NCBI GenBank assembly: GCA_021850625.1
Contig: JAJZLJ010000032.1
Span: forward strand, 1 to 46,419
Direction: 5' to 3'
DNA length: 46,419 nucleotides
Source: Microcaldota archaeon
GTDB lineage: Archaea > Micrarchaeota > Micrarchaeia > Micrarchaeales > CABMGC01
In this document: positions 1 to 46,419 of the stretch, one piece after another
Numbering within the stretch: the first letter of the stretch is position 1
How the letters are laid out: each line of letters opens with the position of its first letter
Notes under the pieces: model-generated
Databases searched by the model: none
Seen by the model: only the letters and a program-made list of their open reading frames with translations
What the model was told of the DNA's origin: nothing
Made by a program: the position numbers and the translations under genes

Positions 1-108
1 GTTACCCTGCACCTATGACCGTTTGGCAGTATATATTAGTAAAAAAGGTTTATATGCTTTTTCATTTTTTTAGAGTAGGATATTATTGCAAAATTAGGCA
101 CAAAAGAG

Positions 109-116
109 ATTTAAAT
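109..116 (+). promoter_or_regulatory. Archaeal TATA-like box upstream of gatD
   Basis: TTTAAATA preceded by purine-rich AAAAGAGA, about 25 nt before the ATG at 139; spacing suggests a leaderless transcript. Confidence 0.5.
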
Positions 117-138
117 ACAAAGGCATAAATCTAAAAGC

Positions 139-1464
139 ATGTACTCAGAGCAACTTGAAACAATATTTAAAAAGCAAAAGATAGAGATAGGAGACCGCAT
201 AAAATTTACAGTTAATAAGAAGGAAATAGAAGGAGTATTGATGCCAAGACCAGATAGTGGCAATCCAAATATAATAGTGGTAAAGTTAGACAATGGCTAC
301 AATATAGGACTTGAATATAAAGATGGACAAATAATAGAAAAACTCTCACAACATAAAAAGGAGGAGTTCCTATTTCCAAAATCTAAAATAGAGACGGCTA
401 ATTCACTAAATAAAGTTGCGTTGCTTTATACAGGAGGCACTATAGGAAGCAAGATAGATTATATGACAGGTGGAGTCTACATGCTTACAAAGCCTGAAGA
501 GTTGTTGCATGAAGTTCCTGAGTTAAAAAACATAGCAAATATAGAAGTAGAACACCTTATGAGTGTTGCTAGTGAGGACATATCTTATAAGGAGTGGCAA
601 ATAATGGCTAAGAAAGCTGCTGATGCGCTTAATAATAATGCAGTTGGAGTAGTAATAACACATGGAACTGATACTATGCATTATACCTCTGCGGCATTAA
701 GCTTCATGATTGAAAATCCTAAAGGTCCAATAGTATTAACAGGTGCACAAAGAAGCAGCGATAGAGGCTCAAGTGATGCTTTCATGAACTTGATCTGTTC
801 AACACAGTTGGCCTCTAAAGGAAACATAAAGGAGGTAGGCATATGTATGCATGGAACACACTCGGATAATTACTGTTCGTTTATAAGAGGAAGTAAAGCA
901 AGAAAAATGCACACATCAAGCAGAGATGCTTTTAAAGCTATAAACTCAAGAGAGCTGGCAAAAGTTTATACTGATGGAAAAATAGAAATTGATGAGAACG
1001 CAGTAATAAAAAGATCTGAAAAAATGGTACTTAAGACAGAGTTTGAGCCTAAAGTTGCACTTATTATGAGCTATCCAAACTCAGATCCTCAAATAATAGA
1101 GTACTATAGCAAAAAAGGATATAAAGGATTGATAATAGAGGGTACTGGACTTGGTCATGCTCCAGTGTCAACCTCGCATAAAGAGTATAACTGGCTTGAA
1201 GCTATGAAAAATGGTGTAGAGTCTGGTATGGTTATTGGAATGACATCACAGTGCTTAAATGGAAGAGTTAATGGAAATGTATATAGAAACGGAAGGCTAA
1301 TCCAAGAGACTGGAGTAGTATATTGTGAGGACATGCTTCCTGAAGTAGCTTATGTTAAACTTGGTTTCTTATTAGGAAATCACAGTAAAAAAGATGCAAA
1401 AAGATTACTGTTAAAAAATATAGCAGGAGAGATAACTGAAAAAACAGATTTTGAGGTTCAGTGA
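139..1464 (+). CDS. gatD: Glutamyl-tRNA(Gln) amidotransferase subunit D (asparaginase-like)
   Basis: Asparaginase motifs LLYTGGTIGS and VVITHGTDTMHYTSAAL; followed directly by gatE. Confidence 0.95.
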   Translation: MYSEQLETIFKKQKIEIGDRIKFTVNKKEIEGVLMPRPDSGNPNIIVVKLDNGYNIGLEYKDGQIIEKLSQHKKEEFLFPKSKIETANSLNKVALLYTGGTIGSKIDYMTGGVYMLTKPEELLHEVPELKNIANIEVEHLMSVASEDISYKEWQIMAKKAADALNNNAVGVVITHGTDTMHYTSAALSFMIENPKGPIVLTGAQRSSDRGSSDAFMNLICSTQLASKGNIKEVGICMHGTHSDNYCSFIRGSKARKMHTSSRDAFKAINSRELAKVYTDGKIEIDENAVIKRSEKMVLKTEFEPKVALIMSYPNSDPQIIEYYSKKGYKGLIIEGTGLGHAPVSTSHKEYNWLEAMKNGVESGMVIGMTSQCLNGRVNGNVYRNGRLIQETGVVYCEDMLPEVAYVKLGFLLGNHSKKDAKRLLLKNIAGEITEKTDFEVQ

Positions 1465-1468
1465 TAAA

Positions 1469-3322
1469 ATGGGTATCGATGAAACAAAACAAAGATACAA
1501 AGAACTGGGCTTTAAGTGTGGTCTTGAAATACACCAAAGACTATCTACAAAACATAAATTATTTTGCAGATGCATAGCAAACGCTGAAAGCGAAAGTCCA
1601 ATCTTTAGTATAGAAAGAAGACAACGGGCAGTAGCAGGAGAGTTAGGTGCGGTGGATCAAGCAAGCAGTTTTGAGAGTAAAAAACAGAAGTTTTTTGTTT
1701 ATAATATATTTAGAAGAAGTAGTTGTTTAGTAGATTGTGATGAAGAACCTCCAAACCTACCTAATTTAGATGCAGTAAGATCTGCTATTAATATATGCAA
1801 ATCATTTAACGCAGATATTCCTGACGAAATTGAAATAATGAGAAAGGGCGTAGTAGATGGAAGCGACCCTAGCGCATTTCAAAGGACAATGATGATAGGA
1901 TATGACGGAAGTATGAATGTTGGAGATAAAATCATACCAATAACCTCTATTTTTCTTGAAGAAGAATCCAGTGGTATAATAAAAAATTCAGATGAGTATG
2001 TAGAATATGGATTGGACAGGCTTGGAATACCTTTAATAGAAATAGATACAGACCCAGTAATAGAAACACCAAAAGAAGCAAAACAGGTAGCTATGGCAAT
2101 AGGGCTGCTCCTAAGGCTTACTGGAACTGCGCAAAGAGGTATAGGTTCAATCAGGCAGGATGTTAATATATCGATAAAGGGAGGCGCGAGGGTTGAAATA
2201 AAAGGTTTCCAGGAACTTGAAACTATGGATGAGATAATAAACGCAGAAATAGAAAGGCAGGTAAAATTATTGGAGATAATAGATGAACTTAAAAAAAGAA
2301 AAGCTTTTGTTGGAGTAGGAATAGAGTTAACAGAGATCTTTTCAAAGACAAACTCCAAATTAATCTCATCGCAGATAAAAAATGGTGGAGTTGTAATAGG
2401 AGTTAAACTTTCAGGCTTTAAAGGATTAATAGGAATGGAGATAGGAAATGATTTAAGATTAGGTACCGAGATAAGTGATTATGCAAAAAGTTCAGGTGTT
2501 AAGGGCATAATACACAGCGATGAAAATTTAGATAAATATGAAATAAGTGAGCTGGAAAGTTCTAAGATAAAAGAAAGACTAGGTATGAATAATAATGACG
2601 CATTTATATTGGTAGCTGAAAAAAAGGAAAAGGCAGAGTATGCAATTCATCTAGCTATTGAAAGAGCTAAAATTGCAATTTCAAATGTACCTTCTGAAAC
2701 TAGAGCTGCAGACAGCAAAAGAGTATCTACAAGATTTTTAAGACCAATGCCAGGTAGATCAAGGATGTATCCTGAAACGGACACATTGCCTATTGATAGC
2801 AATAATATACTTAAGGAGTTTAAGATAGAGAAGGTAGATGTTGAAAAAATAAAAAAACAGCTAGATGACGAAATTAAAAATGCACAGCTTTCAGAGCAAA
2901 TGCTTTGGTCAAAAGAGCTGCCACTTTATAGAAAAATAATAAAAACTACAGGAGTAAATCCTGCGGTAGTTGCAGCAATTTTACTTGAGAAGATGAAGGA
3001 GCTTAAAAGAAATAATATAGATGTAGAGTCTATAAACGAGGAGACCATAACACGATTATTCCATCTTTATAAAGATGGAAGGATAACCAAAGGTGCAATA
3101 GGAGAGCTTCTATCGTTGACCCCTAAAACTCCTGAAGAAATAGATGAACTAATAAAAAGTAAAAAACTAGGAAGGATCAGTGGAAAGAATCTTGAAAAGA
3201 TAATAGCAGAGAATACAGCGTCAGATAATGGAAAAACCATACAAAATATAATGTCAAAGTATAGATTAGCAATTGATGGAGAGGAGCTTAACAAATTACT
3301 TAAAAATAAAACCAATAAATAA
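1469..3322 (+). CDS. gatE: Glutamyl-tRNA(Gln) amidotransferase subunit E
   Basis: GatB/E N-terminus KCGLEIHQRLSTKHKLFCRC, RPMPGRSRMYPETDT, C-terminal YqeY-like tail; in-frame ATG at 1469 preferred over the TTG at 1451. Confidence 0.95.
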   Translation: MGIDETKQRYKELGFKCGLEIHQRLSTKHKLFCRCIANAESESPIFSIERRQRAVAGELGAVDQASSFESKKQKFFVYNIFRRSSCLVDCDEEPPNLPNLDAVRSAINICKSFNADIPDEIEIMRKGVVDGSDPSAFQRTMMIGYDGSMNVGDKIIPITSIFLEEESSGIIKNSDEYVEYGLDRLGIPLIEIDTDPVIETPKEAKQVAMAIGLLLRLTGTAQRGIGSIRQDVNISIKGGARVEIKGFQELETMDEIINAEIERQVKLLEIIDELKKRKAFVGVGIELTEIFSKTNSKLISSQIKNGGVVIGVKLSGFKGLIGMEIGNDLRLGTEISDYAKSSGVKGIIHSDENLDKYEISELESSKIKERLGMNNNDAFILVAEKKEKAEYAIHLAIERAKIAISNVPSETRAADSKRVSTRFLRPMPGRSRMYPETDTLPIDSNNILKEFKIEKVDVEKIKKQLDDEIKNAQLSEQMLWSKELPLYRKIIKTTGVNPAVVAAILLEKMKELKRNNIDVESINEETITRLFHLYKDGRITKGAIGELLSLTPKTPEEIDELIKSKKLGRISGKNLEKIIAENTASDNGKTIQNIMSKYRLAIDGEELNKLLKNKTNK

Positions 3323-3332
3323 TGATGATAAT

Positions 3333-4019
3333 ATGGAATATAAAATTATAGGAAACTCTATGCAGGCATTAAATATAAAACTTGATGAAGGAGAGATGAT
3401 ATACTCCGACTCAGGAAAGCTTCTCAGTAAAAGCTCTAACATAGTTATGTCGCCTAAACTTTTTGGAGGTGTAATAAGCGCAATAGAAAGAAAGATGACA
3501 GGAGCCACTGCTATGCTTACAGAATTCAAAGCTGTAGATAGTTCAGGCAGCATATCGGTATCAGGAGTAATGCCAGGGAAGATAAAAGAAATAAGTCTTG
3601 ATGAAGGGGAGGAGTTCATAGCTGAAAAGTATGCGTTTATAGCTGCTCAAGAGAGCGTAAAGTTTACAATACAAACTGTAGGGATAGGAGCTGCGTTCTT
3701 TGGAGGCACTGGATTAATACTGCAAAAATTTGTAGGTCCGGGAAGTGTATTCATACATGTAACAGGAGATATACTTGAGTATGATCTCGATGGAACATTG
3801 CCATTAGAGGTAGATCCAGGACATATTGCAGGATTTGATGCAACATTAAGCTATAAAATAAGATTTGTAGATAACATCAAAACCGCTATGTTTGGAGGTG
3901 TAGGGCTTTTTCTAGCTACCTTCACAGGAAAAGGAAGGGTAATACTGCACAGTGTATCTAGATATAAATTGTCATCGGAAATATTCAAAGAAGGAGAGGA
4001 GGAAAGTAAGAAAAAGTAA
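3333..4019 (+). CDS. AIM24/TIGR00266-like family protein
   Basis: Gly-rich repeated beta pattern (FFGGTGLILQKFVGPGSVFIHVTGDILEYDL, GGVGLFLATFTGKGRVILHS); ATG at 3333 is in frame with the track ORF. Confidence 0.75.
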   Translation: MEYKIIGNSMQALNIKLDEGEMIYSDSGKLLSKSSNIVMSPKLFGGVISAIERKMTGATAMLTEFKAVDSSGSISVSGVMPGKIKEISLDEGEEFIAEKYAFIAAQESVKFTIQTVGIGAAFFGGTGLILQKFVGPGSVFIHVTGDILEYDLDGTLPLEVDPGHIAGFDATLSYKIRFVDNIKTAMFGGVGLFLATFTGKGRVILHSVSRYKLSSEIFKEGEEESKKK

Positions 4020-4045
4020 AATAGTAAAAATTTTGATGTGGGATT

Positions 4046-4564
4046 TTGGAAGGCACAGTATATAAAAATAAATACTTCTCTATAGAAGAAAAATCGTTTA
4101 ATGGTAAAGATGGAGGTACGTCAATATATAATTATATGAAAGTTGGCCTAACAGTTTCTATACTCCCAGTACTAAATGATAAAAAGATAATACTTGAGAG
4201 GCAGTTTAGGCATGCACTAGGAAAGTATATCTATGAAATACCTGCAGGACATGGAGAAACAGGTGAGGATCCAAAAACCGCAGCTGCTAGAGAACTTGAA
4301 GAAGAAACTGGATATAAAGCAGGTAGAGTAAGATTTATGTTTAAAGCATTTGTTTCACCAGGTTTTAGCACCGAGCTACTACATTATTTTGTTGCCGATA
4401 ATCTTCAGAAAACAAAAACAAATTTAGATAAGGATGAGGACATAGAGATCTTTGAGGTAAGTTTTGAAAAGGCTCTGGATATGATAAAAAATAATGAGAT
4501 AGAAAGCGCGATGAGCATAAACTCCATATTATTTTATCTTAAGTTCTTTGAAAACAACAAATAA
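4046..4564 (+). CDS. NUDIX hydrolase (ADP-ribose pyrophosphatase-like)
   Basis: Nudix box GHGETGEDPKTAAARELEEETGY; TTG start. Confidence 0.85.
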   Translation: MEGTVYKNKYFSIEEKSFNGKDGGTSIYNYMKVGLTVSILPVLNDKKIILERQFRHALGKYIYEIPAGHGETGEDPKTAAARELEEETGYKAGRVRFMFKAFVSPGFSTELLHYFVADNLQKTKTNLDKDEDIEIFEVSFEKALDMIKNNEIESAMSINSILFYLKFFENNK

Positions 4565-4637
4565 AATAATCTTTTTAAAAAGAAATTTGCCAATTAGAAA
4601 GATTTTTATATATTAAGATTGTTGATTTGTTGATAAT

Positions 4638-5420
4638 ATGATAATAGATGGCATCAATATAGCATTGCAAAGTCTTCCGGTTTATGTAGGATCCAACTCA
4701 ACTACATATCTTAACGCAGCTACCATCTACACTGAAAATACAATAACTGTAATTCTGACCCTTCTTACAATACTTGCAATATCAATACAGGTGGCAAGAG
4801 GATATTTTCTCAGGGTTCTTAAAAAGTTTACACTTAGGGTAGCAGCAGATATTTGGTGGCTCATTTATGTATTATTAAGAGATGCAAGCATCTTTCTTGT
4901 GGTATTTTTAGGCTTCATGCTCTTTTATCCTGGGATATATCAAGACTTTCCTATAGCAGTACCATTTATGCCATTGGCAGTTGATTTCTTTGCCATAGCG
5001 TTAGTTATAATGCTAATAAAAGATACTGATGAGGACATTAAGTACAATAATATACTAACAATCTTAGTAGGAATAGGAACCTTCCTTTACATTTTTGGAA
5101 CTATTTTTATTACAGAAAGCGCAACGCAGCTTGCTATATTGCCTCCAACTGTTTCTAACTCAGTAAGCAATATATGGGGTTTCATGAATACATACTTCAA
5201 CTCTGTTAACAACCCTGCCTTGTCTATATACTCATTTTATGTGTGCTTTGGAATATTAGTAATTGCAGGTATAGTTGCATTAAAGTATGGATTAGAGTTC
5301 GGAGTTCCTAGAAGTAGCATAATAACAAATCCGAATCCAATAATAAAACAAACTGATCAGCCACAGAAACCTCCGGAACAGCCAACGCAGGCGCAAAAGC
5401 CTTCTGCGCCTAAGCAGTAG
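4638..5420 (+). CDS. Multi-pass membrane protein with Pro/Gln-rich C-terminal tail
   Basis: Several hydrophobic segments; tail KQTDQPQKPPEQPTQAQKPSAPKQ. Confidence 0.7.
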   Translation: MIIDGINIALQSLPVYVGSNSTTYLNAATIYTENTITVILTLLTILAISIQVARGYFLRVLKKFTLRVAADIWWLIYVLLRDASIFLVVFLGFMLFYPGIYQDFPIAVPFMPLAVDFFAIALVIMLIKDTDEDIKYNNILTILVGIGTFLYIFGTIFITESATQLAILPPTVSNSVSNIWGFMNTYFNSVNNPALSIYSFYVCFGILVIAGIVALKYGLEFGVPRSSIITNPNPIIKQTDQPQKPPEQPTQAQKPSAPKQ

Positions 5421-5428
5421 CTGAGTTT

Positions 5429-5863
5429 ATGCCATTCAAATACACCTTTGATAAGAACGTATGTATACAGTGTGGCATATGTGGAGATGTATGTCCGGTA
5501 AACGCACTTGACTTTACAAGAGCGGTACATAAAAATCCAGAGGACTCTAAAACAAAGATTGAGAAAGAAGAAGACATGACAGAGTTCCCTATACAGGTAG
5601 ATAAATGTATAGGATGCATGATCTGCCCTGAAGAATGCCCTGTTTCTTGCATAACCATACTTAAAGCTGATAAAGAACCAGTATATGCTGAAAGGCAAGG
5701 ACCTATGCTAACAGAAGAGCCAGTAAAGGATGAGTTTGCGCTTTCCAAGTATACAAAACTAAGGCCTACAAGAATAAAAACAAAAGATCCATGGGGCAAG
5801 GTGTATATTTACAAACCTAGAAGAAGAAAGTCACAGACAGGAACTTGGGAAAATATGAAGTAA
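5429..5863 (+). CDS. 2x[4Fe-4S] ferredoxin-type protein
   Basis: CIQCGICGDVCPVNAL and CIGCMICPEECPVSCI motifs. Confidence 0.85.
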   Translation: MPFKYTFDKNVCIQCGICGDVCPVNALDFTRAVHKNPEDSKTKIEKEEDMTEFPIQVDKCIGCMICPEECPVSCITILKADKEPVYAERQGPMLTEEPVKDEFALSKYTKLRPTRIKTKDPWGKVYIYKPRRRKSQTGTWENMK

Positions 5864-5878
5864 GTAGAGAATAGATTA

Positions 5879-7162
5879 CTATAATGTATCTTTAGGATAA
5901 GGTTTTGAAAGTAGGCATGCGTATGAGTTTCCATATATCTTTACATTGACCCTCTCTCCAAGCTTTAGTTCTTTTCCAGTTACCGCTATAGGCCTATAAA
6001 ATATATCTCTGCCAGAGAAAAAGCCGTTGTTGTTTTCAGTTATGAGAACCTCTTCTTCCTCGCCTATTAATTTAGAGTACTCCTTTGTCTGCATTGCCCT
6101 AACCGTCCTTGAAAGCAGTGTACTTCTTTCCTTAATTTCATTTTGAGATAGCTGTTTTAATCTTGATGCTGGTGCATGCGCTCTTTGCCAGAACTTTGAG
6201 ATATTGGTTATTGTTGGCTTAAGCTCAAGAAGCAACGCTTTTGTTTCAATAAACTCATTTTTAGATTCAGAAGGATATCCAACTATTATATCTGTTGTTA
6301 TGCTTATGCCTTTTATTTTTTTTCTTAACTCTTTGAAATACTCGCGTACTTCATCTACAGTATACTTTCTCTTCATGCTCTTAAGAACAGAATCACTTCC
6401 CGATTGTATAGGAAGATGTATAAATTTGAAGAGCTTAGGACTTTTATATGCTAGTATAAGCTCGTCAAGATACTTATGCAAATGCTCGGGATTAAGCATA
6501 CCTATTCGCATTATGAACTCACCTGGAAGCTCAGATGCTTGTGAAACCAACTCGGCAATATTTGTTTTCCTATCTGCACCATAAGCTCCAACATCTTGAG
6601 AGGTTAGCTCTATTTCTTTAGAGCCCGATTTAACCGAAAGCTCTATCGCCTTTAAAATTACATTTGTATCAAAACTTTTAAGTGGACCCCTTGCAAACTT
6701 TGTTTCACAAAATGAGCAATTGCTCAAACAACCTTCACTTATGGGTACTCTTGATATTACCAAACCGGCAGGTTTCAATAATGAAGGCTTCTCTGATGAG
6801 TTTGCCGTAATAGAAGTTGGATTTAATATATTGTATATGTTCACAATTTCCTTTGTATTCAATATTTTTGCATGAGGAACTGCCTTTTTTATTATGTCAG
6901 GACTTGCACTTGCAAGGCAGCCTGTGACTATTAATTTATCCTTTATTTGAGTTAAATGTTCAAGCCTGTCTATTATTTTTTGTTCTGTTGGCTTTTTTAC
7001 AGTGCATGTGTTTATTATTATATGATCATATTTCCCTATATTTTTATAATTCGTTTTGCCTCTCTCTACAACATACCCTTTTTCTGTAAGTATAGATTCC
7101 ATGACGTCGCTATCTGCTTGGTTCAGGGTACAGCCATAAGTTTCTATAAAAATACGTTCCAT
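5879..7162 (-). CDS. MiaB-family radical SAM methylthiotransferase (archaeal tRNA t6A methylthiotransferase-like)
   Basis: UPF0004 N-terminus IETYGCTLNQADSD, radical SAM SEGCLSNCSFCETKFARG, C-terminal TRAM-like region. Confidence 0.9.
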   Translation of the reverse strand: MERIFIETYGCTLNQADSDVMESILTEKGYVVERGKTNYKNIGKYDHIIINTCTVKKPTEQKIIDRLEHLTQIKDKLIVTGCLASASPDIIKKAVPHAKILNTKEIVNIYNILNPTSITANSSEKPSLLKPAGLVISRVPISEGCLSNCSFCETKFARGPLKSFDTNVILKAIELSVKSGSKEIELTSQDVGAYGADRKTNIAELVSQASELPGEFIMRIGMLNPEHLHKYLDELILAYKSPKLFKFIHLPIQSGSDSVLKSMKRKYTVDEVREYFKELRKKIKGISITTDIIVGYPSESKNEFIETKALLLELKPTITNISKFWQRAHAPASRLKQLSQNEIKERSTLLSRTVRAMQTKEYSKLIGEEEEVLITENNNGFFSGRDIFYRPIAVTGKELKLGERVNVKIYGNSYACLLSKPYPKDTL

Positions 7163-7259
7163 TAACAACACTAATATAAGGTTAAGATAAGCATTGTATG
7201 CTATTTATATATTTTGTTGGTATAATATATTAAAATATACTAAAAAGTATAGTGATTTA

Positions 7260-7451
7260 ATGCTTTGTGAAAGATGTAATAAAGAGATACATAAATTTGT
7301 GACGTGCACATACTGCAGCAGAAAAATATGCAACAGTTGTATGAAAAGTTCCAAGAGGGTTACAAAAACTGAAAAGGCCTTCATATGCAAAGATTGCTGG
7401 AGCAACATAAAAAAACGTACTAAATATAAATCTGCAATTGGAGATAGTTAG
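7260..7451 (+). CDS. Small zinc-ribbon protein
   Basis: CERCNKEI..CTYCSRKICNSC..CKDC; ATG at 7260 in frame. Confidence 0.6.
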   Translation: MLCERCNKEIHKFVTCTYCSRKICNSCMKSSKRVTKTEKAFICKDCWSNIKKRTKYKSAIGDS

Positions 7452-7497
7452 TATTTAAAAGCGAACGTTTAAATATTTCAAAAGGATAAAGATATCT

Positions 7498-8478
7498 ATG
7501 AAATATTATACATTTTTTTCTATACCAATAGTAATAGCACTTTTTATACAGATACTTCCATTTACACATAACAGCGGGTTTTATGCTCCTTCTGGAGGCT
7601 ATATAAATCATGTAAATGTCAGCAACACAATAGTTTCTAATTCAAACACTACAAACAATACAGCTAATGCAATGGAAATACAAAATGCAAAAGGATTTTT
7701 ATCTAATTTTTTAGGCAGTAGCTACTATAATAAATATATCAATTACAGTTCTTCAACAGTAATTAACAAAACAGCATATATATACTTCAATTATAAGGTA
7801 CCTTATAGAAATGGGAGTACAACAGAGATGGTCTATGGAGGTTCTGTCCCTCTAGAGAGGATACTAAATATAGTAGTAGGAATATCGACTAAAAATAACA
7901 GCGTACTTTATTATCAACTGCCAATAAAACCTTATTTTATAAATATAACTAAAACTCAGGCTATAAATAAAACATCAAGTTATGGATTTTCAAATAGCAC
8001 TGCAGACATAGAAGGTATTTATTCTATAAATAAAACAGATAACAATTCTGAAGCATTAACAATAAAGAATAACAGTAACAGCTATCCGTCAAAGTATTAT
8101 ATAGTTTGGGCAGTGAAGGATGGTATTCCCCTATATTCAAACGCCACAACAACAAAAAATTACTACTCAAAGCTATATAAGGGAATTTATCTCGATGCAG
8201 AAAACGGAAGCATACTTGGAGAGTTCATATATAATCCAGCAATATTAACAACATTAAATTCAAACAATACAATAGGATACTCGGGTTCATTTAATTTATT
8301 TGTCTTAAAAAATACCACTAAGACAAACAGTAACAGTACACAAGTAGTATCTAATAACTCAACGATAAAGATACAGTTCTCCCCTAACTTCAAGTTAATT
8401 ATAATTATTATGTTTATAGCTGTACTGATTGTTATAATAGCATATGTCCTATTTAGATACTTAATGCACGGAGTATAG
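7498..8478 (+). CDS. Asn/Ser/Thr-rich surface protein with N-terminal signal/anchor and C-terminal TM
   Basis: Hydrophobic N-terminus, many N-x-S/T sites, C-terminal LIIIIMFIAVLIVIIAYVLF. Confidence 0.65.
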   Translation: MKYYTFFSIPIVIALFIQILPFTHNSGFYAPSGGYINHVNVSNTIVSNSNTTNNTANAMEIQNAKGFLSNFLGSSYYNKYINYSSSTVINKTAYIYFNYKVPYRNGSTTEMVYGGSVPLERILNIVVGISTKNNSVLYYQLPIKPYFINITKTQAINKTSSYGFSNSTADIEGIYSINKTDNNSEALTIKNNSNSYPSKYYIVWAVKDGIPLYSNATTTKNYYSKLYKGIYLDAENGSILGEFIYNPAILTTLNSNNTIGYSGSFNLFVLKNTTKTNSNSTQVVSNNSTIKIQFSPNFKLIIIIMFIAVLIVIIAYVLFRYLMHGV

Positions 8479-8487
8479 AAATAGAGC

Positions 8488-11400
8488 TCATAACTTTATT
8501 ATCTGAAGAACTAAAATCTCTCCATCTACATCGAAGTCCTTAGATTGTAAAGAGTCTTGGTTTGATAGTGAAGGCTCCATTTTTCTTGCGTTTATGTAAT
8601 GTAAGACCTGTTCCTTATTTGATAGTATAGCATCTGATAGTTCCTTTGAGGCTTTGAAGTATATATCAACAACATCAGGTTTCTTTAGGTGCATCTCTTT
8701 TCTTAAAAGTTGAACCCTTCTTTCAAACTCCCTAATTAAAGCTTCTTCGCGTAGTTTTTTATCTATCTCTTTATCAACATAAACAAGACCGTATTTGAAT
8801 GGAACTCCATTTTCTTTTTGAGCTTTTTCTATAATGGTAAAGTGATTTGAGTTTATATCAAATACACCTTCAGTGGTATGCAATGAATAAGTACCATTTT
8901 TAGAGATTGATGAGATTAATTCATTTGAATCTATTGAACGAATAGCTTGCGAAATTACATTGCTTTTATCTTTAAAGTCTGGCCCTATAGTTGAGAAGTT
9001 TGGTTTTATCTCCCTACCCATAGACTCTACTTTTTTAATTTCTAGAGTTTTTATATTTGTATATTCTGTTATAAGATTATAGAACTTTGAAATCGAGGTT
9101 GTAAGTTCTTCGGAGGTGGTTTCTATAGTAGCTTTTGAAAGAGGCCATCTTAATTTTATTCCCAAACGTTCCCTGCTGTTAAGTATTGCGGTTATTACCT
9201 CATTAGATACTGAAAACTCATTCTCTAAAGAGGCATCTATCATCTTTTTATTTGTTTTTGGCCAACTTATAAGAAAGATACTTTCTGAATTTTTAGCGTA
9301 CTCCTTATAATTTTTAAGATATAGATACTCCGAAGTAAATGGAGTAAAAGGTGCCATCATTAAGATTAAATTATATAATATATAATTAAGCAAATCCAAT
9401 GCCGCTCTCGCCTCTTTTTTATCTCCATAGATTATTCTTTTTTTAAGTAGCTTTAAGTAAAGTCTGCTTAGATCATTTAGAGAAAAGTCTGATAGTAAAG
9501 AATTTGCGGTTTGAACATCGTATCTCTCCAAAGCTTCTGAAACAAGCTGCATTGTTGTTGAAAGCCTTGATAGTATCCATTTATCTGAAACCTCAGTTAT
9601 ATTTTTCATATTGGGCTTTTTAATTTTTGAAGCAGAGTACTCAATAGCTAAAAAGTACTCGTTCATAAGATTAAACATGTTATAAATGGTGCTTATTTTT
9701 TTCTCTGACTCACGTATCTCATCTTTTTTGAACTGAATGTCTAGCCATTGCGTATGGCTTGAACACCATAACCTGTAGCTGTCTGCGCTTGTTATCTTTA
9801 AAAGCTCATCTATTGAGATGTAATTACCAAGGCTTTTGTGCATCTCCCTCCCATCTTCCGCAAGAAGCATACCGTCTATTATTACGTTTTTGAAAGGAGC
9901 CTTTCCATAAAGTATTACACCTATCTTTAAAAGAGTTGAGAACCACCCTCTAAGCTGATCCTTGCCCTCTAATATAAAATCAGCAGGGAATAAGTTGTTG
10001 AACTCTGCATCAGAGAGGCTTGCCTTAAATGCTATACCAGAATCAAACCAAACATCAAATACGTCAGTAACTCTTGTACTCTCACCTGCGCATTTTTCAC
10101 ATTTTATTTTTATTGTATCTATGTATGGCCTATGAAGATTTGTTATATTAGAGGCAATAGAGCTATCTACGCTTAGTGAGATTAATTCTTCCTTTGAGCC
10201 TATTACTTTTATAGCGTTGCAGCTATCGCATTGCCATATAGGTATTGGAATTCCCCAGTACCTTTGCCTAGCTATACTCCAATCTGGTGAGTTTGACAAA
10301 ACATCTTCCATCCATTGCTTGCCTTCGGCAGGATGCCAAGCTACTTTTTTATTTTCGCTTATAAGCTTATTTTTAATCTTTTGTATATTCAAGAACCATT
10401 GAGTAGTAACTAAGAAAAGAAGCTTTTCCTTGCACCTCCAACAATGGGGATAGCTATGCTTAATCTTTGTTGTTGCAAGAAGAAGATCCTTTCTCTTGAG
10501 CTCCTCTAATATAGCAATATTTGCATCTAATGGAACGGATAACCCAAAAAAAGTACCTGCGTCAGAATTATACTTCCCATTAAGATCAACGGTTGAAAAT
10601 ATAGGCAAAGAGTTAGCCTTGCCTAAAGCATAATCTTCAACACCATGACCAGGAGCTATATGAACAATACCACTACCTTCAGAAGATGATACAAGCTCCT
10701 GCGCCATAAGTACTTTATGAAACTTCCTAAGCTCTTCTTGTTTTTTTATTTTTTCTTCAAGAGGATTTATATAAAAAATACCTTCTAGTTCACTGCCAAA
10801 AAACTCAGATTCTATAACTGCGTTTTCATCAATAAGATCAAGTATATAATCCAGTCTTGATTTCATTAATATTAATGATTTTTCTCCTATCCTTAACTTA
10901 ACATATCTCTCCTTTGGATTTACTGCCACCGAGATATTTGAAGGAAGTGTCCATGGCGTAGTTGTCCAAATAAGAAGATAGGTATTATCAGTAATATCAA
11001 TTCTTGGCTTTGAATCTTTTTTGTTAACCTTAAACTCCACAAATAAGGAAGTATCACTCTCATCGGAGTACTCTATCTCTAAAGTTCCTTGTGCTAGAAC
11101 TGTACCACAATGCGTACAGTAGAGCATTGGCTTTGAACCGGAGTAAAGAAAACCTTTTTCATTTGCGGTTTTAAGGATATTCCATGCGCGTTCAATAAAA
11201 GAGTCTTTATATGCTAAATAAGGATTTTCAAAATCAAGCGATGAACCAAATCTTACAAAATCCTTTGTCATATTAGGAATTAGTGAGTTTGCATATTCGG
11301 TGCAGTACTTGATAAAATTATCTATGCCTATCTTGAGCTCTATTTCTTTTTTTGAGTTTAGGCCTAATGTCTTTTCAACCTTATTTTCTATTGGTAAACC

Positions 11401-11643
11401 GTGTACGTCATAACCTGCCCTGTCATGAACATCATATGAACACATACGCCTATATCTGACCAGGATATCTTTTATAGACTTAACCCATATTTGACCAGGA
11501 TGAAGATTTCCACTAGCGTAAGGAGGTCCGTCTAAGAAGTAAAACGCTTTATTACCTTTATTTGCTTCTCTAAGTTTTTTATTTATGTCTTTATCTATCC
11601 AGTAATGAAGGACTTCTTCCTCATTTTTTATAAAATCAAACAT
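8488..11643 (-). CDS. ileS: Isoleucyl-tRNA synthetase
   Basis: FLDGPPYASGNLHPGQIWVKSIKD, MHKSLGNYIS (KMSKS variant), 1051 aa class I editing synthetase architecture. Confidence 0.95.
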   Translation of the reverse strand: MFDFIKNEEEVLHYWIDKDINKKLREANKGNKAFYFLDGPPYASGNLHPGQIWVKSIKDILVRYRRMCSYDVHDRAGYDVHGLPIENKVEKTLGLNSKKEIELKIGIDNFIKYCTEYANSLIPNMTKDFVRFGSSLDFENPYLAYKDSFIERAWNILKTANEKGFLYSGSKPMLYCTHCGTVLAQGTLEIEYSDESDTSLFVEFKVNKKDSKPRIDITDNTYLLIWTTTPWTLPSNISVAVNPKERYVKLRIGEKSLILMKSRLDYILDLIDENAVIESEFFGSELEGIFYINPLEEKIKKQEELRKFHKVLMAQELVSSSEGSGIVHIAPGHGVEDYALGKANSLPIFSTVDLNGKYNSDAGTFFGLSVPLDANIAILEELKRKDLLLATTKIKHSYPHCWRCKEKLLFLVTTQWFLNIQKIKNKLISENKKVAWHPAEGKQWMEDVLSNSPDWSIARQRYWGIPIPIWQCDSCNAIKVIGSKEELISLSVDSSIASNITNLHRPYIDTIKIKCEKCAGESTRVTDVFDVWFDSGIAFKASLSDAEFNNLFPADFILEGKDQLRGWFSTLLKIGVILYGKAPFKNVIIDGMLLAEDGREMHKSLGNYISIDELLKITSADSYRLWCSSHTQWLDIQFKKDEIRESEKKISTIYNMFNLMNEYFLAIEYSASKIKKPNMKNITEVSDKWILSRLSTTMQLVSEALERYDVQTANSLLSDFSLNDLSRLYLKLLKKRIIYGDKKEARAALDLLNYILYNLILMMAPFTPFTSEYLYLKNYKEYAKNSESIFLISWPKTNKKMIDASLENEFSVSNEVITAILNSRERLGIKLRWPLSKATIETTSEELTTSISKFYNLITEYTNIKTLEIKKVESMGREIKPNFSTIGPDFKDKSNVISQAIRSIDSNELISSISKNGTYSLHTTEGVFDINSNHFTIIEKAQKENGVPFKYGLVYVDKEIDKKLREEALIREFERRVQLLRKEMHLKKPDVVDIYFKASKELSDAILSNKEQVLHYINARKMEPSLSNQDSLQSKDFDVDGEILVLQIIKL

Positions 11644-11723
11644 CGTCTCACGTAAAAATATATTACTGTATTATAGATTAATATTATTAAATGTTTTGAG
11701 CTAATATTAATGTGGTTTTTAAG

Positions 11724-12359
11724 ATGAGAAGCGCTGATGCTACAACGATCTTTAGGGTTTTGCTTGTATTCTTTTCTATTTATCTGATAATACTTAAGAT
11801 TAATGCAATTTTAATAATCTTAATCCTTGCAATAGCCTTTCTTCTTGATGGCATAGATGGATATCTTGCAATAAGGGAAGAAAGCAAAGGAGATATAAGT
11901 ATTAAAGAGTACCTTCTTGCAGTAATTGGAAATCCTAAAGATAAAAAAAGAATCAAGGCAATAAAAGAAAGTATTTCAAAAGCACACCCATATGGACCAA
12001 GAATGGATGTTGCTGGAGACAGAGCTGTTGAGTATTCATTATGGGTAGTTTTTATATATCTGAATATTCTTCCATTATTTATACTTCTAATAATCATATT
12101 CAGGCACTCTTTTGTAGATGCAATAATGGGTGCAAAAGGAACGTCCAATAAAATGAAGACCAAGCTTGCAAAGGTAGTTTATTCTTCCAGCATAGGACGA
12201 GGAGGAGTGAATATAGTAAAGTTCGTAACATTTTCTTATTTAATATTGGTTTATGTTTCAGGATATCCAATTATTTATGGCTATATTTTAACAGGAATAC
12301 TTGTTGGTTATATACTATTAAGAGGAATCGCCGAGGTTAATGAAGCTTTTTCAAAATAA
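11724..12359 (+). CDS. CDP-alcohol phosphatidyltransferase-like membrane protein
   Basis: Split motif DGIDGYLA ... GPRMDVAGD; hydrophobic segments; alternative GTG start at 11712. Confidence 0.65.
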   Translation: MRSADATTIFRVLLVFFSIYLIILKINAILIILILAIAFLLDGIDGYLAIREESKGDISIKEYLLAVIGNPKDKKRIKAIKESISKAHPYGPRMDVAGDRAVEYSLWVVFIYLNILPLFILLIIIFRHSFVDAIMGAKGTSNKMKTKLAKVVYSSSIGRGGVNIVKFVTFSYLILVYVSGYPIIYGYILTGILVGYILLRGIAEVNEAFSK

Positions 12360-12369
12360 GTAGATTTTC

Positions 12370-13074
12370 ATGGAAAAACCCAAGATTAGTGTAATAGTTC
12401 CTGCAAAAAATGAAGAACGGTACATAATGAATGTTTTTGAAGGATTAAAAATTCAGAGCTTTAAAGAGTTCGAAATCATAATTGTAGACGGTGGCAGTTC
12501 TGACAAAACAGTAAGTATAGCTAAAAAGTATGGAAAGGTTATAATTGATAAAAGAAAGGGGATAGGAACCGCAAGAAACACAGGGGTAAAGCACGCACAG
12601 GGAGAGATATTGGTATTTTTAGATGCAGATACTAAACCATCTAAAGAGTTGCTAAGAACATATTATAAAGCAATAAATAATGGAGTAGTTGCAGCAACAG
12701 GACCAATACTGCCTCTAGAAAAAACAAACCTTAGAACAAGAATCGGCTTCAAGTTTGTATCTATACTCTTTGTAAGGGTTGCAATAGCTATAGGAATCCC
12801 AACAATAGTTGGTTCTAACTTTGCAGCTGAAAAAAAAGCTTTTGTTAAGATAAATGGCTTTGATGAGAAGTTAATGACTTATGAGGACTGGGATCTTTCA
12901 AAAAGGATTAACAAATTAGGCAAAATAAAATTTATGAACGATGCAGTAGTATATACAAGCATAAGAAGGGTTAAAAAATGGGGCATGTTTGGTTTCTTTT
13001 CTTACCATGTAGGAAATATGATAAGATACAACTTATTAAAAAAGCCAAAGGAATATTACGAAGAAATAAGGTAG
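12370..13074 (+). CDS. Family 2 glycosyltransferase
   Basis: SVIVPAKNEERYIMNVFEGLKIQSFKEFEIIIVDGGSSDKT; FLDADTKP. Confidence 0.9.
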   Translation: MEKPKISVIVPAKNEERYIMNVFEGLKIQSFKEFEIIIVDGGSSDKTVSIAKKYGKVIIDKRKGIGTARNTGVKHAQGEILVFLDADTKPSKELLRTYYKAINNGVVAATGPILPLEKTNLRTRIGFKFVSILFVRVAIAIGIPTIVGSNFAAEKKAFVKINGFDEKLMTYEDWDLSKRINKLGKIKFMNDAVVYTSIRRVKKWGMFGFFSYHVGNMIRYNLLKKPKEYYEEIR

Positions 13075-13161
13075 TAGATATAAATTTTCTAGTTGTTCTC
13101 TAATTATATATGAATTTTTTAGTTGTTATTTAGTTGTTAATTTAGAAATAATAAAATGCAA

Positions 13162-13821
13162 TCACAAGAATGGAATTGATGCTATAGTATTAACAAGAAT
13201 ATGCGCTACTATAGATGGATATAGCGACTTTGTCTTTTTCAAAGCATAACCTGAGAGTATACCAAATATTAGAGCTGCACTAAGAAGAGTTAGAAAAGAT
13301 AATGAATTTATAGAACCGGCATAACCCGAGTGCAACAATGCAAATATAACTGCGCTGGGTATTATGCCTATGCGCTTTACAAAAAGGCCCCTGAAAGTAA
13401 TCTCTTCTATAATTGGGGCTATAACAGATACAAAAATATAAAACCATACAGGAGGAGGTGCCGGAGCATTTTGATAAACTACGGTAGAGTTCCCAGTTAT
13501 ATTGGAATTTGTTACAACACTTAATGAAGAAATAAATAATTCAAATAGTATAATTGTCAAAAATATAGCAATACCCATAAGCAGGTTCTTTGTTGAGATA
13601 CCATTCTTTGATAGAAAAAGCTCCTTTGAAAAGCCAGATCTCATTTTTTTGATAAAGATAAGATACGAAAAAACAGAGAATAAGAATGAAAGTTCTATTG
13701 CAACACTACCTAAAACTTCGGTGTTATTGAAAATGTTTAATATTAAAATATATGATGCAGCAACGTTGGTTATAAAATAGAAAAAAAGAAATAGCCCTAG
13801 AAAGATTATAGTATTAAGCAC
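13162..13821 (-). CDS. CPBP (CAAX/ABI) family intramembrane metalloprotease
   Basis: EEITFRGLFVKR, ALLHSGYAG, SIVAHILVN; GTG start at 13821, frame open further upstream. Confidence 0.85.
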   Translation of the reverse strand: MLNTIIFLGLFLFFYFITNVAASYILILNIFNNTEVLGSVAIELSFLFSVFSYLIFIKKMRSGFSKELFLSKNGISTKNLLMGIAIFLTIILFELFISSLSVVTNSNITGNSTVVYQNAPAPPPVWFYIFVSVIAPIIEEITFRGLFVKRIGIIPSAVIFALLHSGYAGSINSLSFLTLLSAALIFGILSGYALKKTKSLYPSIVAHILVNTIASIPFL

Positions 13822-13978
13822 GTTTTTAAGAGTAAAGATATTTTCTTTAATATTATTATAATTATTACTGGAAGTTATACTTTTTTTTATTTGTTTTTTT
13901 GCTTTCTTTGAATTTGAAACGTTAACTAGAGACTTTCTTTTCTGAGTTTTTTTGCGTTTATTGTTAGACGCTATTTAA

Positions 13979-14128
13979 TCACTTTTTGAGTTCGGTATAA
14001 TGACACTTGCCGCAAGCGTACCTGTTTTGGTGTACAGCCATTCTTACTCCGCATTTAGGGCAGAACTTCTCTGCAGGCTTATACGCAACTCTTTTTTTCT
14101 TTGATGCTTTTTCTGTTTTTTCTGCCAT
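13979..14128 (-). CDS. rps27ae: 30S ribosomal protein S27ae
   Basis: Not in the ORF track; translated by eye: [49 protein letters not shown] (49 aa); CPKCG..CGKCHY zinc motif; adjacent to S24e. Confidence 0.92.
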
Positions 14129-14158
14129 AATATCATCTTAAATTAAAGATTAATTAAC

Positions 14159-14491
14159 TTATTTTTTAGTTTCTTCTTTTTTATTTTCTGCTGGAGCCTT
14201 TTGTTCTTTTGATTCAGAGCCGCTCTTCTTTTCTGCTCTTTCAAATCTTTTCATGTCTTCTACCTTATTATAACTATTAACCACTATTACGCTTTCTTGA
14301 ACTCCATACTGCTGATTTATACCTACTATTACAGTTGCTTCAGGTTTTAAGCTGAGCATCTTGCATATCTCCTGTTTTATCTCCTCTCTTCCAGGAGTCT
14401 TTCCTTTATAATATGCGGTAAAGGATAGTTCCTTCCTTTTAAGAAGCTTGTTTTCTATTTGATTATTCAATTTTATCTCTAAATTTTCCAT
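14159..14491 (-). CDS. rps24e: 30S ribosomal protein S24e
   Basis: NKLLKRKELSFTAYYKGKTPGREEIKQEICKML, GINQQYGVQESVIVVNSYN; neighbour of S27ae as in many archaea. Confidence 0.9.
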   Translation of the reverse strand: MENLEIKLNNQIENKLLKRKELSFTAYYKGKTPGREEIKQEICKMLSLKPEATVIVGINQQYGVQESVIVVNSYNKVEDMKRFERAEKKSGSESKEQKAPAENKKEETKK

Positions 14492-14896
14492 TTACACACT
14501 CCCTGTTATTCTTGATATCGCTCTCTTTTCTCCATACTCCATTACTTCAACCTCAGAACCTGGCTTTATGCCATTTGACATATCTTCTGGTATTTGGATC
14601 TCATATGTTTCGTAAGTTTCAAGATTCATTAATTGAGCAGTATTGCCAGATATTGAAACTACCTGCGCCTTTTTCTTGCTTATAATTGGTATCTCAGCAT
14701 CTCCGCTGCTTGGTTTTAAAAGAGTTTTTTTGCTACCGTCAAATATACCTATTCCGGTTACTCGCATCTTAGCGGCTCCGTGTTTTCCAGGAGCAGATGT
14801 CTCTACATCGACCACCCTACATGGAACGCCGTCTATTAGCATAAACTTTCCTGGCTTAATATCTTTCATTGAAGCGTATGTTATTTCTTCGCTCAT
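14492..14896 (-). CDS. eif5a: Translation initiation factor aIF5A
   Basis: PCRVVDVETSAPGKHGAAKMRV hypusination-loop context; C-terminal OB fold; ATG at 14896. Confidence 0.95.
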   Translation of the reverse strand: MSEEITYASMKDIKPGKFMLIDGVPCRVVDVETSAPGKHGAAKMRVTGIGIFDGSKKTLLKPSSGDAEIPIISKKKAQVVSISGNTAQLMNLETYETYEIQIPEDMSNGIKPGSEVEVMEYGEKRAISRITGSV

Positions 14897-15067
14897 TTTA
14901 TCACTGTACAAATTTTAATATTAATTTAAACATTAAAGTAATTAGCTTTGCGTTTAATTTTAACAAATACAGTAATAATTAAATACAAAAATATTTAAAC
15001 CCTCTTAAATACCACACCATAAAAGGATATTATAAAGGTAACAATGTTATTTTTATGAATTTTGAGC

Positions 15068-17017
15068 TTACTCTTTGCTTTCAGAACTCCAGTCTAATTT
15101 TTCATTAGTACCAAGGTCCTCTTTTTCAGAGCTATAATACTTTGGAGTTTTTGATATATTTATTGGTGCGTCATCATCCAAGCTGCTCTCTTTCATCTGG
15201 CCTTTTTTAGAGTCAGAAGTATTAGACCAATAATCATTATTTTTTGCAGTTGGTGTTGATGGTGCAGTGGTTTTTGAGCCTGAATCTGAGTTATTTGAAC
15301 CTGTATTGTTATTGTTTTTAGAACCGTACATAAAATCATAGTCCTCAGATCTTCTCTTATAAATAGTATATACCAGTGCTATAGCAATTATACCTATTAT
15401 TATGCCTAAATACAAAGGAGGTATAGGTATAGATATATTAAATAATGAAAACTGACCTGATGTAGGTTTTTTTGGAGATACCAAGATAGATATGTTTCTT
15501 GAACACTGTTCAGGTATTGAAGTAAGATCGCAAACGTTAACTGAGTAATTCCCAGCTAACATATAACGAGTATTAAATGAGACATTTCCTATTCCTGTTG
15601 CTATTATATTTCCATTAACTTGCATTGCCAACTTATCGGTAGGATAATTAGAGTAAGCAGAAATTATGTGTGATGCGCCAGATGATTGATTTAAATAAGT
15701 GTCAGAAGAGTTATCAAAGTATATACTTAATGAAGGTATTCCACCTGAAGGACTGGTTACATTTTGTACAGTTGGTTTTTGGTATGGTACTACAGTTTTT
15801 ATCTGGGAACCACAAATTGAAAGCGTTGAGTATAAAGGATTGGTACCATAAATGCCAAGTAATTTTAAATAATATGAATAATTTGTAGCTGTGCCCAAAA
15901 ATTCTGTCTGATTTTTACCTAAATAATATGATGTTCCATCAACACTTATCTGTGCACCGTTGTTTGTTAGTAGTGTTTCAGAAATTAAGAAACTATTTCC
16001 GTATATAGTATTAGTAGTAGAGTAACCTTGAGATATATTTATTATATTACAAATAGGATTTATAAGTTGTTTATAAGGAAGTATATCTGTCCCTGATAAT
16101 GATTGTGATTGATTTATAACAGTAATATAGATTAGATTAGATTTTGCAAAATTGACTGATGATGCCTTTTGGTCATATGCAATAACATAATACTCAAAAT
16201 GACCAGGAGTAAACATTGAATTGAGTTGTAAGGTATTTGAGGTAGCGCCCGTTACTATTATACCTGTTCCTGACGTATAATTGTACCATTTATATGTAAA
16301 GTTGCCAGAGCCTCCAGATGCTACTGCAGATAACATTTCAGGATAACCAGGATATATAGAAACAGTATATGGATATGCAGTAACTGATATTGGAGAACCA
16401 ACTATAGTTAAAGATGACACTGAAGATGAAACACGCCCATTAGAATCTATTACAGTTGCTTGTACGCTTCCATTTTCAGCTGCAATTAAATTACAGTACG
16501 AATTTCTGCAGTTAAGGGTTGTTTGATTACCATTAGTAGATATAAAGTTCCAATCATATGTGTAAGGTGGCGTTCCACTGGTCGTAGAAACTGTAAAAGT
16601 TATGTTTTGTCCAAAATCAGCAGTTTCGTAGTTTGGAGATATATAACTAGTAAAGAAGGTTGGATTTTCTATATATACGTAATTTGTTACATATGCAAAA
16701 TTATTGTATTGATCTATTACCTTCAAGGTTATGTTATCATAACCTAATGTACTTTGGTTGCCTTCTAATGTAAATAAATTTGAATTTCTCCCTACTGGTT
16801 CCCCATTTAAAGACCATTCATATGTGTACGGAGCATTCCCACCAGAAACCATTGCAGATACAGTTTCATTTGCACCTATAGACAATACAGATTGAGGAAA
16901 ACTTAATGAAGCGGATAAACCTTGAAATAATTTAAATGATGATGCACCGGAATATGATAAAAATAACAGCATCATAAATGACGTATATACAAATATTTGC
17001 TTGTTTTTAAAGTTCAT
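15068..17017 (-). CDS. Surface protein with tandem Ig/PKD-like domains and C-terminal TM
   Basis: Signal-like N-terminus; repeats GGNAPYTYEW, SGTPPYTYDW, SGGSGNFTYKW; C-terminal TM plus Ser/Asn/Lys-rich tail. Confidence 0.8.
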   Translation of the reverse strand: MNFKNKQIFVYTSFMMLLFLSYSGASSFKLFQGLSASLSFPQSVLSIGANETVSAMVSGGNAPYTYEWSLNGEPVGRNSNLFTLEGNQSTLGYDNITLKVIDQYNNFAYVTNYVYIENPTFFTSYISPNYETADFGQNITFTVSTTSGTPPYTYDWNFISTNGNQTTLNCRNSYCNLIAAENGSVQATVIDSNGRVSSSVSSLTIVGSPISVTAYPYTVSIYPGYPEMLSAVASGGSGNFTYKWYNYTSGTGIIVTGATSNTLQLNSMFTPGHFEYYVIAYDQKASSVNFAKSNLIYITVINQSQSLSGTDILPYKQLINPICNIINISQGYSTTNTIYGNSFLISETLLTNNGAQISVDGTSYYLGKNQTEFLGTATNYSYYLKLLGIYGTNPLYSTLSICGSQIKTVVPYQKPTVQNVTSPSGGIPSLSIYFDNSSDTYLNQSSGASHIISAYSNYPTDKLAMQVNGNIIATGIGNVSFNTRYMLAGNYSVNVCDLTSIPEQCSRNISILVSPKKPTSGQFSLFNISIPIPPLYLGIIIGIIAIALVYTIYKRRSEDYDFMYGSKNNNNTGSNNSDSGSKTTAPSTPTAKNNDYWSNTSDSKKGQMKESSLDDDAPINISKTPKYYSSEKEDLGTNEKLDWSSESKE

Positions 17018-17187
17018 TTTTCCACCGTAAATGAAGTATTAAAATCCTCAAGTACAATGTAAAATTTGAATTTTTTGATATAAATACCTTTGTAATCACA
17101 TCCCATATAATAGAGGTAAAGTATAAAGAATAATAACCACAGTAAGAATAAGAATATATTAAATATTAAAATCATTTTGGTATTCTG

Positions 17188-17832
17188 ATGTCAAAGCTGT
17201 TCGTAAAGAAAAGCATGATAAGAAGCAGTATAGACGAGTTTGATAGAATAACTATGAATCCTAATTTTTCCCCTGATGAGAAATTTAATAGATTGAACCA
17301 TTCTGTTCAAAGCAATATATATTTAGCAAGGCACGTGGTTGATGTAGCCCATAAATTAATCAAAATTAGGAGTATAGAAAATCTACAGACACTAATTCAC
17401 GTAGCTATGTATGATAAGGTAGCTGCACAGAATGCTTCGGAAAATAAGCTTATTCTTAGAATTGAAGATGCCACTTGGTCTTCTGTTGCCCATGCTATTG
17501 CAGAGTATAGATGTAATGAATTCACAGTAAGAAAGATGATTAGAAATGAAGACATAGCTTCTCTTTCAGATATTAATGGGAACTCAGTAGCCCATATTGC
17601 CGCATGTAATGGTAATATAGCTATGGAACTATTAAGGGATAAACCACTTATAATATACTATGAAAATAAAAAGGGTATTAGCGTACTTGAAACTGCTCAA
17701 AGAGCATTAAGGTATCAACATATATTAGATGAAGACTTAGATATCATGAGAAGCTATGGAAGTAATGTTATGAGACTACAGCTAATTAGAGAACGACTTA
17801 AGTATGTAGCGTTAAAGGAGATATTAAGGTAA
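17188..17832 (+). CDS. Ankyrin-repeat-like protein
   Basis: DINGNSVAHIAACNGNIAMELLRDKP..YYENKKGISVLETA resembles degenerate ankyrin repeats. Confidence 0.55.
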   Translation: MSKLFVKKSMIRSSIDEFDRITMNPNFSPDEKFNRLNHSVQSNIYLARHVVDVAHKLIKIRSIENLQTLIHVAMYDKVAAQNASENKLILRIEDATWSSVAHAIAEYRCNEFTVRKMIRNEDIASLSDINGNSVAHIAACNGNIAMELLRDKPLIIYYENKKGISVLETAQRALRYQHILDEDLDIMRSYGSNVMRLQLIRERLKYVALKEILR

Positions 17833-17845
17833 CATCATAATTAAT

Positions 17846-18973
17846 CTAATACTTTAACGATATTTGTATAAGCTTATGAATGTCTACTATAGTACCTGAA
17901 TCACATAGGCTTTTTACCTCTTTTAATACTTTTTCTAATTTAATGTCATCTATAATTACATTATTTTCTAATAATACTAGTTTTATAGCATGTTTACCAG
18001 AATGTTTACCTATTATAAAAGATCTTTCTCTGCCGAAATTTCTAGGATGTACTGGTTCGTATGTTAACGGATTATTTATAATTCCATGAGTATGTATTCC
18101 AGATTCATGAGAAAACGAATTCTTACCAACTATTGCTTTGTTAGGCTGTATCTTCATACCGTATGTTTGTGATACAGATTCAGAAATCTCATATATTTTT
18201 TCTGTTTTAACTGAGGTGTAGTAACGATTTGATGGTTCTAGAAAACCTAATATACCAACAATCTCTTCAAGGGCTGCATTTCCTGAGCGTTCTCCAACAC
18301 CGTTTATTGTTACATGCGCACATGAAGCTCCAGACTCTATTGCAGCAAGAGTATTAGAAATCGCTAAGCCAAAATCATTATGGCAATGCACACTTATAGG
18401 AAGAGCTACAACACCATATATTGTTTTTATTAGCTTAGAGATTGAGTCTGGTGTAGATATGCCAACAGTATCAGGTACATTTATCCTATCGGCTCCGGCA
18501 GTTTTTGCAGCAAGATATGCTTTAGTGAGGTATGATATTTCAGTTCTTGTAGCATCTTCTGCTGAAAACTCAACAGATAATCCTAATTTTTTAGCATATG
18601 AAACCGAAGTACTTATACGACTTAATGCCTCTTCCCTGCTGATTTTAAGTTTATTTTTTAGGTGTAGATCAGATGTAGCTATAAATATATGTACCGTTTC
18701 TACTCCACACTCTTTTACAGCTACTATGTCTTCCTTATTTGCACGGGCAAGAGCGCATAACTCAGCTTTTATTCCTAGACTAGTTATTTTTTTAATAGCT
18801 TGAGTTTCCCCTTCAGAAACCTTAGGGAACCCCACTTCGATTGTATCTACACCTATTGCATCTATTTTTTTTGCTATCTCTATCTTTGCATTAGGAGTTA
18901 ATGAAACTCCTGGACTTTGCTCTCCATCTCTTAGTGTAGTATCAAAAATCCTTATTTTTCTTCTTTGTTCCAT
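17846..18973 (-). CDS. Isopropylmalate/citramalate/homocitrate synthase family protein (HMGL-like)
   Basis: RIFDTTLRDGEQSPGVSLTPNAKIEIAKKID; HCHNDFGLA; NGVGERSGNAALEEIV; 375 aa, lacks LeuA regulatory domain. Confidence 0.88.
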   Translation of the reverse strand: MEQRRKIRIFDTTLRDGEQSPGVSLTPNAKIEIAKKIDAIGVDTIEVGFPKVSEGETQAIKKITSLGIKAELCALARANKEDIVAVKECGVETVHIFIATSDLHLKNKLKISREEALSRISTSVSYAKKLGLSVEFSAEDATRTEISYLTKAYLAAKTAGADRINVPDTVGISTPDSISKLIKTIYGVVALPISVHCHNDFGLAISNTLAAIESGASCAHVTINGVGERSGNAALEEIVGILGFLEPSNRYYTSVKTEKIYEISESVSQTYGMKIQPNKAIVGKNSFSHESGIHTHGIINNPLTYEPVHPRNFGRERSFIIGKHSGKHAIKLVLLENNVIIDDIKLEKVLKEVKSLCDSGTIVDIHKLIQISLKY

Positions 18974-19298
18974 ATTTTCACCATATTAGTAGTAAAAGAT
19001 AAATCTTTGTTAAAAAATAAATAAAGTGCCGAAGCTAAAGTGTTTTTGTTTGTTAAAAATAAGAATAAATAAGAATATCTTTTAATAGATTTACAAGGGT
19101 AGGTACCCCTCTTTTATGCTGCAATCTAAAGCTATAGGGGATGATAACTTAATTTTAGTTGAAAGTATGTTTTGCATAAGAATAATTTAAAATAAATGAT
19201 TATAAATCTTTTGTACGAAATTTGTAAATTTAAGATAGCAAAGCCATATCAAACGAAAGAAGTAAATAATTAACAGGAATATATATTATGTTGATTTT

Positions 19299-19457
19299 AT
19301 GCCAATAAAAATAAGTGAGTTTAAAGGACACCCAATAGTAAGTCTGCTTAAGGATGAGAATGATGCTAGACCATTTACGTTTGGCCTTACAAAAGCAAGA
19401 CTGATTATTGAAAACATAGATGCGATTAAAGAGTTTGTAGAAAAAAATACAAAGTAA
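19299..19457 (+). CDS. Small 52-aa protein of unknown function
   Basis: Not in track; MPIKISEFKGHPIVSLLKDENDARPFTFGLTKARLIIENIDAIKEFVEKNTK; protein-like composition, upstream AT-rich region. Confidence 0.6.
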   Translation: MPIKISEFKGHPIVSLLKDENDARPFTFGLTKARLIIENIDAIKEFVEKNTK

Positions 19458-19526
19458 GCACAGTATTTTTAGCATATACGTACTCAGAGTAAAGAGTATT
19501 ACAAATTATAAGTTTTTTACTTAAAA

Positions 19527-19949
19527 TTATTGATATTTTTTTAGTACTGCCATGCGCTCTTCAAATTCCTTTTTAGATATATCACCGTTAGCATACCTTC
19601 TTTTGAGTATAGAGATTTCATCTGACCCAAAATTATGCCTGCGGCGCCTGCCCATATTAGGATATGAACAGCTAAAGAACCAGCTAATACACCAATAAAT
19701 CACAAATATGAATATTATGAAGCCAAATAAATTCCAGAAAAAGCTCCAGCTAATTGAAAAAATATTTGAAAAATTTGAAGAACTATAAAATATCAAAATA
19801 AATATAACTATACCCAAAAATATTGGAAGTATTGGAGGAATATAGAAATTTTTTCTTTTTGAACAACTACAATTGCAATTAACTCCGCATTTACAGTCAT
19901 CACTACAGTCACATTTGTCTTTTTTCTCGTTTGGCATGTTGTTCATCAT
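19527..19949 (-). CDS. Cys-rich N-terminus, two TM segments and SHOCT-like C-terminus
   Basis: CDCSDDCKCGVNCNCSCSK; C-terminal EISILKRRYANGDISKKEFEERMAVLKK resembles SHOCT. Confidence 0.7.
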   Translation of the reverse strand: MMNNMPNEKKDKCDCSDDCKCGVNCNCSCSKRKNFYIPPILPIFLGIVIFILIFYSSSNFSNIFSISWSFFWNLFGFIIFIFVIYWCISWFFSCSYPNMGRRRRHNFGSDEISILKRRYANGDISKKEFEERMAVLKKYQ

Positions 19950-20053
19950 TAATACTTAACAATGGAGATTTAATAAGGGTATAGGTAAATTAACAAATAG
20001 TAGGATTTTGAAATTGTTGATAAACAATTTTTCCATTTTTCCTTTTCCATTAT

Positions 20054-20174
20054 GACAAGAGATTCATCTTATTTGTCTAAGATTTAGTTTGCCGTCAATA
20101 TGTAGAGTATTATGCGCGTATGTTAATTTTTTTGTTGTGAATCTTGTCGTGATGGTCTTATTTTGGGATAAGAC
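20054..20174 (+). ncRNA. Candidate structured RNA/regulatory region
   Basis: GACAAG-(AG)-ATTCA pairs with TGAATCTTGTC (20138-20148); hairpins ATCTTA/TAAGAT (20066-20083) and GTCTTAT/ATAAGAC (20155-20174). Confidence 0.3.
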
Positions 20175-20231
20175 AAAAAGAGTTCAGAAACATAGTAATT
20201 TATATCAGAAATTAAAATACTTATTGATAGC

Positions 20232-21158
20232 ATGCCTAATAAAATCTTAAAAGAAAATTCTATTAATTTTTCACATTATGCTGGTGCTTTGGCAATATGT
20301 TTACGTACCTCGACTAACAATATTTTAAAGCAAGTTCCAGAAAGACCTGTGGAACTTGGAGGTAAAAGAAGAGTTTTTGATCTTAACGTATTTGTTTTTG
20401 AAAGTTTGCGCACTATTTTAAATAAAAGAGAGTATAAACAAGAAAGTTATACCGCAATGGAAACGTTCAGTAAATATATAACAAGAATAGATGATATCAT
20501 GGATGTTCCAAAACATCCAAAAATGTCTGAATGGAATACAAGTTATAAAATAGATCCAAAGGCAATGAGAATAGTGTCTCTATTTGTAAAACATACAAAA
20601 TCAATGGTCAATGAAAGGATTATAACTCAAGAGCAGGCAAAAGAGATATTCAAAGCTGTAGAACAATACAGAAAACAAGCGCGCAAAGCAGTAAAAGATT
20701 TTGAAGAGCTTACTAATCCTAATATTAAGGAAATATTATCGATAAAACATATAACAACAGGAGGCATGGGTGCCATATTGGCAGACGTATTTTGTATGTG
20801 TGAGGGTATTAGTGAAAATCAAAGAAAAATTATTAGAGAAGCATTCTCTAACGCATTCATGGCAACACAGATAGCAGATGATATAAATGATTTGAAAAAT
20901 GATATAGATAATGGAGTTCCAAATATAGCAGCCGCATTAATAAGACAATGTCACAATGATGAAATTGATGTTTTAAATGTTGAAAAGATGAGTATTAAAA
21001 CATTCAGAAAATTAGCCCCAAAATCTTATTCTGATCTGATGCAAATCGGAGATAACTACATATCAAGGATACCTAATAAACCATATGGATTAGGTGTTTT
21101 AAAGGCAGTGCCGTCAATATTTTATAAATTAATAAATTTGACCTCACGTGGAAGTTAA
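20232..21158 (+). CDS. Class I isoprenoid-synthase-like protein
   Basis: All-helical; RIDDIMD and QIADDINDLKND resemble paired Asp-rich motifs. Confidence 0.55.
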   Translation: MPNKILKENSINFSHYAGALAICLRTSTNNILKQVPERPVELGGKRRVFDLNVFVFESLRTILNKREYKQESYTAMETFSKYITRIDDIMDVPKHPKMSEWNTSYKIDPKAMRIVSLFVKHTKSMVNERIITQEQAKEIFKAVEQYRKQARKAVKDFEELTNPNIKEILSIKHITTGGMGAILADVFCMCEGISENQRKIIREAFSNAFMATQIADDINDLKNDIDNGVPNIAAALIRQCHNDEIDVLNVEKMSIKTFRKLAPKSYSDLMQIGDNYISRIPNKPYGLGVLKAVPSIFYKLINLTSRGS

Positions 21159-21166
21159 AATTAATA

Positions 21167-21241
21167 TGCTCCGACTGGGATTTGGACCCAGGTTTAAGCC
21201 GTGAGAGGGCTTCGTCCTTGACCGGGCTAGACGATCGGAGC
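21167..21241 (-). tRNA. tRNA-Glu (anticodon CTC)
   Basis: Reverse complement GCTCCGATCGTCTAGCCCGGTCAAGGACGAAGCCCTCTCACGGCTTAAACCTGGGTCCAAATCCCAGTCGGAGC folds as a cloverleaf: 7-bp acceptor, 4-bp D stem, anticodon loop CTCTCAC, T stem CTGGG/CCCAG; CCA not encoded. Confidence 0.92.
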
Positions 21242-21297
21242 CTAAAAAGTATTTAGATATTTGTTAATAATTATATATAAGCTTTGCTTGTGATTGT

Positions 21298-22518
21298 ATG
21301 CTAACAGATAAGTATGTCCCTAACACTATAAATAATATTATTGGAAATAGCGAAGCTATATCAAAACTTTTTGAGTTCGCTCAGGCAGTCCATGCAAACG
21401 CAAAACCTAGACCAATAATGATATTTGGACCTACCGGCACTGGAAAAACCTCAGCTGCACACGCATTAGCTTATGGAAATGGATTTGAACTTTTAGAACT
21501 TAACGCTAGCGATTATAGGGATGTTACTACTCTTGAAAAGGTCTTACTACCTGCTAGCAGAAGCAAAGGATTATTTAATAAAAATATATTGATACTCCTT
21601 GATGAGATAGATGAACTATCTAAAAAATTAGACGCTGGTGCTGAAAAAATAATCAGAGAACTGATAAAATCATCAAAACAGCCAGTAATATTTACTGCTA
21701 CTGATTTTTGGGATAAGGATATAAATTACCTTAGAATGTCTGTTGATAAGGTAGAGTTTAAGAAGGTGCCACCTAAAGAGATAGAAAAACTATTGGATAA
21801 AATAATTACTGAGGAAAAAGTATCTGTTAAAAAAGAGGTTATAGAAGAGATAGCAAGAAGAAGCGATGGAGATGTAAGAGGTGCAATAAACGATCTTGAG
21901 GCCATGATAGGCGCTAAAGACGAGCTTCTTGAAAATTTAGGCATGCGTGATAGAAAAACAGAGATATTCGGAGTTTTGGATAAGATATTTTTATCTGGTA
22001 ATTTTGATATGGCAAGAAATTCAATGACAAAAAGCGATGTAGATATAGGAATGCTGATAAACTGGATAGATGAAAATATAACAAAAAGATACCCTATGAA
22101 AAAAGATGTAGAAGAGGCGTACTCCAATCTTTCTTTAGCAAGTAGATTTTATGAAAAAGCTTCAAGGACTAATCATTACGAGTATTTTAGATATGCAAGT
22201 GTATTTGCCTCTTCTGGTATTGCCTTATCAAATAAAGGAAGAACCACAATGCTAAAACAGTACTCTTTTCCATCGAATATAAGGTATATGAGCAGTACAA
22301 AAGGAGATAGGATAAACTTAAATAGCATAGCTGAAAGATTATCTCCCATCTTACATACAAATAAGAAAAAAATAATAGGTAGCTACCTACCAATACTAAA
22401 AATAGCTATAGAAAACTCTATAAAAAAATACGGAAAAGAGGAAACTCTTAATACAGTTGCCTTCTCAATGGGAATTTTTGAAGATGATGTAGAGATATTA
22501 TTAGGTAAAAAACTTTAA
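21298..22518 (+). CDS. rfcL: Replication factor C large subunit
   Basis: TDKYVPNTINNIIGN, FGPTGTGKTSAAHALA, LLDEIDEL; archaeal RfcL architecture. Confidence 0.93.
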   Translation: MLTDKYVPNTINNIIGNSEAISKLFEFAQAVHANAKPRPIMIFGPTGTGKTSAAHALAYGNGFELLELNASDYRDVTTLEKVLLPASRSKGLFNKNILILLDEIDELSKKLDAGAEKIIRELIKSSKQPVIFTATDFWDKDINYLRMSVDKVEFKKVPPKEIEKLLDKIITEEKVSVKKEVIEEIARRSDGDVRGAINDLEAMIGAKDELLENLGMRDRKTEIFGVLDKIFLSGNFDMARNSMTKSDVDIGMLINWIDENITKRYPMKKDVEEAYSNLSLASRFYEKASRTNHYEYFRYASVFASSGIALSNKGRTTMLKQYSFPSNIRYMSSTKGDRINLNSIAERLSPILHTNKKKIIGSYLPILKIAIENSIKKYGKEETLNTVAFSMGIFEDDVEILLGKKL

Positions 22519-22521
22519 ATG

Positions 22522-24162
22522 TTATAAAAGCTCTATTTCAAATCCAATAGAGGGTTCCTCTATTCCAAAGTTACTAAGAACAATAGGATGTAGCTCGCCC
22601 ATTATTCCTAATTCTATGCCATCAATTATTATAGCTGCGCATCTGCCATCTATAAAACTTTTATGCGAAGTCTCTTTTATACTAAAGGAGAATCCCGAAA
22701 CTGAAAGTATTGATTCAACTATACTTTTTATATCATTAAAATTTGATACGGAGTTAGTGCATATTCCAGCTAGATGATATGACTCAATAGGTTTGTTATC
22801 ATAAATTTTAAAAACCATATCAAGTTCAAAAACTTTCTGTGGCATCTTATCGTGTTTTGATATAGAAATTACATTCAATATAGATGGAATAAGCCATGTT
22901 CTTGCTATACTTAAGTTTGATGATTTTGCATCTTTTAGTTTTATAAAATCTGTTTTTTGTGGAATATCTAAGTTCATCATCAAGAAGTTTCTCTGTTCGT
23001 TTGTAAGATAAGTAGACATACTCTCCGTAAATCCAGCACCAACCATAGCATATGAAAGGCCTTCAAATAATTCATGGTTTTTGCTTAAAGCTCCTGGAAG
23101 TATTGATGGCACAGGGATAGGTGAAATATAATCATAACCATATGCTATGCAGATATCTTCTATAATATCTTGTTCGTTTATTATATCTGCTCTGTATGAT
23201 GGTACTTTAAAGCGTATTTTTTTACCTAAAAGTGCAGCTTCATATCCTGCTTTATTTGCAAGTGAGATTATATTATTAAATCCTATTTCTATTCCCAATT
23301 CTAGCTCTATTTGTAAAAGTGGAATTAGGATATTATTTGTATCAAAATCTGGATATCTTTTGGTTTTTTTGGTGTACTTAACATCTATTCCAAAAATATC
23401 TCCCCCTATATCAATAAATGTAGTAGCTAAGATATTGGTTATTTTCTCTACAAGATCAGATGAGGTGCCGGTAACCTCAATAAATAGATTTTTAGTTGAT
23501 GGAGTTACCTTTGTCCTTTCTGAGTTTATTATAGGAACTAAAGCAAGAGTGCCTTTTGAGTCCTTTAGAATAGGATATAAACCAGATTTAGGCAGCGCGG
23601 TTCTGTAGAGTTTTCCCTTTTCAGTATTATCTACAACATCACTATATAGTCTTTGAGAATTGTCCCTTAATGGAATAAACTTTTCATCTTCTGACAATAT
23701 GAATACTATGTCTTTGTCTATAACGTCTAAATTATGAATGCCTATTGACATCTTCTTTCTCATCCTTCCTAGAGTATCTGAAAGTTTTTCAGAAAAATTA
23801 AAGATGTCCGCAAGAGAAACATCTGTCAACAAGATATTTTTTATAACAAAACCAGATATAAAAAGACCGCTCTTTTCTGCTGTTTTATCTACCGATATTG
23901 TCAATGCTGAAGATAGATTTTTTTTATGTAATGAATAATTAAACGTTTTATTTATATGTTGAAAGTTCCTTATAGCACGGGCAAGTCCCACAGCAGAAAA
24001 TAAATCAGGCCTATTAGATGTAATTTCTACAGTCAATTCATTAAGATCAGAACGTTCTACCTCAAAACCAAGTTTATATATTATTTCTTCAAGATTTTTT
24101 TCTTCTATTTTTTTACCTATTAATTTTAGAAGATACTCTCTATTTATTGTTATATTTGGCAT
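22522..24162 (-). CDS. pheT: Phenylalanyl-tRNA synthetase beta subunit
   Basis: TSNRPDLFSAVGLARAIRNF; archaeal-size PheT; adjacent to pheS. Confidence 0.93.
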   Translation of the reverse strand: MPNITINREYLLKLIGKKIEEKNLEEIIYKLGFEVERSDLNELTVEITSNRPDLFSAVGLARAIRNFQHINKTFNYSLHKKNLSSALTISVDKTAEKSGLFISGFVIKNILLTDVSLADIFNFSEKLSDTLGRMRKKMSIGIHNLDVIDKDIVFILSEDEKFIPLRDNSQRLYSDVVDNTEKGKLYRTALPKSGLYPILKDSKGTLALVPIINSERTKVTPSTKNLFIEVTGTSSDLVEKITNILATTFIDIGGDIFGIDVKYTKKTKRYPDFDTNNILIPLLQIELELGIEIGFNNIISLANKAGYEAALLGKKIRFKVPSYRADIINEQDIIEDICIAYGYDYISPIPVPSILPGALSKNHELFEGLSYAMVGAGFTESMSTYLTNEQRNFLMMNLDIPQKTDFIKLKDAKSSNLSIARTWLIPSILNVISISKHDKMPQKVFELDMVFKIYDNKPIESYHLAGICTNSVSNFNDIKSIVESILSVSGFSFSIKETSHKSFIDGRCAAIIIDGIELGIMGELHPIVLSNFGIEEPSIGFEIELL

Positions 24163-24166
24163 ATAA

Positions 24167-25645
24167 TCATCTAAGTTTTCTTGTCCTTAACCAACTAAGG
24201 CCGCTGTTGTAAGGTTCAACTACACTTTTTATGCCATCGTTGTTGATTAGGAGCATTCTTTCTATCCCTAAACCCCACGCAAGAACGTTTATTTTTCTTC
24301 TGCTAATCCCGGTTACCTCTCTTCTTATTATTCCAGAACCCCCAATTTCTAACCAATTTCCATTTTCACCTATTTGGGCGAATATCTCAGCTCCAGGTTC
24401 TACGAATGGAAAGTAAGCAGGCTTAAATCTTATTTTAACCCCAAAGCTCTTGTAAAAATTTGTTAGTGTATCGAATAAGTTAGCCATAGTAAGATTTTTC
24501 CCTATTATTATGCCATCACATTGGTAAAAATCCGTAAGATGCTTATAGTCAAGATTTTCATTTCTAAAAACTCTTCCTACGGTGAATAATTTTTGTGGTA
24601 GCGCAACCTCTTCTCCAGATAAATATTTTTTCATGAATTCACGTATATAATGAACCGATACACTAGTCATTTGTGTCCTTAACACTGCAGATTCAGCTTC
24701 TTCTTGACTCCATTTTATTTTCCATGAATCTGTATGACTTTTCATTATTGATTTTAAATGCTCTTTGTCATTTATCGGAAGTTTTGAAGGATTTGATAAA
24801 TGAAAGGTATCTTGAGCTTCTCTTGCGGGATGATCTTGTGGAACAAAAAGAGAGTCAAAAACCCAAAATGAAGGCTCTATTATAGGACCTGAAATTTCGG
24901 TAAACCCAAGCCTTGAAAAGGTGTTTTTAACATCATTTAGAAGCAAACGGAGAGGATGTCTCATAGATAATATTTGCTGCTGCACTGGTATAGAAACATC
25001 ATACTTTTTAAACTTTTTAGATTCCCAACTTTTTGATACTATAAGTTCCCTGTCTATTTGGTCTATTGAGTTTTCTGATTCTTCTATAATAGCTTCTGCT
25101 CCTTTTTTTGATATTTTTATAATATCTATTATATTTTTATCTTTCACTTCTATTAATTTTCTTGAAGAAAATTCACTTATATATGATAGTTCTTTTGATG
25201 AGAAGCTTTCTGTAGAATTTGATTTTTTATGCAATGTGGAAAGAAAAATAGATTCGGCACTTGGAACAGAATACTCTTCACCTTTTTTAGTTAGAGAAAG
25301 TATACCGTTTTTTATTATTATTAAACCTTTTTTTATGCACCATTGCATGCCTATCCTTTCTTTATCTAACAAAAGTTGTGATGCTTTTATTTCTTTGCCG
25401 GATTGTAAGGTGTTTATAATCTCATCTTCCGGAAGCATTGATTTTGAGTATGACATCCCTTCCTGGCTTAGAGTAATAGAATTATTTTTTTTATATGTCA
25501 AATCTAAAAGAGATAGATTAGACAAATTTTCTATAGACCATAGTAATTCATCTTTACCAAGGCCCGACTTTTTTTCGAGCTCACTGAATGTGATGCTGCT
25601 ATGTTTTTTCAGTATATTTAAAACCAATAACTCGTATTTATGCAT
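24167..25645 (-). CDS. pheS: Phenylalanyl-tRNA synthetase alpha subunit
   Basis: FDSLFVPQDHPAREAQDTF, VGRVFRNENLDYKHLTDFYQCDG; archaeal N-terminal winged-helix region. Confidence 0.95.
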   Translation of the reverse strand: MHKYELLVLNILKKHSSITFSELEKKSGLGKDELLWSIENLSNLSLLDLTYKKNNSITLSQEGMSYSKSMLPEDEIINTLQSGKEIKASQLLLDKERIGMQWCIKKGLIIIKNGILSLTKKGEEYSVPSAESIFLSTLHKKSNSTESFSSKELSYISEFSSRKLIEVKDKNIIDIIKISKKGAEAIIEESENSIDQIDRELIVSKSWESKKFKKYDVSIPVQQQILSMRHPLRLLLNDVKNTFSRLGFTEISGPIIEPSFWVFDSLFVPQDHPAREAQDTFHLSNPSKLPINDKEHLKSIMKSHTDSWKIKWSQEEAESAVLRTQMTSVSVHYIREFMKKYLSGEEVALPQKLFTVGRVFRNENLDYKHLTDFYQCDGIIIGKNLTMANLFDTLTNFYKSFGVKIRFKPAYFPFVEPGAEIFAQIGENGNWLEIGGSGIIRREVTGISRRKINVLAWGLGIERMLLINNDGIKSVVEPYNSGLSWLRTRKLR

Positions 25646-25713
25646 TAAAACAACATTATAATTTATAAATATACAATAAATAAGTATTAAAAGATTCGTT
25701 GTTATAACTTTAA

Positions 25714-26637
25714 TTGGTTATTATGATAAAAGATTATTTAATAGAGATATTCGAACCATCTTTGTTGTTCGGACTTCTCTGTGCGCTCGTTGGCCTTTCA
25801 GCAGCTATATATCTTGATTTTACTGCAGGAGTAGTATTAGGGATAGTAGCAATAATAGGTATTGTTATTGCACAGATAGCAGTGAATTTAATTGATGATT
25901 ATGTAGATTATAAAATAGGCATAGATAAAGAAACAATCAAAACAAAGTTTAGCGGAGGAAGCTCCCTTGTCGTAGATAAAAAAGTTAGTACGAATGGTAT
26001 TCTAATAATAGCAATAATAGCTTTGTTAATTTCAGGAGTATTAGGATTTTATTTATTGCAGTTCTTAAACATTGGAGTACTTTACTTAGTTTTAATATTG
26101 ATAGTTTTCGGAGGCATATCAGTAATATTTTATGCAAAATACTTTACACATGTGCCATTCTTTTCAGAACCTTTTGTAACAATTTGCTTTGCTGTTATTG
26201 GCATAGGAGTGTATCTTGTTGCTAGCAATTCACTTACAAATGTGCTTTGGGTCTTTTTACTAGTGTGCATACCATCTGGATTACAGGTAGGAGTGGCCAT
26301 GATAGCAAATGAATTACCCGATAGAAAAGCAGATAAAAAATATGGCAGAAGAAATATAGTAATAATGCTATCTAATCAGAAAAATTATTCAGGTTTATAC
26401 TTTATATTTCAAGCTATCGGATATCTTTTACTAGGATATGGAATGGTAGAAAGATTTCTGCCAATTACATTTTTAATATTATTTGCACTAATACCAGGGA
26501 TGTATTTAGTAGGAAGAGGAATAGAAAATTATAAAGATCCTAAAACCCATGAAAAGGTAATGGGTTTAAACTCTATTATGGCATTTCTATATATCTTCCT
26601 TTTGAGTTTTGCATTTTTAATTGTAAGAGTTGTTTAA
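25714..26637 (+). CDS. UbiA/MenA-family prenyltransferase
   Basis: NLIDDYVDYKIGID Asp-rich motif and second NELPDRKADKKYGRRN motif; polytopic. Confidence 0.85.
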   Translation: MVIMIKDYLIEIFEPSLLFGLLCALVGLSAAIYLDFTAGVVLGIVAIIGIVIAQIAVNLIDDYVDYKIGIDKETIKTKFSGGSSLVVDKKVSTNGILIIAIIALLISGVLGFYLLQFLNIGVLYLVLILIVFGGISVIFYAKYFTHVPFFSEPFVTICFAVIGIGVYLVASNSLTNVLWVFLLVCIPSGLQVGVAMIANELPDRKADKKYGRRNIVIMLSNQKNYSGLYFIFQAIGYLLLGYGMVERFLPITFLILFALIPGMYLVGRGIENYKDPKTHEKVMGLNSIMAFLYIFLLSFAFLIVRVV

Positions 26638-27510
26638 TTGAGTTACAAAAATGAATATAATGACAAATTTAGCAAGGATATTAGAGTTGCGATGGACAAA
26701 ACATTTAAAAAACTGACAACATTAGAATCCAAAGAGTTTTTTGACAATGAACTTTTTGATGCTTCGATGCATCTTTTAAATAAACCAGGAAAAATGCTCA
26801 GGCCACTTCTTGTTTTTTTAGGAGCTTCATATTGTGGTATGGATCTTGATGAGGTAATAGACATAGCAGTTTCGATAGAACTACTACACACTTCATCATT
26901 AATACATGATGATATAATAGACAATGATAATAAAAGAAGAGACATTGACGCAACTCATGTTAAATACGGGCTTGAAATAGCAATGCTATCTGGAGATGCA
27001 CTTATATCAAAATCAATACAAAATGCATCGAGGTATGGTAAAAACCTAATAGATATAATGGCAGAAACAGCAATGAAGATGTCAGCTGGAGAAGCTATGG
27101 ACTTTAGATATCAAAGATTAAAAAAAGTACCAGAAATAGAAGAATGCTTAAGGATAATAGAACTTAAAAGCGCTTCACTTATATCAACTGCTACTTCAAT
27201 ATCTGGAAAGTATAAAAATAGCAACTTTTCAAGAGAACTTGAGTTATTTGGATTGAATTTGGGAATCGCATTTCAGATAAAGGATGATATTGAAGACTAT
27301 TCAGCAATATCAGACAATACTCAAGCAAATTTAGATGCAAATAGACCAAATATAGTAAAAAGCATAATTAAATCTGGAAAAAATGAGAAAGACGCCATTA
27401 AAGAGGCGACGGCAATGAACAAAAAGTACATAAAGGTTGGAATTTCATATCTTGATAAAAATAAATTTGAGATTTTTGAAAGATATTTGAATATGATAAA
27501 GATTGATTAA
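26638..27510 (+). CDS. Polyprenyl (GGPP-type) synthetase
   Basis: LLHTSSLIHDDIIDNDNKRRD and FQIKDDIEDY; TTG start abutting the UbiA-like stop. Confidence 0.9.
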   Translation: MSYKNEYNDKFSKDIRVAMDKTFKKLTTLESKEFFDNELFDASMHLLNKPGKMLRPLLVFLGASYCGMDLDEVIDIAVSIELLHTSSLIHDDIIDNDNKRRDIDATHVKYGLEIAMLSGDALISKSIQNASRYGKNLIDIMAETAMKMSAGEAMDFRYQRLKKVPEIEECLRIIELKSASLISTATSISGKYKNSNFSRELELFGLNLGIAFQIKDDIEDYSAISDNTQANLDANRPNIVKSIIKSGKNEKDAIKEATAMNKKYIKVGISYLDKNKFEIFERYLNMIKID

Positions 27511-28218
27511 TTATTTTCTTCCAGAAACAATATATGCGACTCCAGTTTTAAGTTCTGTATATTTTATTTCTTTGAAACCTGAACTGCTTAAGATCTTTAT
27601 TAGCCTTTTTTTATTAAATTTAAGTATGCTTGAAACAAGCCAAAAGTATGCTTTTCTATCAACAAAAAAACCTATTATGCGCATTAAGAATGAATATATT
27701 CTAAAGAAAAATGCTTTTGATTTTTCATCAGGAACTGCCATGTCAACAAAAATAAATTTCCCGTTGTTTTTAATTATTCTTTTTAATTCTGTCGAAAAAA
27801 CCTCTAAATTGTCTAAATTTCTAAGTGCAAACCCAGATATCACCAAGTCAAAATAATTACTTGGATAGCCAGTTTTCATAGCATCAGAAATTTCAAATGA
27901 TATTTTATTAGATCCTGCTAAAACTGCTTTTTTCTTTCCTAAATCAAGCATCTCTTTATTAAAATCCATGGCTATTAACTTGTATTTTTTACCTAGTTTA
28001 TCCAATTCTTTTGAGAGCATTATTGCAAGATCTCCGGTGCCGGTAGCTAGATCGAGTATTATAGGATGATCAATTTTAGAAATGGCTTCTATAGATTTCA
28101 TTACAGTTTCACTACGCCAGTTTTTGTCTATACCTAAGCTAAAAAGATGATTCATTAAATCATAATGTGAGGACACCTTTGTAAAAATTTTATTTATTCT
28201 TATGCTCATCTTAAACAC
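27511..28218 (-). CDS. UbiE/MenG-like SAM methyltransferase
   Basis: KVSSHYDLMNHLFSLGIDKNWR, ILDLATGTGDLAIML. Confidence 0.9.
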   Translation of the reverse strand: MFKMSIRINKIFTKVSSHYDLMNHLFSLGIDKNWRSETVMKSIEAISKIDHPIILDLATGTGDLAIMLSKELDKLGKKYKLIAMDFNKEMLDLGKKKAVLAGSNKISFEISDAMKTGYPSNYFDLVISGFALRNLDNLEVFSTELKRIIKNNGKFIFVDMAVPDEKSKAFFFRIYSFLMRIIGFFVDRKAYFWLVSSILKFNKKRLIKILSSSGFKEIKYTELKTGVAYIVSGRK

Positions 28219-28222
28219 AATT

Positions 28223-28843
28223 TTATATTACTAATACTGGAAGGAAAATTATTATTGCTTCTATCCACGCTACATGTGCTATGGCTGACCCTATTATGCC
28301 ATACTTTTCTGCTATTAAACTAGTAACTAAACCTACAAAAAACGCAGCCAATACTAGTATTGGATTTAACGTAGAAAGATGTATTAAACCATAAAAAATT
28401 GATGAACCAAGCCATGGAACTTTATTAAATATCTTTGATTTTTTTCTAATTAAGCCTTGTACGCCGCCTCTCCAATATATCTCTTCACATATGCCTATAA
28501 CCGCAAGTAGAATAAATAGAAATATTGTCTGTGCTTGAGAGTATATCAAAGAGTATATTTCTCTAACATATATAACTGTGCCAGTAAGTATAGTCAGATA
28601 ATATCCACCAAGGAAGATAAGATAAAGAATTACTGCGCCCAACGATCCGAATAAAAGTATTTTTTTAATGCTTCCGCTCTTAACTTTTATATTTTTTTTA
28701 TACTTGGCCAATGTAAAAATAGCAAGTATTAGAGTTGAAATTGACATAGCATATACAAAATAATTGCTGAAAATTATAAATGACATTGGCCATAATATAA
28801 GCGGCAATGCAAGGTATAGATACTCATATTTTTCCAATTTCAT
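28223..28843 (-). CDS. CPBP family intramembrane metalloprotease
   Basis: EEIYWRGGVQGLI, YGLIHLSTLNP, AIAHVAW motifs. Confidence 0.82.
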   Translation of the reverse strand: MKLEKYEYLYLALPLILWPMSFIIFSNYFVYAMSISTLILAIFTLAKYKKNIKVKSGSIKKILLFGSLGAVILYLIFLGGYYLTILTGTVIYVREIYSLIYSQAQTIFLFILLAVIGICEEIYWRGGVQGLIRKKSKIFNKVPWLGSSIFYGLIHLSTLNPILVLAAFFVGLVTSLIAEKYGIIGSAIAHVAWIEAIIIFLPVLVI

Positions 28844-28847
28844 TATC

Positions 28848-29882
28848 TCATCTCCAATGCTTAAGTATTATCTTTCCAAAAGCCTTAGAGCTTTCAAGAA
28901 GATCTTGTGCTTGTGCAGCCATACCTATGTCAAATGATTTGTATATTATAGGCTTTATGTTTTTCTTTTTTGCAAACTCTATGGAATTATCCAAATCAGA
29001 CTTACTTGCGTTATGCGTTCCGAATATAGAAATGTTTCGCAGATACAGTCGTCTAACATTTAAGCTTGATGTAGCTCCTGCAAGAACTCCAAATGAGATA
29101 ATTCTTGCATTATAAGCAGCCATCTCTACGGTATCACCAAGATTATTGCCCATTGAATTTATTATTATATCGGCTCCAACTCCATTTGTTATTTCCATAA
29201 CTTCTTTAATTATATTTGTAGCATTGTCCTGTTTTATTACAAAGTCTGCGCCAATAGCCCTTAATTTTTGCATTTTTTCATCGCTTCTTGTTAATGCTAT
29301 AGTTTTTAACCCTAATGCCTTTGAAAATTTTATTGCAAAAAGTCCAACATTGCCAGTTGCGCCTAGAACTACTATAGTTTCTCCTTCAGTAGCATTGCCC
29401 AAACCTTTGATGTTGCGCCAAGCCAACGAAGCATGAAGTGGCATAGCCGCAATCTCTTCGTCTGTAAAGTTAGATGGTGCTTTTGAAACTATTCGCTCTG
29501 GAACCGTAATAAACTCACCATAGCTTCCATTAATATGAAGGCCAAAGCATTTCCATGAAGGACATAATTGTTCATGACCTGAAATACAATATTTACAACT
29601 GCCACAACCATAAACGGTATTTGAGATTACCTTTTCACCTTCATAAAACTTTTTTACATTGCTCCCGACAGCTTCAATAGTTCCGTAAACATCTGTACCT
29701 GGAACATGTGGAAATGGAATGTTCATTCCTGGAACTCCCCTTCTTACCATTAAATCAAGAGTGTTTACAGATGTCATCTTCAATTTTATCAGTATTTGGT
29801 CTGGAGCAGGAACTGGAGTATCTATTTCAATTTGTTTTATAACGTTTGAGGTTCCGTTTTCATAAAAACCCATGGCCTTCAT
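28848..29882 (-). CDS. Zinc-binding MDR alcohol dehydrogenase/quinone oxidoreductase-like
   Basis: PGTDVYGTIEAVG, CGCSCKYC-type Cys cluster (CGSCKYCISGHEQLC), VLGATGNVGLFAIKF; ATG at 29882 after GGTGA. Confidence 0.88.
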   Translation of the reverse strand: MKAMGFYENGTSNVIKQIEIDTPVPAPDQILIKLKMTSVNTLDLMVRRGVPGMNIPFPHVPGTDVYGTIEAVGSNVKKFYEGEKVISNTVYGCGSCKYCISGHEQLCPSWKCFGLHINGSYGEFITVPERIVSKAPSNFTDEEIAAMPLHASLAWRNIKGLGNATEGETIVVLGATGNVGLFAIKFSKALGLKTIALTRSDEKMQKLRAIGADFVIKQDNATNIIKEVMEITNGVGADIIINSMGNNLGDTVEMAAYNARIISFGVLAGATSSLNVRRLYLRNISIFGTHNASKSDLDNSIEFAKKKNIKPIIYKSFDIGMAAQAQDLLESSKAFGKIILKHWR

Positions 29883-29907
29883 TTTATCACCAACTCTCAA
29901 ATAATTT

Positions 29908-30471
29908 TTAACATAAATATTTATTATAATTAATTTGATTAAGTTCATTCAATAAATCAAATTCTTTTGATATAACAGTATCTCCATTTATTATCTTTAA
30001 AGCTTGTTTTAATACTTGTTTTTTGTTTCCAAGTAATTCATATACATTAGTATAATTTTTAAGTGCCATTACACCGCAATAATCAGTAGCTTCAGAAAGT
30101 ATATTCTCTGAAATTTTCTTTAAAGGATACTTACGCGCTTTAAGTCGTAATTCAAGTTGTTTTATGTGTGAACGCAAAACTATGACAGTTGCACCTTTTA
30201 ATTTCATTTCGCATAGTAAATGCCCTTCTAGAATAATGTATTTTTTATTTTTTATATTATTTTTATTAATAACTGCCAAAATAGATCTATTTAATTTTTT
30301 AATATTCACAGGAAACGCGCCGTCGATATCTTTTTTTATAAGAAGGCCTTTATCTTTTGCAATATTATTTGCGCTTATAACTATGCTGTTCTTAAGTCTT
30401 TTTGAGATGGATCTTGCAAGAGTAGTTTTTCCAGTACCTGGAACACCAGTTATTACATATATTTTTGGCAT
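29908..30471 (-). CDS. Adenylate kinase AK6/Fap7-like
   Basis: P-loop MPKIYVITGVPGTGKTTLARSI; LEGHLL; ATG at 30471. Confidence 0.8.
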   Translation of the reverse strand: MPKIYVITGVPGTGKTTLARSISKRLKNSIVISANNIAKDKGLLIKKDIDGAFPVNIKKLNRSILAVINKNNIKNKKYIILEGHLLCEMKLKGATVIVLRSHIKQLELRLKARKYPLKKISENILSEATDYCGVMALKNYTNVYELLGNKKQVLKQALKIINGDTVISKEFDLLNELNQINYNKYLC

Positions 30472-30484
30472 TATGTTACCAATC

Positions 30485-31123
30485 TCATTTTGAGGTTTTG
30501 AACAGTTCAAGCTGATTGGAGAATCCTTCAAGCCTAAAAAGTATAGTGTCCTTTGAGTTTTCTATATCTAATATTATACTTTCAGGAGGTTTTATAGTAA
30601 GTATATACGCCCTATCTGAAGAAAAAATCCACGAACCAAGCGTATGATCATGATACTTGCCAGAAATATCTCCGACGTACTTAGATTTTGAAAGCAATTT
30701 GCCTATAAGAAGTTCTATAGAAGGATCATATTTTTCTATTATTATACTCTCCCTGTTGTTTTCGGTGACCTCTAGAGAGTATGGTTTTATAAAAGGTACA
30801 TCAAGCAGTGTTGCTTTTTCGGTTATAACACTTGACATTTTAGCAAAATTTACACTTGAGCTTTCAAGTTCTTTATCAAGCTTTTCTTTATCTGAACTAA
30901 ATGCAAGAAACACAGAAGAAAAATACTCTTCTACAGCTTCTTTTGCTTTTTTTAACGATTCATTAGCTGAAGGTTTCGACGCATAGGTAGTTGGATTTAA
31001 AAGCAGATTACGCAATTTAAAGCTTGAGTCTTTAAGTATAGTTTTGTCTATTCCTTCAATAAAACTATCTGTAAGATCATCCCAATCCTGTTTTGTTTCC
31101 TTCGCTTGATCATTTGCTGCCAA
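30485..31123 (-). CDS. Hypothetical protein
   Basis: Long ORF, 212 aa, in line with minus-strand neighbours; no family recognised. Confidence 0.6.
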   Translation of the reverse strand: MAANDQAKETKQDWDDLTDSFIEGIDKTILKDSSFKLRNLLLNPTTYASKPSANESLKKAKEAVEEYFSSVFLAFSSDKEKLDKELESSSVNFAKMSSVITEKATLLDVPFIKPYSLEVTENNRESIIIEKYDPSIELLIGKLLSKSKYVGDISGKYHDHTLGSWIFSSDRAYILTIKPPESIILDIENSKDTILFRLEGFSNQLELFKTSK

Positions 31124-31252
31124 TAAAACACCTATAGTATAATAAAGGACAGAAAGATATTTTAGCCTTCTTAATTCTCAAATCTTTAATTAAGCATAAC
31201 TCAACAGTTTTTGCATAGAAAGATATTTTACTTTAAGGCTTTAAATAATATT

Positions 31253-32194
31253 ATGGATGGAGTAGAAGGTTTTGACAAAAAAACAATAGATTTGGCTTAT
31301 AAATATCCATTTTCCAATGAAGCAAAAGAGATAATTAAAAACGTTAGGCAGGAAATAGACCAAAAAATGATAGGATATGGAGTAGTTAGACTTCAAAAAG
31401 CACTAAATAATGAAAAGGCCGACATAGACCAAAGCTTGACCGATAATATAAAAATCATTCATATTTCTAGTTATGTTTATGCAAGAATGCTTGCGAGCGC
31501 ATTAAAGGATACAACAGTTATAAAGAATTTTGCTAAGTACGAATCAAAAAGATCTGTTAACGCACTTATAAATGATAGTGAGGAAAGCATATTTTTAATT
31601 TCAGGAGAGATTGGAACAGAGATTAAAAAGGTAGGTGATGAGTTCAAGATTTACTTTACAAAGTTCCTTTTAAATAAACCAAAGGATCAGGAGTTTTTAT
31701 TAACTAAACAAAATATTGATTTAGGTTATGTTTACTTATCTAAAGAAAAAATATCTAAATTTTTAGGCAGTAGAATAGAGAAGGAGATTCTGAAAAATTT
31801 GCCAATACCTAAAAGTGAACTTCCAGAAGAGATAATACAGAACGCTAAAAAAATAAAGATTCCAGTATCTGAAGTGAAGTTTAAATCGTCTAATTTAAAA
31901 CAGTATGAATGGATAGACAAACTTCTTTCACACCCAATAGCAGATGTAAGACATAGGACGGTAAATCTTATTCTTGCACCTTATCTTGCTAATATACTAG
32001 GGCTTGATGAAGAAAATGCAGTTAAAATAATTAATAAATACATAGACAAATGTAAAGAGATAAATCCTGACACAAATGTAAATGAGACATATATAAGGTA
32101 TCAAGTAAGATACTCAAAAGCTAAAGGAATGAAACCATTATCTAGAGAAAGGGCAAAGGAATTGCTTGATGATCCAGTAATTTTTGAAAGATGA
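31253..32194 (+). CDS. priL: DNA primase large-subunit-like protein lacking Fe-S cysteines
   Basis: ISSYVYARMLASAL..FAKYESKRSVNALI and LLTKQNIDLGYVYLSKEKISKFL match PriL N-domain pattern; C-terminus HPIADVRHRTVNLILAPYLANILGL; one Cys in whole protein; alternative TTG start 31211. Confidence 0.75.
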   Translation: MDGVEGFDKKTIDLAYKYPFSNEAKEIIKNVRQEIDQKMIGYGVVRLQKALNNEKADIDQSLTDNIKIIHISSYVYARMLASALKDTTVIKNFAKYESKRSVNALINDSEESIFLISGEIGTEIKKVGDEFKIYFTKFLLNKPKDQEFLLTKQNIDLGYVYLSKEKISKFLGSRIEKEILKNLPIPKSELPEEIIQNAKKIKIPVSEVKFKSSNLKQYEWIDKLLSHPIADVRHRTVNLILAPYLANILGLDEENAVKIINKYIDKCKEINPDTNVNETYIRYQVRYSKAKGMKPLSRERAKELLDDPVIFER

Positions 32195-32198
32195 TTTT

Positions 32199-32330
32199 AT
32201 GAAAGTTCAACTTTGCCATATTTGTGGAAAAATAGCTGAAAAGGTATGTGTCTTGTGTGGAAAGCCTTTCTGCGAAAAAGATTCCGGAGGCAAAGGAATA
32301 TGTAGTTCATGTGCTTTGGGTAGGCACTGA
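32199..32330 (+). CDS. Zinc-finger miniprotein (43 aa)
   Basis: Not in track; MKVQLCHICGKIAEKVCVLCGKPFCEKDSGGKGICSSCALGRH; four CxxC-type pairs; overlaps convergent CDS by 24 nt. Confidence 0.65.
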   Translation: MKVQLCHICGKIAEKVCVLCGKPFCEKDSGGKGICSSCALGRH

Positions 32331-32600
32331 AGATGAAGGGTCAATAAAGTCCTGCATAGTAGTACCTTCAGGGAATGCAACCGCATTTTGAGCGGCTACA
32401 GGCAAGCCTACCTCATTGGCAACACGTGTTAGCTCAGATACATCTATCATCCTATTTGTAAAAAGTTCTTTGTATTGCACATTTCCAGATCTTACCTCCT
32501 TCACATCAAAAGTAATCTGCTGATACATACCGCTCCTAAGAATTCGCAGTTTTACCGAGCCACGTTGAATAATGCCCTTAGCCAGATTTGAAAGTTCCAC
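32307..32600 (-). CDS. Conserved-looking hypothetical protein (97 aa)
   Basis: MELSNLAKGIIQRGSVKLRILRSGMYQQITFDVKEVRSG; good coding composition. Confidence 0.6.
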   Translation of the reverse strand: MELSNLAKGIIQRGSVKLRILRSGMYQQITFDVKEVRSGNVQYKELFTNRMIDVSELTRVANEVGLPVAAQNAVAFPEGTTMQDFIDPSSSVPTQST

Positions 32601-32657
32601 GTTATCGTAAACATATTAAAAAAGAGAGTATTTAATACTAAGCATTTCAATAACTTC

Positions 32658-32771
32658 ATGGAAAAAAATTGTGACTGCATGTGCGCGGAATGTGGCAGAG
32701 GAGATAAGGTATTGAAAGGTTGTAGGTGCAAACATAAGTGTTGCTCTGCAACTTTTAAGATTAAAAAATAG
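32658..32771 (+). CDS. Cys-rich metallothionein-like miniprotein (37 aa)
   Basis: Not in track; MEKNCDCMCAECGRGDKVLKGCRCKHKCCSATFKIKK; 8 Cys in 37 residues. Confidence 0.55.
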   Translation: MEKNCDCMCAECGRGDKVLKGCRCKHKCCSATFKIKK

Positions 32772-32865
32772 TAAAGACAAGCAAGTACATAGACAATAAA
32801 GATTGGGTAAAGTTTTCAATACTTTAAAAAGATAGCAATATTAAGTTATTCTTCCACTTATATTC

Positions 32866-33243
32866 ATGCTTTCAGAGTATATAACGATCATAATATTCAT
32901 TGCTTTTTCAATATTTGTACCTATGTCGTTAGTAATAACCTCAATGCTATTAGGCATTAAAAAGCAACAAAATAAGGTATCTGAATTAAATTTTGAAAGT
33001 GCAGAAGAAAGCATTGGATCGCATGTATCGATCATGGCAGAGTATTTCCATTACTTCACTGGTTTTCTTGCTTTTGAGGTAGTTGCAGCGTTGATACTTG
33101 CCTGGGCGTATGTTGCAAGAAGCGTGCAGTTGATAGATAATTTGTATTTTATAGGAATAGTTATTTTATGCATGGTATTTGAGGCATTTGTAATTATTTT
33201 GGCCCTTAAACGCTTTTGGAGAGTAGGTGAGTATTATGAGTGA
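32866..33243 (+). CDS. nuoA: Complex I subunit NuoA
   Basis: Three-TM protein with NuoA-like FxxxFLxFEVxxxLILAWA; directly upstream of nuoB. Confidence 0.85.
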   Translation: MLSEYITIIIFIAFSIFVPMSLVITSMLLGIKKQQNKVSELNFESAEESIGSHVSIMAEYFHYFTGFLAFEVVAALILAWAYVARSVQLIDNLYFIGIVILCMVFEAFVIILALKRFWRVGEYYE

Positions 33244-33793
33244 GGAAGTAATAAAAGAGAATGCAAGAAAAGAGATGGACGCGTTAGTGGCAAACTCGCT
33301 AAGCGGTAAAAAAATAAAACCTAATGTAGCTTTTGGAAAGCTTTCTGATTTGGCCAAAGTCATGTCAAAAGGAATGATTGAGTGGTCAAGAGTTAATTCG
33401 TTGTGGCCATTGCAGTTCGGTCTTGCATGCTGTGCTATGGAGCTGATGGACTTTGGCTCTTCCAGAGTAGATGCTGAAAGAAAAGGTTTTCTGCTTTTCA
33501 GAGCAACTCCAAGGCAAGCAGATGTTATGCTGGTTGCAGGATGGGTCACTAAATCAATGGTTCCAGAGATAAAAAGATTGTATGAACAGATGTCACGTCC
33601 CAGATATGTAATTGCGTTTGGAGAGTGCGCAACATGCGGTGGTCCATGGTGGGAAAGTTACAATATAGTAAAAGGCATAGACCAAGTACTTCCAGTTGAT
33701 GTTTATGTTGCAGGATGCCCTCCAAGGCCAGAGAATCTTTTCTCTGCGTTAATTAAACTGCAGAAAAAAATAGGTGGAGAAATTGAATATTGA
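33227..33793 (+). CDS. nuoB: Complex I subunit NuoB
   Basis: FGLACCAMELM, GECATCGGPWW, VAGCPPRPENL. Confidence 0.95.
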   Translation: MSIMSEEVIKENARKEMDALVANSLSGKKIKPNVAFGKLSDLAKVMSKGMIEWSRVNSLWPLQFGLACCAMELMDFGSSRVDAERKGFLLFRATPRQADVMLVAGWVTKSMVPEIKRLYEQMSRPRYVIAFGECATCGGPWWESYNIVKGIDQVLPVDVYVAGCPPRPENLFSALIKLQKKIGGEIEY

Positions 33794-34148
33794 AAGAGCA
33801 GCGCTTTTACCTACGATTGAAAAGATGAAACAGAGTGGTTTTGATTACTTGGTCAAAATAACCGCGGTAGATTATATTAAAAAAATAAATGTGATTTATA
33901 TACTTAGATCCCTTGAACAAAACAAAGATGAGATTCTTGAGGTTGAGATAGACCCCACTGATGCATGGATAGAGAGTATAATGAAATTTTATCTAGGAGC
34001 TGATTGGTATGAACGTGAGCTGCAGGAGATGTTTGGAGTGAAGATTAAGGGAAGAGTAGCAAAACGATTGCTTTTAGAGAAATGGGATGGAAAAGGCTTC
34101 CCGTTAAGAAAGAATTTTGTCTGGAATAAATCATATGATAAGGAATAA
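33774..34148 (+). CDS. nuoC: Complex I subunit NuoC
   Basis: WYERELQEMFGVKIKG ... WDGKGFPLRKNF. Confidence 0.9.
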   Translation: MEKLNIERAALLPTIEKMKQSGFDYLVKITAVDYIKKINVIYILRSLEQNKDEILEVEIDPTDAWIESIMKFYLGADWYERELQEMFGVKIKGRVAKRLLLEKWDGKGFPLRKNFVWNKSYDKE

Positions 34149-34150
34149 TT

Positions 34151-35251
34151 ATGGCATTGACTAGAATAAACATAGGACCTGTGCACCCAAGCACACATGG
34201 GGTTGCAAGACTTGTGGTGGATCTTGATGGAGATACAATAGTTAAGATAGAGCCACATATAGGATATCTCCACAGAGGAGTTGAAAAGCTAGTTGAGACA
34301 AGAATGTATATGCAAAGTCCTCCATATATGGAAAAAATAGATTATGTTGCTCCTATGGCAATGGATGAACTTTATGTTGCAACCGTTGAAAAAGCATTAG
34401 GCATTGATGTAAGTGAAAAGGCAGGATATGCTAGGATGATACTTCTTGAGCTGCAGAGAATAGCTAGCCACTTATTTTGGATAGGAAGCGTAACTAATGA
34501 CCTTGGACAGTCATTTACTGGCTTTATGTGGGGCTTTAGAGACAGGGATATAATTCTTAGACTTTTAGAGGATGCAACAGGACAGAGAATGTTCTATGTA
34601 AACATGAGACTTGGCGGAATAACAAGAGAGTTTCCAAAAGACTTTGAAGAGAACACAATAAAAACTCTCGCATACTTAGAAAAAAGAATGAAGGAGTATG
34701 AAAATTTTATAGAGAAAAATCCAATATTTATACAAAGAATGAAGGGAGTTGGGGTCTTAAGTATAGATGATGCAATAAATCTAGGAGTCACAGGACATGT
34801 TTTAAGAGCTTGTGGGGTCAAGTATGATGTTAGAAAAAACAATCCTTATTACAATTATGAAACCTTAAACTTTCATCCTAAAATATTGAGTGATGGAGAT
34901 AATTTATCAAGATATAGAGTAAGAATAATGGAGATAGAGGAAAGTATTAGAATAATACGTGATTCTTTTTATAAATTGCAGAGTGCGCATGGAAATATGG
35001 TAGGCATGCCAGTTAAGTTGGTTTCACCTAAACCGGTAAATAAGATAGCAATGGTAAGCAGAGAGGCTCCAAGAGGCGAAGCTATGATGTATCTGGTCTG
35101 TGATGATCAAAAGCCATACAGGCTTTCTATAAGATCACCTACATTCATAAATCTTGCAGCCTTGAATCATATTGCAAAAGGGCATAGGCTAGCTGATTTA
35201 TTTTCAATCTTTGCAACGCTGGATATGGTGATGGCAGATGTTGATAGATAA
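34151..35251 (+). CDS. nuoD: Complex I subunit NuoD
   Basis: GPVHPSTHGVARLVVDLDGDTIV, IGYLHRGVEKL; C-terminal LDMVMADVDR. Confidence 0.95.
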   Translation: MALTRINIGPVHPSTHGVARLVVDLDGDTIVKIEPHIGYLHRGVEKLVETRMYMQSPPYMEKIDYVAPMAMDELYVATVEKALGIDVSEKAGYARMILLELQRIASHLFWIGSVTNDLGQSFTGFMWGFRDRDIILRLLEDATGQRMFYVNMRLGGITREFPKDFEENTIKTLAYLEKRMKEYENFIEKNPIFIQRMKGVGVLSIDDAINLGVTGHVLRACGVKYDVRKNNPYYNYETLNFHPKILSDGDNLSRYRVRIMEIEESIRIIRDSFYKLQSAHGNMVGMPVKLVSPKPVNKIAMVSREAPRGEAMMYLVCDDQKPYRLSIRSPTFINLAALNHIAKGHRLADLFSIFATLDMVMADVDR

Positions 35252-36242
35252 CTTAACAGGATACTTTTATTCAGGACTAAACTCTCCTAACATACTTGTA
35301 AGTATACTTTTTGTTATAATATACGCAATAATAATTTCAATATTAATGTCGGTTTTTGCATATGTCTTTGGTTGGGTTGAAAGAAAAATGATTGCAAAGA
35401 CACAGTACAGGCATGGACCGACATATGTTGGAAAGTATGGAATATTTCAAAATCTTGCTGATTTTATAAAGCTTCTTTCTAAAGAGAAGATGGTGCCTGG
35501 AAATGCAGATAGATTTTTACTTAATGTAGCACCAGTATTGTTGGTTAGCATAACTGTTTTCATTATATTTTTAATACCGTTTTCACCTTACTTGCAAGCA
35601 AGCAACTTAGGGCTAGGGCTACTGGTAATATTTGTGTTTCTTGGCTTTACTCCTCTACTGCTTTTCGTTGCAGGATACTCTAGTGGTGGAAAGTTTGCAG
35701 AGCTTGGCGCCCAGAGATCGGTGCTTATGTTAATAAGTTACGAAATTCCAATGATAATAGTTGTTGCTACAGTTGGATTTGCTGCTGGCTCTTACAACTT
35801 AAACAGCATAATAAGAATGCAGAGCACCTTGCCTTATGCTATTCTTATGCCAATAGGATTAATAATATTCTTTATAGCTATGCTAGCAGAACTAGAGAGA
35901 CCTCCTTTCGATTTAAGAGAGGCAGATTCTGAATTAATAGCAGGATGGCTAACCGATATAAGTGCACCATATTATGCCCTTGCACTAATGCTTGATTATA
36001 CAAGAATGTTCATGGGATCACTTATAATAGCAATCCTTTTCTTTGCAGGCTGGAGTGGTCCGATTCTTCCAGGAATATTTTGGTTGATAATAAAAGCGTT
36101 TATAATCTCAGTATTTATTATTATAGTAAGGGTTACTGTAGTAAGGATGAGAATAGACAAGATATTGAAGTTAGGATGGATGTATCTTCTTCCACTATCA
36201 TTAATAAACCTTTTATTAACATTAATAATTGTAATATTATAA
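35238..36242 (+). CDS. nuoH: Complex I subunit NuoH
   Basis: ERKMIAKTQYRHGPTYVGKYGIFQNLADFIKLLSKE; ELERPPFDLREADSELIAGW. Confidence 0.95.
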   Translation: MLIDNLTGYFYSGLNSPNILVSILFVIIYAIIISILMSVFAYVFGWVERKMIAKTQYRHGPTYVGKYGIFQNLADFIKLLSKEKMVPGNADRFLLNVAPVLLVSITVFIIFLIPFSPYLQASNLGLGLLVIFVFLGFTPLLLFVAGYSSGGKFAELGAQRSVLMLISYEIPMIIVVATVGFAAGSYNLNSIIRMQSTLPYAILMPIGLIIFFIAMLAELERPPFDLREADSELIAGWLTDISAPYYALALMLDYTRMFMGSLIIAILFFAGWSGPILPGIFWLIIKAFIISVFIIIVRVTVVRMRIDKILKLGWMYLLPLSLINLLLTLIIVIL

Positions 36243-36243
36243 G

Positions 36244-36615
36244 ATGATTTACTTGATAAAACCGATTATAGAAACTATAAAGGTTCTTGGAAGGGAAAGA
36301 TTTACCACTCAGTTCCCAGAAGAGAGGGAGTCTTTACCTGACAGCTACAGATCAATGTTTAAACTTGATATTGAAACGTGTATTAGCTGTTCAGCATGCG
36401 CAAGAATCTGTCCAAACAACACAATTACAATGGTAGGAATAATTACTGAAAAAGGCAACAAAGTCATGCCTGAGATAGGAATAGAAAGATGCCTGTTCTG
36501 TGCTTTGTGTGCGGAGGTATGCCCGCCCAAATGCCTTACCCTCACAAAAAATTATGAGGTTCTTGAGGCATATGATAAAAGAAAATTTATAAAAAGACCC
36601 GAGGAGCTTGAGTAG
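36244..36615 (+). CDS. nuoI: Complex I subunit NuoI
   Basis: CISCSACARICP and CLFCALCAEVCPPKCL. Confidence 0.92.
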   Translation: MIYLIKPIIETIKVLGRERFTTQFPEERESLPDSYRSMFKLDIETCISCSACARICPNNTITMVGIITEKGNKVMPEIGIERCLFCALCAEVCPPKCLTLTKNYEVLEAYDKRKFIKRPEELE

Positions 36616-36620
36616 AGTAT

Positions 36621-37097
36621 ATGTATAGCGTTGAGTTGTTTAGTATTGTTTCTGTCGTTATGATAATCTCAGGCATAAGCATATTCTATCAAAAAAGCAT
36701 AATGCGTGCAGTTATTGCATTGAGTATATCGTTTATTGCAAGTTCATTGATATTCTTTATTTTAAATCAACAGTTTATTGCTTTACTGCAACTTTTTGTT
36801 TTTGTAGGAGGAATGTCAACATACCTAATAGTCGCAGTGTCTTCGGAATATAAAAAAATAAATAAAATTGATTTTATAAAAATAGGAGTTGCTGCAATTA
36901 TAATATCTATGAGTTTTTCTTTGTTATTTACAGTCATAAACTTTAACACATCAAATACTGCTCCAGGAATGAGCGTATACTTTGCTACTGCGTTTGAAGA
37001 GTATTATCCAGTGTTAGTAGCCGCAGTTATAATGCTGTTCCTTGCTGCCATAGGGAGCGTTATAGTTATAAGAAAATTTGTAACCTTGGTTTCATGA
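36621..37097 (+). CDS. nuoJ: Complex I subunit NuoJ
   Basis: Five-TM; QLFVFVGGMSTYLIVAV; position between nuoI and nuoK. Confidence 0.88.
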   Translation: MYSVELFSIVSVVMIISGISIFYQKSIMRAVIALSISFIASSLIFFILNQQFIALLQLFVFVGGMSTYLIVAVSSEYKKINKIDFIKIGVAAIIISMSFSLLFTVINFNTSNTAPGMSVYFATAFEEYYPVLVAAVIMLFLAAIGSVIVIRKFVTLVS

Positions 37098-37402
37098 TAC
37101 CTTTACTTTATATAATAGGCATTTGCGCTGCTATGGTGAGCATAGGGATTGCAGCTGTAATAATTGAAAAAAACTTTATAACAATAATGCTTGCAGTTGA
37201 ACTCATTTTTATGGCAAGTACTATAGCGTTTGTAGGTTTTTATTCGTATAGCTCTGCACCTGGACCTTGGGCATTCATAGGAATATTTTCAGTGTGGTCA
37301 GTAGCAGCAGTAGAGATAATCTCACTTATAGCGATATATGTCTATATGAAAGCGCGTGGTTTTAATTTTGATATAGGCATCCTTACAAAATTCAAGTGGT
37401 AA
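37094..37402 (+). CDS. nuoK: Complex I subunit NuoK
   Basis: AVELIFMAS and VWSVAAVEIISLIAIYVYM with conserved Glu pair. Confidence 0.9.
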   Translation: MIPLLYIIGICAAMVSIGIAAVIIEKNFITIMLAVELIFMASTIAFVGFYSYSSAPGPWAFIGIFSVWSVAAVEIISLIAIYVYMKARGFNFDIGILTKFKW

Positions 37403-37403
37403 A

Positions 37404-39164
37404 ATGCAAGCATTACTTTTATTATTGCCCCTGTTGCTTTCAATAATAGCAATGAGTTTTGTAAGAAAAGAATTTGTAAAGTACATAGCTCTAATAGCAA
37501 GTGTGATAAGCCTTGTATTGCTTATAATAGTAAACAATGGCAGCTACTTTATTACATTATTAAGTTTGGGCGGATATACATTGCAGATAGCTACAAATAT
37601 TGCGGCCTTAAATCTTCTTTTGTTAAGTATAGTTTTGATCATAGCACCTTTGGTGATTTTTTACTCGTTTGGATATATGAACATAAGAAGTGAGCAGAGG
37701 AGATTTTATATCGAGATAGTTGCATTTGAAGCTGCAATGCTGCTTTTTGCGATGAGCTACAGTTTCATAACAATGTTCATAGCTTGGGAGTTTCTCAGCT
37801 TAACTAGTTATTTACTCATAGGGTTTTGGTACAACAATGAAGTAGCGAATATTGCTGCAAGAAAAGCAATAACTACAGTTTTTATAGGAGATATCTGCAT
37901 ACTTGCCGCAATGGCAATTATGCTTGCTATATCAGGATCACTTAACTTTACAACAGTTTTCACATCGTTACAAAATGCACCAAGTGCAGAGCTACTTGTA
38001 GCTATTTTGCTAGGTATAGCAATATTTACTAAATCTGCACAGTTCCCATTCAGCGAGTGGCTTCCAGATGCTATGGAAGGCCCTACACCAGTATCGGCAT
38101 TTCTTCACTCAAGTACCATGGTAAAAGCAGGTGTGTTTGCGCTTTTGATATTGTCCCCAATATTCATACAAACCAACCTTAATACTATGATATTTTACTT
38201 TGCGTTGATAACAATAATTTTAGCCACACTGAATGCGTTGAAAGAAAAGCACATTAAAAAAGTAATCGCTTACTCAACAATACAAGAACTTGGCCTTATG
38301 GTGCTTGCAATTAGCGGTGGCGCGGTTGCGGCAGGAGTGTACTTCTTCTTTGCCCAAAGCTTCTATAAAGTTTTACTATTTTTTAGCTCAGGAGCTGTGA
38401 TGGAGGCTACTGAAAAAACAAGTTTAGATGAAACATCAGGATTAAAAACAAATAAACTTATTTACATAACAACATTGTTCGGAGTTCTCTCTTTAGCAGG
38501 ATTTATACCATTTGATGGTTTTTTTGCAAGCATGGGTTTAAGCTCTTCATTTTCAAGCAACCTGCTTGTCTATTTAGCATTGAACATTTTTGGAGTTCTT
38601 ACAAGCATTTATGCGTTTAGATGGTTCTTTCTAAATGGAAAGAAAAGCCCAGCAGCAGTAACTGTAAAGTATCTATCAATGCCAAAAAGTATAGTTATAA
38701 GCATGATAATAAGCGCAGTGTTAACATTGGTAGCCTCGCTTGTATTTTTCTACTTCGGAGTATTTGGCTTTAACTCTTTTCAGACATTAAGCATAACATC
38801 ACTTAACTACTTTGATGTTCTAATCGAGAGCATTCTTGCCGTAATAGGATTATTAATCGCATATGTCATATATAAAAAATCACTTAGAATAAGGTCATCA
38901 TATCTAATAAAACTTATTAATAATGGCATTCTAACAAACGAAGTATACCTTTATTTTGTCAAAGCAATTTATGAATTTGCAGAAGGTTTTTATATTTTTG
39001 AGGAAGGGCTTTCAAAGTTTCTCGATGGAGTCGGCTATATGTTTATCGATATTGGAAAGGAGGTACGTAAGGTCTCGGTAGGCAATGTAAATAGCTATGC
39101 CTTAATTCTTTCGGTAGGAATTATACTGCTTTTCGTGTTTGTGTATATGATTAATGTGGTTTAA
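37404..39164 (+). CDS. nuoL: Complex I subunit NuoL
   Basis: SAQFPFSEWLPDAMEGPTPVSAFLHSSTMVKAGVF. Confidence 0.95.
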   Translation: MQALLLLLPLLLSIIAMSFVRKEFVKYIALIASVISLVLLIIVNNGSYFITLLSLGGYTLQIATNIAALNLLLLSIVLIIAPLVIFYSFGYMNIRSEQRRFYIEIVAFEAAMLLFAMSYSFITMFIAWEFLSLTSYLLIGFWYNNEVANIAARKAITTVFIGDICILAAMAIMLAISGSLNFTTVFTSLQNAPSAELLVAILLGIAIFTKSAQFPFSEWLPDAMEGPTPVSAFLHSSTMVKAGVFALLILSPIFIQTNLNTMIFYFALITIILATLNALKEKHIKKVIAYSTIQELGLMVLAISGGAVAAGVYFFFAQSFYKVLLFFSSGAVMEATEKTSLDETSGLKTNKLIYITTLFGVLSLAGFIPFDGFFASMGLSSSFSSNLLVYLALNIFGVLTSIYAFRWFFLNGKKSPAAVTVKYLSMPKSIVISMIISAVLTLVASLVFFYFGVFGFNSFQTLSITSLNYFDVLIESILAVIGLLIAYVIYKKSLRIRSSYLIKLINNGILTNEVYLYFVKAIYEFAEGFYIFEEGLSKFLDGVGYMFIDIGKEVRKVSVGNVNSYALILSVGIILLFVFVYMINVV

Positions 39165-40532
39165 ATGTTTACATTTTATATTTTTGGAGTTTTGTGCGCC
39201 GCGCTGATATTCGGAGATCTTCTACTGAACATTTTTTCCAATAAAAGGGTGCAGGTAATATTTAATATTATACTTCTGTTCTTTATAGGAATAATAATAC
39301 TTTATGCTTATTATAATAATTCTTATTCGTCCATTTTAGGATTGTTCTCATTCAACCCATTCTCAGAGTTCTTTATACTCTTATTCACTGTTGGAGTAGC
39401 ATTGATAAACCTTCTTTACTTTTCATTTGCAGAAGATTACAGAGAGCTCTCTATGCTTCTTAGCTTTTCCCTTATTGGAATGTATATTGTTGCTCTATCA
39501 AACTCGTTGACTGGAATATTCATAGGACTTGAACTTATGAGCATACCTACTGTGTTTTCAATTCTTTTATCTAAAAAAAGCCTTGAAGCTGCAACAAAAC
39601 TTTTTATATTGGCTGCAATATCAATAGCCATATTCTCATTCGCTATGGCAATAACTTATGGAGGCTTGGGTACTTTATCTCTTATAAAGTCACAGTACTC
39701 AAATATTATGCTGGTAGCTTTTGTACTTTTTGTAGTATCGCTTGGATTTGAAGCCTCAATTTTTCCCTTCAATGTGCTTGTTCCGGATATATACGAAGGC
39801 TCTCCCGGATACATAACTGCTCTTTTAGGAGGAGTGAATAAAAAGGTAGGATTTGCTGCACTTATTCAAGTGCTTATACTTATTTTTATAGCTTATCACT
39901 CTGCCTTTATAGTAATAGCCATCTTATCGGTTTTCACAATGTTTTATGGAAATATAGGTGCATTGATGCAGAAAAATCTTAAGAGACTTATGGCTTACTC
40001 ATCAATTGCTCAAGCTGGTTATATATTGATAGGGATAGCTACTGCAAGTGTTTATGGAATGAGTGGCGCCCTGTTCCAAATCTTTGCGCACGTATTCATA
40101 TTCATAGGCCTTCTTGCTATAATTGCCACACTTGAAAGAAAAAATATGACAACGATAGATAGCATTGCAGGACTTAAAGATAAAAACCCGTTCATGGCCT
40201 TTGCTATGGTACTTTTTATGCTCTCTCTTGTAGGCCTGCCACTCACTACTGGCTTTGTAGGTAAGATACTTATCTTTTTAGGAGCCATCTATGCAGGCCT
40301 TGCAATTTTAGCTGTACTTGGAGTATTAAATAGCATGATATCGCTTTATTATTATTTGAAGATAATAACATCTATCTACTCAAAGGACACCTTGAAAAAG
40401 CATGTAAACGTAGATAAATATACGCTTTCAGTAGTTGTTATATGTTTAGCGGTAACGATCTTATTCGGAATATTTCCACAACCAATCCTTAACATGATAA
40501 ATAGCGCAGCAACATATCTTTTTAGTTTGTAA
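39165..40532 (+). CDS. nuoN: Complex I subunit NuoN
   Basis: FPFNVLVPDIYEGSPGYITALLGGVNKKVGFAAL. Confidence 0.88.
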   Translation: MFTFYIFGVLCAALIFGDLLLNIFSNKRVQVIFNIILLFFIGIIILYAYYNNSYSSILGLFSFNPFSEFFILLFTVGVALINLLYFSFAEDYRELSMLLSFSLIGMYIVALSNSLTGIFIGLELMSIPTVFSILLSKKSLEAATKLFILAAISIAIFSFAMAITYGGLGTLSLIKSQYSNIMLVAFVLFVVSLGFEASIFPFNVLVPDIYEGSPGYITALLGGVNKKVGFAALIQVLILIFIAYHSAFIVIAILSVFTMFYGNIGALMQKNLKRLMAYSSIAQAGYILIGIATASVYGMSGALFQIFAHVFIFIGLLAIIATLERKNMTTIDSIAGLKDKNPFMAFAMVLFMLSLVGLPLTTGFVGKILIFLGAIYAGLAILAVLGVLNSMISLYYYLKIITSIYSKDTLKKHVNVDKYTLSVVVICLAVTILFGIFPQPILNMINSAATYLFSL

Positions 40533-40593
40533 GAGGCAGTTATTTTTTTGTTTTTATATTTTCTTGTGATGTCCTCCGCCGCTAAGAATTAAA

Positions 40594-41985
40594 TTAATGA
40601 ATTAGTAGTGATGGCATTATGCCAAAAATAATGGTAATGGCAAGAAGAAAGATCTCTGAGTATAACACACTGTTTACCAAATATCCAGTTTGAACTGATC
40701 TTCCAGAAAGAAACACTCGTTCTATTATCCAGAAAAGCAGTGCACCAAGAAGAATTACGCTTAGTAATGGAATTAATGCTATAGCACCAAAGGTAGTGAA
40801 TGCCGCTGTAAATATAAGAAGATCAGCTATAAATCCTACAGTAAGAGGTATTCCAACTGTAGCAAAGGTAGCTGCTATGAATAAGTATGCTAATGCATGA
40901 AAGTTCTTTATCACACCTTTTAATGCTGATATATCTAAAGTTCCATAAAGCTCCTTTAATGTTCCTGCAACAAGGAAAAGCATTGATATTGCTATGGCAT
41001 GACCTAACATACCATAAAGAGCACCGTTAACTCCAAGAATACTTCCAGAAGCTATACCTATAGAGACTATTGCCATGTCAGTTATACTGCTATAAGCTAT
41101 AGTTCGCTTAAGGTTTGATTGGCGCATAGCAACAAAAACCGAGTATAGTGCAGATAATGAAAAGATTGCGGCAAGATATATCTCATAATTTTTGAATATA
41201 GGAAGCATAAAGCTTGTTAGTATAAGCCCATAACCACCGAACTTAAGCAAAACACCAGCAAGTATCATGCTGCCCTGAGTAGGAGCCTGTGTATGTGCAT
41301 CTGGAAGCCAGTTATGAAATGGAAAAATAGGTATCTTTATCATAAATGAAACTAGAAGAAGTATTAGTATTATAAGTTGCGTAGTTGGAGGTATTGTAGA
41401 AGCAGTAGCTATTATCTGGGATATTGAAAAGGTATTTGGAGTTATATTTATATAGATAAAAAGAATAGCTACAAGAAGCAAAAGACTAGATATTATAGAG
41501 TACAGAATGAACTTTATGGCTGCATACCTTCTGTTTGATGCACCATATAGATAAATAATAAAAAACATTGAGAACTCTGCTATCTCCCAGAAAACATAAA
41601 GAAAAAGTAAGCTTGAGGATAGAAATAAGGCTATTGATGAACCTTCTATTAATGCAAATAATATAGCATATGTGCGCTTATTATCTTTAATAAAGTAATC
41701 GATACCTATAGATGAGGCTGCGAAAACAATAGCCGCCATTATTTCAAGTATTAAGGTATTTTGCGTTAGAGAAAAACCTACATTAAAACCAAGATAATTA
41801 AGAGATATTGGAGCTGTAAGATAAGATTGTGAGGTTAATGATCCATAAAGCAAGAGAAATGATAGCAAAAGAACCAGTATTGCGCTTACTGACTGCACCT
41901 TTTTTATTAGGTATGCAGGTATTACAAGAAGTATAGGTATTGAAAGAAAGGGTATTAGTATTATAAAAAACAGTAAAGGGAACAT
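40594..41985 (-). CDS. nuoM: Complex I subunit NuoM (opposite strand)
   Basis: FPFHNWLPDAHTQAPTQGSMILAGVLLKFGGYGL; ATG at 41985. Confidence 0.93.
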   Translation of the reverse strand: MFPLLFFIILIPFLSIPILLVIPAYLIKKVQSVSAILVLLLSFLLLYGSLTSQSYLTAPISLNYLGFNVGFSLTQNTLILEIMAAIVFAASSIGIDYFIKDNKRTYAILFALIEGSSIALFLSSSLLFLYVFWEIAEFSMFFIIYLYGASNRRYAAIKFILYSIISSLLLLVAILFIYINITPNTFSISQIIATASTIPPTTQLIILILLLVSFMIKIPIFPFHNWLPDAHTQAPTQGSMILAGVLLKFGGYGLILTSFMLPIFKNYEIYLAAIFSLSALYSVFVAMRQSNLKRTIAYSSITDMAIVSIGIASGSILGVNGALYGMLGHAIAISMLFLVAGTLKELYGTLDISALKGVIKNFHALAYLFIAATFATVGIPLTVGFIADLLIFTAAFTTFGAIALIPLLSVILLGALLFWIIERVFLSGRSVQTGYLVNSVLYSEIFLLAITIIFGIMPSLLIH

Positions 41986-42010
41986 TATATAACCGTTCAA
42001 TATATAATTC

Positions 42011-42835
42011 TTGTTAAAAAAGTATATAAATGCTGGTGATGACACGGAATCTAACTCATACGAAGAGGACATAAGTAAGATTATTGATCAAAATGGAGGG
42101 CTTATTGATAAAAAAATGGCATCTCAAATAAAAAATACTCAGGAAGCTACAAAAAGTTATCAGAAACTAACCGTTGATTTGCTCTTAAAACATGAAGTAG
42201 TAGATGGAAGCATAGTTAACATTGAGGATAAGGTATATAGAGTATTTAATAAAATAAAGATGGAGATTAATGGAACTCCAAGAATAAAAAGAGTGGTAGT
42301 TCTTGGAGCTGAAGCTCGCACAGTCTCAATCTCGTTATGGGATAAAAATTGTAATTTTATAGACTCAATGCTAATACAAAGGGGAGATAGTGTGTCTATA
42401 AGCAGCCTTAAGGTGAGAAAGGTATCAGATGACATAGAATTGTCTAGTACCTCTGGAACTTACATAAGCAGAGTAGTACCATCATATAATTTTAAATCTA
42501 ATTTTTCAGAACTCTCTGAAAATGAGAGAAATATAGATATAATGGGAAGAATACTTTCAGTAAGTCCCATAAGATACTTCAAGGACCTTGATGGTAAGCA
42601 GAGCGGAGTTTCAGAGTGCAGTATAACCGATGGAAAAACAGAAGCGCATGTGACTCTTTGGAGATCATCTAGCGGCTACTCTACCGATATGCATCCTGGA
42701 GCATATATTAAATTAGAGTTTGTTTCTGTAAAAAAAATAGATGATAAACTAGAGATAACTGCCACAGACGCCTCAAGAATATTAATAGGACAGGGTTTAG
42801 GATCATTGATTGGAAAGATAGGAAAAAATCAGTAG
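42011..42835 (+). CDS. OB-fold single-stranded DNA-binding (RPA-like) protein
   Basis: NIDIMGRILSVSPIRYFKDLDGKQSGVSECSITDGKTEAHVTLWR; TTG start, no in-frame ATG near. Confidence 0.75.
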   Translation: MLKKYINAGDDTESNSYEEDISKIIDQNGGLIDKKMASQIKNTQEATKSYQKLTVDLLLKHEVVDGSIVNIEDKVYRVFNKIKMEINGTPRIKRVVVLGAEARTVSISLWDKNCNFIDSMLIQRGDSVSISSLKVRKVSDDIELSSTSGTYISRVVPSYNFKSNFSELSENERNIDIMGRILSVSPIRYFKDLDGKQSGVSECSITDGKTEAHVTLWRSSSGYSTDMHPGAYIKLEFVSVKKIDDKLEITATDASRILIGQGLGSLIGKIGKNQ

Positions 42836-42898
42836 TTAAAACTTAAATTTAACAAAGTATAAAATAAAACTTGAATAAAAGCAAAAAACAGAAAGCTA

Positions 42899-42906
42899 TT
42901 TATATA
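42899..42906 (+). promoter_or_regulatory. TATA box for candidate ncRNA
   Basis: TTTATATA preceded by AGAAAG; centre about 25 nt upstream of the first base of the 11-bp stem at 42927. Confidence 0.4.
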
Positions 42907-42926
42907 ATGGTCTATAAATCAAATAG

Positions 42927-43026
42927 TTTTCTGAGGGGTTTGTTGAGAACTTATTTTTATCCCACCCAAATCCCAAAATCTTTTCTCTTTGGAATGTGCA
43001 ATGCACATTCCTACCCTCGGAAAACA
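42927..43026 (+). ncRNA. Candidate novel structured ncRNA (~100 nt)
   Basis: Terminal stem TTTTCTGAGGG/CCCTCGGAAAA (11 bp, one G-U), internal hairpin GGAATGTGC-AAT-GCACATTCC, alternative helix GGGGTTTG/CAAATCCC. Confidence 0.4.
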
Positions 43027-43047
43027 ATAAATATTTTAAAAAACAAC

Positions 43048-43794
43048 TTAACGTATCTTTTCTCTTTCTGCCGTGGTATTTACCTCTTCTATAGATATAT
43101 CTATTTGAGGTACATGCTTTAATGCGTCCCTTATAACAGCTACCTCATCTTCTATCTTTTGCCTTTCAGAGTCGTCTATTATTGCTACTGTAAAGTTAGT
43201 TATGTGCAGTGCTGATGAGGATAATTGTATATCGCAAAGCGATTCGATTAAGTTTGTATGTTGAGATACGTAAGTAGAGTCGTAAGGAAGCTCAAGCTGG
43301 CTGCACATCTCAGAGTACTTCATGCTTGAAGGCCTTGAAAGGATCATCCTTTTTTCTCCGGTTACTTGATAACTCGTATCTGCCATTCTTGAGCTCACTG
43401 CCATTGTAGGATAATGATGTTGTATAAAATTAATACCAAGTTCTTGAAGCTTAATACTTAAATCATCTGGAGAACGACATATGTTAGAGTAATTATTCTT
43501 TGAATAAGACCTTATTGTCGATATAAGACCTTTCTCTATCTCCTGCGTAGAACCTTCCCCTTTTGACATTATAGCATGTGTAAACTTGCAAGCTCCGCAA
43601 TCATTGTGTGGCATATAGAAAATAGATGAAATACTGTTTTTCTCTGTTAAAGAATTCAATGTATTAATTACACCTGGAGGATTTGCAGCTGCAGTCCTTA
43701 CAAATATAGTTCTTCCATCATTTATTGAATCTGCTATCCTATTCATTCTGGCATCCATACATATAATAGCTATTTTATTTGGTTGTACTTCCAT
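43048..43794 (-). CDS. Beta-carbonic-anhydrase-like protein
   Basis: CMDARMNR (CxDxR), FVRTAAANPPGV, MPHNDCGACKF (HxxC). Confidence 0.65.
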   Translation of the reverse strand: MEVQPNKIAIICMDARMNRIADSINDGRTIFVRTAAANPPGVINTLNSLTEKNSISSIFYMPHNDCGACKFTHAIMSKGEGSTQEIEKGLISTIRSYSKNNYSNICRSPDDLSIKLQELGINFIQHHYPTMAVSSRMADTSYQVTGEKRMILSRPSSMKYSEMCSQLELPYDSTYVSQHTNLIESLCDIQLSSSALHITNFTVAIIDDSERQKIEDEVAVIRDALKHVPQIDISIEEVNTTAEREKIR

Positions 43795-43906
43795 TTTTAC
43801 ACCTTAAAAATTTTTTTATATGACATTGTAATTAGATTCAATATAATTAAGATTAGGAATAGTGAGTGTGTTAGTAACTCATGGTTTTTTGATCTCATTA
43901 TTACAT

Positions 43907-43922
43907 ACCTTAGGGGTAAGGT
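43907..43922. other. Intergenic inverted repeat ACCTTA-GGGG-TAAGGT
   Basis: Perfect 6-bp stem with 4-nt loop; followed on + strand by TTTT. Confidence 0.5.
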
Positions 43923-43981
43923 TTTAAAGTTCAAGATAATTTATTAAATAAAATCATATTTATAGTTATCTATAAAGGTAA

Positions 43982-45760
43982 TCATCTGTCAATGCTTATG
44001 CCAAAGTCATCCTTTAGACGTTTTTTATTTATAGTTGTTGGAGAACCATCAAGAGGTGATTCATACTTTTTGTTTTTAGGGAATAATATAAACTCACGTA
44101 TATTTTCTGAGTTTGAAAGTATTGCTACAAGCCTATCAAAGCCCAGCGCTATGCCACCATGTATCGGAGTACCATAACTCAAGGCCTCTAAAAGAAAACC
44201 AAAGGTCTCATCTATTGTCTTGTCATTCATACCCATCATACTTAAACTTTTACGCTGTGATTCTGGATCCCGAATACGTATTGAACCACTTGCTATCTCT
44301 ACGCCATTTAATACTAAATCATACTGCCTTGCTACAACCTTTTCAGGCTCTTTTTCCATATACACTAGTGTATCCTGCTTTGGAGCTGAAAATGGATTGT
44401 GTGCAGGTTTAAGTTTTCCAGTTACCTCATCTTTTTCAAACATAGGAAACTCATCTATCCAAAGAAAAGAGTACTCTTCAGAGTACTTTCCTATTCTGTC
44501 TCCTACAATCTTTCTTATCTTGCCAATGGCATTTAAAAGAAGTTTCTCAGATGCATCTGCAAAGACAAGTATTACATCACCTTCCTTAGCCAAAAACTTT
44601 GATAATATCTTATTTGCAGTGTCTTCACCAAAGGAGTTTATTATACTTGAAGGCTCTGAACATAATTTTTTGTTGCTTACAAAAAGCCAGGTCATACCAC
44701 CGAGACCTAGTTCCTTTGCAATCTCTATTAACTTTAGCATATAGTTTTTATCAAGTTTTGATGACTCTGATCCAAACATAGCTTGAAAGGATATCGCCTT
44801 TACAAATCCTCCAGATTCGGTTATTCTTTTAAGCATGTTATAGTTGCTTTCTTTAGCCTCTTGTGTTATGTCTAGTATTTTAGACTCAAAACGAAGATCT
44901 GGTTTGTCAGAACCATAATTCTTTATGGCATCCTTGTATAGCATATGCTTGAAACCTTGCTTTATCTCTTTTTTTAGAAGCTCCTTGAAGACTCGTTGCA
45001 TCAGCTCCTCTATTAAAGATTGGATATACTTTTCATCTTTGAATGATACTTCAACATCTATCTGAGTAAACTCCGGCTGCCTATCCTCTCTTGGATCCTC
45101 GTCCCTATAGCACCTTGCAACTTGAAAGTATCTATCAAGCCCAGCTATCATGCACAGCTGTTTATAGGTCTGTGGCGATTGAGGAAGAGCATAGAACTTA
45201 TCCTGATTTGTCCTTGAAGGAACTAGAAAGGTTCTTGACCCTGTTTCATAAGTATCCTTTATCAATGTTGGTGTTTCAAGCTCAAGGAACTCCTTTTCCC
45301 AAAAAAACTTCCTTATTGATTTTGTTAGCTTGTCTCTGAACTCTATTCTTTGAATCATCTCTTTTCTCCTTAGATCAAGATATCTGTATTTTAAACGCAG
45401 CTCTTCGTTAGCAAGAAACTTTTTCTTCTCGTCTATTAGCTCAAATGGAGGCACCTTTGAGGTGCTTATTACTTCAAGCTTATTGACAAATAGCTCTATT
45501 TTCCCTGAAGGATTTTCTTGGTCTATTGTTTCCTGCTCTCTTAATTTTATTATTCCTGAAACAAAAACTACATACTCCTTTGAGATGCTCTCTGCCTGCT
45601 TTAACAATGCTCCCTCAAAAACAAGCTGCAGCGTTCCATGCCTATCTGCTAAGTCTATAAAAAGTTTGCCGCCATGATCACGTATGTATCTGCACCAGCC
45701 ATAAATAGATATGTTCTTGCCGACGTCTTTTTCGCTAAGAGAACCGCAGTTTACCTCCAT
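43982..45760 (-). CDS. aspS: Aspartyl-tRNA synthetase, bacterial type with GAD domain
   Basis: VNCGSLSEKDVGKNISIYGWCRYIRDHGG; insertion RITESGGFVKAISFQAMF...GKIRKIVGDRIG as in bacterial AspRS; GIALGFDRLV; ATG at 45760, ORF extension to 45829 enters the IS end. Confidence 0.92.
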   Translation of the reverse strand: MEVNCGSLSEKDVGKNISIYGWCRYIRDHGGKLFIDLADRHGTLQLVFEGALLKQAESISKEYVVFVSGIIKLREQETIDQENPSGKIELFVNKLEVISTSKVPPFELIDEKKKFLANEELRLKYRYLDLRRKEMIQRIEFRDKLTKSIRKFFWEKEFLELETPTLIKDTYETGSRTFLVPSRTNQDKFYALPQSPQTYKQLCMIAGLDRYFQVARCYRDEDPREDRQPEFTQIDVEVSFKDEKYIQSLIEELMQRVFKELLKKEIKQGFKHMLYKDAIKNYGSDKPDLRFESKILDITQEAKESNYNMLKRITESGGFVKAISFQAMFGSESSKLDKNYMLKLIEIAKELGLGGMTWLFVSNKKLCSEPSSIINSFGEDTANKILSKFLAKEGDVILVFADASEKLLLNAIGKIRKIVGDRIGKYSEEYSFLWIDEFPMFEKDEVTGKLKPAHNPFSAPKQDTLVYMEKEPEKVVARQYDLVLNGVEIASGSIRIRDPESQRKSLSMMGMNDKTIDETFGFLLEALSYGTPIHGGIALGFDRLVAILSNSENIREFILFPKNKKYESPLDGSPTTINKKRLKDDFGISIDR

Positions 45761-45778
45761 TGTTACACCTAATACTCC

Positions 45779-45822
45779 GTGACATCCTCCCACCCGTAAA
45801 CGGCGTGGGCTTTCTCTGCGTT
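45779..45822 (-). repeat. Right-end hairpin of IS200/IS605-type element
   Basis: Minus strand GAAAGCCCACGCCGTTTACGGGTGGGAGGATGTCAC; stem CCCAC-(G)-CCG/CGG-GTGGG with TTTA loop (45789-45809), characteristic of TnpB-element ends. Confidence 0.7.
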
Positions 45823-46419
45823 CATGCAATCACCGCATCACGCAAATGATGTGTTTTATCGGTTCTCAGTTCTTCGAGGACTGCCTCCTGTTGAGGTCTT
45901 ACATTCTCTCCCTGAGCGTGACTTTCCGCATGTCCTGCGGTAGCTTTGAGAGTTTTGCTGTCAAAATTTGAACTCGTAGAGTTCAAAGCCTTTTTGAGTA
46001 TGTTTATTGATGCGTTTAGATCTCTATTTTCTTGTAGACCACATTCTTCACAGAGATAGATTCGTTTTGATAGTGGCATACTTTGAATATTACCACAATT
46101 ACTACATATCTTTGATGTGTTTTTTGGGTCTATTTCTATTACTTTCATACCAGCACTTTCAGCCTTGTATGAAAGTAGTTGAAAAAACTTGTTCCATGAA
46201 GCATAATTTATTGATTTTGCAAGCCTATGATTTTTTACCATGTTCTGAATATTCAATTTCTCCACTGCAAATGAAGTATAGCCTGACTTTATAAGTTTAT
46301 CAGTAATTTTGTGAAGATAATTATTTGTTTGGTTATTTGCAATTTGATATTTTTTATTCATTTTATCTTTTGCAATCTGTCTTCTTTCTGAACCTTTTTT
46401 CCTTCTTGCAACTCTTTTT
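45822..46419 (-). mobile_element. tnpB: TnpB (IS605 OrfB) transposon nuclease, C-terminal part, truncated by window edge
   Basis: VEKLNIQNMVKN, CSNCGN..CEECG zinc finger, NRDLNASINI RuvC motif; reading frame stays open from 46361 to the window end (KRVARRKKGSERRQIAKDKM). Confidence 0.93.

Follow-up and report, generated by a model that had tools for sequence, protein, structure and literature searches.

A natural PriL-PriX fusion as the probable non-catalytic subunit of a cluster-free, two-subunit primase in a Candidatus Micrarchaeota archaeon

The DNA analysed here (the window, 46,419 nucleotides in its entirety) encodes a protein, PriL-X, in which the N-terminal domain of the primase subunit PriL is followed, in one reading frame, by a PriX domain in the place of the 4Fe-4S C-terminal domain. 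We consider it very probable (approximately 0.92) that PriL-X is the sole non-catalytic subunit of a cluster-free replicative primase composed of PriS and PriL-X in this Candidatus Micrarchaeota archaeon. An earlier note on the same DNA had proposed a natural PriL-PriX fusion within such a two-subunit enzyme, and this is still the best reading given the PriX fold of the C-terminal domain, the presence of PriS and searches for an Fe-S PriL that returned none; to it we add a shifted start codon, the spread of the fusion through an entire archaeal order and the occurrence of fusions in other lineages.

It is debated whether primase uses its 4Fe-4S cluster as a functional redox switch or merely retains it as a structural relic, and the main counter-evidence so far to a need for the cluster has come from an engineered Sulfolobus chimera. 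PriX has been stated to be Sulfolobales-specific and without sequence similarity to other proteins (PMC9258230), and Micrarchaeota have been stated to possess canonical PriS and PriL (PMC7414124; PMC6349945). An order-wide PriL-X contradicts both statements. No description of a natural PriL-PriX fusion was found in the accessible literature, with Liu 2015 (the discovery of PriX) and Raymann 2014 lying outside that search; the order-wide cluster-free primase is thus new as a natural form, its engineered equivalent being already known.

The priL-X gene and its two domains

The open reading frame at 31211-32194 on the forward strand begins with TTG and encodes 327 amino acids including a single Cys, exactly as first described. 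The N-terminal ends of aligned relatives (n = 77) all lie near the segment 'LDFAYKYPF', and for this reason the ATG at 31253 is probably the true start, with a coding sequence of 31253-32194 (+) and a product of 313 amino acids. Residues are numbered from this ATG, except where the listed 327-residue ORF is named.

Residues 1-200 (31253-31852, +) form the PriL N-terminal domain (PriL-NTD), by homology the putative PriS-binding part. PriL-NTD models cover amino acids 30-230 of the listed ORF, with NF002588 aligned over its positions 7-219 and scoring 77 bits, in agreement with the PriL-like N-terminal part read from the letters alone; the Pfam PriL model PF04104 stays under its cut-off for this protein and aligns over the first 68 of its 266 positions. 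The PriX domain occupies residues 217-306 (31901-32170, +) and is recognized by both curated models across amino acids 231-319 of the listed ORF, NF033412 at 106.6 bits against a cut-off of 50 and PF18689 at 47.6 bits against a cut-off of 25. Since NF033412 belongs to the NCBIfam class 'equivalog_domain', fused forms of PriX may be known to its curators.

The AlphaFold2 model of the complete protein (mean pLDDT 91.7) comprises a PriL core and a PriX fold. In Foldseek, the N-terminal part was matched by the PriL core of 1zt2_D (TMt 0.75, rmsd 3.3), and the C-terminal part by PriX (5of3_F, TMt 0.81, rmsd 2.1; also 4wyh). Modelled alone, the C-terminal domain retained a pLDDT of 88 and a predicted helical-bundle fold, and its top three PDB matches were all Sulfolobus PriX (E 2-4e-4, TM 0.70-0.81, rmsd 1.6-2.1), the next match being noise (E > 2); together with the two curated models and the NTP-site residues described below, this bears out the PriX-type C-terminus that the earlier note had suspected. 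The top PDB sequence match of the single window protein was 5OFN_B, an engineered Sulfolobus PriL-X chimera, and a family profile built from 40 relatives aligned with 5OFN_B end to end (E 2.3e-44, positions 12-305). Chance resemblance is ruled out by the model scores and by recurrence of the same two-domain frame in 146 genomes; a reading as part of a defence system was likewise considered, and PADLOC gave no match.

The nucleotide-binding motif and the cysteines

In S. solfataricus PriX, residues D70, R72 and R74 grip the initiating NTP by its triphosphate, and mutants lose initiation or are crippled in it (PMC5700102). Their counterparts in the window protein are D231, R233 and R235, within the motif DVRHR (31943-31957, +). 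This motif reads D-x-R-[HQ]-R in 77 of the 77 aligned Micrarchaeota fusions, and its D and two R residues remain invariant when the Nitrososphaeria, Diapherotrites and Sulfolobales sequences in the alignment are included. By analogy, D231, R233 and R235 would bind NTP here too.

The cluster ligands follow the opposite pattern. Amongst 24 PriL sequences of sister families the four cluster positions are Cys in 24, 24, 23 and 23 cases, whilst none of the 77 fusions has Cys at any of these positions, so that the absence of an Fe-S cysteine set reported for the window protein extends to its relatives. Its only Cys, C267 (codon 32051-32053, +), is invariant in the Micrarchaeota fusions (77/77) and is not at a cluster-ligand position; as it is matched in the alignment by a Cys of other PriL proteins in the class that is not a cluster ligand, its role is probably structural, and a single Cys cannot hold a 4Fe-4S cluster. 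A second Cys, C285, occurs in 69 of the 77 fusions. The notion that C267 and C285 form a residual metal site is not supported, given that there are two residues only, that C285 is missing from 8 of the 77 and from the window protein, and that C267 is the non-cluster Cys. We infer that the protein carries no cluster and probably no other metal.

Primase subunits in the host genome and across the order

The host genome (808 kb, 82.9% complete) contains one PriX match, which lies inside the PriL frame. PriS is encoded by a separate gene on another contig (G000:C2:59352-60032; 394 aa), scores 178 bits against TIGR00335 (cut-off 143.5) and has its motifs DLD, SGNRGYHIH and RLPNTIHG intact, providing the catalytic partner that the proposed enzyme needs. 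Searches with PF04104 and a full-length PriL model for a second PriL, one with the Fe-S domain, returned none from this 82.9% complete genome, nor from any of the 165 genomes of the order.

Our survey covered 303 genomes of the phylum, 165 of them belonging to the order of the window. PriX was detected in 146 of the 303, all within the two families of this order, and the fusion is present in 146 of the 165 genomes of the order and in all 52 that are near-complete, each of which also has PriS. The search for an Fe-S PriL succeeded in 104 genomes of the phylum, every one outside the order's families, and most of the other orders of the class have it. The negative result for the order includes the 52 near-complete genomes: the 15 weak PF04104 matches obtained there each lie directly upstream of a PriX match in the same frame and represent the N-terminal part of the fusion, and the 360-position PriL model aligned over approximately positions 7-230 only in each near-complete genome. 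Three genomes assembled as single contigs (G190, G258 and G263) carry the fusion as their only PriL. The incomplete host assembly would fit an alternative in which the fusion is an accessory or repair subunit, with a canonical Fe-S PriL missed by the assembly carrying out replicative priming. Nevertheless, the same search that recovers 104 genomes with an independent Fe-S PriL in other families yields 0 among the 165 of the order, rendering this explanation extremely improbable. The whole order thus appears to prime replication without a 4Fe-4S domain.

Elsewhere in the class, apparently truncated PriL genes lie upstream of PriS in the three genomes of genus g120 (L116, L117 and L123, in G293, G294 and G292 respectively) and in G284 (L139, a truncation known from one MAG). 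In these proteins nothing of the C-terminal domain remains beyond its first helical lobe, and they have neither the cluster Cys nor PriX; in g120 and G284 the Fe-S cluster has thus apparently been lost on further, independent occasions.

Comparison with known primases and a proposed mechanism

The closest counterparts of PriL-X are laboratory constructs. The S. solfataricus 'Chimera' (5OFN; PMC5700102) and the PriLn-Xc of S. islandicus CHI-deltaX (PMC12019639) share with it the domain order, a near-identical junction and the initiation residues, and both belong, as PriL-X probably does, to two-subunit enzymes with PriS and without an Fe-S domain. These chimeras were engineered, whereas the Micrarchaeota fusion is natural and order-wide, and identity between them is only ~19-25%. 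Paired with wild-type PriS, the chimera of PriL 1-211 and PriX 42-154 equals the natural trimer in priming in vitro (PMC5700102), and S. islandicus in which such a fusion replaces priL and priX is viable and grows normally but is defective in microhomology/strand annealing and in double-strand-break repair (PMC12019639).

In the PriSLX heterotrimer of Sulfolobales (PF18689 / NF033412; 5OF3, 4WYH) the PriX fold and the D-x-R-x-R site are the same as in the Micrarchaeota protein, but there PriX forms a third subunit of its own beside a PriL that retains the Fe-S domain, whilst the Micrarchaeota PriX is part of a PriL chain that lacks this domain; with neither a separate PriX nor an Fe-S PriL detected, the host genome does not encode an enzyme of the Sulfolobales type. 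Canonical archaeal and eukaryotic PriL (PF04104) has the N-terminal domain and the PriS partner in common with the fusion, which in turn lacks the 4Fe-4S C-terminal domain and the four Cys of the canonical subunit. Fused primase subunits are also found in the DPANN cluster 2 PriS-PriL proteins (PMC7414124), yet in those PriS is joined to PriL and the Fe-S C-terminal domain (CTD) is kept (e.g. L195), whereas the Micrarchaeota PriS is a protein by itself and the domain fused to PriL is PriX. Finally, the PriCT domains of mobile-element primases (PMC5862659) are helical bundles that serve initiation without a cluster and are related to the Fe-S_N lobe of PriL and to PriX, but they are fused to the catalytic domain of those primases rather than to a cellular PriL.

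Because the Micrarchaeota protein consists of the parts of the chimera in the same order, a PriS-PriL-X heterodimer with priming activity may be expected by analogy. In such an enzyme the PriL-NTD would dock on PriS, and the tethered PriX domain would bind the triphosphate of the initiating NTP via D231/R233/R235 and swing to the active site of PriS, where the dinucleotide would be made. PriX might then retain the 5' triphosphate end and so limit primer length, as in the caliper model (reviewed in PMC6393858), with a 4Fe-4S cluster taking no part in priming. The annealing and break-repair defect of the S. islandicus fusion strain is likewise predicted for these Micrarchaeota, and for fusion lineages in general this would mean an absence of PriSL-type end joining. 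Evolution has apparently built the same construct as the engineers and fixed it in a whole archaeal order, with candidates in other phyla, providing natural and probably essential primases for tests of cluster-independence, primer counting and initiation. The annotation of the Micrarchaeota primase and the known range of PriX are corrected accordingly.

PriX outside the order

A scan with a PriX profile and a search of Nitrososphaeria, for which we use the taxon names given in the records and in which single-case MAGs may be misbinned, revealed PriX in three settings. Stand-alone PriX was found in Sulfolobales (L142, L143). Fusions of a PriL-NTD to PriX occur in Nitrososphaeria MAGs (part of L172-L193), a Geothermarchaeota MAG (L182) and a Diapherotrites MAG (L148), and no Fe-S PriL was detected in those genomes with such a fusion that were checked. 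The third setting, a PriS-like protein joined to PriX, is seen in Nitrososphaeria (L211-L224 except L214 and L215; L226), in the Desulfurococcales MAGs L144-L147 and in an Aenigmatarchaeota MAG (L149), and L201 and L203 also combine a PriS-like catalytic domain with PriX. Some Nitrososphaeria carry such proteins in multiple copies, with as many as 9 PriX places in one genome. The PriS-like-PriX proteins look like members of a mobile-element primase family, making a mobile origin of PriX a lead worth following; among the viral contigs, phages and plasmids scanned, PriX matches were absent. The Aenigmatarchaeota fused PriS-PriL (L195) has an Fe-S CTD with a PriX-type DGRKR motif, which forms a bridge in sequence between PriX and the PriL-CTD.

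Origin of the fusion

In phylogenetic analysis the N-terminal domains of the Micrarchaeota fusions formed one clade (support 98), grouped with the PriL of other Micrarchaeota (support 92) and apart from the Nitrososphaeria fusions, with an AU test not rejecting one clade that unites the NTDs of all fusions (p-AU 0.31). The N-terminal domain was most probably inherited vertically within the class. Profile comparison (hhalign) gave E 1e-32 over ~90 columns between fusion PriX and PriX of other lineages, against E 7e-7 over ~50 columns between fusion PriX and the PriL-CTD of its own class, column-shuffle controls giving Prob < 1. Since the fusion PriX is so much closer to the former, replacement of the Fe-S domain by PriX in the ancestor of the order would be likelier than degeneration in place. 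According to the latter explanation, PriL's own Fe-S CTD lost its cluster and C-terminal lobe, and the likeness to PriX reflects retained ancestry or convergence. PriL-CTD and PriX are indeed homologous, as the match to sister PriL-CTD illustrates, and truncations do occur in the class (L116, L117, L123 and possibly L139), but the proteins concerned have retained PriL-CTD sequence of their own and gain no score from the PriX model, and we regard in-place loss as unlikely.

Even less probable is that the PriX domain was acquired laterally from Sulfolobales, with which these archaea share acidic habitats. The PriX family and its motif are common to both, and the literature knew PriX only from Sulfolobales; however, in the PriX-domain tree, which has 102 columns only and an uncertain deeper order, Sulfolobales PriX is nested in a clade of Desulfurococcales-MAG PriS-like-PriX proteins (98), and Micrarchaeota PriX lies beside Aenigmatarchaeota PriS-like-PriX (83, weak). 

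It seems reasonably probable that PriX is a widespread, exchangeable initiation module and that the 4Fe-4S domain of PriL has disappeared more than once from the cellular primases of archaea: in Micrarchaeota and in Nitrososphaeria/Geothermarchaeota/Diapherotrites PriX would have taken its place, and in other Micrarchaeota it would have been truncated. If so, a redox-active cluster is not a universal need of the PriSL family, and whole clades do without the PriL-CTD-dependent strand-annealing repair that has been proposed as general in archaea.

Genomic surroundings

The divergent neighbour of the primase gene (30485-31123, -) encodes a 212-amino-acid protein without a Pfam or NCBIfam match. 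Genes for complex I (Nuo) stand in a row at 32866-42072 of the window, among which NuoB, NuoD and a NuoM-like subunit are confirmed by NCBIfam and the remaining Nuo genes are assigned by reading only; this represents substantial respiratory equipment for a DPANN genome of 0.8 Mb.
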